Assembly (NCBI GenBank): GCA_016934825.1
Contig: JAFGSB010000062.1
Location: 1-45,076 of the forward strand
Length of the DNA: 45,076 bases
DNA from: Candidatus Zhuqueibacterota bacterium
GTDB taxonomy: Bacteria; Zhuqueibacterota; Zhuqueibacteria; Residuimicrobiales; Krinioviventaceae
Direction: 5' to 3'
This document shows positions 1 to 45,076 of this stretch, piece after piece. How positions within the stretch are numbered: the first letter of the stretch is position 1; each line of letters starts with the position of its first letter. Below the pieces are notes generated by a model, which worked only from the letters and a program-made list of their open reading frames with translations, ran no database searches and was not told the origin of the DNA. The translations under genes and the position numbers were made by a program.

Positions 1-26
1 ATTGTAGTACGTATTTGAGGTATAAT

Positions 27-281
27 ATGAACACCAAATTAACACTAAAACTTGATAAAGCGACAATACAAAAAGCAAAAATATTCGCAAAAGAAAATAA
101 AGTCAGCCTTTCCTCGCTGGTTGAAAATTATTTTGAGTCATTGATAAAAAAGGTTGATAAAACAGAATTGACGCTTCCGCCATCGGTTCGGGCTCTGTCC
201 GGTGTGCTGAAATTAAAAAATTTTTCGGAAACCGATCAAATCAGAGATGATTACCTGATGGAGAAATATCTTCGTGACTAA
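27..281 (+). CDS. DUF6364-like / RHH-type antitoxin
   Basis: A protein of 84 residues with an amphipathic beta strand at the very N-terminus (KLTLKLD) followed by two helices, the layout of small ribbon-helix-helix antitoxins of the DUF6364 type. I chose ATG 27 rather than the TTG at 15 because GAGG at 17-20 lies six bases before it. The stop overlaps the start of the PIN-domain gene by 8 bases, so the two are translationally coupled. By analogy with VapBC-like pairs it should neutralise the downstream nuclease and bind its own promoter. The promoter lies off the window. The family call rests on N-terminal sequence style and context. Confidence 0.8.
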   Translation: MNTKLTLKLDKATIQKAKIFAKENKVSLSSLVENYFESLIKKVDKTELTLPPSVRALSGVLKLKNFSETDQIRDDYLMEKYLRD

Positions 282-702
282 TATATTTGTTGATTCGGAC
301 ATTATTCTGGATTTACTTTTAAAGCGCGAACCGTATTATTTGCCGGCGGCACATTTGTTTTCCTTGGTGGAAAAGCGAAAGATAGTAGCTTGTACAACGC
401 CGGTTGTAATGGCAAACATTCACTATATCTCCGCCAGATTGACAGATAAAAAACTTGCCCTGGACAATATCCGAAAATTACTGTCTTTACTCAAAATTAC
501 ACCGGTAGATGAAAAAACACTTTTATTAGCAATTGATTTCAGGTTTACGGATTTTGAAGATGCCGTCCAATATTACGCGGCAAAATCCCGGGGTATCTCT
601 TGTTTTATTACACGAAATAAATCCGATTACAAGGTCACAGACATGACAATTTGTACAGCGGCAGAGTATTTGAAAATTTATTTTCAGGATATGAAGGAAT
701 AA
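274..702 (+). CDS. PIN-domain ribonuclease toxin (VapC-like)
   Basis: A 142-residue PIN domain. The first acidic cluster is D7/D9 (FVDSDIILD); the second cluster lies at D93, E95 and D96 (FTDFEDAVQY), followed by the typical ITRNKSDY segment with N115 and D118. These acidic residues bind Mg2+ in the RNase site of the family. Where many VapC proteins have a mid-domain Glu, this one has N48 (VVMANIHY), which I recall from a subgroup of PIN proteins in Bacteroidetes-like genomes. The start is GTG 274, inside the antitoxin gene. It is very likely the toxin of a two-gene module; the RNA target cannot be told from sequence. Confidence 0.85.
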   Translation: MTNIFVDSDIILDLLLKREPYYLPAAHLFSLVEKRKIVACTTPVVMANIHYISARLTDKKLALDNIRKLLSLLKITPVDEKTLLLAIDFRFTDFEDAVQYYAAKSRGISCFITRNKSDYKVTDMTICTAAEYLKIYFQDMKE

Positions 703-876
703 TTTTGTTATGCGCGATATCCCGCCCCGCTGAAGAAGATTTACTCCACCTTTTTTTTGGAAGGAGAAAACCGGGAAAGTAAAAAACCTTATTGCACTAT
801 GGCTCTCTCAGCACAATGACTATTCGCATCCGGCAGAACAAAGTATCAGGATTTTTAATAATGAACCGTTGATCTG

Positions 877-1575
877 TTAGTATGTCACCATTGTTTCATA
901 CCGGCAACCGGGCAGAACAAAACTTTTTTCATCGTAAATTGTCGTATCGCCTTTGAACTCTTCCCAATCTTTCATGAGTTGATTCACTTTTTGTTTATAC
1001 TCTTTAACTTTTTTTTCGTTAAACAAACAAAACGGACAATATGATAATTTTGTTTCCAGATTATTGATCATTATTTCCAACCCGCCTATTTCAAAAGTCC
1101 ATGGTCTGGGATTTCCCAAAGTATCGCCGGGCTGGACACGGTCCCCGATTTTAATTCTGAGATTGACGAGGTGATCATAAACGATATCATACGACGGATC
1201 GTTCAACGATCGAATCGAAAAGTCGTAATCGTTTGTTTCCTCCTGGTAAAATAATCTGACGACCTCACCTTCGGATATTGAAAAAACAAACGCATCGTTC
1301 CTGATCACATAATCAAATGTCGGTAATTCCTTGATATTCCACTCGGGATCAAGTACCTGTGCCCCGAATTCACCGAAAATTTTTTGAAAATCGTGGGTAA
1401 AGTAAAAATCACCGGCTCGATTGGTCTGTCTGTCCCAGGCACCGAATGTTACGCCCAAATTTTCAATAATAAATGGTTTTTTCTCCGGTTCCGGTTTGCT
1501 GGGTTCTTTTTTACACAGCAAAAACCAGCTACAGCAGATTAATAATATTCCCAGTTTGAAATAGTGCGAAAACAT
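877..1575 (-). CDS. Putative lipoprotein with degenerate M23 (LytM)-like domain
   Basis: A protein of 232 residues with a short hydrophobic N-terminus (residues 6-20) ending in Cys21 followed by KKEPSKPEPEKK, as in lipoproteins, although the lipobox is poor (FLLC). The middle has the rhythm of an M23 barrel: a strand like SEGEVVRL, then YDHLVNLRIKIGD and VQPGDTLGNP, matching the family's Y-x-H-L, G-D-x-V and G-D-x-I-G turns. The expected HxH zinc motif is replaced by GGLEIMI and the first HxxxD motif is missing, so it is probably non-catalytic. A late CPFC pair could form a disulfide. It could be a carrier, an inhibitor or a structural lipoprotein. It stands alone on the minus strand. Confidence 0.6.
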   Translation of the reverse strand: MFSHYFKLGILLICCSWFLLCKKEPSKPEPEKKPFIIENLGVTFGAWDRQTNRAGDFYFTHDFQKIFGEFGAQVLDPEWNIKELPTFDYVIRNDAFVFSISEGEVVRLFYQEETNDYDFSIRSLNDPSYDIVYDHLVNLRIKIGDRVQPGDTLGNPRPWTFEIGGLEIMINNLETKLSYCPFCLFNEKKVKEYKQKVNQLMKDWEEFKGDTTIYDEKSFVLPGCRYETMVTY

Positions 1576-1874
1576 TCTAAAAACGTTTTATGTTCAACTG
1601 CCGGTTAAATATTGGTTAATCTTAAATCAATTTTGATGATACGTGAAAATACATTTAATCGATTTAATATTTCACCTGACTTGTCGGGATCTTGACCTTC
1701 AGGCAAAAAATTTTATTTGTTAGGGAGTAAAAGTTACCCCAACATTTTAACTATGTTTTTGGCTGGACGAGTCTCCTATTTGAAAAGTGCATTATGGGGA
1801 TATCTGTTTTGGAAATCTGCTGGAATTATCGAGACTGATCAATCGGTCCATAGTACCAGAGATTTCGGTAAACT
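1576..1874. other. Intergenic region, nothing recognised
   Basis: About 300 bases between the start of the lipoprotein gene and the end of the methyltransferase gene, both on the minus strand. It should hold the promoter of the lipoprotein gene, but I see no convincing -35/-10 pair. I see no clear terminator hairpin for the methyltransferase gene, no RNA gene and no repeat. Confidence 0.4.
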
Positions 1875-2528
1875 CTACTCTTTACGACAGGTCATCAACT
1901 TGCTTGTGCCGGATTTTGTATGCGTCAGGATCACATCGGGAAACACCTTTTTGTATGGGGCCAGTCCCAGTTTGACAAACTCTCTCGCGTCTGTCCGGCC
2001 CATCATCATCATTCTCAGGTTAAAGAGTATTTTTATAACAAAATTTTTCGGCACTTCATGTTCCATGATCAGTACGGCGCCGTCGGGTTTTATCACGCGC
2101 TTCATTTCAAAAAGGGCGGCTTTTCTGGAATCGCCTTTCAATTCATATAAAGCGTGGGAGCAGCACACAACATCAAAATAATCATCGCCGAACGGCAGAA
2201 TTGCGGCATCACCTTCGACCAGAAAACAGGTGTGATTTACGTCCTTTTCACGTGCCTTATATAACATGCCGTGGGAAAAATCATATCCGACCGCAAAAAT
2301 ACCGGGGAATCGTTCGGTAAACGTTAGGGTCACTGACCCTGTCCCGCAGCACACATCAAGGACTTTGGGTTGTTTGACATGTTCCAGACCGGCTGAATCA
2401 ACTAAAAATGCCCGGGTTTCCTGACTGTTTTTATAAGAGTGGAGTCTGATAAAAAGATCATAAAAATGGGAGAATACGTCATAATATTTTCGACGCTTTG
2501 TTCTTATAGTTATCATGTTTTTATTCAT
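1875..2528 (-). CDS. Class I SAM-dependent methyltransferase (UbiE-like)
   Basis: A protein of 217 residues with a clear Rossmann methyltransferase fold. Motif I is VLDVCCGTGSVTL (near residue 56), followed by an acidic residue at the end of strand 2 (GYDFSHGML), GDAAILPFGDDYFDVV as motif II, and a post-strand-5 segment with LIMEHE. This is the UbiE/COQ5-like layout. The substrate is unknown. It is transcribed away from the sigma-factor operon at 2649, sharing a short divergent region. The start at 2528 has no strong ribosome binding site; the Met four codons later is an alternative. The fold is certain, the role is not. Confidence 0.85.
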   Translation of the reverse strand: MNKNMITIRTKRRKYYDVFSHFYDLFIRLHSYKNSQETRAFLVDSAGLEHVKQPKVLDVCCGTGSVTLTFTERFPGIFAVGYDFSHGMLYKAREKDVNHTCFLVEGDAAILPFGDDYFDVVCCSHALYELKGDSRKAALFEMKRVIKPDGAVLIMEHEVPKNFVIKILFNLRMMMMGRTDAREFVKLGLAPYKKVFPDVILTHTKSGTSKLMTCRKE

Positions 2529-2648
2529 TTTAATTTTTGACCGGTTAATCCGGTTTTTCGTAAAAAAAGTAGGGGATTTTATCCTTCAAACGTATTATAT
2601 TAAATTATCCTTAACAAGTCAAGAAGATACTGCAGGGGTCGACGCTGA

Positions 2649-3176
2649 ATGTCAATTTATGAAAATCTTGATGACGAAGAGCTGGCAAAACGGATAGCCG
2701 ATTCTGATGTCAACGCGTTCAGGGCGCTTTATTTCAGGTATTACCCGTCACTCTACCATTTTGTCCGGTTGCGCACGCACTGCCCGGACGTATCCGAGGA
2801 CCTGCTGCAGGACGTATTTACCCGCTTGTGGGAAACCCGAAAAAAGCTAAATCCGTGCCGCTCCACCCGGGCGTACCTGTTTCGAATTGCACATAATAAA
2901 ATCATCGACGCCTACAGGAAAAAGGCCGTCCGTAAAACGGATGTTATAATGAATATTGAGCCCGGCAATCCGGAATCCGGCGATAATCCGGAATTGACTC
3001 TGCAGGTGCAGCAGGCCGTGCAAAAATTACCGGATAAACTGGCCGTTGTCTTTATGCTGAGCCGTTACGAGGGATTAAAGTATGCGGAAATCGCCCAGGC
3101 CTGCGGTATATCGGTAAAAGCTGTTGAAAAACGGTTGAGCAAAGCGCTGCATATTTTACGGCGGGAATTATTATGA
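2649..3176 (+). CDS. ECF-family RNA polymerase sigma factor
   Basis: A protein of 175 residues with the two-domain ECF plan. Region 2 spans about residues 20-95 and includes DLLQDVFTRLWE and AYLFRIAHNKIIDAYRKK. Region 4 spans about 115-170, with the helix-turn-helix LKYAEIAQACGISVKAVEKR. This is the FecI/SigW style of sigma factor that FCB genomes place next to FecR anti-sigma factors. The next gene is a FecR protein 64 bases on, then a TonB receptor with an STN signalling domain, so it should direct transcription of this uptake operon when the receptor is occupied. The start follows a weak AGGGG element. Confidence 0.93.
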   Translation: MSIYENLDDEELAKRIADSDVNAFRALYFRYYPSLYHFVRLRTHCPDVSEDLLQDVFTRLWETRKKLNPCRSTRAYLFRIAHNKIIDAYRKKAVRKTDVIMNIEPGNPESGDNPELTLQVQQAVQKLPDKLAVVFMLSRYEGLKYAEIAQACGISVKAVEKRLSKALHILRRELL

Positions 3177-3240
3177 TCCGGGTAGGGGAAATGGATTTTT
3201 AAACGTATTATAAATTGAAAAGAATATAAATGAATTATCT

Positions 3241-4239
3241 ATGAACAGCAAAAAGCTGATAATAAGACACCTGACGGGGCAGTCAAGTCAAAGAGAAGAG
3301 GAACAAATCCGTTCGTGGCTGGCAGAATCTCCCCGGAACAACGATTTGTTTATTCAATTCGAAAGGGTGTGGTCCGTCGCGGAGCCGCCGATAGTAACCG
3401 ACATCCCGGATGTCCGGGGTGAATGGCAAAAACTGGAACGTTCTCTTGGACTGCGGATGGACGAAAAATGCCGGAACGGATCGATCCGGCGCACAAGACC
3501 TGTTTTCGCCACAGGCCTGAATATCAGGTTTCGTCCCGTTATGGTTTTTGCTGTAATTTTGATTGTCCTGACGGCCTTTATGTTATGGCGAACTATAATT
3601 TTTAATCCTCAACAAACCATAAACACGCAAAACGGCCGGACCAAAATAATAGACTTGCCGGACGGTTCCACAATACAACTTAATACCGGCAGTGATATTC
3701 GTTATCATAAAAAATTTACAAAAGACCGGCAGGTGACTTTACAGGGCGAGGCTTTTTTCACAGTGTTGCCGGCTGAAAAACCGTTTGTTGTTACCACGGA
3801 GAACTCGAAAACAATTGTATTGGGAACCCGGTTCAATGTCCGGTCCCGAAACAACAGGACCCGCGTTACCGTGCAAAAAGGGAGGGTTTTGTTCTGTGTA
3901 ACGGATAAACCGGATTCCGGTATGGTCCTGTCCGCCGGTCAGACCGGTGAAATCGTCGTGGATAATCCACCGGACGGCCCTGAAAATAACAACTTGGAAT
4001 ATTACCTGGGCTGGCTGGACAACAGGTTAATGTTTCACAAAACATCGCTGACTGAAATTGTCGGGGAACTGCAGCGATATTATAACGTCACGATAACACT
4101 TGAAAACGTAAACGCGGAATCGCTCACCGTTACGGGTGTTTTTGACAGCATGCCCCTGGAAGATGTCTTGTCGTCGATTTGCCTGACGCTTGATCTGCAG
4201 TATTATAAAGCAGCCGGCGTTTATATGATCCATAATTAA
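3241..4239 (+). CDS. FecR-family anti-sigma factor
   Basis: A protein of 332 residues. Residues 1-50 are a cytoplasmic anti-sigma region (IRHLTGQSSQREEEQIRSW), residues about 100-120 are one membrane span (VMVFAVILIVLTAFMLW), residues about 127-220 are the periplasmic FecR domain (NGRTKIIDLPDGSTIQLN, then LQGEAFFTV and VLGTRFNV), and residues 262-332 are the C-terminal STN-like domain usually called DUF4974. It should hold the sigma factor at the membrane and release it on a signal from the N-terminal STN domain of the TonB receptor immediately downstream (14 bases). Operon order sigma, FecR, receptor is classical. Confidence 0.93.
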   Translation: MNSKKLIIRHLTGQSSQREEEQIRSWLAESPRNNDLFIQFERVWSVAEPPIVTDIPDVRGEWQKLERSLGLRMDEKCRNGSIRRTRPVFATGLNIRFRPVMVFAVILIVLTAFMLWRTIIFNPQQTINTQNGRTKIIDLPDGSTIQLNTGSDIRYHKKFTKDRQVTLQGEAFFTVLPAEKPFVVTTENSKTIVLGTRFNVRSRNNRTRVTVQKGRVLFCVTDKPDSGMVLSAGQTGEIVVDNPPDGPENNNLEYYLGWLDNRLMFHKTSLTEIVGELQRYYNVTITLENVNAESLTVTGVFDSMPLEDVLSSICLTLDLQYYKAAGVYMIHN

Positions 4240-4253
4240 TTCGGGAAAAGTAA

Positions 4254-6794
4254 ATGTTACAAAAGCGACTGATATATACTGTTTTTATTTTGGGTCTGTT
4301 TTATACCCTAACTTTCAGCCAGACCGGGTCCGTAACCTTCCATTTTCAGAACAAAACTTTACGCGAGGCCCTGCGGGAAATAAGCGAAAAAACCGGCGTC
4401 CGGTTTATTTACAATGACGCCCTGGTGGAAGGCAAAACCATCAACGGCACCCTGTCCGGTGATAATGTGGACAAGGTTCTTTATGATATTCTGCCGGAGT
4501 CCGATATCGCGTTTAAAAAGATCGTCTCCGGTAAGATTGTATTATACGCAGCGGAAAAGCAGTATATAAAAGGATATGTATACGACGGCGAAAACGGCGA
4601 AGCGTTGCCGTACGCCAATATATTACTTGAGGGCACGCGCACGGGAACCGCATCCAATGAAAGCGGTTTTTTCGCGCTGGCCAATCCCGGTGCTGCGCCA
4701 TGCACATTGTCCGTCAGTTATATCGGCTACACCCCGAAAAAGATCGCGGACGTGTCCGGCGGCCCTGATAATGTAAAAGTGGGTCTAAAAAAAGCACCAC
4801 TCGAAACAGGGGAAATTTCCGTTTCCGCGGACCGCGAACCGCCCTTTGTGCAGGCAAACCAGCCGGGACTGATGCACATGGTCCCGGAAAGAATGAAGAA
4901 TTTGCCGACAACCGGGGCAAAAGAAATTCACCGTTCCATGCAGATGATGCCGGGGGTGAGCGGAGTGCACGAAAAACCCGAGGGTTTGTATGTATTAGGG
5001 GGGACCCCCGACCAGAACCTTGTCCTGCTGGACGGCATCCCCGTATACAAATCCACCCACTTTTTCGGACTGGTCAGCGCCTTTCATCCCGACGCGATTG
5101 ATTCCGTGAACATATATCTGGGCGGCTACCCGGCCCGGTACGCCGGGCATTTGTCCGGTGTAATAGATTATAAAGTACAATCGGGATTGGGCAGGCCTCT
5201 CAGCTTCGGGGCAAGTGTGGATTTTCTGGAGGCGAACGGTTATATCCGGACACCCATCACTTCAAAAGCGGGATTGTTTTTGTCTGTTCGCAGCACATAT
5301 CTCGATCTTACCAAAGGGATTGGATATAACGATTTATACGGCTTTCTTGTTCAAGGCGATAATTATCTGAATAATCCCAATTATCATTATAAGGATTTTA
5401 CCGTTAAAACGGATATCAGGATCAATCCGCGGGAAAGTTTGTCCGTTACCGGATATTATGGCAGGGATTATGTGGATCGACGAAATACCGAAGGTTCATA
5501 TTATTCATTAGTTGATAAAAACAGATGGAGAAATAACGGTGCTGCAGTGAACTGGAAAAAAGAGTGGGCGCCGGAACTGTTTTCATCACTTTCGTTTATC
5601 TGGTCAAATTTTTTTGCCGGTTATGAAAAGATCGATCCCCAGCCTTTTGGCTTTACCGTTGACCTGGAGGGATTACATTACCGGGATGAGAATACTTTTA
5701 CGAATCAAACCGGCAAAATTGATAATTTCTGGCGGCCTCTCCGGGCACATACCATTTATTTTGGCGGGAGTTTGCATAGTTATAAGCTGGAAACAGTTCA
5801 CAGCAAACAATACGGGATAGATCCGGCGGAAATTGTTCCGGAGCTGTGGGCGGGGTGTAACAGGAAGGAAATGAATCGGGTTGAATACTCGGGTTATATT
5901 CAGGATGAATGGAAAGTATTGTCTTCAATGGGTTTAAATTGGGGTGTCCATTTCTCAAAGGTCCGGGAACAGGGAAAGAACTACACGGAACCCAGAATAT
6001 CAATGTTTTATAACTATAAGGGAATTAAAGTATCGGCCGCGTGGGGACGTTACCACCAATTTGTTAACCAGTATTACGGTGATGAATATTATCAGGATTT
6101 TACTCCTTACTGGAATTACCGGATAAATCCTTCCTCTGCCCAACATAAACTGCTGAATATCGGGTTTCACTGGGGCCCGGTAGATATGACGGCTACCGGT
6201 TATCTGAAGGATTACACGGATCTTGGTATTCCTGTGGGCGTCGGCGGAGAATTTAGAAACGGCACGGGATCGGCAAAAGGATTTGTACTGACACTGAAAA
6301 AAATGTCAGGCGCCGTTACCGGCTGGATGAGTTATCACCGGAGCCTTATGGAATACATCATACCGGGATTTAACGAGAGTGAACCCTTTCCTCCGCCATA
6401 TAACCGGGAACATGAATTCAAGATGACCCTGCAAAAAAACAGCGGCGAATGGCGATTCGCGTTAACGGGCGTCTACGCTACAGGCAGACATTATACGCCT
6501 CTGGTGACCCAGTATTCAATCGAAACTCTTTATTTGGGGGATTATAAAGTGTTTCAATCAGGAAAATATAATTCCGCCACAGTTCCCGATTATAAAAGAA
6601 TAGATGTAAGAGTTTCGAGGCATCTGGAAAACAAATGGTTTTTGGACTGGGATTTTGGTATTGCCTGGTTAAATGTGTATGAAGAAAAAAATATTTGGGA
6701 CAAGGGAAAAACGGAACTCATCTATTATCCATATGCAGCCCCCAAAACAATGATGACTTTTATGCCCATGGCGTTTATCCGGGTGGAACATTAA
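4254..6794 (+). CDS. TonB-dependent outer-membrane receptor with STN and carboxypeptidase-like domains
   Basis: A protein of 846 residues. After a signal peptide (about 1-22) comes an STN/secretin domain (about 27-100) that contacts FecR, then a CarboxypepD_reg-like Ig domain (about 104-185; YIKGYVYDG, GTRTGTASNESGFF), a plug (about 200-310; MMPGVSGVHEKPEG, LDGIPVYKSTHFFG) and a 22-strand-type barrel. It is shorter than SusC proteins (about 1000 residues), and no SusD-like gene follows. Instead a DUF4249-like lipoprotein does, as is common for this receptor subclass. Substrate is not readable from sequence; carbohydrate, siderophore or peptide are all possible. The C-terminus ends FIRVEH, without the usual final aromatic residue. 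Confidence 0.92.
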   Translation: MLQKRLIYTVFILGLFYTLTFSQTGSVTFHFQNKTLREALREISEKTGVRFIYNDALVEGKTINGTLSGDNVDKVLYDILPESDIAFKKIVSGKIVLYAAEKQYIKGYVYDGENGEALPYANILLEGTRTGTASNESGFFALANPGAAPCTLSVSYIGYTPKKIADVSGGPDNVKVGLKKAPLETGEISVSADREPPFVQANQPGLMHMVPERMKNLPTTGAKEIHRSMQMMPGVSGVHEKPEGLYVLGGTPDQNLVLLDGIPVYKSTHFFGLVSAFHPDAIDSVNIYLGGYPARYAGHLSGVIDYKVQSGLGRPLSFGASVDFLEANGYIRTPITSKAGLFLSVRSTYLDLTKGIGYNDLYGFLVQGDNYLNNPNYHYKDFTVKTDIRINPRESLSVTGYYGRDYVDRRNTEGSYYSLVDKNRWRNNGAAVNWKKEWAPELFSSLSFIWSNFFAGYEKIDPQPFGFTVDLEGLHYRDENTFTNQTGKIDNFWRPLRAHTIYFGGSLHSYKLETVHSKQYGIDPAEIVPELWAGCNRKEMNRVEYSGYIQDEWKVLSSMGLNWGVHFSKVREQGKNYTEPRISMFYNYKGIKVSAAWGRYHQFVNQYYGDEYYQDFTPYWNYRINPSSAQHKLLNIGFHWGPVDMTATGYLKDYTDLGIPVGVGGEFRNGTGSAKGFVLTLKKMSGAVTGWMSYHRSLMEYIIPGFNESEPFPPPYNREHEFKMTLQKNSGEWRFALTGVYATGRHYTPLVTQYSIETLYLGDYKVFQSGKYNSATVPDYKRIDVRVSRHLENKWFLDWDFGIAWLNVYEEKNIWDKGKTELIYYPYAAPKTMMTFMPMAFIRVEH

Positions 6795-6807
6795 CATGGA
6801 ATGAAAA

Positions 6808-7605
6808 ATGTTTAGAAAATATTTAATATTATTAATTTCTGGTGTTTTTATCTGTTGTTCCGACGGCGATAATCCGATTATACCTGATACGGATGAAATC
6901 GTGATCCAGGGATATCTTTATGCCAACAAGCCCGTGACGCATATTAAAATTACCACGCTGGCGCTGTACGATAAACCGCAAACCCAGAAACCGATCAATA
7001 ATGCCCTGGTGTCTTTGAATAAAAACGGTTTGGATTATGACCTGTCTTTGTCGCCGGGGGACAGCGGTTATTACACCTATGCCGGTGGTGACCTGACCGT
7101 TTTGCTCGGCGATTCATTCCGGCTGAATGTGACGTATAACGGCAAAACCGCATCCGCGACAACCGTTGTACCCGGGGCGCCGGAATTTACGTTCATTTCA
7201 AGCGATACACTCTGGCACCAGCCATACTATAAATTTTTGTCCGATTCGAACAGGATCACCTTTAAATGGACAATACCGGATACCCTTTACAGTAAACTGA
7301 TATTAAATATTCGTCCTGAATTCAAGTCAAGGTGGGAGTATACAATCACACAAACATCACGAGGCTACCAGTATGTCGATGCGGATTGGAATCATAATAA
7401 GCTGGTATTGAATTATTACAGGTTTTATGAAGAAGGCTCTTATAAGGTGCTTTTGACTAGGATTAATAAAGAGTATTATTATTTCCTGAACAATATGGAA
7501 ATAGTGAATGGAAAAAAGCCTGATTATTATTCAAATGTATTGAACGGATATGGAATATTTACGGCCTTTAACAGCGACAGCTGCCGGATATATTTTAAAA
7601 AGTAG
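6808..7605 (+). CDS. DUF4249-like outer-membrane lipoprotein, partner of the TonB receptor
   Basis: A protein of 265 residues with a lipoprotein signal (GVFICCSDG, Cys16/17) and an Ig-like N-terminal half: IVIQGYLYANKPVTHIKIT, then PINNALVSL, SGYYTY, and GDSFRLNVTYNGKTASATTVVP. This strand order is that of DUF4249 proteins, which in FCB bacteria sit directly after STN/CarboxypepD TonB receptors. Here the gap is 13 bases. It probably caps the receptor or binds its substrate at the cell surface. The lipoprotein and the beta-rich fold are visible; the DUF assignment is by recall and context. Confidence 0.75.
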   Translation: MFRKYLILLISGVFICCSDGDNPIIPDTDEIVIQGYLYANKPVTHIKITTLALYDKPQTQKPINNALVSLNKNGLDYDLSLSPGDSGYYTYAGGDLTVLLGDSFRLNVTYNGKTASATTVVPGAPEFTFISSDTLWHQPYYKFLSDSNRITFKWTIPDTLYSKLILNIRPEFKSRWEYTITQTSRGYQYVDADWNHNKLVLNYYRFYEEGSYKVLLTRINKEYYYFLNNMEIVNGKKPDYYSNVLNGYGIFTAFNSDSCRIYFKK

Positions 7606-7633
7606 AATTATTTCGATATTTTATGGAGTTATC

Positions 7634-8167
7634 ATGCGCAGGTCTTTTGTTTATATATTGCTTGTATTTAAAATCGTTACTGTCAACCAAAGTTCAGGGC
7701 AGACGGTAGAACAAAACTATGTGAGCCAAGCCCGCCCATCTGTTAAGCCCAAACATACGGCAATTGCCATGTCGCTCGGGGTTGTCAACTGGATCGTGCC
7801 GCCAGTTCTGAGTTACAAACTGAGGGACCAGGGGAAAAACAGGCTTGCGGACTGGTTATTGTATTACGGTGTGATTGCAGGCCCTTCTATGGGGAATTAT
7901 TACGCCGGGGACAAAAAGCGATTTTACATCGGCTCCGGTATCCGCGTCGCAGTATGTCTGGCCTATTTAATATATACAAATGATTACAATGAAAAAAACG
8001 CCGCTTGGGGGGTCTGGGGTGTTCTGACCGGTTCGTCGCTATGGAGTATCTGGAGCAGCCGCGGTTCGGTCAGGGAATACAATGCGCGGATAAACACGGT
8101 CTCATTGATACCGATCATTAATCCGGGGAACAAAAGTCTCGGTTTTGCAGCGGTTATGCGCTTCTAA
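7634..8167 (+). CDS. Small membrane protein of unknown function, end of receptor operon
   Basis: A protein of 177 residues from ATG 7634, which has GGAG at 7625-7628; the upstream in-frame start would lie inside the lipoprotein gene. The N-terminus is a signal peptide or anchor (FVYILLVFKIVTVNQSSG), followed by several weak hydrophobic stretches (SLGVVNWIVPPVLSY, YYGVIAGPSMGNYYAG, VAVCLAYLIY, WGVWGVLTGSSLW). The Gly-rich, aromatic membrane hairpins resemble DUF5683-type proteins, but I do not recognise it firmly. Position as the last gene after receptor and lipoprotein suggests an accessory role in uptake. Confidence 0.7.
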   Translation: MRRSFVYILLVFKIVTVNQSSGQTVEQNYVSQARPSVKPKHTAIAMSLGVVNWIVPPVLSYKLRDQGKNRLADWLLYYGVIAGPSMGNYYAGDKKRFYIGSGIRVAVCLAYLIYTNDYNEKNAAWGVWGVLTGSSLWSIWSSRGSVREYNARINTVSLIPIINPGNKSLGFAAVMRF

Positions 8168-8224
8168 ATAACATATTTTCTATTAAAACAATAACGTAAC
8201 TAATCTGAATTATAAATAAAAAAT

Positions 8225-8249
8225 GAAACCACTATATTCAATCGGTTTC
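8225..8249 (-). terminator. Possible terminator between convergent genes
   Basis: GAAACC (8225-8230) and GGTTTC (8244-8249) form a 6-bp stem with a 13-base loop. Read on the minus strand the stem is followed by ATTTTTTATTT, which fits an intrinsic terminator for the DoxX-fusion gene. The plus-strand side is less T-rich. The stem is short, so this is tentative. Confidence 0.4.
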
Positions 8250-8287
8250 CTTTAAATTAATATATTATCTTTCAAATCTATTTAACT

Positions 8288-9880
8288 TTACGCCCGCCAT
8301 TGTTTGTTCCGCATCGAATCGCCGTTCAGAATATCCAGGGCGATGTTGACGTCTTTCACCATCTGGAAATCGTACATGCCGGCGCAGATAAAATCGACGC
8401 CGTTCTCAAAAGCAAAACGGAACCCGCTTTCCGGGGGAATGGAGCCTGCGGCCATAACCTTGAACGCGATCATCGGCTGTTTCAGGGAATTCATATATTG
8501 TATGGTTTCTTCGGGATTGAAACAGTACATGTTGTCGTGCCAGGTGGGATGCCTGGCGGACCAGTAATCATGATGATGCAGTGTTTTCATCCAGAAATCA
8601 GGTTCGAAACCGGCGTCAACGCAGGCCTTGATGGTCTCTATATGATGAGCGCCGATGCCGGTAATGACACCGCGGTCCCGGATGAGCTGCAGTGCTTTGG
8701 CAATTACGTCGGCCTGACCACGGCTCATATAGTAATCCGCCGTTTCTCCCTGAATGTAGCAGGCAATGGCGCCGTAATCGATGGCCCGTTTGATGCGGTC
8801 CATATATTGATCAAAGGGAGTGGCGTCGGGAGTACCGGTTTCGTCGTAATCAAGTCCGGCGCAGTCCGATATAAACTGGATTTTGCCGATATCCCGTTTC
8901 CAGTATTCGTTGATGATCGTACACAATATCGGGTTGGTGAGCAGTGTATTGACGCCGCATTTTTCCGCCAGCAGTAAGGTGGCGAAAATCTTGTCCTTAT
9001 GGTGATATGCTTTAACCAGATCGGACACATATATGAGATCGCGTGAATGGGAATAGCCCGACAGCAGGTTGCCTCCCAGGATGATCCGGCTGAATTCGGC
9101 ATTTTTTATTGTGCCGCGCGGCAGGGTGCCTTTCAGTTCACTCAAACATGTAATGTCCAAAACTTTCACACTGGCGCTGGTCATGGCATCGACAAGATTT
9201 TTTTCCTCCCAGCTTTTCCATTTTTTCTGTTTGGCAAGGGCGTAGCCGAAAGCGCCCAAAAACGGCAGGGTGGCAAAACTTTTTAACAGTTCGCGGCGAT
9301 ATATATTATTAGGAGGGACAGTCTGGGCATCGGGATCGGGTTTTTCACTTTTCACTGCCGACGACAGGGCTTTTTTTTGTTTTAAATTTTTAAGCATCCG
9401 GTCCACGCCCAAAAAAGTACCGGTAGGGAACAGAAAAAGTACGCCGAGCGCCAGAAATTCAACAAAATTTTTATTGACCACAAGATAACTGCCTTCGGTC
9501 GGGACGCCGAAATCCAGGCCGACAAAGGGGGGATTGGCCAGATAATAGAGCAGCAGCAGGACCATTCCGGAAATACTTGCAAGACGGACAAAACAGCCCA
9601 TGATCAGAGCGAACCCGATAAGTATCAGCCCCCAGATATTCAAAAAATCCACTATCTGCAAAGCCGCAGGATTCGAGGCGATCCATTTGAAAAAACCCGC
9701 GAAAATCCAACGGGAGACTTCCAGGTAGTCCGCCGAGGTCCATCCGGGTGTGTAAATTTTTGCAAAGCCTTCATACAAAAAATGCCAGCCGATGGCTATA
9801 CGCAGCAGAACCAGCATCCATAACTGGATTGTGGAATATGCACGTGTATCCTTACCGATTTTAACACTATTTGTTGTCAT
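8288..9880 (-). CDS. DoxX membrane domain fused to a Tat-motif-linked aldo/keto-reductase-like barrel
   Basis: A protein of 530 residues in three parts. Residues 15-165 form a four-helix DoxX/DoxD-type membrane domain (LRIAIGWHFLYEGFAKIY near the start). Residues 194-215 hold an internal twin-arginine motif and hydrophobic helix (YRRELLKSFATLPFLGAF). Residues 230-530 form a TIM-barrel like exported aldo/keto reductases (SRIILGGNLLSGYSHSRDL, GAHHIETIKACVDAGFEPD). The usual AKR Asp-Tyr-Lys-His tetrad is not evident. ATG 9880 has GGAGG upstream. The layout suggests four spans, then Tat export of the barrel to the periplasm. DoxX relatives work with quinones; a redox role is inference. Confidence 0.8.
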   Translation of the reverse strand: MTTNSVKIGKDTRAYSTIQLWMLVLLRIAIGWHFLYEGFAKIYTPGWTSADYLEVSRWIFAGFFKWIASNPAALQIVDFLNIWGLILIGFALIMGCFVRLASISGMVLLLLYYLANPPFVGLDFGVPTEGSYLVVNKNFVEFLALGVLFLFPTGTFLGVDRMLKNLKQKKALSSAVKSEKPDPDAQTVPPNNIYRRELLKSFATLPFLGAFGYALAKQKKWKSWEEKNLVDAMTSASVKVLDITCLSELKGTLPRGTIKNAEFSRIILGGNLLSGYSHSRDLIYVSDLVKAYHHKDKIFATLLLAEKCGVNTLLTNPILCTIINEYWKRDIGKIQFISDCAGLDYDETGTPDATPFDQYMDRIKRAIDYGAIACYIQGETADYYMSRGQADVIAKALQLIRDRGVITGIGAHHIETIKACVDAGFEPDFWMKTLHHHDYWSARHPTWHDNMYCFNPEETIQYMNSLKQPMIAFKVMAAGSIPPESGFRFAFENGVDFICAGMYDFQMVKDVNIALDILNGDSMRNKQWRA

Positions 9881-10102
9881 GTCCCGTCCTCCGATATCAG
9901 TATATATGATTACAATAACAATATCATCTGACTTTTTACTGTTGTTTTCTGAACATGAAAACTGCCTCGATAAAAATCTAAAAAAATATGTAACATTATC
10001 AAAGATAAAATGTAATCAGTTGCTATAAAATTGAATAACCGGCAGTTCCTTGCCGTCATATTTGTTTGGAAACGAAAATTGTTTAAATTTCTAAAATTCA
10101 GC

Positions 10103-11566
10103 TTATTTTTTATTCAGGAAAGCATGTCTTGTGAACAATAAAGAATAGACTAAAAAGACAAAACCGGACCAGAAGAAATAATCACCGTATTCTTTGAAAA
10201 TTTTGTTATAACCGGCCAGTGGTGCCGCGTTGACCAAAAACAGGATACCGGTCAGAACGATCAAACATGCTCCCAAAATTCCGACAATACCCCAGAAGCT
10301 GGCGGGATTTTGTAAAACACGAGATAATGCGGAGCGGGGGATTTTTGTAAAAGCCCAGATCAAAATAATCCACGCGATCCATGAGATGACCTGGGGCGGA
10401 TTTAAACTGCGGAAATAGCCGGTTAACGTGTATACCGGACTCAGCAGCACCAGGTTGCGCGGATAAATGTGCCGGTCCCGGTAAAGCAACAGCCGGATTT
10501 TTGACTGGTCTTTTTGCCTTAAAATATTCAGAATTGTTTCTGTTTTTTGACTGCTGTTCATGTCGTGCCAGCCCGGCATGTAAAAAGCGCTCCAGGCAAA
10601 CGCTGCGCTGCCGTAACCGTGATAATCGCACGAAACAAGCATCAACAATTCATTTTTCAGGCAATTGGTCACAATATCGTTCAGGTCTTTTTTTTCGACC
10701 TGGATGCCTTCGGCCTGGTTGGCAATTTCAAAACCGTCCGCGCCGCTGTCGATATAGTGCTGCAGCGGTCTGCCCTTGTCCGCGAACCAGTGCGCGACCA
10801 CGGCGATCCCGTTCTGCGCGTGCGTCGAATCGATCGCCTCGGCGTCGGACATGTCCTTGGTGCGAAAATCCCGGTTCAGCCCGAGCAGTAAAATATGATT
10901 GGTGCCCGACATTTCCTGGCCCGGCAGGATGAGGGGCGTTGACGGGAACTCTCCGCTCTGCTGCGCCCGGACGATCTCCAGCGTTTTACGGTGGTGATTG
11001 TGTTCGGTCAGGAAAAAGGCCTCGTATCCGTTTCGCCTGTGCCATTTAATTAATCTCTCTGGGGATATGATCCCGTCATGGCTGTAATATGAATGGCTGT
11101 GAATATTGACTAATATGGAATCGTTACTTTTATTGACGATGGTATTTGATGGCAGCGGCGCGAAAATGAAAATAATCATCAGGGAGATGAACAGGGTCAA
11201 CAACAGGGGAAGAGCGGCAAGCCAGGATTTGAGACCTTTCCCGATCGCGGACAACAGCGTTCCGTTTTTGTTACGGATGTATTTCCACAGAAACAATTTC
11301 AGCAGAACAATCATCACCCAGACCAGCAGCACCAGGAATTCGACAACCGGCAAATCGGCGCGGATATAAAACAGCATCCAACCGATGAACGGCTCAAAGA
11401 CGACTCGCCACGGTGAGATATGGACCGTAAAATCCTGCACCGGTGCGGATGTCAGCGCGTCGGCAATGTGCACCGGATAATGAAAACCGGATGACAGTAT
11501 AATAATGAATAAAATAAAAACCGGTAAAAAGATGTATTTGGAACCGGATTTTGTTTTTTCAGCCAT
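10103..11566 (-). CDS. Integral membrane protein with PHP-type metal phosphoesterase domain
   Basis: A protein of 487 residues. Three or four membrane spans fill residues 10-145, the PHP domain lies about 150-365, and three or four spans follow to the end. PHP metal ligands are visible: NIHSHSYYSHDG (HxH plus D), LTEHNHH, PGQEM, and a late VSCDYHGYGSAAF. PHP domains cleave phosphoesters with two or three metals. Enclosed by membrane helices, it may act on a lipid or a membrane-near substrate, but the substrate is unknown. The start ATG 11566 is preceded by AGGAT. It is alone on the minus strand, with a 222-base gap to the DoxX gene. Confidence 0.8.
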   Translation of the reverse strand: MAEKTKSGSKYIFLPVFILFIIILSSGFHYPVHIADALTSAPVQDFTVHISPWRVVFEPFIGWMLFYIRADLPVVEFLVLLVWVMIVLLKLFLWKYIRNKNGTLLSAIGKGLKSWLAALPLLLTLFISLMIIFIFAPLPSNTIVNKSNDSILVNIHSHSYYSHDGIISPERLIKWHRRNGYEAFFLTEHNHHRKTLEIVRAQQSGEFPSTPLILPGQEMSGTNHILLLGLNRDFRTKDMSDAEAIDSTHAQNGIAVVAHWFADKGRPLQHYIDSGADGFEIANQAEGIQVEKKDLNDIVTNCLKNELLMLVSCDYHGYGSAAFAWSAFYMPGWHDMNSSQKTETILNILRQKDQSKIRLLLYRDRHIYPRNLVLLSPVYTLTGYFRSLNPPQVISWIAWIILIWAFTKIPRSALSRVLQNPASFWGIVGILGACLIVLTGILFLVNAAPLAGYNKIFKEYGDYFFWSGFVFLVYSLLFTRHAFLNKK

Positions 11567-11644
11567 GTGTTTAATATCCTGTTATTTTATATAAAAATGT
11601 AATAAAAGTTTTTATATGATTCAATATTAATAATGGGATTGTTT

Positions 11645-11702
11645 AAACCCCGCAAGAACATAGAAAAAGTTAAAACTGTTTTTCGACAGTCTCGCGAGGT
11701 TT
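11645..11702. other. Nested imperfect hairpin in a divergent intergenic region
   Basis: An outer arm AAACCCCGC (11645-11653) pairs with GCGAGGTTT (11694-11702), 8 of 9 positions, and encloses a perfect inner stem ACTGT (11675-11679) with ACAGT (11686-11690) around a TTTTCG loop. It lies between the divergent PHP and GH16-like genes, upstream of the promoter proposed at 11725. It could be an operator or a structured leader of the PHP gene. No known riboswitch class is recognised. Confidence 0.45.
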
Positions 11703-11724
11703 ATTTTCGTCTATATGATTTATA

Positions 11725-11752
11725 TTGATCGTTTCATAATAAAGTGTATATT
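11725..11752 (+). promoter_or_regulatory. Sigma-70-like promoter of the GH16-like gene
   Basis: TTGATC (11725-11730), a 16-base spacer and TATATT (11747-11752) lie 27 bases before ATG 11780, giving a short leader of about 20 bases. The match to the -35/-10 consensus is good, but this is pattern reading only. Confidence 0.5.
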
Positions 11753-11779
11753 GAAAAATTAATACATTAAAGAATTATT

Positions 11780-12877
11780 ATGAATTTAACTATGAATAAT
11801 AAATCCCGTCCGGGCATAATGTTATTGTTATACCTGCTCACTTTTAGCAATTTGTGTAAACTGAATGCTCAGAATAAGGCATACAATCCCGGTGAAAATT
11901 ATTCGGTTTCAGAAAGTCGTATTATCGAGTTTTCTGGTATCGAATGGATCGTCAAATCAGGGTACAGCGGGCCCGGACCTAATAATTTTTCAGACAGCGA
12001 AGAAAGTGTCCGGGTTGATGAAAAGGGCGGATTGCATTTAAAAATCCGAAAAATTAATGGCATGTGGCATTGCGCTGAAGTTTACAGTACCCAATTTACG
12101 AATTATGGCGAACACCGGTTTTTAATTGAGGGTGATATTGAACAGTTTGACAGGAATGTGGTTTTGGGATTATTCATTTATGGTGATGATAACCACGAAG
12201 TGGATATCGAGTTCTCAAGATGGGGAAATGTCGCTCATCGGGAAATGGGATCATTTACCGTCCAGCCTTATACCATAAAGGGTAATACAGAACGTTTTCA
12301 GGTCAATTCGGACAGTGTACGTACAACCCACCTGTTCAACTGGCAAAGAGAATATATTGATTTTTCCAGTTTTCGGGGGTATTATATTGGGTTTGAACCC
12401 CCGTCTGATTTTCTCATCCACAAGTGGAAATACACGGGAGAAAGTAATCCGGCCGGTTCGGACAGTTTGAGAATTCATATCAATTTCTGGTTATTCAGCG
12501 CGAACAGTCCGGTTAATGAAAATGATATTGAAATCATTATTACACAATTCATCCGCACGTTTGATACCGGGGTGGATGAAAAAAAACAGCAGCCCGAAGA
12601 ATTCAGGCTGAATCAAAATTTTCCCAATCCGTTTAATTCAGGGACCCGTATCGGATACGAGTTACCTGAATCTGCCAATGTGGAACTGGTCATTTATAAT
12701 TGCCTGGGCGAAAAAATACGAACATTGGTCAGGGATACTCAACCCGCTGATTATTATACGGTCAAATGGGACGGTCAAAATGACCGGCAAACTGGGGCGG
12801 CAAACGGACTTTATTTTTATTCACTCCGGGTCAATCAAAAAATAATCCAAACCAAAAAAATGATTCTGTTGAAATAA
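11780..12877 (+). CDS. Secreted GH16-like glycosidase with T9SS-type sorting domain
   Basis: A protein of 365 residues. A signal peptide covers about 1-31, a beta-jellyroll about 40-260, and a C-terminal sorting domain about 275-365 (FRLNQNFPNPFNSGTRIGYE and a final TKKMILLK). The jellyroll carries EVDIE at residues 140-144, matching the GH16 catalytic pattern E-x-D-x-E (nucleophile E140, acid/base E144) without the extra bulge residue found in most bacterial members. It should cleave beta-glucans or a similar polysaccharide outside the cell. A distant relative that only binds sugar is an alternative. It opens the carbohydrate block that continues to 24095. Confidence 0.78.
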   Translation: MNLTMNNKSRPGIMLLLYLLTFSNLCKLNAQNKAYNPGENYSVSESRIIEFSGIEWIVKSGYSGPGPNNFSDSEESVRVDEKGGLHLKIRKINGMWHCAEVYSTQFTNYGEHRFLIEGDIEQFDRNVVLGLFIYGDDNHEVDIEFSRWGNVAHREMGSFTVQPYTIKGNTERFQVNSDSVRTTHLFNWQREYIDFSSFRGYYIGFEPPSDFLIHKWKYTGESNPAGSDSLRIHINFWLFSANSPVNENDIEIIITQFIRTFDTGVDEKKQQPEEFRLNQNFPNPFNSGTRIGYELPESANVELVIYNCLGEKIRTLVRDTQPADYYTVKWDGQNDRQTGAANGLYFYSLRVNQKIIQTKKMILLK

Positions 12878-12978
12878 GCCGGATGGAAAAATTTCGAATT
12901 TTGAATATGGGAAAAAACTCAAACCGTCCGGTAAACATACGATTCGAAAGATAATATTCGTCAAAATGAAAATTTATC

Positions 12979-13006
12979 TTGCATAAATCTTGTTTTTTAG
13001 TATCTT
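12979..13006 (+). promoter_or_regulatory. Possible promoter of the exported AKR/ferredoxin gene
   Basis: TTGCAT (12979-12984), a 16-base spacer and TATCTT (13001-13006) lie about 150 bases before ATG 13155. The match is moderate and the leader long, so confidence is low. Confidence 0.3.
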
Positions 13007-13154
13007 TTAATTAAGGAACGAGGGGGCCTGCCAATGGATTATATTGATTTTTGATGATTGAAAAATTATTTTGTTTTTTAGAGATAAATCGAAACGGGTT
13101 CGTCGGGGATTTCCCTTTCTCTGGTAAGATTTTTTCAATTAAAGGAAAAGCGTC

Positions 13155-14273
13155 ATGACCTCAGAAAAATCAAACACCAGCCGGGATTTAAACAGAAGGG
13201 ACTTTATAAAGACCGCCGGACTCGTTTCCGGCCTGTCGGTTGTTTCAACCGGATCATGTATTAAAAGTTCGCGGCGTATGCCGATACGAATTTTAGGCCG
13301 CACCAAGCTGTATGTCTCGCTGCTGGGATTCGGCTGCACCCAGGTAAAGGATAAACAGGCATTCCGCCGCGCCGTCGACCTGGGCGTCAATTATTTTCAC
13401 TTTGGCGACCGGGACCCCGCCGTTAATCTGGAAGCCTGCGAGGCGCTGAGGCCGTTCAGGGAAAAGATATATATCGCTTATATGTCGTATCCCAATCCTT
13501 CACGGACGTTATTACTGGATGACCTGGACAATTTTCTGAAACGGTCCGGTTTCGGTCACCTCGATGTCTGGTTTGTTATCACGCCCCGCCCCGTAGTATT
13601 GAATGAGTTTATCAAAGCCGTTCCGGTTGCCCAAAAAGCGGGCAAGATCCGCTGGGCCGGCATCACCACACACAACCTAAATCAGGATGTACCCAGACTG
13701 ACGAAGCCGGGTTCTCCGATAGATGTTGTCATGATGACATACAATTACCTGTCGCCCCCCGATTACGCGAAAAAGCTGGACGAACTGGTCAACGCGGGAT
13801 TGGGAATAACGCCGATGAAACCGCTGGCCGGTAAGTTTTATGAGACGGAGATAAGCAGTCCGGCCCCTTTGCTGCGCTGGCTGGCAAACGACCGACGGGT
13901 ACACTGTATTCCGGTCATCATGCAAAACGCCGAACAGGTGGAGCAAAATGTCGCGGCGGTGAAACAGCCCCTGACCGACAAGGACCGCGAACAGCTGGGG
14001 GCTATGACGGCCTATAATTCCTCCCGGTTTTGCCGCATGTGCGGCGAGTGCAGGGGGAAATGCCCGCAGGGACTGGCCGTATCGGACCTGGTGCGCACGG
14101 CCATGTACGCAGAGGGTTACGGGGACCTGAAATTTGCCCGGTCCCGGTATTTTTCGATCCCGGAAACGGGCCGCCGTTTATCCTGCGGCAACTGTGAGAA
14201 CTGCGCCGTCATTTGTCCCAACGGCGTGGCCGTCCGGGAACGCATCGGCAGTATCAAAAAGTGGCTGGGGTGA
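13155..14273 (+). CDS. Tat-exported aldo/keto-reductase-like protein with two 4Fe-4S clusters
   Basis: A protein of 372 residues. The Tat signal has LNRRDFIKTAG at residues 12-22, with Cys35 as a possible lipidation site (STGSC). An AKR-type TIM barrel follows (RILGRTKLYVSLLGFGCTQV, GKIRWAGITTHN, GITPMKPLAGKFYE), and the C-terminus has two ferredoxin motifs, CRMCGECRGKCPQG and CGNCENCAVICPNG. The canonical catalytic Asp, Tyr and Lys positions are not conserved (YFHFGDRDP where FDTA is expected). Being exported already folded fits a protein loaded with Fe-S clusters. Likely a periplasmic redox protein; substrate unknown. ATG 13155 has AAAGGA upstream. Confidence 0.85.
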   Translation: MTSEKSNTSRDLNRRDFIKTAGLVSGLSVVSTGSCIKSSRRMPIRILGRTKLYVSLLGFGCTQVKDKQAFRRAVDLGVNYFHFGDRDPAVNLEACEALRPFREKIYIAYMSYPNPSRTLLLDDLDNFLKRSGFGHLDVWFVITPRPVVLNEFIKAVPVAQKAGKIRWAGITTHNLNQDVPRLTKPGSPIDVVMMTYNYLSPPDYAKKLDELVNAGLGITPMKPLAGKFYETEISSPAPLLRWLANDRRVHCIPVIMQNAEQVEQNVAAVKQPLTDKDREQLGAMTAYNSSRFCRMCGECRGKCPQGLAVSDLVRTAMYAEGYGDLKFARSRYFSIPETGRRLSCGNCENCAVICPNGVAVRERIGSIKKWLG

Positions 14274-14383
14274 TATAATTTATTTAAATTTGGGGCCTTT
14301 TAAATCGAATGGACCTCTTCTGGAGCAATTTCAGACCCTATGTACAAAAGTATATATAAACAAATGAAATCGAAGGAACCGAT

Positions 14384-14743
14384 ATGGAAATTATAATTCA
14401 TGAACATGAAAACATCAGAATTGCCGAAATTCAATCCGATAATATTGTTTTAAATAATGTTCAGGACGCGCTGGACATTATGGTAACAGCAGATGAAAAA
14501 GGCGCGCGAAAAATAATAATGTACGAGAAGAACATTCATCCGGATTTTTTCCTGTTAAGGACCAGGCTCGCCGGGGAAATATTACAGAAATTTACCAACT
14601 ATATGGTCAATTTAGCTATCGTTGGAGATTTTAACAAATATAACAGTAAAAGCCTTTCGGGCTTTATATATGAGACAAACAAAGGAAATCAATTTTGTTT
14701 TGTTGATAGTTTACAAAAAGCGAAAGATATGTTATTAAAGTAG
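14384..14743 (+). CDS. DUF4180-like protein
   Basis: A small cytoplasmic protein of 119 residues with alternating strands and helices: IIIHEHENIRIAEIQS, NVQDALDIMVTADEKGARKI, then FFLLRTRLAGEILQKFTNY and LAIVGDFNKYNSKSLSGFIY. This matches my memory of DUF4180, a family like a small STAS/anti-anti-sigma fold whose function is not known. ATG 14384 follows GAAGGAACC. It stands alone with no obvious partner. Confidence 0.75.
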   Translation: MEIIIHEHENIRIAEIQSDNIVLNNVQDALDIMVTADEKGARKIIMYEKNIHPDFFLLRTRLAGEILQKFTNYMVNLAIVGDFNKYNSKSLSGFIYETNKGNQFCFVDSLQKAKDMLLK

Positions 14744-15093
14744 TTGAACACAAGCTTAATAAAGAGTCTTAAATATGTTTGTGCCAAAAGTCGCAAAATA
14801 GAGCCGTGATTCCTATACCAATCCAGGTGTTTGATATGCAGTTCGCCGGACAGATTTTTCGTCGTTTCACTCCCCGGAATGATAGAATGTCCGGCGTTTC
14901 AGGTCCTTCCGGGTTTAATCGTGAATTACACGTTCGAACCGTAACGTACAACCCGCCTCTTCAGGGGCCCCGACATTTTCTCCTTGTTTTTTTTTATATT
15001 TTTCCTAATATAAATCACAATTTATTATTAAAATTTATGACGGGCAACTGTGAAAAGCAGATTTTTGGGTGAAATGCAAGTGGGAGAAAATTC
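14744..15093. other. Intergenic region with a 9-bp inverted repeat
   Basis: A 350-base gap. CGCCGGACA (14844-14852) and TGTCCGGCG (14888-14896) form a perfect 9-bp inverted repeat around 35 bases that include TTCGTCGTTTCACTCCCCGG, a phrase loosely like the repeats near 44550 (TTCGTTCGTCGTCCCTACTC). It may be the relic of a short palindromic repeat. No RNA gene or promoter was recognised. Confidence 0.4.
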
Positions 15094-16617
15094 ATGCAAA
15101 AATTAATTGAAGAAGCCAAACAAAAGATCACCGGCCGGTGTTTGATCGCCGCGGATGTGGACAAAACTTATTTATGCCAGAGCAAAGACAAAGAGTACGA
15201 GCAGGTTCAGTTTCTGTCCGGACTGGCCCCGCAATTATATAAAGCCGCGAACCTGGGCGTCCAGCTTGCATTTGTGACCGGCAACAGCATGCATAATTTA
15301 TGCGAGCGGTTCCTTTGTCCGCTTTTACAACAGCTCTGCGGCAGTAAAAGTTTAAACCTGATCGAAAAATTTCATTTTTTCTGCAATTCGGGCGGCGTCT
15401 ATTTTCATTTTCCTTTTTCCGATCCGGTTTTCGACGAGTTTCGTAAGCCGGAAAATCAGAAAGCGGATAAAATTTTCAGGAAACTCACCAAAACATACAA
15501 AAAATCCAGGTCTGTATTACCGCAGTTTATTGATTCCGATTATGTCATTCGTTCGGAAGTTAAACCCCATCATATTCCTAAAATAAAAACCATCCTGCAC
15601 GAAGCGTGGAAATTCTATATTGATGATTATATAAAAAATTATTCAAAATATAAGCTCAAGTACAATATTGCCACCGGCAATAAAACCAACGAAGACGCTT
15701 ACAAACTGGTTTTGGATGAGAAATCAAATATCATTGATACTTATGGAAAAAAAATATCCCCGATAGATATAAGGCAGGTCGAGTATTATTTAAATTCGGA
15801 ATTAAAAACATCCGTCACCCAGATCACTTTGAAACCCGTTTTAAGCTGGCAGTATGCCGTAAAAAAAGAAAAACTGCTCTCCAGGGATTTACGGTCCGAG
15901 GTCATCAAATATATACAGACGAGGCTGGACGAGAACGGGCTGGGTCAATATATCGCCAAAGCGGGCGGCCGGTCAAGCATTGATATTACACTGGAAAAAC
16001 TGGATAAAGCCTACGCCCTGGAATTTCTTATCGATTTTTTAAATTTGCAGGGCAGCGAGCGGAAAAAACAAAAACTGGGTTCAAACGCCATATATCTCGG
16101 TGATGAGGTAATCACCGGAACCGGCAACGATTACCCGGTTACCCGCATTCCCGGCCTGCTTGTTCTGGCGGTCAACCCGGACAAAAAACTCATCCCGTTT
16201 TTGTCGCATGTTTTTGTACCGTCGATCATCCATGACGGCCCGAAAGCCTCGGAACAGGTCATTACCCAGTTCAACATTACAGCGGAGAGATTGATATCGG
16301 AATATGTCAACGCCAAAAAGGTAAAGAAAACGCCAAAGGTCAGGTCCGCCCTGGATGTCATAAAGGAGGACTGGTTTTTCACACGGATCAAGGGTAAAAT
16401 CAATGACCTGGACCATAATAAATCTCTTACCGTTGACGATTTGCAGACCCTGCACGCTTTTATCACCATCATGTCCCGTGAGGACGAAAGCGCCCGCAAC
16501 TGGCTGCATATTCTTGTCCGCGAACTGGACGAGATCATGACCCATCTGTCCACGATTGACAAAACAAAAATATTAATGGTGCCGCCGATCGGTTCGAGCC
16601 ATCAGGATTATCCGTAA
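15094..16617 (+). CDS. Long HAD-superfamily phosphatase-like protein with unique insertions
   Basis: A protein of 507 residues. Motif I is AADVDKTYL at residues 19-27 (DxDxT with nucleophile Asp), a Ser/Thr-like motif II is AFVTGNS near residue 60, and the late motif IV is YLGDEVITGTGNDYPV. GGRSSIDITLEKLDKAYALE just before it resembles Cof/phosphomannomutase-type (HAD IIB) enzymes. A 200-residue middle part (about 120-310) is much larger than a normal cap, and a 90-residue helical tail (about 410-507) has no recognised domain. It is probably a phosphatase for sugar phosphates or a similar small molecule. It lies 32 bases before the UDG-like gene. ATG 15094 has GGGAG. Confidence 0.7.
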   Translation: MQKLIEEAKQKITGRCLIAADVDKTYLCQSKDKEYEQVQFLSGLAPQLYKAANLGVQLAFVTGNSMHNLCERFLCPLLQQLCGSKSLNLIEKFHFFCNSGGVYFHFPFSDPVFDEFRKPENQKADKIFRKLTKTYKKSRSVLPQFIDSDYVIRSEVKPHHIPKIKTILHEAWKFYIDDYIKNYSKYKLKYNIATGNKTNEDAYKLVLDEKSNIIDTYGKKISPIDIRQVEYYLNSELKTSVTQITLKPVLSWQYAVKKEKLLSRDLRSEVIKYIQTRLDENGLGQYIAKAGGRSSIDITLEKLDKAYALEFLIDFLNLQGSERKKQKLGSNAIYLGDEVITGTGNDYPVTRIPGLLVLAVNPDKKLIPFLSHVFVPSIIHDGPKASEQVITQFNITAERLISEYVNAKKVKKTPKVRSALDVIKEDWFFTRIKGKINDLDHNKSLTVDDLQTLHAFITIMSREDESARNWLHILVRELDEIMTHLSTIDKTKILMVPPIGSSHQDYP

Positions 16618-16649
16618 AGAAGCGTATTTTTTTAATAAACGTTAAAACC

Positions 16650-17333
16650 ATGACAATTGATATAGATAATATTTTAGAATTATTAAAAGCTAACAAGTCA
16701 ACCCACGTTTTCAACCCCTGGTGGGAGAGCGACCCGGAGCACGACCTGGACGGCAATTCTCCGCGGGTCCGGCGGGAGCAGTTGTCGCAGTACCTGCGCG
16801 AAAGGCAGGGGGCGAAAGTCCTGCTGGTGGGCGAAGGCCTCAGCTACCGGGGCGGACACTTTACCGGTATCGCCATGACCTCGGAAAGGATCCTGCTGGG
16901 CCGCATGCGGCACAGGGGCATCATGCCGGAGCATGTGTTCTCCGGCATCGAATCCCGGCGCACCAGCAATCCCGCCGTCAGGGAAAACGGCTTTTCCGAA
17001 AACACCGCCACAATCGTATGGGACTTTTTAACGGGAGCCGGTTACAACACCAGGGATTTCCTGTTCTGGAACGCTTTTCCCTGGCATCCGTATGATAAAA
17101 CAAAAGGCCTGCTCTCCAACCGGCCGCCGTCCCCTTCGGAACTGGAACTTGGCCGTCCGGTCCTGAAAACGCTTTTAGGGGCGTTTCGTTTTGAACGGAT
17201 TTTCGCGGTCGGCGCCCACGCTAAAACCCAGCTCGATAAGATGGGTTTGCCGTCCATTAAAGTGCGTCATCCGGCATACGGCGGCGCATCCGAGTTTAAA
17301 AAACAAATGAATTTAATGCTGACACAGTTTTGA
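16650..17333 (+). CDS. Uracil-DNA glycosylase superfamily protein
   Basis: A protein of 227 residues. Motif 1 is LLVGEGLSYRGGHFTGIAMT, a variant of the GEAPG loop of UDG families 4-6, and motif 2 is VRHPAYGG, the H-P segment that flips the base. NPWW near the N-terminus and WNAFPWHP in the middle are also seen in this subgroup. Unlike family 4 enzymes there is no Fe-S cysteine set. It should remove uracil or another damaged base from DNA, but activity in such divergent members is not certain. It may be co-transcribed with the HAD gene. No strong ribosome binding site is seen. Confidence 0.75.
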   Translation: MTIDIDNILELLKANKSTHVFNPWWESDPEHDLDGNSPRVRREQLSQYLRERQGAKVLLVGEGLSYRGGHFTGIAMTSERILLGRMRHRGIMPEHVFSGIESRRTSNPAVRENGFSENTATIVWDFLTGAGYNTRDFLFWNAFPWHPYDKTKGLLSNRPPSPSELELGRPVLKTLLGAFRFERIFAVGAHAKTQLDKMGLPSIKVRHPAYGGASEFKKQMNLMLTQF

Positions 17334-17459
17334 ACTCACATTTAAATTTTTAAAAGAAAATTTATTTCGGTTCTGTTATGAAATATTATTCATATCAGAT
17401 ATGTTAGGTTTTAAGGAAAAATTTCAAAGTTTAACTGAAAGTCCAAAAGGGAAATCATA

Positions 17460-18056
17460 ATGAAAGAAATATGGGACAAAAGATATAATACAAAGGAATA
17501 CCAGTACGGCACGGATGCGAATGAATTTTTCAAACAGTATATCGACCGGACAAATCCCGGCAGGGTGCTTCTGCCCGCGGAAGGGGAAGGCCGGAACGCG
17601 GTTTATGCCGCGTCCAAAGGGTGGACTGTAGACGCATTTGATTACAGCCGTATTGCCAGAGAAAAGGCCTTAAAACTGGCGCAGAATCAAAATGTGACGA
17701 TCAATTACACGGTTTCCGATTTTTTTGATTTTGCCCTTAAACCGGATTTTTATGATCTGATCGGGCTGGTCTATGCGCATGTGCATAAAGACAGCAGAAG
17801 GGCTTTTCACCAAAAGTATATAAAAGGATTGAAAAAAAACGGTGTTTTTCTGCTGGAAGCATTTTCCACAGAACAGATCAAAAACGGCACCGGAGGTCCG
17901 AAAAATATCGACATGTTGTATACGTTAAAGGATGTGAAAGAAGATTTCAATTCTTTAAATATTTTACAGGCCGAACAAATCGATGTGCAATTGAACGCGG
18001 GTAATCATCATACAGGCGCCGGTAATATCATTAGACTTCTTGCGCAAAAAAAGTGA
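17460..18056 (+). CDS. Class I SAM-dependent methyltransferase (TehB/thiopurine type)
   Basis: A protein of 198 residues. It opens with IWDKRYNTKEYQYGTDANEF, typical of TehB and thiopurine-like methyltransferases. Motif I is LLPAEGEGRNAVYAASKGW, where the E-G-x-G-R-N form replaces the usual D-x-G-x-G, followed by DAFDYS as the acidic strand-2 end. The late LLEAFSTEQ strand fits the fold. Relatives detoxify metalloids, thiols or small acids by S-, Se- or Te-methylation; the substrate here is unknown. ATG 17460 has AGGGAA upstream. Confidence 0.82.
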   Translation: MKEIWDKRYNTKEYQYGTDANEFFKQYIDRTNPGRVLLPAEGEGRNAVYAASKGWTVDAFDYSRIAREKALKLAQNQNVTINYTVSDFFDFALKPDFYDLIGLVYAHVHKDSRRAFHQKYIKGLKKNGVFLLEAFSTEQIKNGTGGPKNIDMLYTLKDVKEDFNSLNILQAEQIDVQLNAGNHHTGAGNIIRLLAQKK

Positions 18057-18112
18057 TCCGGCTTTATTTTATTATAAATTATATATACACAATCTGAAAA
18101 ACGGAGCCGATT

Positions 18113-19219
18113 ATGAAAAAAATAATCATGATAATAATTGTTTTTATTCTGATTTCTTTTTCACAAGGGAGGAGTTATACGAACCTGACGGCTGAGCAGG
18201 TTCACAACAGACTTGTTAATGCGGATACGTTGATTTTACTGGATGTCCGGGAAACGTCCGAATACCGTTCCGGCCATATTGCCGAACCGGAAGGGCAGTT
18301 GCCGTTAACACCGGTTTTGATGCCCATGAACAGCAATGTTTTGGAACAGAAATTTTCAAGATTGCCTAAAGATATGGACATTATTGTTTACTGTGGTTCC
18401 GGCTTCAGGAGCGCTTCCGCATCGGCGTTACTGGATTCACAGGGATTTACCCGGATTTTCAATATGACCGGAGGATTTTCCTCATGGCCGTATGAAACGA
18501 GGGCCGAAGGCTTTGGCGATCACTCCGGTGCTTGGGTGAGTCCGACCAACCCGGAGCCGGTGGCGGTTAACTGTGCGTATGAAGGAATCTCAAGCACATT
18601 AACCATACCCCCGGCGGCAATACCCGGCGGAGATTCGGTTTATGTTGAATTACACCTTACGGGCGATCTTGCGCCGCAGCCGCCCGGCGTTCCGCAATCG
18701 GACTTAAAGGGCCTTTATCGGGTGACGGTATTGGACCCGTTTGGATTGTCCCTGTTTAGAGGGGACTCGCTTGCCCTGAACGATACGGTCACAATCGATC
18801 TTTACCCTGAACCAAATCCATATTCCATGCCGCCGTCAAATGAAGGGATATCGGTTTTTATACCAGATAAAGGCTGGGTACCGGTGAAGCACACTTTGGA
18901 TAATATTTGTTTCCACCATACTGAAAGTGTGCTGCGGAAATGGTATAACCTAAAAGGTTTTTACCCGACCATTATTGCGGAAAATGAAAACGCGGACGAA
19001 TTGATAATGGGCGTTTATCCGAATCCCTTTAACGGTTCTTTGACCATCGATGCGCCCAAAAACGCCCGGATTATTATTTATGATATTAACGGACGGTTTG
19101 TTTCCAAAGTAAAGACGGGGACCTGGACACCCGTTTCCACATTGAGTTCAGGGATTTATTTTATCAATATTAATTTTAATAATCAAAATCATATAAAGCG
19201 GGTTTTGTATATAAAATAA
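18113..19219 (+). CDS. Secreted rhodanese-domain protein with T9SS-type sorting domain
   Basis: A protein of 368 residues. The signal peptide is about residues 1-19, the rhodanese domain about 22-130 (LLDVRETSEYRSGHI; active loop YCGSGFRS with Cys94), a beta-rich region about 150-290, and a C-terminal sorting domain about 297-368 (MGVYPNPFNGSLTIDA, ending KRVLYIK). It is predicted to be exported and fixed at the cell surface or released, which is an uncommon place for a rhodanese. It would bind or move sulfane sulfur. A decayed second copy of its N-terminal half lies just downstream (19270-19420). ATG 18113 has GGAG. Confidence 0.85.
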   Translation: MKKIIMIIIVFILISFSQGRSYTNLTAEQVHNRLVNADTLILLDVRETSEYRSGHIAEPEGQLPLTPVLMPMNSNVLEQKFSRLPKDMDIIVYCGSGFRSASASALLDSQGFTRIFNMTGGFSSWPYETRAEGFGDHSGAWVSPTNPEPVAVNCAYEGISSTLTIPPAAIPGGDSVYVELHLTGDLAPQPPGVPQSDLKGLYRVTVLDPFGLSLFRGDSLALNDTVTIDLYPEPNPYSMPPSNEGISVFIPDKGWVPVKHTLDNICFHHTESVLRKWYNLKGFYPTIIAENENADELIMGVYPNPFNGSLTIDAPKNARIIIYDINGRFVSKVKTGTWTPVSTLSSGIYFININFNNQNHIKRVLYIK

Positions 19220-19269
19220 AGCGTTAAAAATAAGTGTGTAAATGTTTAATATTTTTTATTCAGTTCACT

Positions 19270-19420
19270 ATGTTAGCTTCGGGTTGGGTCTATAGGAACC
19301 ACACGGCGGAACAGGGTTGCGACCGGCATGTTTATGCGGATACGTTGATCTTATAGGATGTCAGGGAGGCCTCCGAATACCGGGCCGGTCATCTCGTCGA
19401 ACCGGAGGGGGCAATACCCT
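19270..19420 (+). pseudogene. Decayed fragment of a second rhodanese gene
   Basis: This stretch matches the start of the rhodanese domain of the gene at 18113 at similar spacing. Translated, it reads LIL-stop-DVREASEYRAGHL and then VEPEGAIP, against LILLDVRETSEYRSGHI and AEPEGQLP in the intact gene. An in-frame TAG (19354-19356) replaces a Leu codon and the fragment stops before the active-site Cys. It ends a few bases before the palindrome at 19426. It is a truncated tandem duplicate. Confidence 0.75.
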
Positions 19421-19425
19421 GTATT

Positions 19426-19454
19426 CTACTTACCAAGTTTAACTTGGTAAGTAG
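19426..19454. repeat. 29-base near-perfect palindrome
   Basis: CTACTTACCAAGTT (19426-19439), a single T, then AACTTGGTAAGTAG (19441-19454): a perfect 14-bp inverted repeat. No T-tract follows, so it is not a simple terminator. It marks the breakpoint of the rhodanese pseudogene and lies 63 bases before the glycosidase start. It may be an operator, or a REP-like repeat. Confidence 0.7.
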
Positions 19455-19517
19455 TTCAACCATTTTCAGAAATTGTACATGATTACGGATACCAAAATTA
19501 ATAAGAGAGGACGATTT

Positions 19518-22010
19518 ATGAAAAACGGTGCCCGATTTTATATCCCAAGTATTATTTTATTTCTGAACTTTCTGCTTTTAATCGCTTCTTCTTCCCTTGC
19601 CGGGAGTTATACTTTCACCGTAAAAGAGAGCAGGACCTGCCTTAATGACAAACCAATCTTGGTAGTCGGACTGCGCTGTTCAAACGCGCTGCTTTCCAAC
19701 AACTCCACGGAAAGCCTGATCGCCCGGCTTGACGAGTTTAAAAGTTACGGCGTCAACACGGTCAGCGTATATTTTATGGGTTCGCGGTTCGGAGACGTAA
19801 AAGGGTATAATCGGGACGGTTCTTTGAATCCTGTTTATACTGCCCGGATGGGCCGTATCATCGAAGCGGCGGACGCGCGCGGCATGATCGTGCTGGTCGG
19901 CTGTTTGTACTGGGGCAACTCGAAAGCAAAGTGGGAAAGCTGGACTCAGCAAGAGGCAAACACCGCGGTAACCAACACCGTCGCCTGGCTGAAAAAGCAT
20001 AATTACCGCAATGTGTTTGTTGATGTTGACAATGAAGGCATGGCCTTAAGGGAAAAACAATTCGATAATCGTGAAATCGTTTTAGCAGTTAAAAATACTG
20101 ATCCTGCCTGTGTTATCGCCACGAATTTCAGAGGTGATCCGCCACCGGAAGCGGATCTGGGCATTCATTTCAGCACAATTGTACCGGACAAGCCCTATAT
20201 CGAAAGCGAGGGCACGCCAAAAAACGTCCCCGGCGGTTACTGGGGTAAATACAGCAAAAATCCGGATATATACAATTATATCAATATCGGTATTTATTCA
20301 AGTGAAATGAAAAAGAACCAGATTGCCATTACCCGGGAGCATCTCTCCAACGGAAAAGGTTACATGTGCGCCTCCACGTGGCTGCAATGCGCGCCGCCTT
20401 ATGGACCTAACGCCGATCCCGGCGGCGACGGATCCCTGGCACATCCCGGTATTCGCTGGTGGCTCGAAGCTGTACGGGAGTTGGTTGGCCCGTATACGCC
20501 GCCGGCACCGCGCGTCGGATTGTGGGATGTGTTTGAAGAACATATTACTAATAACGGCTCGTATCAAAATCCGTTTACGGATGTTGAATTACGTGTTACG
20601 TACACTCGTCCGGACGGGCAATATGTTTCTTTTTGGGGATTTTATGACGGCGGAAACATGTGGAAAATCCGTTTTATGCCGGACCAGGTTGGAGAATGGC
20701 GTTACCGGGCCGCTTTTTCGGACGGTTCTTTCATGATCAGCGGCGCTTTTACCTGCGTTCACTCTGACATCCCCGGTATGATCTCAATTGACGAAACCAA
20801 TCCCGTGTGGTTCGGCTACAAGGGCGGTAAGTATATCCTGATCCGCAGTCTGCATGTCGGCGACCGGTTTTTCGCGGACTTACCGAATGTTGTAACCGGT
20901 GAAGATTGGGATTCAGAAAAAAGAGAGATTTTCCTGGACTGGGCGCAGCAACAGGGCTACAACACCCTGTCCGTCGCCAGTCACTATCTGAACCGGGATG
21001 TTGAAAACCGGGGCAGGGGCTGGAACACGCCCGATCTGTGGGATGAAGCGGCAGCCCGGCCGAATTCCAATGAATACCAGCGGATGGAAGCCGTTTTGAA
21101 TGAACTGACCACCCGGAAAATGCTGGTATTTCCGTTTGCGGGATTCTTCGGCAAATCGGCGGACTGGCCGACAGAGCTTTCGTTACAGGACTTTTATATC
21201 AGGTATACGCTGGCCAGACTTGGACCGTACTGGAACCTGCTGTTCAATGTCTCCGGACCAGAACCGCTTTTACAGAATCATGAGGACCAGTATAAAAACG
21301 CTATGACATTTGAGTGTATTAACCAGTTGGGTCGTTTGATCTCGGGACTGGATATATTCCTGCATCCGCTGTCTTTGCACAATCCCACCAAGGCTTGGGA
21401 AACGGGCGATCCGTTCAAAAACCAAGACTGGTATACATTTACGACATTGCAGGGTCCCAAAACTATAGATCGTTTGCAGTTATACGAAGGATTGCTAAGG
21501 AACCACCATAACGCCAAACCACTGTACGCACAGGAAACCCTGTGGAGCGGCAATAAATACCATCCCGATTATACGGATGAAGATCTTCGCAAAAATGCAA
21601 TTGTCATTATGATGGCCGCTGCCGCGCTGAATTTTGCGGACAATGACGGCACCAGTTCGTCAGGATTCTCCGGGACGCTTGAGCTCGGACAACGTCACCA
21701 GGATCGTCATGATATAATCAAAAATGTATGGGATTTTTTCGAGGGCATCCCCTTTTATGAATTGAAACCGCGTCCCGACCTGGTAAACGCCGGTTTTTGT
21801 CTTGCCGATCCGGGACAGATTTATCTGGTTTATCTGCCAGAGCCAGAGAAGCTGCGCGTGGATGTGGGAAAAGGATCATATAAAGTCGATTGGATCAACG
21901 CGGCGGATACCTCGGAACGTTTTGCCGGTTCAATCTCCCCTGATGGGCTTATCTCCGGGCTACCGAAAACAATCGGAGACTGGCTGGTGTATGTGACGCG
22001 GGAACAGTAA
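19518..22010 (+). CDS. Secreted two-module glycosidase with DUF5060 domain
   Basis: A protein of 830 residues from ATG 19518, which has GAGAGG at 19505-19510; the upstream in-frame start would add an unlikely prefix before the signal peptide (about 1-29). Module one (about 35-320) is a GH-A-type barrel, with VDVDNEGMAL as a likely NE catalytic site and YIESEGTP later. A DUF5060 domain follows (about 345-430; VELRVTYTRPDGQYVSFWGF, FMPDQVGEWRYRAAFSDG), then a second barrel like DUF4038 (about 440-740) and a C-terminal beta-sheet domain. DUF5060/DUF4038 enzymes are plant-polysaccharide hydrolases. Having a full barrel before DUF5060 is unusual. No T9SS tail is seen. Confidence 0.8.
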   Translation: MKNGARFYIPSIILFLNFLLLIASSSLAGSYTFTVKESRTCLNDKPILVVGLRCSNALLSNNSTESLIARLDEFKSYGVNTVSVYFMGSRFGDVKGYNRDGSLNPVYTARMGRIIEAADARGMIVLVGCLYWGNSKAKWESWTQQEANTAVTNTVAWLKKHNYRNVFVDVDNEGMALREKQFDNREIVLAVKNTDPACVIATNFRGDPPPEADLGIHFSTIVPDKPYIESEGTPKNVPGGYWGKYSKNPDIYNYINIGIYSSEMKKNQIAITREHLSNGKGYMCASTWLQCAPPYGPNADPGGDGSLAHPGIRWWLEAVRELVGPYTPPAPRVGLWDVFEEHITNNGSYQNPFTDVELRVTYTRPDGQYVSFWGFYDGGNMWKIRFMPDQVGEWRYRAAFSDGSFMISGAFTCVHSDIPGMISIDETNPVWFGYKGGKYILIRSLHVGDRFFADLPNVVTGEDWDSEKREIFLDWAQQQGYNTLSVASHYLNRDVENRGRGWNTPDLWDEAAARPNSNEYQRMEAVLNELTTRKMLVFPFAGFFGKSADWPTELSLQDFYIRYTLARLGPYWNLLFNVSGPEPLLQNHEDQYKNAMTFECINQLGRLISGLDIFLHPLSLHNPTKAWETGDPFKNQDWYTFTTLQGPKTIDRLQLYEGLLRNHHNAKPLYAQETLWSGNKYHPDYTDEDLRKNAIVIMMAAAALNFADNDGTSSSGFSGTLELGQRHQDRHDIIKNVWDFFEGIPFYELKPRPDLVNAGFCLADPGQIYLVYLPEPEKLRVDVGKGSYKVDWINAADTSERFAGSISPDGLISGLPKTIGDWLVYVTREQ

Positions 22011-22236
22011 TCACATTAAAAATCCGGCAGAGAGCCCAAACCTCGCGGCAATAAACTCAAATTCCACACAATTACAGCGGTTGTAAATATTCAGACCTAT
22101 GAAGTTCAGGATGCTATGTTTTTATTGCTTGATTATTCGTCTCCCCCTACAAAAAACTGTTTTTTGTCCAGGAAAAGTCTTACATTTATTATTATATCAG
22201 AGATTTATATTTATTAAAATAAATTTAAATCAAATA

Positions 22237-23316
22237 ATGAGGTTTACATTGAAAAACTACATAATTATTTTAATACTCGTTTTTCAATTTATAGCCTGCG
22301 GCAAGGATTCGTCGACAAAGCCCAAGACCGAACCGGAAATCACAGGACCTTCACCACTACATACCGAGGGCCGCTGGATAAAAAATGAAAATAACGATAA
22401 AGCCATCCTTCGCGGCGTTAACATCGCCAGCCTGGAATGGACCAGCACCGGGGATAACGTGCCGCAATCACTTGAATATGTTGTCGATGTTTGGGGCGCC
22501 AACCTGGCCAGGATACCCCTGTCCCAGGATCGCTGGTTCGGCAAAGCCCCGGAACAAACGGATGACGGCAACAGCTACCGCAAGATCGTGGACCAGCTCG
22601 TCGAGATCAGCATGGAAAAAGGGTCCTATCTTTTACTCGAACTGCACTGGAACAACGCCGATGAATGGGGTCAGCATATCGGCCAGCACAGAATGCCCGA
22701 TAACAATTCAATGACCTTTTTAAAAGATCTGGCAAAAACCTACGCCAATAAACCATCGGTACTGATCGGAACATATAATGAACCGCACGATATTAGCTGG
22801 GACATCTGGCTGAACGGCGGCGAGATCCGGGACAACTGGGACAGGGACGGGACCCCTGTACAGCTCACCTATACGACACCGGGTCAGCAAAAATTGTACG
22901 ACGCGATCCGAGAGGTTGGTGCGACCGACAATCTTGTTGTCATCGGCGGACTGGACTGGGGTTACGATTTGTCCGGAGTCCTGAACGGCTACGCCGTGAC
23001 CGGCACCAATATTGTCTACGACACGCACCCCTATCCCTGGAAAAACGAGGACTGGAACGGCAAATGGGGCGATGTCGGCCGTTTGTATCCTGTCCTGGTG
23101 GGCGAATGGGGCGGCGACGAGACACCGGAACATAAACTGTACGGCGGCAAGATCACAAATTATCTCAGATATAACCAGTTCTGCTGGACCGCGTGGGATT
23201 TTCATACATCCGCCGGGCCCACACTTATCAAGAACTGGGACTATGATCCGACCTGGTTTGGGACCCTGGTGATGAAAGAGCTTGGTGTCCCAGTTGAAAC
23301 GGACAGCAGTTATTAA
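22237..23316 (+). CDS. GH5 endoglucanase-like lipoprotein
   Basis: A protein of 359 residues if read from ATG 22237. TTG 22249 is an alternative with GAGG six bases upstream and gives a more typical start (MKNYIIILILVF). The lipobox is FQFIAC (Cys21). The GH5 barrel shows ILRGVNIAS, HWNN, the acid/base in GTYNEPHD (E182) and the nucleophile in VLVGEWGGDE (E290), with DTHPYPW between them. It should cleave beta-1,4-glucans or mannans at the cell surface. It follows the DUF5060 enzyme and precedes a DUF1080 lipoprotein in one polysaccharide block. Confidence 0.9.
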   Translation: MRFTLKNYIIILILVFQFIACGKDSSTKPKTEPEITGPSPLHTEGRWIKNENNDKAILRGVNIASLEWTSTGDNVPQSLEYVVDVWGANLARIPLSQDRWFGKAPEQTDDGNSYRKIVDQLVEISMEKGSYLLLELHWNNADEWGQHIGQHRMPDNNSMTFLKDLAKTYANKPSVLIGTYNEPHDISWDIWLNGGEIRDNWDRDGTPVQLTYTTPGQQKLYDAIREVGATDNLVVIGGLDWGYDLSGVLNGYAVTGTNIVYDTHPYPWKNEDWNGKWGDVGRLYPVLVGEWGGDETPEHKLYGGKITNYLRYNQFCWTAWDFHTSAGPTLIKNWDYDPTWFGTLVMKELGVPVETDSSY

Positions 23317-23399
23317 TTTTACATATATGAAAACGATGAGAAATAAAATACATTTCCTTTAATCAAGTTTAATTACAATCCCCAACAAAAGGAGGAAAA

Positions 23400-24095
23400 A
23401 TGAAAAATCAAAATGTATTAATTATGGTTGCCGGAATTATTATGCTCCTTTTTGCCTGCGGACAACAGGTATCTGTTCCTCCGAAAACTCACCCGGATGT
23501 AAGCCAATGGGAGGACCTGTTCGCGGCCGATTTATCCAATGCCGTTTATGCGGACACGGTCTGGACGTTTGAGGACGGCATACTTACGGCCAGTGAAGAC
23601 CAGTGTATCTGGACGCAAAAGGAATATGACAATTTTATACTCGATCTGGAGTTCAAAACCGCCCCGAAAACCAACAGCGGCGTTATTGTTTACTGTTCCG
23701 ATACGGAGGACTGGATACCGAACTCTGTGGAAATCCAGATCGCCGACGATTTCGCCGAGGAATGGTCGAGCCAGCCGAAAACCTGGCAGTGCGGCGCCAT
23801 ATTCGGTCACCTGGGAGCGAGCAAAAGCCTGGTCAAAAAACCCGGAGAATGGAACCGTTACACCATTACCTGTGTGGATCAAAAGATATATGTAATGCTG
23901 AACGGCGAAACGGTCACCGAAATGGATATGAGTTTGTGGACCTCGGCCGAGAAAAACCCGGACGGCAGCGAGATACCGCCGTGGCTGAGCACGCCGTTCG
24001 CTGACCTGCCGACCCACGGCGTCATCGGTCTGCAGGGCAAACATGCCGGCGCGCCGATCTTTTTCAGAAATATGAAAATCAAAGAATTGTTATAA
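23400..24095 (+). CDS. DUF1080 lipoprotein (3-keto-glycoside hydrolase-like)
   Basis: A protein of 231 residues with a lipobox LLFAC (Cys20) and a jellyroll typical of DUF1080: WEDLFAADLSN, TFEDGILTASEDQCIWT, FILDLEFKTAPKTNSGVIVY, GEWNRYTITC, and the end GVIGLQGKHAGAPIFFRNMK. Family members have recently been linked to hydrolysis of 3-keto-glycosides made by sugar 3-dehydrogenases; others may only bind sugar. It would act in the periplasm or at the surface on products of the neighbouring glycosidases. ATG 23400 has a strong GGAGG. Confidence 0.9.
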   Translation: MKNQNVLIMVAGIIMLLFACGQQVSVPPKTHPDVSQWEDLFAADLSNAVYADTVWTFEDGILTASEDQCIWTQKEYDNFILDLEFKTAPKTNSGVIVYCSDTEDWIPNSVEIQIADDFAEEWSSQPKTWQCGAIFGHLGASKSLVKKPGEWNRYTITCVDQKIYVMLNGETVTEMDMSLWTSAEKNPDGSEIPPWLSTPFADLPTHGVIGLQGKHAGAPIFFRNMKIKELL

Positions 24096-24141
24096 TTTTT
24101 TTTATTCAAATTATCACGTCCTGACCATCAAGAGGAAAAAC

Positions 24142-25578
24142 ATGCCCGAACAAAATTTTCACATGACCCCGGATGAATTCCGCAAATACGGCCGCGAGGT
24201 TGTTGACTGGATCGCGGATTATTATGAAAACGTGGAGAAATACCCCGTGCTGTCACAGGTCAACCCGGGCGACATCCGCGCCAACCTGCCCGTCGATCCG
24301 CCCGAAAAGGGTGAAACCTTTGAACATATTCTCAGGGATATGAATAACATCATCCTGCCGGGAGTGACGCACTGGCAGTCGCCTAATTTTTTCGCCTTTT
24401 TCCCTGCGAACGCGTCCTTCCCGGCGATACTGGGTGAACTGCTGTCCGCCGGTCTGGGGGTACAGGGCATGCTGTGGCTGACCAGTCCCGCCTGCACCGA
24501 ACTGGAAACCCATGTGCTGGACTGGCTGGTTGAAATGATGGGCCTGCCGGGCAAATTCAAATCCGATTCGAGCGGCGGAGGCGTGATCCAGGATTCCGCG
24601 TCTGGGGCGGCATTGTGCGCATTATTGGCCGCCCGGGAGCGCGTGACCAAATATGAGACCAATAAAAACGGCTGTGACGGCCGCCTCGTCGCTTATGTGT
24701 CGACGCAGACGCATTCATCCGTGGAAAAAGCGGTCAGGATTGCCGGGATCGGCAGTAACAATCTCCGTTATATCGAGGTGGACGAAACTTTCGCCATGTC
24801 GCCGGATGACCTGGTCGAACAGATCGAACTGGACCGGTACGCCGGGCTGATCCCTTTTTTCGTGTGCGCGACCGTTGGTACCACATCCTCCAATGCCATG
24901 GACCCTCTGCCTGAAATCGGCGGGATCTGCCGGGAAGAAGGCCTCTGGCTGCATGTCGACGGCGGCATGTCCGGCTCCGCGACGGTTTGTCCCGAATTCA
25001 GAACGATTATCAACGGCCTGGATTATGCGGACAGTTACTGCTTTAATCCGCACAAGTGGATGTTCACCAATTTTGACTGCGACTGTTTTTATGTCGCCGA
25101 CCGCGCGGCATTGATCAATACATTGAGTATTCTGCCCGAGTACCTGAAAAACAAGGCCACGGAATCCGGGGCCGTCATCGATTACCGGGACTGGCATGTT
25201 CCGCTGGGCAGGCGGTTCAGGTCCTTAAAGTTGTGGTTTGTGTTACGTCATTATGGCGTGGATGGATTACGGCACCACATTCGGCGTCACGTAGAGCTGG
25301 CGCAGCAATTTGCCGGTTGGATCAAAGAGTCGAAAAATTTCGAACTGGCCGTACCGGCCCCGCTGAACCTGGTCTGTTTTCGTTATATCGGCGGCGACGA
25401 GGTCAATAAAAGTCTGTTGGAAAAGCTGAACAAAAGCGGAAAAATTTATTTAAGTCATACAGTACTGGACGATAAATATACCCTGCGGTTCTGCGTGGCT
25501 CAAACCCATACGGAGGACAAGCATGTGAAAGATGCATGGGAACTGATCAGGCAGGTTGCCGGAGAATTGGGCAAATAA
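24142..25578 (+). CDS. PLP-dependent group II decarboxylase (aromatic amino acid decarboxylase family)
   Basis: A protein of 478 residues, the usual length for the family. The PLP lysine is K305 in FNPHKWMFTNFDCDC; H191 (TQTHSSVE) stacks on the ring; D273 (HVDGG) holds the pyridine nitrogen; Y334 (PEYLKN) is the loop residue that favours decarboxylation over aldehyde synthesis. The segment normally reading VDAAYAG is VDGGMSG here, which may alter the substrate pocket. It probably decarboxylates an aromatic amino acid. ATG 24142 has GAGGAA. It lies 46 bases after the DUF1080 gene with no clear functional link. Confidence 0.88.
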   Translation: MPEQNFHMTPDEFRKYGREVVDWIADYYENVEKYPVLSQVNPGDIRANLPVDPPEKGETFEHILRDMNNIILPGVTHWQSPNFFAFFPANASFPAILGELLSAGLGVQGMLWLTSPACTELETHVLDWLVEMMGLPGKFKSDSSGGGVIQDSASGAALCALLAARERVTKYETNKNGCDGRLVAYVSTQTHSSVEKAVRIAGIGSNNLRYIEVDETFAMSPDDLVEQIELDRYAGLIPFFVCATVGTTSSNAMDPLPEIGGICREEGLWLHVDGGMSGSATVCPEFRTIINGLDYADSYCFNPHKWMFTNFDCDCFYVADRAALINTLSILPEYLKNKATESGAVIDYRDWHVPLGRRFRSLKLWFVLRHYGVDGLRHHIRRHVELAQQFAGWIKESKNFELAVPAPLNLVCFRYIGGDEVNKSLLEKLNKSGKIYLSHTVLDDKYTLRFCVAQTHTEDKHVKDAWELIRQVAGELGK

Positions 25579-25627
25579 TACTCAATTTGTTTATGATAGT
25601 CTGTTAGTCAGTTTTTTCAGGTCACAT

Positions 25628-26452
25628 TTAATTTTTGCACACCCACACTTGAAAGACGGCGTCTTTGACATCGTCTTCTGTATCGGCCCTGAATACCTGA
25701 ACTTCATTTAATATATCCGCAGGTTGTTTTTGCAGTTGCGGCGCGGCCACTTTACGTATCCTGTTCCGCAGCCAGTTCGGGAGGAAACGCCGTAATTTTA
25801 ATCTGTCCTTGCTCACAACCGAAAAGTATTTACCGGTTGTCTGTAGTACGCCTTTTCTCTGGTAATAGGGTGAACAGTCCTGAAAAACAGATGAAACGAG
25901 TTTTCTGAAATCATCGACGTTCAATTCGTTTACATGATCCGGTGTTCTGGTGATCCGGCTGTAAACTTCATGATTCGGGGTTGATATGATCAAGGTTCCC
26001 CCGGGTTTTAATACACGCTTTAACTCTTTGATAAATGGTAACGCCTTGTCCGGTGGTATATGTTCGAATGTTTCCAGGGAGACGACAATGTCAAACATGC
26101 CGTTATCAAAATTCGTGGCCGTGGCGTCCGCTAAAATAAAATCGAGATTGTCTTTTTTGTAATGTACTTTCGCGTATTCGATAACAGTCGTTTCAATTTC
26201 AACGCCGGTGACGTGCTGGGCCTTATGCGCCAGCAAATAACTGCCGAAACCCAAACCGCTCGCGGCATCCAGCACTTTTTTGCCGGCACAGAAAGAAACC
26301 GCGAACTGGTACAGTGCAATGTAACAGAGATAACCGTATTGGCTTGAAAAAGAATGGGTGGCATAGTTATGCGGTTTGATCTTTTCGATAAAATCGAGCC
26401 CCGGCCATAAAGTGAATTTTGAGTTGTCCGTAATGTCATGTCTGTTTTTCAT
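25628..26452 (-). CDS. Class I SAM-dependent methyltransferase
   Basis: A protein of 274 residues. Motif I is VLDAASGLGFGSYLLA, then VTGVEIE as the acidic strand-2 end, FDIVVSLETFEHIPP as motif II/III and LKPGGTLIISTPNHEVYSR. This sequence style is common in methyltransferases of surface polysaccharide and lipid pathways (Methyltransf_11/23). ATG 26452 has AGGAGAG upstream. It is convergent with the decarboxylase gene across a 49-base gap. Substrate unknown. Confidence 0.85.
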   Translation of the reverse strand: MKNRHDITDNSKFTLWPGLDFIEKIKPHNYATHSFSSQYGYLCYIALYQFAVSFCAGKKVLDAASGLGFGSYLLAHKAQHVTGVEIETTVIEYAKVHYKKDNLDFILADATATNFDNGMFDIVVSLETFEHIPPDKALPFIKELKRVLKPGGTLIISTPNHEVYSRITRTPDHVNELNVDDFRKLVSSVFQDCSPYYQRKGVLQTTGKYFSVVSKDRLKLRRFLPNWLRNRIRKVAAPQLQKQPADILNEVQVFRADTEDDVKDAVFQVWVCKN

Positions 26453-26793
26453 TGTCTCTCCTGAGTGGTTTTATGTCCGGTTTTTATTGTGTTGCCGCAG
26501 GGGAATACATACTAAAATATTAAAAATTACCGTTATAAATGCAATGTTTTTTTGATTCCATTTCCTGTCCGACTGGAATGACTTGATTTTACTCCCCGAT
26601 AAATCAGGATTTGCTTTATTTCAATTTAATTCTGGTTGATTTTTTCCTGATTTTAAAGTATAATAATCTAATGAGGCCGGTTATTTAAAAACGGCTAAAC
26701 AATTTTTTTTGTTTATTAAAAAATCCGTTGATAATTAATAGGCCTTGTACATATTAATTTATTAAATTATTTATACTATAAGCGGAGGGCAAA
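26453..26793. other. Divergent intergenic region with a promoter for the NagA-like cassette
   Basis: A 341-base AT-rich gap between the divergent methyltransferase and NagA-like genes. It holds the good promoter described at 26636-26664. No RNA gene or repeat was seen. The promoter for the minus-strand gene was not identified. Confidence 0.4.
26636..26664 (+). promoter_or_regulatory. Sigma-70-like promoter of the NagA/NRAMP-like/dehydrogenase cassette
   Basis: TTGATT (26636-26641), a 17-base spacer and a perfect TATAAT (26659-26664). Transcription from here would leave a leader of about 120 bases before ATG 26794, long enough for regulation, though no known riboswitch is recognised in it. 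Confidence 0.6.
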
Positions 26794-28059
26794 ATGAAAT
26801 GTTTTGTAACCGGTTCAAATAGTATTTTTCCTTTTTTTATATTTATTTTTTTTATCATTTCAAATCAAGTATCAATTTCTGCGGAGAATACAGTTAATAT
26901 GGTGGAAGGATTATTTTATCTTGATGAAACACCGGTGTCCGTTGAGATAACAGAAGGCAAGATTAGCAAGATCATACGAAAGGACAGGCTGGACGATCCC
27001 GCGAACGAAAAGATATATATCGCGCCGGGGCTGATCGACAACCAGGTGAACGGTTACGCCGGAGTGTCTTTTTCATTCGGGGGCAGCGATTTGTCCGTTG
27101 AAGGCGTTCGTAAAGCCACCCGGGCGCTGTGGAAGGACGGTGTTACGGCATATCTGCCGACTCTAACCACAAACTCACATGAAATTCTGCTTAAAAATTT
27201 TGGTATTATGAGTCAGGCGATAAACGACCCGGAAATCAGCGGCTCTATTCCGGGATTCCATCTGGAGGGACCTTTTATATCACCAATTGACGGCTACCGG
27301 GGAGCGCATCCCCAAAAGTGGGTCAGATCGCCCAACTGGGAAGAGTTTTTGGAATTAAACAGGGCTTCCGGAAATAATATTCTACTTGTTACACTTGCCC
27401 CTGAAACCGAAGGCGCGTTGGAGTTTATCCGCAATTGCCGCAAAAACGGTATTGTCGTCGCCCTGGGTCATCATAACGGATCGCCTGAAATCATCAAACA
27501 GGCTATAGACGAGGGCGCTGCGCTGGCCACACATCTCGGCAACGGCTGTGCCAATTCAATCAACCGGCACCTCAATCCTCTCTGGCCGCAACTGGCCGAT
27601 GACCGGTTGAGCATCAGCATTATTTGCGACGGATTTCATCTGCGGCCGGAAGAAATTCAGGTCTTTTATAAAGCAAAAGGAAATGACAGAACAATAATTG
27701 TTTCAGATGTCACCCATTTTGCCGCCATGCCTCCGGGGATATATAAAGGCAAGGAAGGTGAAACCATTGAATTGACAACCGACGGTATGCTACGCTATCC
27801 CGAACAGAATGTGCTGTACGGTTCCGCGTCGCCGATTACCAAAGGCGTCGGTCATATAATGAAAGTGACCGGTTGTTCGCTTGCTGAAGCCGTACAAATG
27901 GCCAGCACCAATACGGCCAGGCTTTACGGACTGGACGACCGAGGCGAGATCGAACCCGGTAAACGCGCCGACCTTGTTTTGTTTTCAATCGAAAATTATG
28001 TTTTACAAATCAAAAAAACAATCGTTGCCGGTAAAGTGGTTTATGAGGCTGAAAATTAA
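26794..28059 (+). CDS. N-acetylglucosamine-6-phosphate deacetylase-like amidohydrolase with signal peptide
   Basis: A protein of 421 residues. Residues 14-30 are a hydrophobic export signal (FPFFIFIFFIISNQVSIS), which NagA normally lacks. The amidohydrolase core follows: APGLIDNQVNGYAG, GFHLEGPFISP (metal Glu), VVALGHHNGSPEI, ATHLGNGCANS and IVSDVTHFAAMPPGIY (metal Asp). The Arg 11 residues after the His in ATHLGN sits where E. coli NagA has its phosphate-binding Arg, and CDGFHLRPE is also conserved. A periplasmic deacetylase or deaminase for an N-acetyl sugar or similar amide is likely. It is followed 15 bases later by the NRAMP-like transporter. The start has GGAGGG. Confidence 0.8.
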   Translation: MKCFVTGSNSIFPFFIFIFFIISNQVSISAENTVNMVEGLFYLDETPVSVEITEGKISKIIRKDRLDDPANEKIYIAPGLIDNQVNGYAGVSFSFGGSDLSVEGVRKATRALWKDGVTAYLPTLTTNSHEILLKNFGIMSQAINDPEISGSIPGFHLEGPFISPIDGYRGAHPQKWVRSPNWEEFLELNRASGNNILLVTLAPETEGALEFIRNCRKNGIVVALGHHNGSPEIIKQAIDEGAALATHLGNGCANSINRHLNPLWPQLADDRLSISIICDGFHLRPEEIQVFYKAKGNDRTIIVSDVTHFAAMPPGIYKGKEGETIELTTDGMLRYPEQNVLYGSASPITKGVGHIMKVTGCSLAEAVQMASTNTARLYGLDDRGEIEPGKRADLVLFSIENYVLQIKKTIVAGKVVYEAEN

Positions 28060-28074
28060 AAAAATGGAAAAGAG

Positions 28075-29313
28075 ATGAAAAAAAACACCTTATTTAAAAA
28101 GATTCTTTTGGGACTGAGCGCAGTCGGGCCGGGACTGTTTCTGATCGGTTATAATATCGGCACCGGCAGCGTCACGACTATGGCCAAATCGGGCGCCATT
28201 TATGGAATGACATTGTTCTGGGCGCTGCTGCTGTCATGTATTTTTACTTATATTCTTATGGTCGCCTACGGTCAGGTCACCCTTGTGACAGGCCATACTG
28301 CGTTATATAACATCAAAACACAATTCACATACGGTAAAATACTGGCCCTGTATATCATGACCGCTATTATCATTGGCGAGCTGCTGGCCCTGATGGGCAT
28401 TATGGGTATTGTATCAGACCTGCTGCAGGAAGGAATACGATTGATAAGCGGAAATGTTGTCAGCTCCTTTCTGATCATTCTGATTTTGGTCGTCTGTATG
28501 TATACATTGCTATGGTTCGGCCGGTACCAGCATTTCGAAAAGATACTGACTTTTTTTGTGATCCTGATGGGACTCTGTTTTGTTATCGTCTTTTTTATGG
28601 TCAAACCGAGCTTTTCCGCCATTATCAAAGGCCTCGTGCCCGGCGTGCCGAACACCCCCGGCGCTTTCGGACTGGTGGCCGCAATGGCCGGAACAACCTG
28701 TTCCGCCGCGGTTTTCATTATTCGCAGTACCGTGGTTGCTGAAAAGGGCTGGACGATCAAAAATCTTAAAACCGAAAAAAAGGACGCGTTCGTATCGGCC
28801 TTTATGATGCTTTTTCTCAGCGGAATCATTATGGCGGTTTCCGCTGGGACACTACATGTGGAAGGCAAGAGTCTGGAAGAAACCGTGGAAATGATCGGCC
28901 TGTTTCAACCTTTAGGCGGTAAAGCCGCGGCGTTTATCCTGATCTTAGGTATAACCGGAGCGGGATTGTCGACGGTCTTCCCGATTGTGCTGATCGCTCC
29001 CTGGCTGGTGAGTGATTATACCGGCAAACCGAGGGACATTCATTCGCCCATGTACCGAATTTTGACTTTTACCGGCATTCTGTTCGGATTCGGTATGTTG
29101 TTTCTGGAACGACGGCCACCCGCGTTGATGGTTTTTTCCCAGGCATTTCAGGCCTGTATCCTTCCGGCGGTTGCGATACCCATATTTATTTTGATAAACA
29201 GGCGAAAATTGATGAACAGTAATTCAGCCGAATCTAAAACAAATATTGGACTAATTGCCGTGATTCTGTTTTCACTGTTAACGACCTGGTTCGCCCTGAT
29301 AGAATTGTTCTAA
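28075..29313 (+). CDS. NRAMP-fold transporter lacking the canonical metal-binding motifs
   Basis: A protein of 412 residues with about 11 membrane spans and the NRAMP entry sequence AVGPGLFLIGYNIGTG at residues 16-31. In metal-transporting NRAMPs the first helix has DPGN and the sixth has an M-P-H motif. Here the first reads NIGTG and the sixth reads AMAGTTCSAAVFIIRS, so the Asp, Asn and Met ligands are gone. Transport of Mn2+ or Fe2+ by the known mechanism is therefore unlikely; an organic or other substrate is possible. It is tightly linked to the NagA-like gene and followed 88 bases later by the dehydrogenase, which suggests uptake of a substrate for those enzymes. Confidence 0.82.
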   Translation: MKKNTLFKKILLGLSAVGPGLFLIGYNIGTGSVTTMAKSGAIYGMTLFWALLLSCIFTYILMVAYGQVTLVTGHTALYNIKTQFTYGKILALYIMTAIIIGELLALMGIMGIVSDLLQEGIRLISGNVVSSFLIILILVVCMYTLLWFGRYQHFEKILTFFVILMGLCFVIVFFMVKPSFSAIIKGLVPGVPNTPGAFGLVAAMAGTTCSAAVFIIRSTVVAEKGWTIKNLKTEKKDAFVSAFMMLFLSGIIMAVSAGTLHVEGKSLEETVEMIGLFQPLGGKAAAFILILGITGAGLSTVFPIVLIAPWLVSDYTGKPRDIHSPMYRILTFTGILFGFGMLFLERRPPALMVFSQAFQACILPAVAIPIFILINRRKLMNSNSAESKTNIGLIAVILFSLLTTWFALIELF

Positions 29314-29401
29314 TACACATTTTGGCCTTTAATTTTTATTAAAATCAGGATTTATCTTGAATTAAAATGTTGCCGGTTCTTATAAGGAATGTAAATAAAT
29401 A

Positions 29402-30460
29402 ATGAATATTGCCATTATAGGCGCCGGGGGATCAATCGGACGGCAGATCGCCCAGATGGTCGTATCGGAAAGACTGATTGACCGGGACCAGCACCTGATC
29501 CTGGTCGGCAATAAAAGCGGACAAAGCGCCAAAAGCCTGCTCGGATTTGCGGTTGATCTGCGCGACGCCTATGCTGAAATATGTCCGCATATTGAAACCG
29601 TATTCGAACCGGAAAAAGTATGGGGAGATGTCATCGTTATGGCGGCGGGAGATACGATTACCGCCGACCAGAAATCCGGGCACATCGACCGGGACATGCT
29701 GGCAAAAAATAATATCCCGGTTTTTTTGGAATACGCGTCGGCGCTGGCGGAAACGGGACACGGTTATGAGATCGTGATCTGTATTTCCAATCCGAATGAG
29801 CTTGCCGTTGCGTGTTTCGCAAAATATCTGAACAGAAAGCGGGTTATTGGCATGGGATCGTTTCTGGACTCGTGGAGGTTCCGTAAAGAGATCGCCAAAG
29901 ACCTGGGAATTCACCGGCAAAAAATACATGGTTTTATGGTCGGAGAACACGGCCTGAATATGGTGCCGTTATGGAGCAGTATTCATATTTACGGTTACAG
30001 CGAAGAAAAATTAGAGTCGGAATTAAACAGGATCCGCAAAGGATTTAAAACCATAAATTTCCTCCGGGACTGTGCACTGGTCCGGGACAAGGTTCATCAA
30101 CTGCTGGTAAAGGGACATATCCTTGACGCCTATAACCTGATTGCCGGCTACCCGCCGGATGTACGCACTTTTCTTACCCCGCTGATCACCCAGCTCAGCG
30201 GCTCTAAAACAATAATCGGGACCGCCAGGGCAACTCTGGCATTACTGCAGATGATCGTCCTGGGCAGCGACGCACTGGTGACGGGACAAATCAAGCTGGA
30301 GGGTGATTTTCACGGTATACACAGCACTATCGGGGCGCCGTTTGTCATCGGTAATAAAGGCGTGGACCGGATCATCGAACTGCCCCTGCTTGAAGACGAA
30401 GAAAAACTGCTGATACAAACAGCGGAAAATGTCAACAAAAAACTGGAATTGTTGTTATAG
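29402..30460 (+). CDS. Lactate/malate dehydrogenase-family oxidoreductase
   Basis: A protein of 352 residues, slightly longer than typical. The NAD loop is GAGGSIG (residues 7-13), SNPNEL marks the fold's middle, GSFLDSWRFR holds the catalytic Asp and substrate-binding Arg, and GEHGLNMVP holds the catalytic His. In the mobile loop DQKSGHIDR the residue at the specificity position is Gln, as in lactate dehydrogenases, not the Arg of malate dehydrogenases, and the loop is one residue longer. It should reduce or oxidise a 2-hydroxy acid whose identity is open. It is the last gene of the NagA-like cassette. Confidence 0.85.
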   Translation: MNIAIIGAGGSIGRQIAQMVVSERLIDRDQHLILVGNKSGQSAKSLLGFAVDLRDAYAEICPHIETVFEPEKVWGDVIVMAAGDTITADQKSGHIDRDMLAKNNIPVFLEYASALAETGHGYEIVICISNPNELAVACFAKYLNRKRVIGMGSFLDSWRFRKEIAKDLGIHRQKIHGFMVGEHGLNMVPLWSSIHIYGYSEEKLESELNRIRKGFKTINFLRDCALVRDKVHQLLVKGHILDAYNLIAGYPPDVRTFLTPLITQLSGSKTIIGTARATLALLQMIVLGSDALVTGQIKLEGDFHGIHSTIGAPFVIGNKGVDRIIELPLLEDEEKLLIQTAENVNKKLELLL

Positions 30461-30564
30461 AGGGGTGAACAGCATTTTAAAGAACTGAAATGTGTTATTT
30501 CCTCACGTTCGATTCGTGAAATCCAGGACCTGGATATTACAATATTATAAAATTCATATGGTGT

Positions 30565-31170
30565 ATGTTACTACTTTACTTTAAAATCATCTATCTGCTC
30601 GGCCTGGTTTCCGGTTCGGTCATCCGGGTCCGTTATACAGGTCCCCATAAAAAGGATAACGCCTCTCTGTCCCGTGAGACGCTTACGGACAAACTGTTAC
30701 TTATTCCGCCGGGGCTGGGTTTTATTGTTATACCATTGCTCTATATATTCACCTCCCGGCTGGCTTTCGCCGATGTTCGTCTGAAAGCCGGTCTCGTTAT
30801 CGGGTCGGGAATCGCCGGAACGCTTGTGTTCGCGGCGGCGTTATGGCTGCTGTGGCGCTCGCACGCCGATCTGGGCCGCAACTGGACGGCCACACTGCTG
30901 ATCAAAAATAACCATACCCTTATCACTAAGGGGATTTACAGCTATATTCGTCACCCTATGTATGCCGGGCACTGGCTCTGGGGTGTTGCCCAGTTTTTAC
31001 TCCTGCACAACTGGATCGCCGGTCCGGCCATGCTGGTAACAATGCTGCCATTTTACCTGTACCGCGTGCCCCGGGAGGAAAAAATGATGCTGGAAAAGTT
31101 CGGTGAGGATTACAGAACCTACGTATCCAAAACCGGCGGGATTTTACCGGTATTGTCCCTGCTTAAATAA
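30565..31170 (+). CDS. ICMT/PEMT-type membrane methyltransferase
   Basis: A protein of 201 residues with five or so membrane spans and the family signature at the C-terminus: LITKGIYSYIRHPMYAGHW, then PREEKMMLEKFGEDYRTY. This is the isoprenylcysteine carboxyl methyltransferase-like group, which in bacteria methylates lipids or unknown small molecules at the membrane. The start ATG 30565 has no clear ribosome binding site. It is probably separate from the dehydrogenase cassette (104-base gap). Confidence 0.85.
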   Translation: MLLLYFKIIYLLGLVSGSVIRVRYTGPHKKDNASLSRETLTDKLLLIPPGLGFIVIPLLYIFTSRLAFADVRLKAGLVIGSGIAGTLVFAAALWLLWRSHADLGRNWTATLLIKNNHTLITKGIYSYIRHPMYAGHWLWGVAQFLLLHNWIAGPAMLVTMLPFYLYRVPREEKMMLEKFGEDYRTYVSKTGGILPVLSLLK

Positions 31171-31415
31171 ATCCGTTTAATCGATAATGGAATTCGGATA
31201 TATTAGTCAGTTTAGATTATTACTGGTTTTTATAAAAAAATTATTTACATTATAAAATTAAATTGCCCTGCTGATTGGTACGAGGGGAGCCTTTATATCA
31301 CAATAACCGAAATTTTTAGATGATTTAGTAAAATACCGCGTTTTATATGAACCATCATAATATTTTGATATTTCTTTGGGCGAACAGGTTTTAATATTTT
31401 ACATCGGAGGGAAAT

Positions 31416-31991
31416 ATGAGCAATAAGATAAAAAAAGTCTTATTATTAGAAGATCAGATATGTCCGTGGTGGCTTGCTTATACTTTTGACCATAGTTTGC
31501 GACGCCTGATCCAGAATCCGGAAAAAATATTAAAGCCGTATGTCCGCAAAGGAATGACGGTTATCGATATCGGCTGCGGTATGGGATTTTTTTCCATTGC
31601 CATGGCAAAAATGGTCGGAGAAAACGGGAAGGTAATCTCCGTAGATTTACAACAGGAGATGCTTGATGTTCTGGGGAAAAGGGCCGAACACGCGAATATC
31701 CCAAATAATATTGTCAAACAAAAATGTGATCAGAGCCATATCAATATTAATCAGCAAGTTGATTTCATCCTGACTTTTTGGATGCTTCATGAAGTGCCTG
31801 AAAAAATGAATTTCTTAAAACAAATTTTTGAAATTATTAAACCGGCTGGCCAGTTTCTGATCGTTGAACCGAAAATTCACACGGGAAAAACATATTTTAA
31901 TGAAATTGTTAACAATTGCAAACAACTCGGCTTTTTGGAACACTGCCGACCGAAAATATTTATGAGCCGCGCTGTTGTATTTATCAAATGA
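31416..31991 (+). CDS. Class I SAM-dependent methyltransferase
   Basis: A protein of 191 residues. Motif I is VIDIGCGMGFFSIAMA (near residue 50), followed by VISVDLQQEML and a short lid; the strand-5 segment is FLIVEPKIHTG. It resembles UbiE/Methyltransf_31 proteins of anaerobes, often arsenite- or porphyrin-type by annotation, but nothing here fixes a substrate. A WW pair and Cys in DQICPWWLAY near the N-terminus are characteristic of this subgroup. ATG 31416 has GGAGGG. Confidence 0.85.
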   Translation: MSNKIKKVLLLEDQICPWWLAYTFDHSLRRLIQNPEKILKPYVRKGMTVIDIGCGMGFFSIAMAKMVGENGKVISVDLQQEMLDVLGKRAEHANIPNNIVKQKCDQSHININQQVDFILTFWMLHEVPEKMNFLKQIFEIIKPAGQFLIVEPKIHTGKTYFNEIVNNCKQLGFLEHCRPKIFMSRAVVFIK

Positions 31992-32298
31992 TTTTTTTAT
32001 GTTTTTTTAAAAATGATCATTTAACGCCGGGGTATTTATTTCCTTGTGTTTTGAGTGTGAATTCTTAACTATATCGATTTATTTCCACCAACAAGTTATT
32101 TGTAATAATTTTCCAAACATACTATAGTAATGAGTTGAAAAATCAATTGCAGGGCAATTTTTTCCTTTACCCTTTGATATGAATATAATATATTAATAAT
32201 ATTTCAGATATACGAATATTCATGGTTTGGATTTATCAATAACTTAAATCATCAGGCATAATAATTATATGATCAGGTAAAAAATAAGGAATTGTTGT
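31992..32298. other. AT-rich intergenic region
   Basis: A 307-base gap between the methyltransferase and the PQQ-propeller gene. The palindrome AAATGATCATTT lies at 32011-32022, 20 bases after the stop. No convincing promoter or terminator was found, and no RNA gene. Confidence 0.4.
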
Positions 32299-33645
32299 AT
32301 GAAAAAGCTTTTGTTCATCACGATCTGGATATTTATTCTAATTGAAATGACTATGGCTGCCGATCCATTGACCGAATATGATAAAAACTGGCCGCAATGG
32401 CGCGGTCCGAAAGCGACCGGCGTGGCGTTATTCGGAAATCCTCCGTTGCAATGGAGTGAAACGAAAAATATCCGCTGGAAAGTACCGATCCCCGGCGCGG
32501 GTCATGCAACCCCCGTGGTTTGGGGAAACCAGGTTATTATTTTGACCGCAACGGAAACGACCCAAAAAGCTGACCCGGGGAAAGTGAACGCTATGAAACA
32601 ACAGCTTCCATCCTGGCAGCGAAACAGCGGTAAAGTCCCGACTGCTACGTTGAATTTTGAGATTCTGTCCGTCAACCGCAGTGACGGCCGCATTCTCTGG
32701 CAAAAAGTCATGCACCAACAACTGCCGCACGAGGGCACGCATACCGACGGAAGCTGGGCGTCAGGGTCTCCGATTACCGACGGTAAGCATATTTACGCCT
32801 ATTTCGGTTCCTTTGGCTTATATTGTCTGGATATGCAGGGTAATGTACTCTGGCAAAAAGACTTTGGAGATATGGAAATCAAAGCCAGTTTTGGAGAAGG
32901 TACCACCCCGGTTCTTTATAAAGACAAACTGGTGGTAAACTGGGACCATGAGGGACAGTCATTTATTGTTGTTCTGGACAAAAATACCGGCAAACAGATA
33001 TGGAAAAAGAACCGGGATGAAGTTACATCGTGGGCGACACCGTTTGTTGTCGAACAGGACGGCCGGCCCCAGGTGGTCATAAACGCGACCGGCCATGTCT
33101 CATCCTATGACCTCGAAACCGGAGACATATTATGGGAATCCACCGGCATGACGGGAAATGTCATACCCTCCCCCGTTTATTCGGACGGCCGCATATATTT
33201 GATGAGCGGTTTTCGCGGCAACGCATTTCAGGCCATCGACCTGGGAAAGGCTAAAGGTGACGTAAAATCCTCGAATGCCCTGTTATGGAGTTATAATAAA
33301 AACACGTCCTATGTTCCATCCGCCCTGCTGTATCAAAACATGCTTTACTTTTTTAAAGAGAACCGGGAAATTCTGACCTGCCTGAATGCCTTAACCGGTC
33401 AACCTCATTACGAATCCCTCAGACTGAAGGACCTGAAAGGCGTTTACGCGTCGCCGGTGGCTGTGAACGGCCGTGTTTATTTAACGGGCAGGAACGGCGT
33501 TTCCGTTGTTTTAAAAGCCGATCCTGTTTTTGAAATTCTGGCAACCAATACCTTAAACGAAAGTTTTACCGCGTCACCCGCTATTGTCGGTGACGAGATG
33601 TTCCTGCGGGGACAGGAATATCTGTATTGTATCGCTAATAAATAA
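32299..33645 (+). CDS. Secreted PQQ-like beta-propeller protein
   Basis: A protein of 448 residues with a signal peptide (about 1-20) and an eight-blade quinoprotein-type propeller. It starts with NWPQWRGPKATGVALFG, a hallmark of secreted PQQ-like repeat proteins of Planctomycetes and FCB bacteria. Blades repeat the D-x-x-x-G-x-x-x-W pattern (RSDGRILWQK, KNTGKQIWKK, LETGDILWES). No cytochrome domain is present. Such proteins may be structural or sugar-linked rather than true quinoproteins; I cannot see a defined PQQ site. ATG 32299 has AAGGA. A strong hairpin follows. Confidence 0.85.
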   Translation: MKKLLFITIWIFILIEMTMAADPLTEYDKNWPQWRGPKATGVALFGNPPLQWSETKNIRWKVPIPGAGHATPVVWGNQVIILTATETTQKADPGKVNAMKQQLPSWQRNSGKVPTATLNFEILSVNRSDGRILWQKVMHQQLPHEGTHTDGSWASGSPITDGKHIYAYFGSFGLYCLDMQGNVLWQKDFGDMEIKASFGEGTTPVLYKDKLVVNWDHEGQSFIVVLDKNTGKQIWKKNRDEVTSWATPFVVEQDGRPQVVINATGHVSSYDLETGDILWESTGMTGNVIPSPVYSDGRIYLMSGFRGNAFQAIDLGKAKGDVKSSNALLWSYNKNTSYVPSALLYQNMLYFFKENREILTCLNALTGQPHYESLRLKDLKGVYASPVAVNGRVYLTGRNGVSVVLKADPVFEILATNTLNESFTASPAIVGDEMFLRGQEYLYCIANK

Positions 33646-33656
33646 TATACCTGTTT

Positions 33657-33687
33657 CGGGGGAAAAGTTTTTTTACTTTTTCCCCCG
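33657..33687 (+). terminator. Strong hairpin after the PQQ-propeller gene
   Basis: CGGGGGAAAAGT (33657-33668) pairs with ACTTTTTCCCCCG (33675-33687) apart from one extra T, around a T-rich loop. The stem is long and stable. There is no T-tract directly after it, so it may act with Rho or as an mRNA end protector rather than as a classical intrinsic terminator. Confidence 0.55.
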
Positions 33688-33762
33688 CTAATCTGCCTTC
33701 ATGGATTGCTTTTTTACTTCTTATACCTGTCAAAAACCATGTAGAAAAATAAAAAATTTTTC

Positions 33763-33791
33763 TTGTTTTTAAACTATTCTTCTGTTAAAAT
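33763..33791 (+). promoter_or_regulatory. Sigma-70-like promoter of the MuiA-like gene
   Basis: TTGTTT (33763-33768), a 17-base spacer and TAAAAT (33786-33791) lie 44 bases before ATG 33836, giving a leader of about 38 bases. Confidence 0.5.
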
Positions 33792-33835
33792 AGAATAAAT
33801 TCATAAAGTTGTTTACAATTTGGCAGGGGAAAAGC

Positions 33836-35500
33836 ATGAAAAATATTATACCCAGCATTTTTGTCTTACTGACGGTTGCAACAGCCGGTTTTACGCAGGA
33901 AATAAAGGACATGGACTCCCGGGTCACGTCCGCCACGGTTTTTACCAATCGCGCGATGGTGGTTCGGGAAGCGGCAGTCAACCTGTCCGCCGGGTTACAG
34001 CAGTTGTCGTTTTCCGGATTGACCCCCGATTTCCTGGATGAGTCCGTACGCGTCTCCGGCGCTGGCTCGACGGATGTAAAAATCGTCGACGTCAAAGTGG
34101 AAACCGAATATACGGCGCATTTCAGGCAGTTGGAAACGAAATTGTTACAGCAGGAACTGGATTCCCTGGAGTTTGAAATGCAGGCGCTGACCGATCAACT
34201 GGCGGTTTTAACAACCAAAAAAGAATTTATCGGGTCCCTGAAGGCGGAATCGCCCAAAGAGATCAACCGCGAGATACTGACCGGTAAGCCGTCGGTGCAG
34301 GACTGGCAGAGCATGCTGATTTTTTTCGATAACAATCTTGGTGATATTTATAAAGCCATTCGCGGCATCGGTCCCAAACAGATCAAACTGGGAAACGAAA
34401 TCCGCGCGGTCAAGGAAAAACTGGCGGACAAGCGGCAGTCGTCCGGACGGCGGTATAAAAACATCATCGTTTCGGTGGAAGCGCAATACGCCGGCCGGTT
34501 GAACCTGCAGGCGAGCTATATTGTGCAAAACGCGTCCTGGTATCCCATCTATGACGCGCGTGTCGACTCGGACTTAAAAAAGATGCAGCTCATTTATTAC
34601 GGCATGGTCAGGCAAAACACCGGCGAAGACTGGAACAACGTGAATGTGATCCTGTCCACCGCAAGCCCGATGACGTCCCGTTCCGTGCCGGAACTGGAAC
34701 CCCGGTTTGTGGATATTTTCCGGCCGGAAGCGCAGCGCGCTGTTCCTCGAACAGAGATAAATCTTGATGAACTGGGGCCGCCCGCACCGGGTGAGGAACG
34801 GCTGCAGGTGTCAGTAATGAAATCATCATCGGTCGCAGCGGATCAGGCGGCCTCGTATGCCACGGCCCTGGTGCGGACATCGCAATTAGCGGCCGTGTTT
34901 GATATCCCGACCCATAATGATATCCCCGGCGACAATGACGCCCACAAGGTGACCATAGCCATACAGCCCTTCGATACGCAGTTCGAATACACGACCATTC
35001 CCAAAGCGCTTGATAAGGTCTTTCTGACCGGCAAAACCGTCAACACCGCGGAATTCCCGCTGCTGCCGGGCGAGGTGAACGTGTTTGTCGACAACGATTT
35101 TTTCAATAAAAGCACGCTGAACACCATCGTGCCGACGGACACCTTCCGGCTGGCGCTGGGCGTGGACGACGCCATCAACGTCGAGCGCAAGCTGGTCAAC
35201 AAATTTACCGAGTCCACCGGACTATTGGGCGGCAAGGCCAAAGTGACTTACGAGTACGAGATTATAATAACCAACAACAAAAAGAGTCAGGAGGTCGTCA
35301 CCGTGCTGGACCAGTTGCCCATCTCCCGCAACGAAAAGATAAAGGTGCAGTTGCTGGCCCCGGAGGAAAAAGCGGTCAAACCGGACCTTTACAATCGACT
35401 CAAATGGACCCTGCGATTACAGCCCGGCGCCAAGGTCACCCTGCCGCTGAAATACCAGGTGGAGTATCCTTCCGGCGAAAAGATCACGGGGATGGAGTGA
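33836..35500 (+). CDS. MuiA-family protein (DUF4140 + DUF4139)
   Basis: A protein of 554 residues from ATG 33836, which has AGGGGA at 33825-33830. A signal peptide (about 1-20) leads into a DUF4140 domain (SRVTSATVFTNRAMVVREAA), a coiled-coil part (about 95-215; LLQQELDSLEFEMQ) and a DUF4139 domain (about 225-554; ASYIVQNASWYPIYDARVDS, NTGEDWNNVNVILSTASP, and the LPLKYQVEYPSGE end). This is the mucoidy-inhibitor A family, found in the periplasm or at the surface with no known biochemical activity. Length and domain order are normal. Confidence 0.9.
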   Translation: MKNIIPSIFVLLTVATAGFTQEIKDMDSRVTSATVFTNRAMVVREAAVNLSAGLQQLSFSGLTPDFLDESVRVSGAGSTDVKIVDVKVETEYTAHFRQLETKLLQQELDSLEFEMQALTDQLAVLTTKKEFIGSLKAESPKEINREILTGKPSVQDWQSMLIFFDNNLGDIYKAIRGIGPKQIKLGNEIRAVKEKLADKRQSSGRRYKNIIVSVEAQYAGRLNLQASYIVQNASWYPIYDARVDSDLKKMQLIYYGMVRQNTGEDWNNVNVILSTASPMTSRSVPELEPRFVDIFRPEAQRAVPRTEINLDELGPPAPGEERLQVSVMKSSSVAADQAASYATALVRTSQLAAVFDIPTHNDIPGDNDAHKVTIAIQPFDTQFEYTTIPKALDKVFLTGKTVNTAEFPLLPGEVNVFVDNDFFNKSTLNTIVPTDTFRLALGVDDAINVERKLVNKFTESTGLLGGKAKVTYEYEIIITNNKKSQEVVTVLDQLPISRNEKIKVQLLAPEEKAVKPDLYNRLKWTLRLQPGAKVTLPLKYQVEYPSGEKITGME

Positions 35501-35534
35501 TTTTATATAACTGAGCGTTCCGGGGAAAATTTGC

Positions 35535-35600
35535 TTTTGCGTCCTTTACGCCTTTGTGTAAAAATTGTTTTAATGCAGAGGTCGCCAAAGACGCAGAGGG
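35535..35600. repeat. Imperfect palindromic intergenic repeat
   Basis: TTTTGCGTCCTTTACGCC at the left is matched on the other strand by the right part, which reads GGTCGCCAAAGACGCAGAG, around an AT-rich centre. The GCGTCCTTT / AAAGACGC core recalls a short repeat I know from many unrelated bacterial genomes. It lies 60 bases before the transposase gene. Whether the transposase mobilises it is not known. Confidence 0.5.
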
Positions 35601-35659
35601 AATAATGAGAATCGGGTTTTCTTTGTCTATATATTCTATATCATAAAAAAACCAATAAC

Positions 35660-36310
35660 ATGAAAAATAATCCCGAAAACCATCGCCGCCGTTCGATCCG
35701 GTTAAAAGGATACGATTATACCCGGCCCGGCGGTTATTATGTTACCCTCGTCACGCAAAACCGGGAATGTCTGTTTGGCGATATAAAGAACGGAAAAATG
35801 GTATTGAATGTTTTTGGTAAAATTGTCGATTATTATTGGCAAAACATACCGCGGAATTTTAAACATACCAGATTGGGTGTTTTTCAAATCATGCCGAACC
35901 ATTTACACGGGATTATTATTATAAAGGATTTCCCCAGAGGGGCGATGCATTCCCGCAACGAAATTGTTTATTTTAAAAATTATTCGATAAGGAATGCATC
36001 GCCCCAACGAACGTATTCCGACGACGAAAATCTTTATTTAAAAAATAATTCGATAAAGAATACAACACCCCAACGAACGCGACCCCACGGCACGCAACCC
36101 GGCTCTTTGGGGGCGATCCTGCAAAATTTTCAATCCGTTACCACCCGTAAAATTAACCATATCCGGAAAACACCGGGACAAAGATTATGGCAGCGCAATT
36201 ATTGGGAACACATTATCCGGGATGAAAAAGATTTTGACCGGATATATGAATATATTATCAACAATCCATTGCAATGGGAATCGGATAATGAAAATAAGGG
36301 AAATCTGTAG
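35660..36310 (+). CDS. REP-associated tyrosine transposase (IS200-like Y1 family)
   Basis: A protein of 216 residues. It opens with RRSIRLKGYDYTRPGGYYVT, the typical RAYT start. The HUH motif is in MPNHLHGIIII, and the catalytic Tyr is probably in FDRIYEYIINNPLQW, after the typical QRLWQRNYWEHIIRDEKDF. Residues about 95-140 are an insertion encoded by a palindromic repeat and its 66-base tandem copy, in frame (see the repeat entries). RAYTs nick single-stranded REP hairpins and help to spread them. A further copy of the hairpin follows the stop codon. No ribosome binding site is clear. Confidence 0.9.
   Translation: MKNNPENHRRRSIRLKGYDYTRPGGYYVTLVTQNRECLFGDIKNGKMVLNVFGKIVDYYWQNIPRNFKHTRLGVFQIMPNHLHGIIIIKDFPRGAMHSRNEIVYFKNYSIRNASPQRTYSDDENLYLKNNSIKNTTPQRTRPHGTQPGSLGAILQNFQSVTTRKINHIRKTPGQRLWQRNYWEHIIRDEKDFDRIYEYIINNPLQWESDNENKGNL
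35939..36081 (+). repeat. Palindromic repeat and 66-bp tandem copy inside the transposase gene
   Basis: GGGGCGATGCATTCC (35939-35953) and GGAATGCATCGCCCC (35991-36005) form a perfect 15-bp inverted repeat. The interval 35950-36015 is then repeated at 36016-36081 with a period of 66 bases; over the best 47 bases (35967-36013 against 36033-36079) I count 6 mismatches. Because 66 is 22 codons, the reading frame stays open. This is the behaviour of a REP/REPIN-like element inserted and duplicated within its own transposase. Confidence 0.8.
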
Positions 36311-36311
36311 C

Positions 36312-36378
36312 GGCGATGCATTCACCCAATAAAATAATTCAATTTAAAAAATAATTCGATAAGGAATACATCGCTCAA
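36312..36378 (+). repeat. Downstream copy of the transposase-linked palindromic repeat
   Basis: GCGATGCATTC (36313-36323) pairs with GAATACATCGC (36364-36374), one mismatch, with an interior similar to the copies inside the transposase gene (AATAATTCGATAAGGAATAC). It begins two bases after the transposase stop codon. Confidence 0.75.
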
Positions 36379-36449
36379 AAATTTATTGATTTGATATAAA
36401 TTCCTTATATTAATTTAAAGGGTTTAGGGATCAATAAAAGGTCATTTTT

Positions 36450-36688
36450 ATGGAAAAAAATATAACCTTATTGTTTCAGATCCATCTGTTATGATGGGTA
36501 AACCGGTTATAAAGGGGACAAGGATTACCGTGGAAAATATTCTTGAAAAATTGTCTTCAGGAGAGCCGGTTGAGCAGATTCTACAAGCCTATCCCAGGTT
36601 GACAAAAGAAGCGATTCTTCAGGCCCTGGCTTTTGCGGCGGACGTACTTCGCGCCGATGTGATTTATCCCGTTAAAGAAAGCGCGTGA
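36450..36688 (+). pseudogene. DUF433 antitoxin gene, probably frameshifted in an A-tract
   Basis: The 3' part encodes a clean DUF433 helix-turn-helix domain (MMGKPVIKGTRITVENILE, TKEAILQALAFAADVLR). The family's usual N-terminus (NLIVSDPSV) is encoded just upstream in the same frame but has no start codon. ATG 36450, which has an AAAAGG site, is out of phase by one base. One extra A in the run of seven A (36454-36460) would join them as ATG GAA AAA AAA TAT. It is either a real frameshift, a sequencing indel, or the gene now starts at ATG 36491. DUF433 proteins are antitoxins of DUF5615 toxins, and such a gene follows with a 4-base overlap. Confidence 0.7.
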
Positions 36689-37037
36689 TGATTTTATTGG
36701 CAGACGAAAATATTGATAAAGAAATTGTTGATGGATTACGGTTTGCCGGTTATGATGTTTTGTATGTTGCTGAAATGGAACCTGGTATAACCGACGAAAA
36801 AGTCATGAATTTTGTAAACAAATTGAGCGAATTATTAATGACTTTGATAAGGATTTTGGGGAACTGGTTTTTCGGCGCAGATTAATTAATAATGGGGTAA
36901 TTCTTATTCGTTTGCCAGGACTTTCACAGGTTAATAAAGTTGATATTGTGATACGTGCTCTAAAAAAGTACTCTGAAAAGATGAATAAATCTTTCACTGT
37001 AATAACATCAGGTTCAATTCGTATTCAACCATGGTAG
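36685..37037 (+). pseudogene. DUF5615 PIN-like toxin gene, frameshifted
   Basis: The first frame gives the family start ILLADENIDKEIVDGLRFAG, then VLYVAEMEPGITDEKVMNF, and would stop at 36885 with an unrelated tail. The -1 frame then carries the rest of the family: DFDKDFGELVFRRRL, GVILIRLPGLSQ, ending at TAG 37035-37037. A single-base deletion near 36820-36835 explains both halves. The catalytic PIN Asp residues are split between the two frames, so a toxin made from this sequence should be inactive. Together with the A-tract shift upstream, the whole module looks dead. Confidence 0.8.
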
Positions 37038-37345
37038 TATGAAATGAGGGGAAAATGTTGTTGAGTGTTATTGTAAAATTTTCTGAATTACCAGGTAAAA
37101 TCAGTGTCGGGTGGGTTTCTTCAAACCGGGCGGGAAATAAAACAGAACAAGTCCTGAAGGTATAAATTTACCGGGTTTTTATATATAAACGATAACCAAG
37201 CAAAAGCCCCAATATTTAATACATGCTCCGGACAAGATTTCCTCCGGACGTGGATATCCAGGAACAAACGAATAATTTGTCAGGAAACCTAAATTATTTA
37301 TCCACGTAATATACGGTATGGTAATATTCAACGGCTAAAATCATA
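37038..37345. other. Intergenic region with a 9-bp inverted repeat like two DnaA boxes
   Basis: A 308-base gap. ACGTGGATA (37248-37256) and TATCCACGT (37299-37307) are perfect inverted copies 42 bases apart. TTATCCACG at the right is one base from a DnaA box (TTATCCACA). Two are too few to argue for an origin. No RNA gene was recognised. Confidence 0.35.
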
Positions 37346-38149
37346 ATGACTGCTATTACAAAAACATTGACTCTTGATAAAAACCTAAACCTGTCATACT
37401 GGAAACGTCCATCAGATAGCGGCGATACAATAGTTTTTATTCATGGTTTTGGTTCTGCAAAGGAACATTTTAGATATGCCTTGGATTCACAGTCACTCGA
37501 AAAATATACACTTGTTGCAGTCGATTTAGTGGGATTTGGGCAAAGCAGAGGTCCTGAGGAATTTGATTATACAATGAAAAATCAGGCAACTCTTGTTATC
37601 GAGCTATTAGATAATCTAAAAACCGGAAATTTCTACCTCTGTGGACACTCGATGGGAGGACTGGTTGCTATGAACATTGCAGAACTGATACCGAACCAGG
37701 TATTGTCTCTGATTGATTTGGAGGGAAACCTGACTCCGGAGGATTGTTTTATCTCGGGGATGGTTGCCGGCAGTTCGTTAAAAGTATTCGCTGAGAAAGG
37801 TAAACCCAAACTTGTAAAAGATTTCAGGGACGCCGGTATAAAAGAACAGTCCATGAAAGAATATGCGGACACATTTGGTGCGGCGTCGACAGTAGCGCTA
37901 TATAAAAGTGCAGGTCATACAGTTAAAGATTCATCGACACTACTTGTTGAGAGACTCTCACGGATCAGGAATGTGTGTTATATCTATGGAGAAAAAAACA
38001 GAGGACTTTATCCGGGTGAAAAGCTTCTCAAGGCTGCAGGAGTACCCATTTTTTATATCGATGATGCCGGACATTCAATGGCCACGGAAAATCCGGAGCA
38101 GCTTTACAGTGTAATACGATCTTTTATCGATGGATTATTCCTGACTTGA
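37346..38149 (+). CDS. Alpha/beta hydrolase
   Basis: A protein of 267 residues, the normal size for the fold. The oxyanion strand is VFIHGFGSAKEHF, the nucleophile elbow is LCGHSMGGLVAMN with the active Ser, and the catalytic His is in DDAGHSMATENPE. There is no signal peptide, so it is cytoplasmic. Family members range from esterases to C-C bond hydrolases and the substrate cannot be told. A helical cap lies at about residues 130-185. The start ATG 37346 has no strong ribosome binding site. Confidence 0.85.
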   Translation: MTAITKTLTLDKNLNLSYWKRPSDSGDTIVFIHGFGSAKEHFRYALDSQSLEKYTLVAVDLVGFGQSRGPEEFDYTMKNQATLVIELLDNLKTGNFYLCGHSMGGLVAMNIAELIPNQVLSLIDLEGNLTPEDCFISGMVAGSSLKVFAEKGKPKLVKDFRDAGIKEQSMKEYADTFGAASTVALYKSAGHTVKDSSTLLVERLSRIRNVCYIYGEKNRGLYPGEKLLKAAGVPIFYIDDAGHSMATENPEQLYSVIRSFIDGLFLT

Positions 38150-38272
38150 TCAATTGTGTAAAATGACTTTTAATTTTAAAATCCCCCAATTTTTCTTCAT
38201 CCAGTGTATTATATGAGCACCTTATATTAAACTTGATTTAGATTCTCACCATCCAATATTTTTTCAAAAAAA

Positions 38273-38301
38273 TTGACATTATTCAAAAAACCATTTACAT
38301 T
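38273..38301 (+). promoter_or_regulatory. Strong sigma-70-like promoter of the carboxylesterase gene
   Basis: A perfect TTGACA (38273-38278), a 17-base spacer and TACATT (38296-38301) lie 35 bases before ATG 38337. It is the best -35 element in the window and supports canonical sigma-70 recognition in this organism. Confidence 0.65.
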
Positions 38302-38336
38302 CTGTCAAACCGAAAAAAACATTGAGGAGGCGTAAA

Positions 38337-39962
38337 ATGAAAAAAATTGCCTTTTGGGTGGTCTTGTTTTTTTTATTGAGTTGTCCATTAGCGGCGCAGA
38401 GAAACAATACATTTCCCGTACAAACAACAATCGAAAACGGCGTCATTGAGGGCCTTTACGATGTAAAAACCGGCCTGCAGTTGTATTTCGGCATTCCCTT
38501 TGCCAAACCGCCGGTAGGCGATCTGCGATGGAAAGCGCCCCAACCGCCGGACAACTGGGACGGGATTCTGGAGACAAAAAAATTTGGTCCGGCCCCTGTC
38601 CAGACAATTGTCTGGGGTGATTTGAACTTTCGCTCGGACGGCCTGAGCGAAGACTGTCTCTATCTAAATGTATGGACGCCGGCAAAACGTAATACGACAG
38701 GACTTCCGGTGCTGGTGTATTTTTACGGCGGCGGATTTGTCGCCGGAGACGGCTCCGAACCCCGCTATGACGGCGCAAGCATGGCTAAAAAAGGCATTAT
38801 TGTGGTGACGGTGAACTATCGTTTAAATATTTTCGGATTTTTTGCCCATCCCGAACTCAGCGCGGAAGCGCCGTACAAGGCCTCCGGCAACTATGGCCTT
38901 TTGGACCAGAACGCGGGATTAAAATGGGTGCGGAAAAACATAACCGCTTTCGGGGGTGATCCTGATAAAGTTACAATAGCCGGAGAATCCGCCGGGTCCA
39001 TTTCCGTCAGCGCGCAGATGGCCTCGCCATTATCCAAAGGCCTGATTGCGGGCGCTATCGGCGAGAGCGGCGCGGCGATTTATCCCACGCTGGCCCCGAT
39101 ACCGTTGGCCGAAGCGGAAAAGACCGGACTGGAATTCGCTCAAAAGACGGGTTATTCATCGCTGGAACAGTTAAGGGCTTTGAGCACCCGCGAACTTTAT
39201 GAAATTTATGTTGAATCAAAACGTTTCGGTTTCCCCTCGGTTATTGACGGATATTTTTATCCCAAGACCCTGCCGGAGATTTTTAATGCCAAAGAACAGG
39301 CCCGGGTGCCTCTGCTGCTTGGCTGGAACTCGGCCGAAATTCCTGGAATGGGTTTTATGCAGGGACTGCCTTATACGGAGGAAAATTTTATTCAAAAGGT
39401 AAAGGAGGCGTATCCCGATAATTTTGAAGAGGCGTTAAAGGTATATCAGCACATCACGCCGGAAGAAATTGAATGGTCCGCAACGGCGCTGGCGTCGGAC
39501 CGGTTTATCGCCTACAGCACCTGGAAATGGTTCGACCTGCACAGGAAAAACAGCACACAGCCGGTATACAGGTATTTGTACAGCAAGCTGAGACCGCCGC
39601 TTGTCGATAAAAGTTCGACTTTGGGCGGTGCGGCCAAAAGGGAAAATGCATTTATTATGCCCGAACCGATCGGCGCCCCGCATGCCTGCGAGATCGAATA
39701 TTGTATGGGAAACCTGGATTTGGTGGGGGATTATGCCTGGACCGAGGACGATTATAAAGTGTCTGAGACGATGCAGAATTTCTTTGCCAATTTTATCATC
39801 AGCGGAAATCCGAATGGAAAGGACCTCCCGGAATGGCCCGCTGCGGAGGCAAACGATCCGACACCCCCGGTGATGGTGATCGATGTGGAATCGAAAGCCG
39901 TGGATGCCGCGAACGATGCCCGCTACATGTTTCTGGACAAAGGTTACATGAACGACAAATAA
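38337..39962 (+). CDS. Secreted type B carboxylesterase
   Basis: A protein of 541 residues from ATG 38337, which has GAGGAGG at 38324-38330. Signal peptide about 1-21. The family pattern is complete: FGIPFAKPPVGDLRWKAPQP, SEDCLYLNVWTP, the oxyanion-hole GGGFVAGDG, the nucleophile elbow GESAGSISV, a Glu in the middle, and the catalytic His in GAPHACEIEY. It should hydrolyse carboxylic esters outside the cytoplasm, perhaps acetyl or feruloyl groups on polysaccharides, given the nearby glycosidases. A strong terminator follows. Confidence 0.92.
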   Translation: MKKIAFWVVLFFLLSCPLAAQRNNTFPVQTTIENGVIEGLYDVKTGLQLYFGIPFAKPPVGDLRWKAPQPPDNWDGILETKKFGPAPVQTIVWGDLNFRSDGLSEDCLYLNVWTPAKRNTTGLPVLVYFYGGGFVAGDGSEPRYDGASMAKKGIIVVTVNYRLNIFGFFAHPELSAEAPYKASGNYGLLDQNAGLKWVRKNITAFGGDPDKVTIAGESAGSISVSAQMASPLSKGLIAGAIGESGAAIYPTLAPIPLAEAEKTGLEFAQKTGYSSLEQLRALSTRELYEIYVESKRFGFPSVIDGYFYPKTLPEIFNAKEQARVPLLLGWNSAEIPGMGFMQGLPYTEENFIQKVKEAYPDNFEEALKVYQHITPEEIEWSATALASDRFIAYSTWKWFDLHRKNSTQPVYRYLYSKLRPPLVDKSSTLGGAAKRENAFIMPEPIGAPHACEIEYCMGNLDLVGDYAWTEDDYKVSETMQNFFANFIISGNPNGKDLPEWPAAEANDPTPPVMVIDVESKAVDAANDARYMFLDKGYMNDK

Positions 39963-39982
39963 AATGGATCAGTTTTTATGCT

Positions 39983-40017
39983 AAAAGGGATCCCGAAACC
40001 GTACCGGGGTCTCTTTT
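39983..40017 (+). terminator. Intrinsic terminator after the carboxylesterase gene
   Basis: AAAAGGGATCCCG (39983-39995) pairs with CGGGGTCTCTTTT (40005-40017) over all 13 positions when G-U pairs are allowed, with a 9-base loop, and AGTTTT follows. This is the best intrinsic terminator in the window. Confidence 0.8.
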
Positions 40018-40128
40018 AGTTTTCCTGCCCGGCCGAAACAAACCCATAATTTTTGCATAAAATCTTTCTTTCCCGCATCTAATAAACAATTAGAAAAGAT
40101 GATACTTTTTACATTATACGGAGGTAGA

Positions 40129-40323
40129 ATGATATTGACCAGGGCGGAACGATGTCCGCAAAACCACCCATGTCCGGTTTTAAGGTCGTGTCCTGTCGGC
40201 GCGATCTCCCAGCACGGTTATTCCGCGCCGGTGATCGATGAAGAAAAATGTATCGATTGCGGGAAATGTGTTAAATTGTGTTCGGTATTCACCACGGCGG
40301 ACAGTTATCAAAAGGTCTTTTAA
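40129..40323 (+). CDS. Small ferredoxin-like 4Fe-4S protein
   Basis: A protein of 64 residues from ATG 40129, which has GGAGG directly upstream; an in-frame ATG at 40099 lacks a site. The C-terminal half has a full 4Fe-4S motif CIDCGKCVKLCS. The N-terminal half has RCPQNHPCPVLRSCPVGAI, with Cys spaced by five and five residues, which could supply a second, atypical cluster. I know similar small proteins from anaerobes. It probably carries electrons in the cytoplasm. There is no neighbouring oxidoreductase. Confidence 0.8.
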   Translation: MILTRAERCPQNHPCPVLRSCPVGAISQHGYSAPVIDEEKCIDCGKCVKLCSVFTTADSYQKVF

Positions 40324-40504
40324 TATCGATGTGTTCAAAGGGGGAGTTTAAACCTCAACGATATATCCTGATATTTTTCTTGCGACAATGATGAAATTGT
40401 TATATTTTATTTATGGTGTACGGCTAACGGACACCTCTTGCTGATCCGGATTTTCGGCTAAAAATGATATTTTATAGAACATAACCCAAAAAATTGGAGG
40501 GAAA

Positions 40505-41215
40505 ATGCGATATAGGATATTATTTATATTATTGACAATTCTGGGTTTACTGATACCTCAGGTTGTCCCCGCGCAAAAATTACAGGCAGGTATTTTAACA
40601 GGAATTGCCAAACCGACCAAACCGCTGGAATTTACCCAAAAGATCACGGAAAACGGTCTGGAAATGAATATGGGTTATAATGTGGGTTTGAAAGTCAAAT
40701 ATAAACTGCATAACGCTTTAACCCTGGTCGGGCAGGTTTATTACGGCGCCGTAACCGGTGAAGGCGACTATGTAGACGCGATCGAAGCATACAGTCCTTT
40801 TCATGAATATATGCATATGGAAACTTTGTTGCCTTATTATTCCTTCGGCGCCGGTATTGAATATGAATTGTTAGTGGAAAAAATCGCGCCTTATGTTACC
40901 GTGCTTGTGACCGCGAATTCTTTCGCTGAAACGGACGTAACCCGTTCGCCGTCGTTGTCCGACCAACCCCTGAATTCTTATTCCCGTAATGCGGAAGCTA
41001 TCGGCGCGCTGCCGCAGGGTGTTCATCCGGGAGTGGAATTTGGTATGGGTTTCAGGATACCGCTCACCTCACGTTTCGATATAGATATGAACGTACTCTA
41101 CAAACTTTTGAATGTCGCCGGCAATAAAGAAAATGAAATCTGGAACGGTTCCAAAATCAAGGAAAAAGGTATTCAATCGATGAATTTAGCGATTGGTTTT
41201 CTTTATTCCTTTTGA
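40505..41215 (+). CDS. Outer-membrane beta-barrel protein
   Basis: A protein of 236 residues with a signal peptide (about 1-23; LLTILGLLIPQVVPAQ) and alternating hydrophobic strands typical of OmpA/OmpX-type barrels: KLQAGILTGIA, MGYNVGLKVKYKL, TLVGQVYYGAV, YYSFGAGIEYEL, GVEFGMGFRIPL, ending in an aromatic residue (MNLAIGFLYSF), as barrel insertion requires. Function unknown, structural or adhesion. ATG 40505 has GGAGGG. Confidence 0.82.
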   Translation: MRYRILFILLTILGLLIPQVVPAQKLQAGILTGIAKPTKPLEFTQKITENGLEMNMGYNVGLKVKYKLHNALTLVGQVYYGAVTGEGDYVDAIEAYSPFHEYMHMETLLPYYSFGAGIEYELLVEKIAPYVTVLVTANSFAETDVTRSPSLSDQPLNSYSRNAEAIGALPQGVHPGVEFGMGFRIPLTSRFDIDMNVLYKLLNVAGNKENEIWNGSKIKEKGIQSMNLAIGFLYSF

Positions 41216-41303
41216 TTTATAAAAACAAAAGGCAGGATATTGAAATATACAGAGGGATTTTTCCACCGGAACAATTTTCCCGGGGGAAGGATCTTTTTAT
41301 GGT

Positions 41304-41332
41304 TTGTAATAAAAAAATGATCCGCTGATAAT
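41304..41332 (+). promoter_or_regulatory. Sigma-70-like promoter of the membrane protein gene
   Basis: TTGTAA (41304-41309), a 17-base spacer and GATAAT (41327-41332) lie 58 bases before GTG 41391. Confidence 0.45.
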
Positions 41333-41390
41333 GAATTTTCACTTTTAGTGGTGTTTTTAGTCAGCCTGTTCATTTCCCTGGAGGTTAATC

Positions 41391-41918
41391 GTGAAAAACA
41401 AAAAGATAGTATGGACCACAATTGCCGGAACATTGGTATGCGTTGTTTTTGCCGTCCTGTTTTTTGGGATCGGATTTAACGATTTACACAAACCGCCGAT
41501 ATATTTCCTGATACTGGGTTTCGCCGGTTCATTAACACTGGCCCTGCTCAAACAAAAAAAACTCAGGGATGTTATTTTTATCAATATTCTGATCTATTTT
41601 ATGTTTGCCATTGTCTCAAGTTTTTTAAGACCCATTACTGCGGTCATCCTGTTGATCTATTTTACGGCAATGGTGCTGGCGATTTATTTTTATGTGCAAA
41701 GATTTGATAAAAGATTAAACCGGACGCCGTTTGCCCGCCCCCTGGTATTGGCAGCCGTAATGGGACTTTTTTATATTGCCGGAAATGTCGTACACGGTCT
41801 TTTGTTTATTTCACATTTCACACCCCGTTTTTTACTGGCAAATTTGCCCATCGGTTTTTTACTTGGTCTCGGGTTCGGACTGGGCGCGGAGCTGGGCGAA
41901 AAGATTTCGAAAAAATAA
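41391..41918 (+). CDS. Small integral membrane protein, five or six spans
   Basis: A protein of 175 residues made almost wholly of hydrophobic helices: TIAGTLVCVVFAVLFFGIGF, PPIYFLILGFAGSLTLALL, VIFINILIYFMFAIVSSFL, TAVILLIYFTAMVLAIYFYV and a final LLANLPIGFLLGLGFGLG. Start GTG 41391 has GGAGG five bases upstream. I do not recognise a family. It is followed after 26 bases by the membrane-anchored hydrolase, so they may share a transcript. Confidence 0.7.
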   Translation: MKNKKIVWTTIAGTLVCVVFAVLFFGIGFNDLHKPPIYFLILGFAGSLTLALLKQKKLRDVIFINILIYFMFAIVSSFLRPITAVILLIYFTAMVLAIYFYVQRFDKRLNRTPFARPLVLAAVMGLFYIAGNVVHGLLFISHFTPRFLLANLPIGFLLGLGFGLGAELGEKISKK

Positions 41919-41944
41919 TATTGTACTATTTGGTTTTGATATAA

Positions 41945-42763
41945 GTGAATCCCGTCATGCGGATACTGTCGATACTGATAAACATTGTTTTTGGGTATAT
42001 TCTGCTGTGTGTAATCGTATATTTCATTCAGCGCCGAATGTTGTATTATCCGAATTCAAAGACGGCCCCGGAAAAGGACATAACAACCCAGAGGATAGAT
42101 TACTGGCCGTCAAAAACCGAGCCCTTTCGCGGGTTTGTCAACACAAATGTTCAATCATCGGGACCAGGTGTTATTGTCGTTTTCCACGGCAATGCCGGGT
42201 CCGCCTGGCACCGTACTTATTATACCCGTGTATTGGGAGAATTGGGATACAGGGTCATATTAGCCGAATACCCGTCATACGGAGACAGGCCGGGTAAAAT
42301 AAGCCAACAGTCCTTTGTTGAAGATGCCAAACAGACAGTCCGTTTAGCTCATTCTCAATATGGCAAACCCGTGTACCTGTGCGGAGAATCACTGGGAGCC
42401 GGCGTGGCCGCGGCCGTTGCGGCGGACCCGGGAATCCCGGTTGCGGGTGTAATCGTAATTACCCCATGGGACACCCTGCCGGACCTGGCGCAGTCGATTT
42501 ACTGGTTTCTGCCTGCTCGCCGGCTGGTCAGGGACAAATACGACAATATTCAAAACCTCAGCGAGTTCGGGGGTAAAGTCGCCATTGCCATCGCCGAATA
42601 CGACGAGATTATCCCGGTGCGCCACGGGCTCCGCCTGTACAAGTCCCTGCCGAACACGAAAAAGTTATGGACCATTCAGGACGCCGGGCATAATACATGG
42701 CCTAACATGGTCGACGTTGCATGGTGGCGGGAGGTTTTATTTTTCCTGGGCGGGAAGGAATAA
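41945..42763 (+). CDS. Membrane-anchored alpha/beta hydrolase (ABHD17-like)
   Basis: A protein of 272 residues (GTG 41945, or ATG 41957 four codons later; neither has a strong ribosome binding site). One N-terminal span (RILSILINIVFGYILLCVIV) is followed by RMLYYPNSK, characteristic of this group. The oxyanion strand is VVFHGNAGSAWHRTYY, the nucleophile elbow is CGESLGAGVAAA and the catalytic His is in IQDAGHNTWP. It should be an esterase or thioesterase facing the periplasm. Length is normal for the family. Confidence 0.85.
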   Translation: MNPVMRILSILINIVFGYILLCVIVYFIQRRMLYYPNSKTAPEKDITTQRIDYWPSKTEPFRGFVNTNVQSSGPGVIVVFHGNAGSAWHRTYYTRVLGELGYRVILAEYPSYGDRPGKISQQSFVEDAKQTVRLAHSQYGKPVYLCGESLGAGVAAAVAADPGIPVAGVIVITPWDTLPDLAQSIYWFLPARRLVRDKYDNIQNLSEFGGKVAIAIAEYDEIIPVRHGLRLYKSLPNTKKLWTIQDAGHNTWPNMVDVAWWREVLFFLGGKE

Positions 42764-43061
42764 AGAGACATCTGCAGTTCCATGCAATATGGATTATATA
42801 ATTGTACTATAATTGAATAATAGTTCCTACTGTTTTCAAAATTGGAGTGATCCGGGCTTCTTAATTTTACTTGTGTTACTGTAAATAAATAGTTAACTTT
42901 AATTAATAAAGGGAATCAATCCATCCTGTACCCGAATCGTTTTATAGCGAAGCTCCGGTGCTGTTAGCTTCCGGAAGATTGATTATTAACAATTAAAAAT
43001 TTTAACAAACGGTTGATACTTTCTATATATACGGAAAAAGTATGACCAAAAGGAAACAGAT

Positions 43062-44177
43062 ATGTCTCAACAAATTTGCGGGGTATTAAAGAGTCTGCCG
43101 CAGAGCGGCGGTTTTTTGCGTGATCCGGCACTTTCTTTTCAGCAGGGCCCCGAAGACACCTGGGTGTCCCGGGAACTGATCCGTGACTACGACCTTGTGG
43201 ACGGCGCATATGTTTGCGGAACAAAGGAACAAAGCGAAAAGGGTTTTCAACTGAACACCATCGCGTCCGTATGCGGATTGACTCCGGAACAGTTCAGGGC
43301 CAGGACGCGTTTCGAAAGGCTGCTGCCCATCAATCCCGACGAGCGTTTCAGGCTTGGCGACGGCGGCAACATCTCCATGCGCATTATCGAACTGGTCGCG
43401 CCCATCGGCAAGGGCACCCGCGGTATGATCGTGGCCTCCCCGAAAACCGGGAAAACCCGGTTACTGGAAGAGATCGCCGGGGCTATCGGCGCCAGTAATC
43501 CCGATACCCGTATCATTGTCCTGCTGATCGACGAACGGCCGGAAGAGGTCACTCATTTTCGCCGCAGTGTACAGGCGGAAGTGCTGGCCAGTTCAAGCGA
43601 CCAGAGTGTCGAATCACACGTCAATCTGGCCGAGCTGACCCTGGCGCACATCCGCTGTGAACTGGAATGCGGCAGGGATGTGGTCGTGCTTGTTGACAGT
43701 ATAACCCGCATGGCGCGCGCTTTTAACCAGTACGGCACCGGAGTGCGGCGCACTCTGTCCGGCGGTCTGGACGCCGGAGCGCTCGAGATCCCGCGGCGGT
43801 TCTTCGGCCTGGCGCGGAATATCGAGGACGGCGGCTCGGTGACCGTTATAGCCACCGCGCTGGTCGATACCGGTTCTCGAATGGATGATTATATTTTCGA
43901 GGAATTCAAGGGCACCGGCAACAGCGAGATCGTGCTGGACAGGTCCCTGGCCGAGTCCAGGATTTTTCCCGCCATCAACATCAAGGCCAGCGGTACACGC
44001 AAGGAAGAACTGCTGTACAACGAAAAAGAGATAAAATGGCTGTCGGCCCTGCGCCGGGCGCTGGCGGACTCTGAACCGAAAACAGCCATGAATATGATGC
44101 TGGCGCTGATGGAAAAAGCCCCTACCAACAAAAGGTTGATGAACGAGATAGCGCTCGATCATAAAAGTTTTGTTTAG
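43062..44177 (+). CDS. rho: Short transcription termination factor Rho
   Basis: A protein of 371 residues against about 419 in E. coli. The cold-shock RNA-binding domain begins almost at once (GVLKSLPQSGGFLRDPALSF), so the N-terminal helical domain is missing. The motor is intact: Walker A ASPKTGKT with K131, the catalytic Glu in IDERPEEV, Walker B VVVLVDSITRMARAFN, Q-loop TLSGGLDAGALEIPRRFFG and R-loop SGTRKEELL. It should be an active RNA helicase. It may be the only Rho, or a paralogue beside a longer one. The upstream gap (298 bases) has GAAGCT/AGCTTC (42949-42971) but no clear attenuator. Confidence 0.9.
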   Translation: MSQQICGVLKSLPQSGGFLRDPALSFQQGPEDTWVSRELIRDYDLVDGAYVCGTKEQSEKGFQLNTIASVCGLTPEQFRARTRFERLLPINPDERFRLGDGGNISMRIIELVAPIGKGTRGMIVASPKTGKTRLLEEIAGAIGASNPDTRIIVLLIDERPEEVTHFRRSVQAEVLASSSDQSVESHVNLAELTLAHIRCELECGRDVVVLVDSITRMARAFNQYGTGVRRTLSGGLDAGALEIPRRFFGLARNIEDGGSVTVIATALVDTGSRMDDYIFEEFKGTGNSEIVLDRSLAESRIFPAINIKASGTRKEELLYNEKEIKWLSALRRALADSEPKTAMNMMLALMEKAPTNKRLMNEIALDHKSFV

Positions 44178-44364
44178 AGTGATTCGGGGTGTTGATACTG
44201 TTTTACCCTCTTTTCAATTCAATTTTGGATCACTTTGCGCATCGCAAAACCCGTGGGTGACCAAAGGAACAATGCGGCCAAAAGTCATGTAATCGTTTTG
44301 GAAAAACGATTTTATAAGCATTGAATTAGATTTCTAAATATATCATTTGATATTGTGTGTCCTT
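44178..44364. other. Gap between rho and the repeat cluster
   Basis: No gene, terminator or promoter was recognised here. The GIY-YIG-linked repeats begin at 44365. Confidence 0.35.
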
Positions 44365-44422
44365 AGGGACCGGCGCACCGGTCGTTGAGTATGACGAGTG
44401 CAGTCCTAACGGGCGGGACTAC
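44365..44422. repeat. GIY-YIG-linked repeat, first copy of the core
   Basis: AGGGACCGGCGCACCGGTCG (44365-44384) and the bases to GGGACT (44422) match the segment starting at 44581 in the repeat before the GIY-YIG gene, at lower identity. It includes the stem AGTCC / GGACT. Confidence 0.6.
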
Positions 44423-44448
44423 TCGGGGCCCGTGGTTTAAAATAATCC

Positions 44449-44498
44449 GGTCATCGAGTAGGGCGTCCCGGTTACGGGACGCACGTATCGAGATGACC
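44449..44498. repeat. GIY-YIG-linked palindromic unit
   Basis: GGTCATC (44449-44455) and GATGACC (44492-44498) close a unit whose centre is a perfect 8-bp stem, GCGTCCCG (44463-44470) with CGGGACGC (44475-44482), around a GTTA loop. The same outer GTCATC / GATGAC ends bound the unit at 44597-44650. Confidence 0.75.
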
Positions 44499-44523
44499 TT
44501 CGGAAAGAGAGGATTTGGTTGTA

Positions 44524-44650
44524 TTTGACAGAATTGTCCCCTCGATACGGGACTCCTCTCTTCGTTCGTCGTCCCTACTCAGGGACCGACGTACCGGTCA
44601 TCGAGTAGGGCTGTCGAGCGCAGTCCCGTCAGGCGGGATATCGAGATGAC
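44524..44650. repeat. Upstream long direct repeat and palindromic unit
   Basis: The 95 bases at 44524-44618 match 44968-45062 with no gaps; I count 9 mismatches. The right part (44597-44650) is another palindromic unit, with GTCATC and GATGAC at its ends and TCCCG / CGGGA inside. It ends 28 bases before the start of the GIY-YIG gene. Confidence 0.85.
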
Positions 44651-44678
44651 AATACAAATAACAAACATAGGGGAAAAT

Positions 44679-44972
44679 ATGCCATTTACTTACATCCTTG
44701 AATGTTCGGATAAAAGTTTTTACACCGGCAGTACCCGGGACCTGGAAACGAGACTGATTCAACATCAGTCAGGGGAAGGCGCTAATTATACAAAAAAAAG
44801 GCTGCCTGTGACATTAGTCTATTGGGAAGAGTATGACCGTATAGATGACGCGTATTATCGGGAAAAACAGATTCAAAGATGGTCACATGCCAAAAAACTG
44901 GCGCTTGTTGAAAGCAGATTTGATGATTTGCCCAAATTGGCCAAGAAACAATTTCGGAAAAATAAAATTTGA
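44679..44972 (+). CDS. GIY-YIG nuclease-family protein flanked by repeats
   Basis: A protein of 97 residues from ATG 44679, which has AGGGGA at 44669-44674; an in-frame ATG at 44646 falls within the repeat and has no site. The GIY-YIG domain is complete: FTYILECSDKSFYTGSTRDL (Y-I-L and Y-T-G as the two Tyr/Gly motifs), RLIQHQSGEGANYTKKRLP (Arg and His), and the metal Glu in YYREKQIQRWSHAKK. This is the short UvrC/YhbQ-like group. The stop TGA (44970-44972) lies inside the first bases of the downstream repeat. The tight pairing with repeats suggests a mobile or repeat-processing unit rather than a housekeeping repair gene. Confidence 0.88.
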   Translation: MPFTYILECSDKSFYTGSTRDLETRLIQHQSGEGANYTKKRLPVTLVYWEEYDRIDDAYYREKQIQRWSHAKKLALVESRFDDLPKLAKKQFRKNKI

Positions 44973-45076
44973 CAGAAACGTCCCCTCGGTACGGGACTCC
45001 TCACTTCGTTCGTCGTCCCTACTCGGGGACCAACGCACCGGTCATCGAGTAAGTCTGTCGAGTTTACGAGACAGAC
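44968..45076. repeat. Downstream long direct repeat, cut by the window end
   Basis: 44968-45062 matches 44524-44618 in 86 of 95 positions by my count. The repeat begins in the last codon of the GIY-YIG gene. At its end GTCTGTC (45053-45059) pairs with GACAGAC (45070-45076). The rest of the unit lies outside the window. Confidence 0.85.

Follow-up and report, generated by a model that had tools for sequence, protein, structure and literature searches.

Does the small GIY-YIG nuclease gene near the end of this DNA belong to the palindromic repeats that surround it, or has it settled among them by accident? The window (the whole stretch of 45,076 nt that was analysed) ends within a cluster of such repeats. 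The earlier note on this DNA had proposed that the gene and its repeats form a unit resembling RAYT/REPIN systems, in which the nuclease helps to spread the palindromes. Here, the structure of the locus, the surroundings of related genes and the distribution of the repeats in other genomes are considered in turn.

The nuclease gene and its palindrome cluster

The gene (44679..44972, + strand) encodes a protein of 97 aa, and its assignment is based on Pfam (PF01541, E=2.3e-18), an alignment, an AlphaFold2 model and a fold match. The protein is UPF0213/COG2827-like and belongs to a subfamily marked by TGST..GEGANYTKKRLP. Y5, Y15, G17, R25 and E62 are conserved in the alignment of 32 relatives, and the domain together with invariant Y5, Y15, R25 and E62 places the protein among the GIY-YIG enzymes. 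The AlphaFold2 model (pLDDT 93) matches UPF0213 structures (1zg2) as well as Slx1, a GIY-YIG nuclease that acts on branched DNA. Searches with the window protein against anti-phage defence families (PADLOC) and phage protein families (PHROGs) gave no match. Carriage of the close subfamily by phages or plasmids was considered and rejected, as no member above 60% identity was found in phages or plasmids and none in viral contigs; a near-DNA search of plasmids was likewise without a match.

The gene is surrounded by hairpins of a single plan, arm-GAG-loop-CGA-arm', which alternate between the strands, and the repeat unit is an opposed pair of such hairpins. Hairpin 1 (44449..44498, + strand, GGTCATC-GAG-loop-CGA-GATGACC) was found in the hairpin scan and matches model R1 with E=7e-8, a model built from 15 sequences that include hairpin 1. 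Hairpin 2 (44536..44586, - strand, GTCCCT-GAG-loop-CGA-GGGGAC; scan, model E=0.003) and hairpin 3 (44597..44650, + strand, GTCATC-GAG-loop-CGA-GATGAC; scan) are opposed and form a dimer with a spacer of 10 nt. Beyond the gene lie hairpin 4 (44980..45030, - strand, GTCCCC-GAG-loop-CGA-GGGGAC; scan, model E=0.001) and the first part of hairpin 5 (45041..45076, + strand, GGTCATC-GAG-TAAGTCTGTCGAG...), inside which the contig ends. Hairpins 1 and 3 had been recognized before, and their folding as DNA does exceed that of shuffled sequence (z=-5.3 and z=-2.2). The two hairpins on the opposite strand and the fifth, broken by the window end, are additions to the earlier note; of the two minus-strand hairpins, one reaches z -2.4 against shuffles by way of another pairing and the other z -0.7.

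The direct repeats described around the gene are present, at 44523..44618 and 44967..45062 (both + strand), and are 96 nt long, free of gaps and 91% identical. The left copy is made up of an opposed hairpin and the first half of the next one. The right copy extends over the gene's stop codon and, as had been observed, begins in the last sense codon (ATT at 44967-44969, followed by the stop TGA at 44970-44972). The start of the left copy, TTTGACAGAA, had been read as the tail of another copy of the gene, which it need not be. Three units without a gene stand in tandem at the end of contig C13 of the same genome, at distances of 148-160 bp; TTTGACAGAA occurs in two of them, and the third has a variant of this linker. 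The linker thus belongs to the repeat, with the stop codon of the gene inside it, although it may originally have been derived from a gene tail. Only three of the four core copies announced in the earlier note were recovered, at 44366, 44582 and 45026. The latter two correspond to the 10-nt junction of the opposed hairpins plus the hairpin edges, and the copy at 44366 (GGGACCGGCGCACCGGTCGTTGAGTA) is degenerate. It lies in a repeat remnant without assigned strand (44366..44445, direct-repeat family D3) that folds no better than shuffles (z=-1.2).

Positions 45047-45076 form an exact 30-bp overlap with the start of the reversed C13 end, where the array continues, and because of this overlap the two contigs may adjoin. 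If the junction is real, the array may have rho on one side and a fumarase-like gene on the other.

Hairpins near related genes

A scan of 84,980 genomes for relatives of the gene gave 43 loci (48-71% identical) in Bacteroidota, Chlorobiota, Calditrichota, Spirochaetota, Ignavibacteriota, Fidelibacterota, Chloroflexota, Verrucomicrobiota, Pseudomonadota, Actinomycetota and others, where single host names are unsure since many of the genomes are metagenome bins. Around 44 genes, all hairpins up to 600 bp away whose arms matched perfectly over 6 bp or more were tallied, and the inner triplets were ranked. A TGAG/TCGA pattern had been spotted by eye beforehand; nonetheless, the tally ranks every triplet pair. 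GAG/CGA accounted for 87 of 890 hairpins near the 44 genes, which represent about ten phyla, and the runner-up pair for 8, compared with 7 GAG/CGA hairpins among 2400 in a far control (>1.5 kb from the genes). When shorter or imperfect arms were allowed, 40 of the 44 loci had at least one GAG/CGA hairpin, the weakest single matches being perhaps due to chance; with these relaxed arms, hairpins were found upstream at 24 loci, downstream at 30 and on both sides at 15. Adjacent GAG/CGA hairpins lie on opposite rather than the same strand in a ratio of 41:17 (P=0.002).

The tally was replicated with 28 loci of the window's phylum, a set that includes the misplaced and uninformative loci L200, L214 and probably L211. 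GAG/CGA was again the top pair (22/530; next pair 5), and its occurrences were confined to genes of the TGST/TKKRLP type or near kin (genomes G042, G050, G075, G045, G019, G031 and G044). Three further genomes with subfamily genes, G018, G025 and G071, scored zero in this tally, yet in each the gene adjoins hairpins of this plan whose arms are shorter or interrupted. YhbQ-like proteins of the UPF0213/COG2827 group (PDB 1zg2, 1ywl) resemble the window protein in fold, length and domain. Unlike the window gene, the YhbQ-like members of this phylum (ARYTRGRRP) are not flanked by GAG/CGA repeats, and the tally found zero such hairpins around them. The bracketed arrangement recurs in G042, where two near-identical opposed dimers enclose the gene within a contig of 209.8 kb (G042:C199), in G075 with hairpins of the same plan, and in G071 with model matches on both sides of the gene. 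In G006 a broken GIY-YIG frame (G006:C5:168047-168190) is found beside a GAG/CGA hairpin (168336), and is perhaps a decayed module.

The Watson-Crick arms of the hairpins vary, whereas GAG and CGA are fixed and without covariation. The arms covary with a score of 0.66 against 0.15 for shuffled sequence, and in a second set with 0.58 against 0.19, the hairpins of both sets having been chosen by hand for good arms. In a test independent of the arms, with sites picked by GAG-N-CGA only, the pair next to the core was Watson-Crick in 62% of sites near the genes versus 27% far from them; G.T pairs at this position showed no enrichment among sites picked without regard to arms. Enrichment of Watson-Crick but not of G.T pairs favours constraint or copying at the level of DNA over RNA. 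A known RNA family was also considered for the repeats, and Rfam gave no match. Judged from the sequences, GAG opposite CGA would form the pairs G.A, A.G and G-C on one strand, i.e. a tandem G.A mismatch closed by a G-C pair, and C.T mismatches on the other. The palindrome would thus have a readable strand, marked by the tandem G.A mismatch.

Loop types cluster on the nuclease tree beyond chance but loosely (14 changes versus 18.4 expected). Given this only moderate clustering, the idea that loop type and protein have co-evolved strictly one to one was rejected.

Dispersal of the repeats and relation to the gene

Lone copies of the repeat beyond the locus, for which the earlier note proposed a search, do exist: in its own genome the repeat forms a dispersed, genome-wide family with 34 DNA matches at a cut-off of E<=10, the weakest of them probably due to chance, and 24 model matches. 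In G001, of the same genus, 68 model matches occur as single hairpins and opposed pairs in many unrelated contexts. No cognate gene was detected in G001, and its only small GIY-YIG gene was rejected as a hidden partner because it is of the tRNA-linked tandem type. The cognate gene was also undetected in G041 (12 copies) and G063 (25 copies). Repeats in many genomes without any GIY-YIG gene were what, according to the earlier note, would refute mobilization, and these three exceptions go part of the way towards it. Such cases could be due to loss of the gene or to gaps in the assemblies at repeats; several of the G001 repeats are located at contig ends, so that the absence of the gene from this genome is not strong evidence.

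Among 82 genomes of the window's phylum, repeat families of at least 5 copies were found in 7 of 18 gene-positive versus 3 of 64 gene-negative genomes, the copy counts mixing model searches of unequal sensitivity. The association has an odds ratio of 13 (P=7e-4, ignoring shared descent), with gene-positive defined as presence of the close subfamily at E<=1e-22, a cut-off chosen after the list had been seen. Several gene-carrying genomes, such as G018, G031, G045 and G050, have few model matches. G025 contains 15 dispersed opposed GAG/CGA dimers with a constant pitch of 43 bp; these short-loop dimers are located inside a longer, MITE-like element of ~140 bp with terminal inverted repeats.

Two congeners were compared at sites corresponding to modules, and neither provided a clean empty site. 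Behind the rho orthologue of G001 (75% identical) lies different DNA that contains neither the gene nor the repeat. The archease-rtcB pair follows the module in G042, and in G041, where the module is missing, another gene precedes the pair. As one flank differs each time, the module-less sites of G001 and G041 are not clean empty sites.

Competing explanations, known systems and other GIY-YIG repeats

These comparisons make a strong case that the pairing between this GIY-YIG subfamily and this hairpin family is real, recurrent and specific. Since the same signature hairpins bracket close relatives in about ten phyla, the nuclease and its palindromes are probably functional partners. The enzyme likely acts on the hairpin, and that it spreads the repeats is no more than a possibility. 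The best explanation, to which we assign a probability of roughly two in three, is that of a REP-like palindrome family with a cognate GIY-YIG enzyme in the place held by the Y1 enzyme in RAYT systems; this enzyme would act on the hairpin, and spreading is the least certain part. In such a system the enzyme would recognize the mismatched hairpin in single-stranded form, on the lagging strand or in incoming ssDNA, and would nick or cut beside the mismatch. With least certainty, repair of the cut ends or their recombination with other copies might maintain and amplify both the repeats and the gene and now and then spread them; the two would then be selfish partners with an additional effect on DNA exchange.

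The likeness to REP/REPIN elements with their RAYT (REPtron) lies in short palindromes, opposed dimers as in BIMEs, an enzyme gene flanked by repeats, lone copies across the genome and a strand-asymmetric tag. By contrast, the nuclease has a GIY-YIG instead of an HUH/Y1 fold, and its tag is an internal GAG/CGA mismatch instead of a terminal GTAG; the arms of the window hairpins end in GGTC/GACC. With neither an HUH/Y1 enzyme nor a GTAG tag, the window system is not a member of the REP/RAYT group. The RAYT/REPIN analogy of the earlier note thus applies to the flanking of the gene, the opposed dimers and the lone copies, and fails for the Y1 enzyme and the GTAG tag.

The closest known enzymes are those of the Ssn family. 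Ssn of Neisseria meningitidis was reportedly described about 2025 as a GIY-YIG nuclease cleaving ssDNA at NTS, a target present in hundreds of copies, and is said to affect transformation; the family is said to be large, with thousands of homologues of varied specificities. Shared with this description are a small GIY-YIG enzyme and a dispersed multi-copy repeat, the latter present in the window's own genome and cognate by association only. Unlike the target reported for Ssn, the candidate target here is a GAG/CGA hairpin, and opposed dimers of it bracket the gene. The mode of action of the window system is most likely similar. An Ssn-type role without mobility is a rival explanation, rated at somewhat short of even odds. 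Incoming or exposed ssDNA would be cut at the repeats, tuning uptake and recombination, and the repeats would spread by other means, e.g. recombination, slippage or gene conversion. The shared enzyme superfamily, the dispersed cognate repeat, the Ssn/NTS precedent in Neisseria and the lack of a clean empty site at the G001 and G041 sites fit this explanation, but it does not account well for repeat units that recur in unrelated contexts or for a gene bracketed by its own repeats, which suggests joint copying.

That the palindromes are independent REP- or MITE-like repeats moved by another transposase, and that the gene simply came to lie in intergenic DNA rich in repeats, appears unlikely. Such hitch-hiking would explain the repeats without a detected gene in G001, G041 and G063 and the short-loop dimers of G025, which are part of a longer element bounded by terminal inverted repeats; it is at odds with a link that is specific to the subfamily across about ten phyla, and with the different repeat that surrounds each GIY-YIG subfamily looked at. 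Ordinary bidirectional terminators or mRNA-stabilizing hairpins, repeated by chance, are very improbable: the repeats do form hairpins, and several lone copies are located between convergent ORFs, but no regular T-run follows the hairpins, GAG/CGA is fixed while the Watson-Crick arms vary without an excess of G.T pairs, and no Rfam family was matched. Although the window contig ends inside a repeat, chance or an assembly artefact of repeats at contig ends is already refuted by the same arrangement in other assemblies, such as the long contig of G042, and in many independent genomes.

Other GIY-YIG genes are found next to other palindromes. On contig C89 of the window's own genome (L032 1300-2080) a second small GIY-YIG gene lies between copies of another palindrome, TGTCATTTCGA...GAGAAATC, which has 42 matches in this genome, and a third type of GIY-YIG gene and repeat is present in G026. 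The GAG/CGA plan appears again in Methylobacterium (CCTCATCCT-GAG...CGA-AGGAGG) and likewise in Sphingomonas. In Sinorhizobium, GIY-YIG genes (L244, L246; ~400 bp on each side) are flanked by palindromes of the form CTCATTCCTGTG-CTTGT-CACAGGAATCCA, which carry CCTC, a variant of the tag, and fit CGTC-type REPs as published (PMC3733652). CGTC REPs are high-copy palindromes, mostly in head-to-head dimers, with a terminal CGTC, TGTC or CCTC tag, an 8-9-bp stem starting with AT and a CCA tail; CGTC-1 in Neisseriae is identical to dRS3, and no transposase partner was found for these elements (PMC3733652). The window repeats are also high-copy palindromes in opposed dimers, but they carry GAG/CGA instead of the CGTC features, and the published description of CGTC REPs does not include an internal GAG/CGA mismatch. 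CGTC REPs may pair with another GIY-YIG subfamily, a lead that comes from few loci. A broader proposal, which we regard as less likely than not, is that of a second REPtron class, in which GIY-YIG enzymes, in place of HUH transposases, would spread ssDNA hairpins tagged by G.A mismatches and each subfamily would have its own palindromes, CGTC REPs included.

Within the set of papers searched there was no account of a pairing between GIY-YIG enzymes and GAG/CGA palindromes, or of a partner enzyme for these palindromes. What is new here is the GAG/CGA signature, together with the lead to the 'orphan' CGTC REPs. Intergenic palindromes of the GAG/CGA plan, found in many phyla, gain a testable GIY-YIG partner, and the pairing suggests one for the CGTC REPs, which had been left without a transposase (PMC3733652). 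The signature predicts part of the recognition element of the enzyme; combined with the variable arms, it may allow many GIY-YIG target sites to be read from genomes, and such enzymes could serve as sequence-specific ssDNA cutters.

A further arrangement is seen on contig C47 of the window's own genome (L033 1-1082), where a small GIY-YIG gene lies in a ~373 bp tandem repeat with pieces of tRNA and directly adjoins tRNA-like sequence. A similar arrangement is present in G001:C54 (L174), and both look like a tRNA-linked GIY-YIG element.
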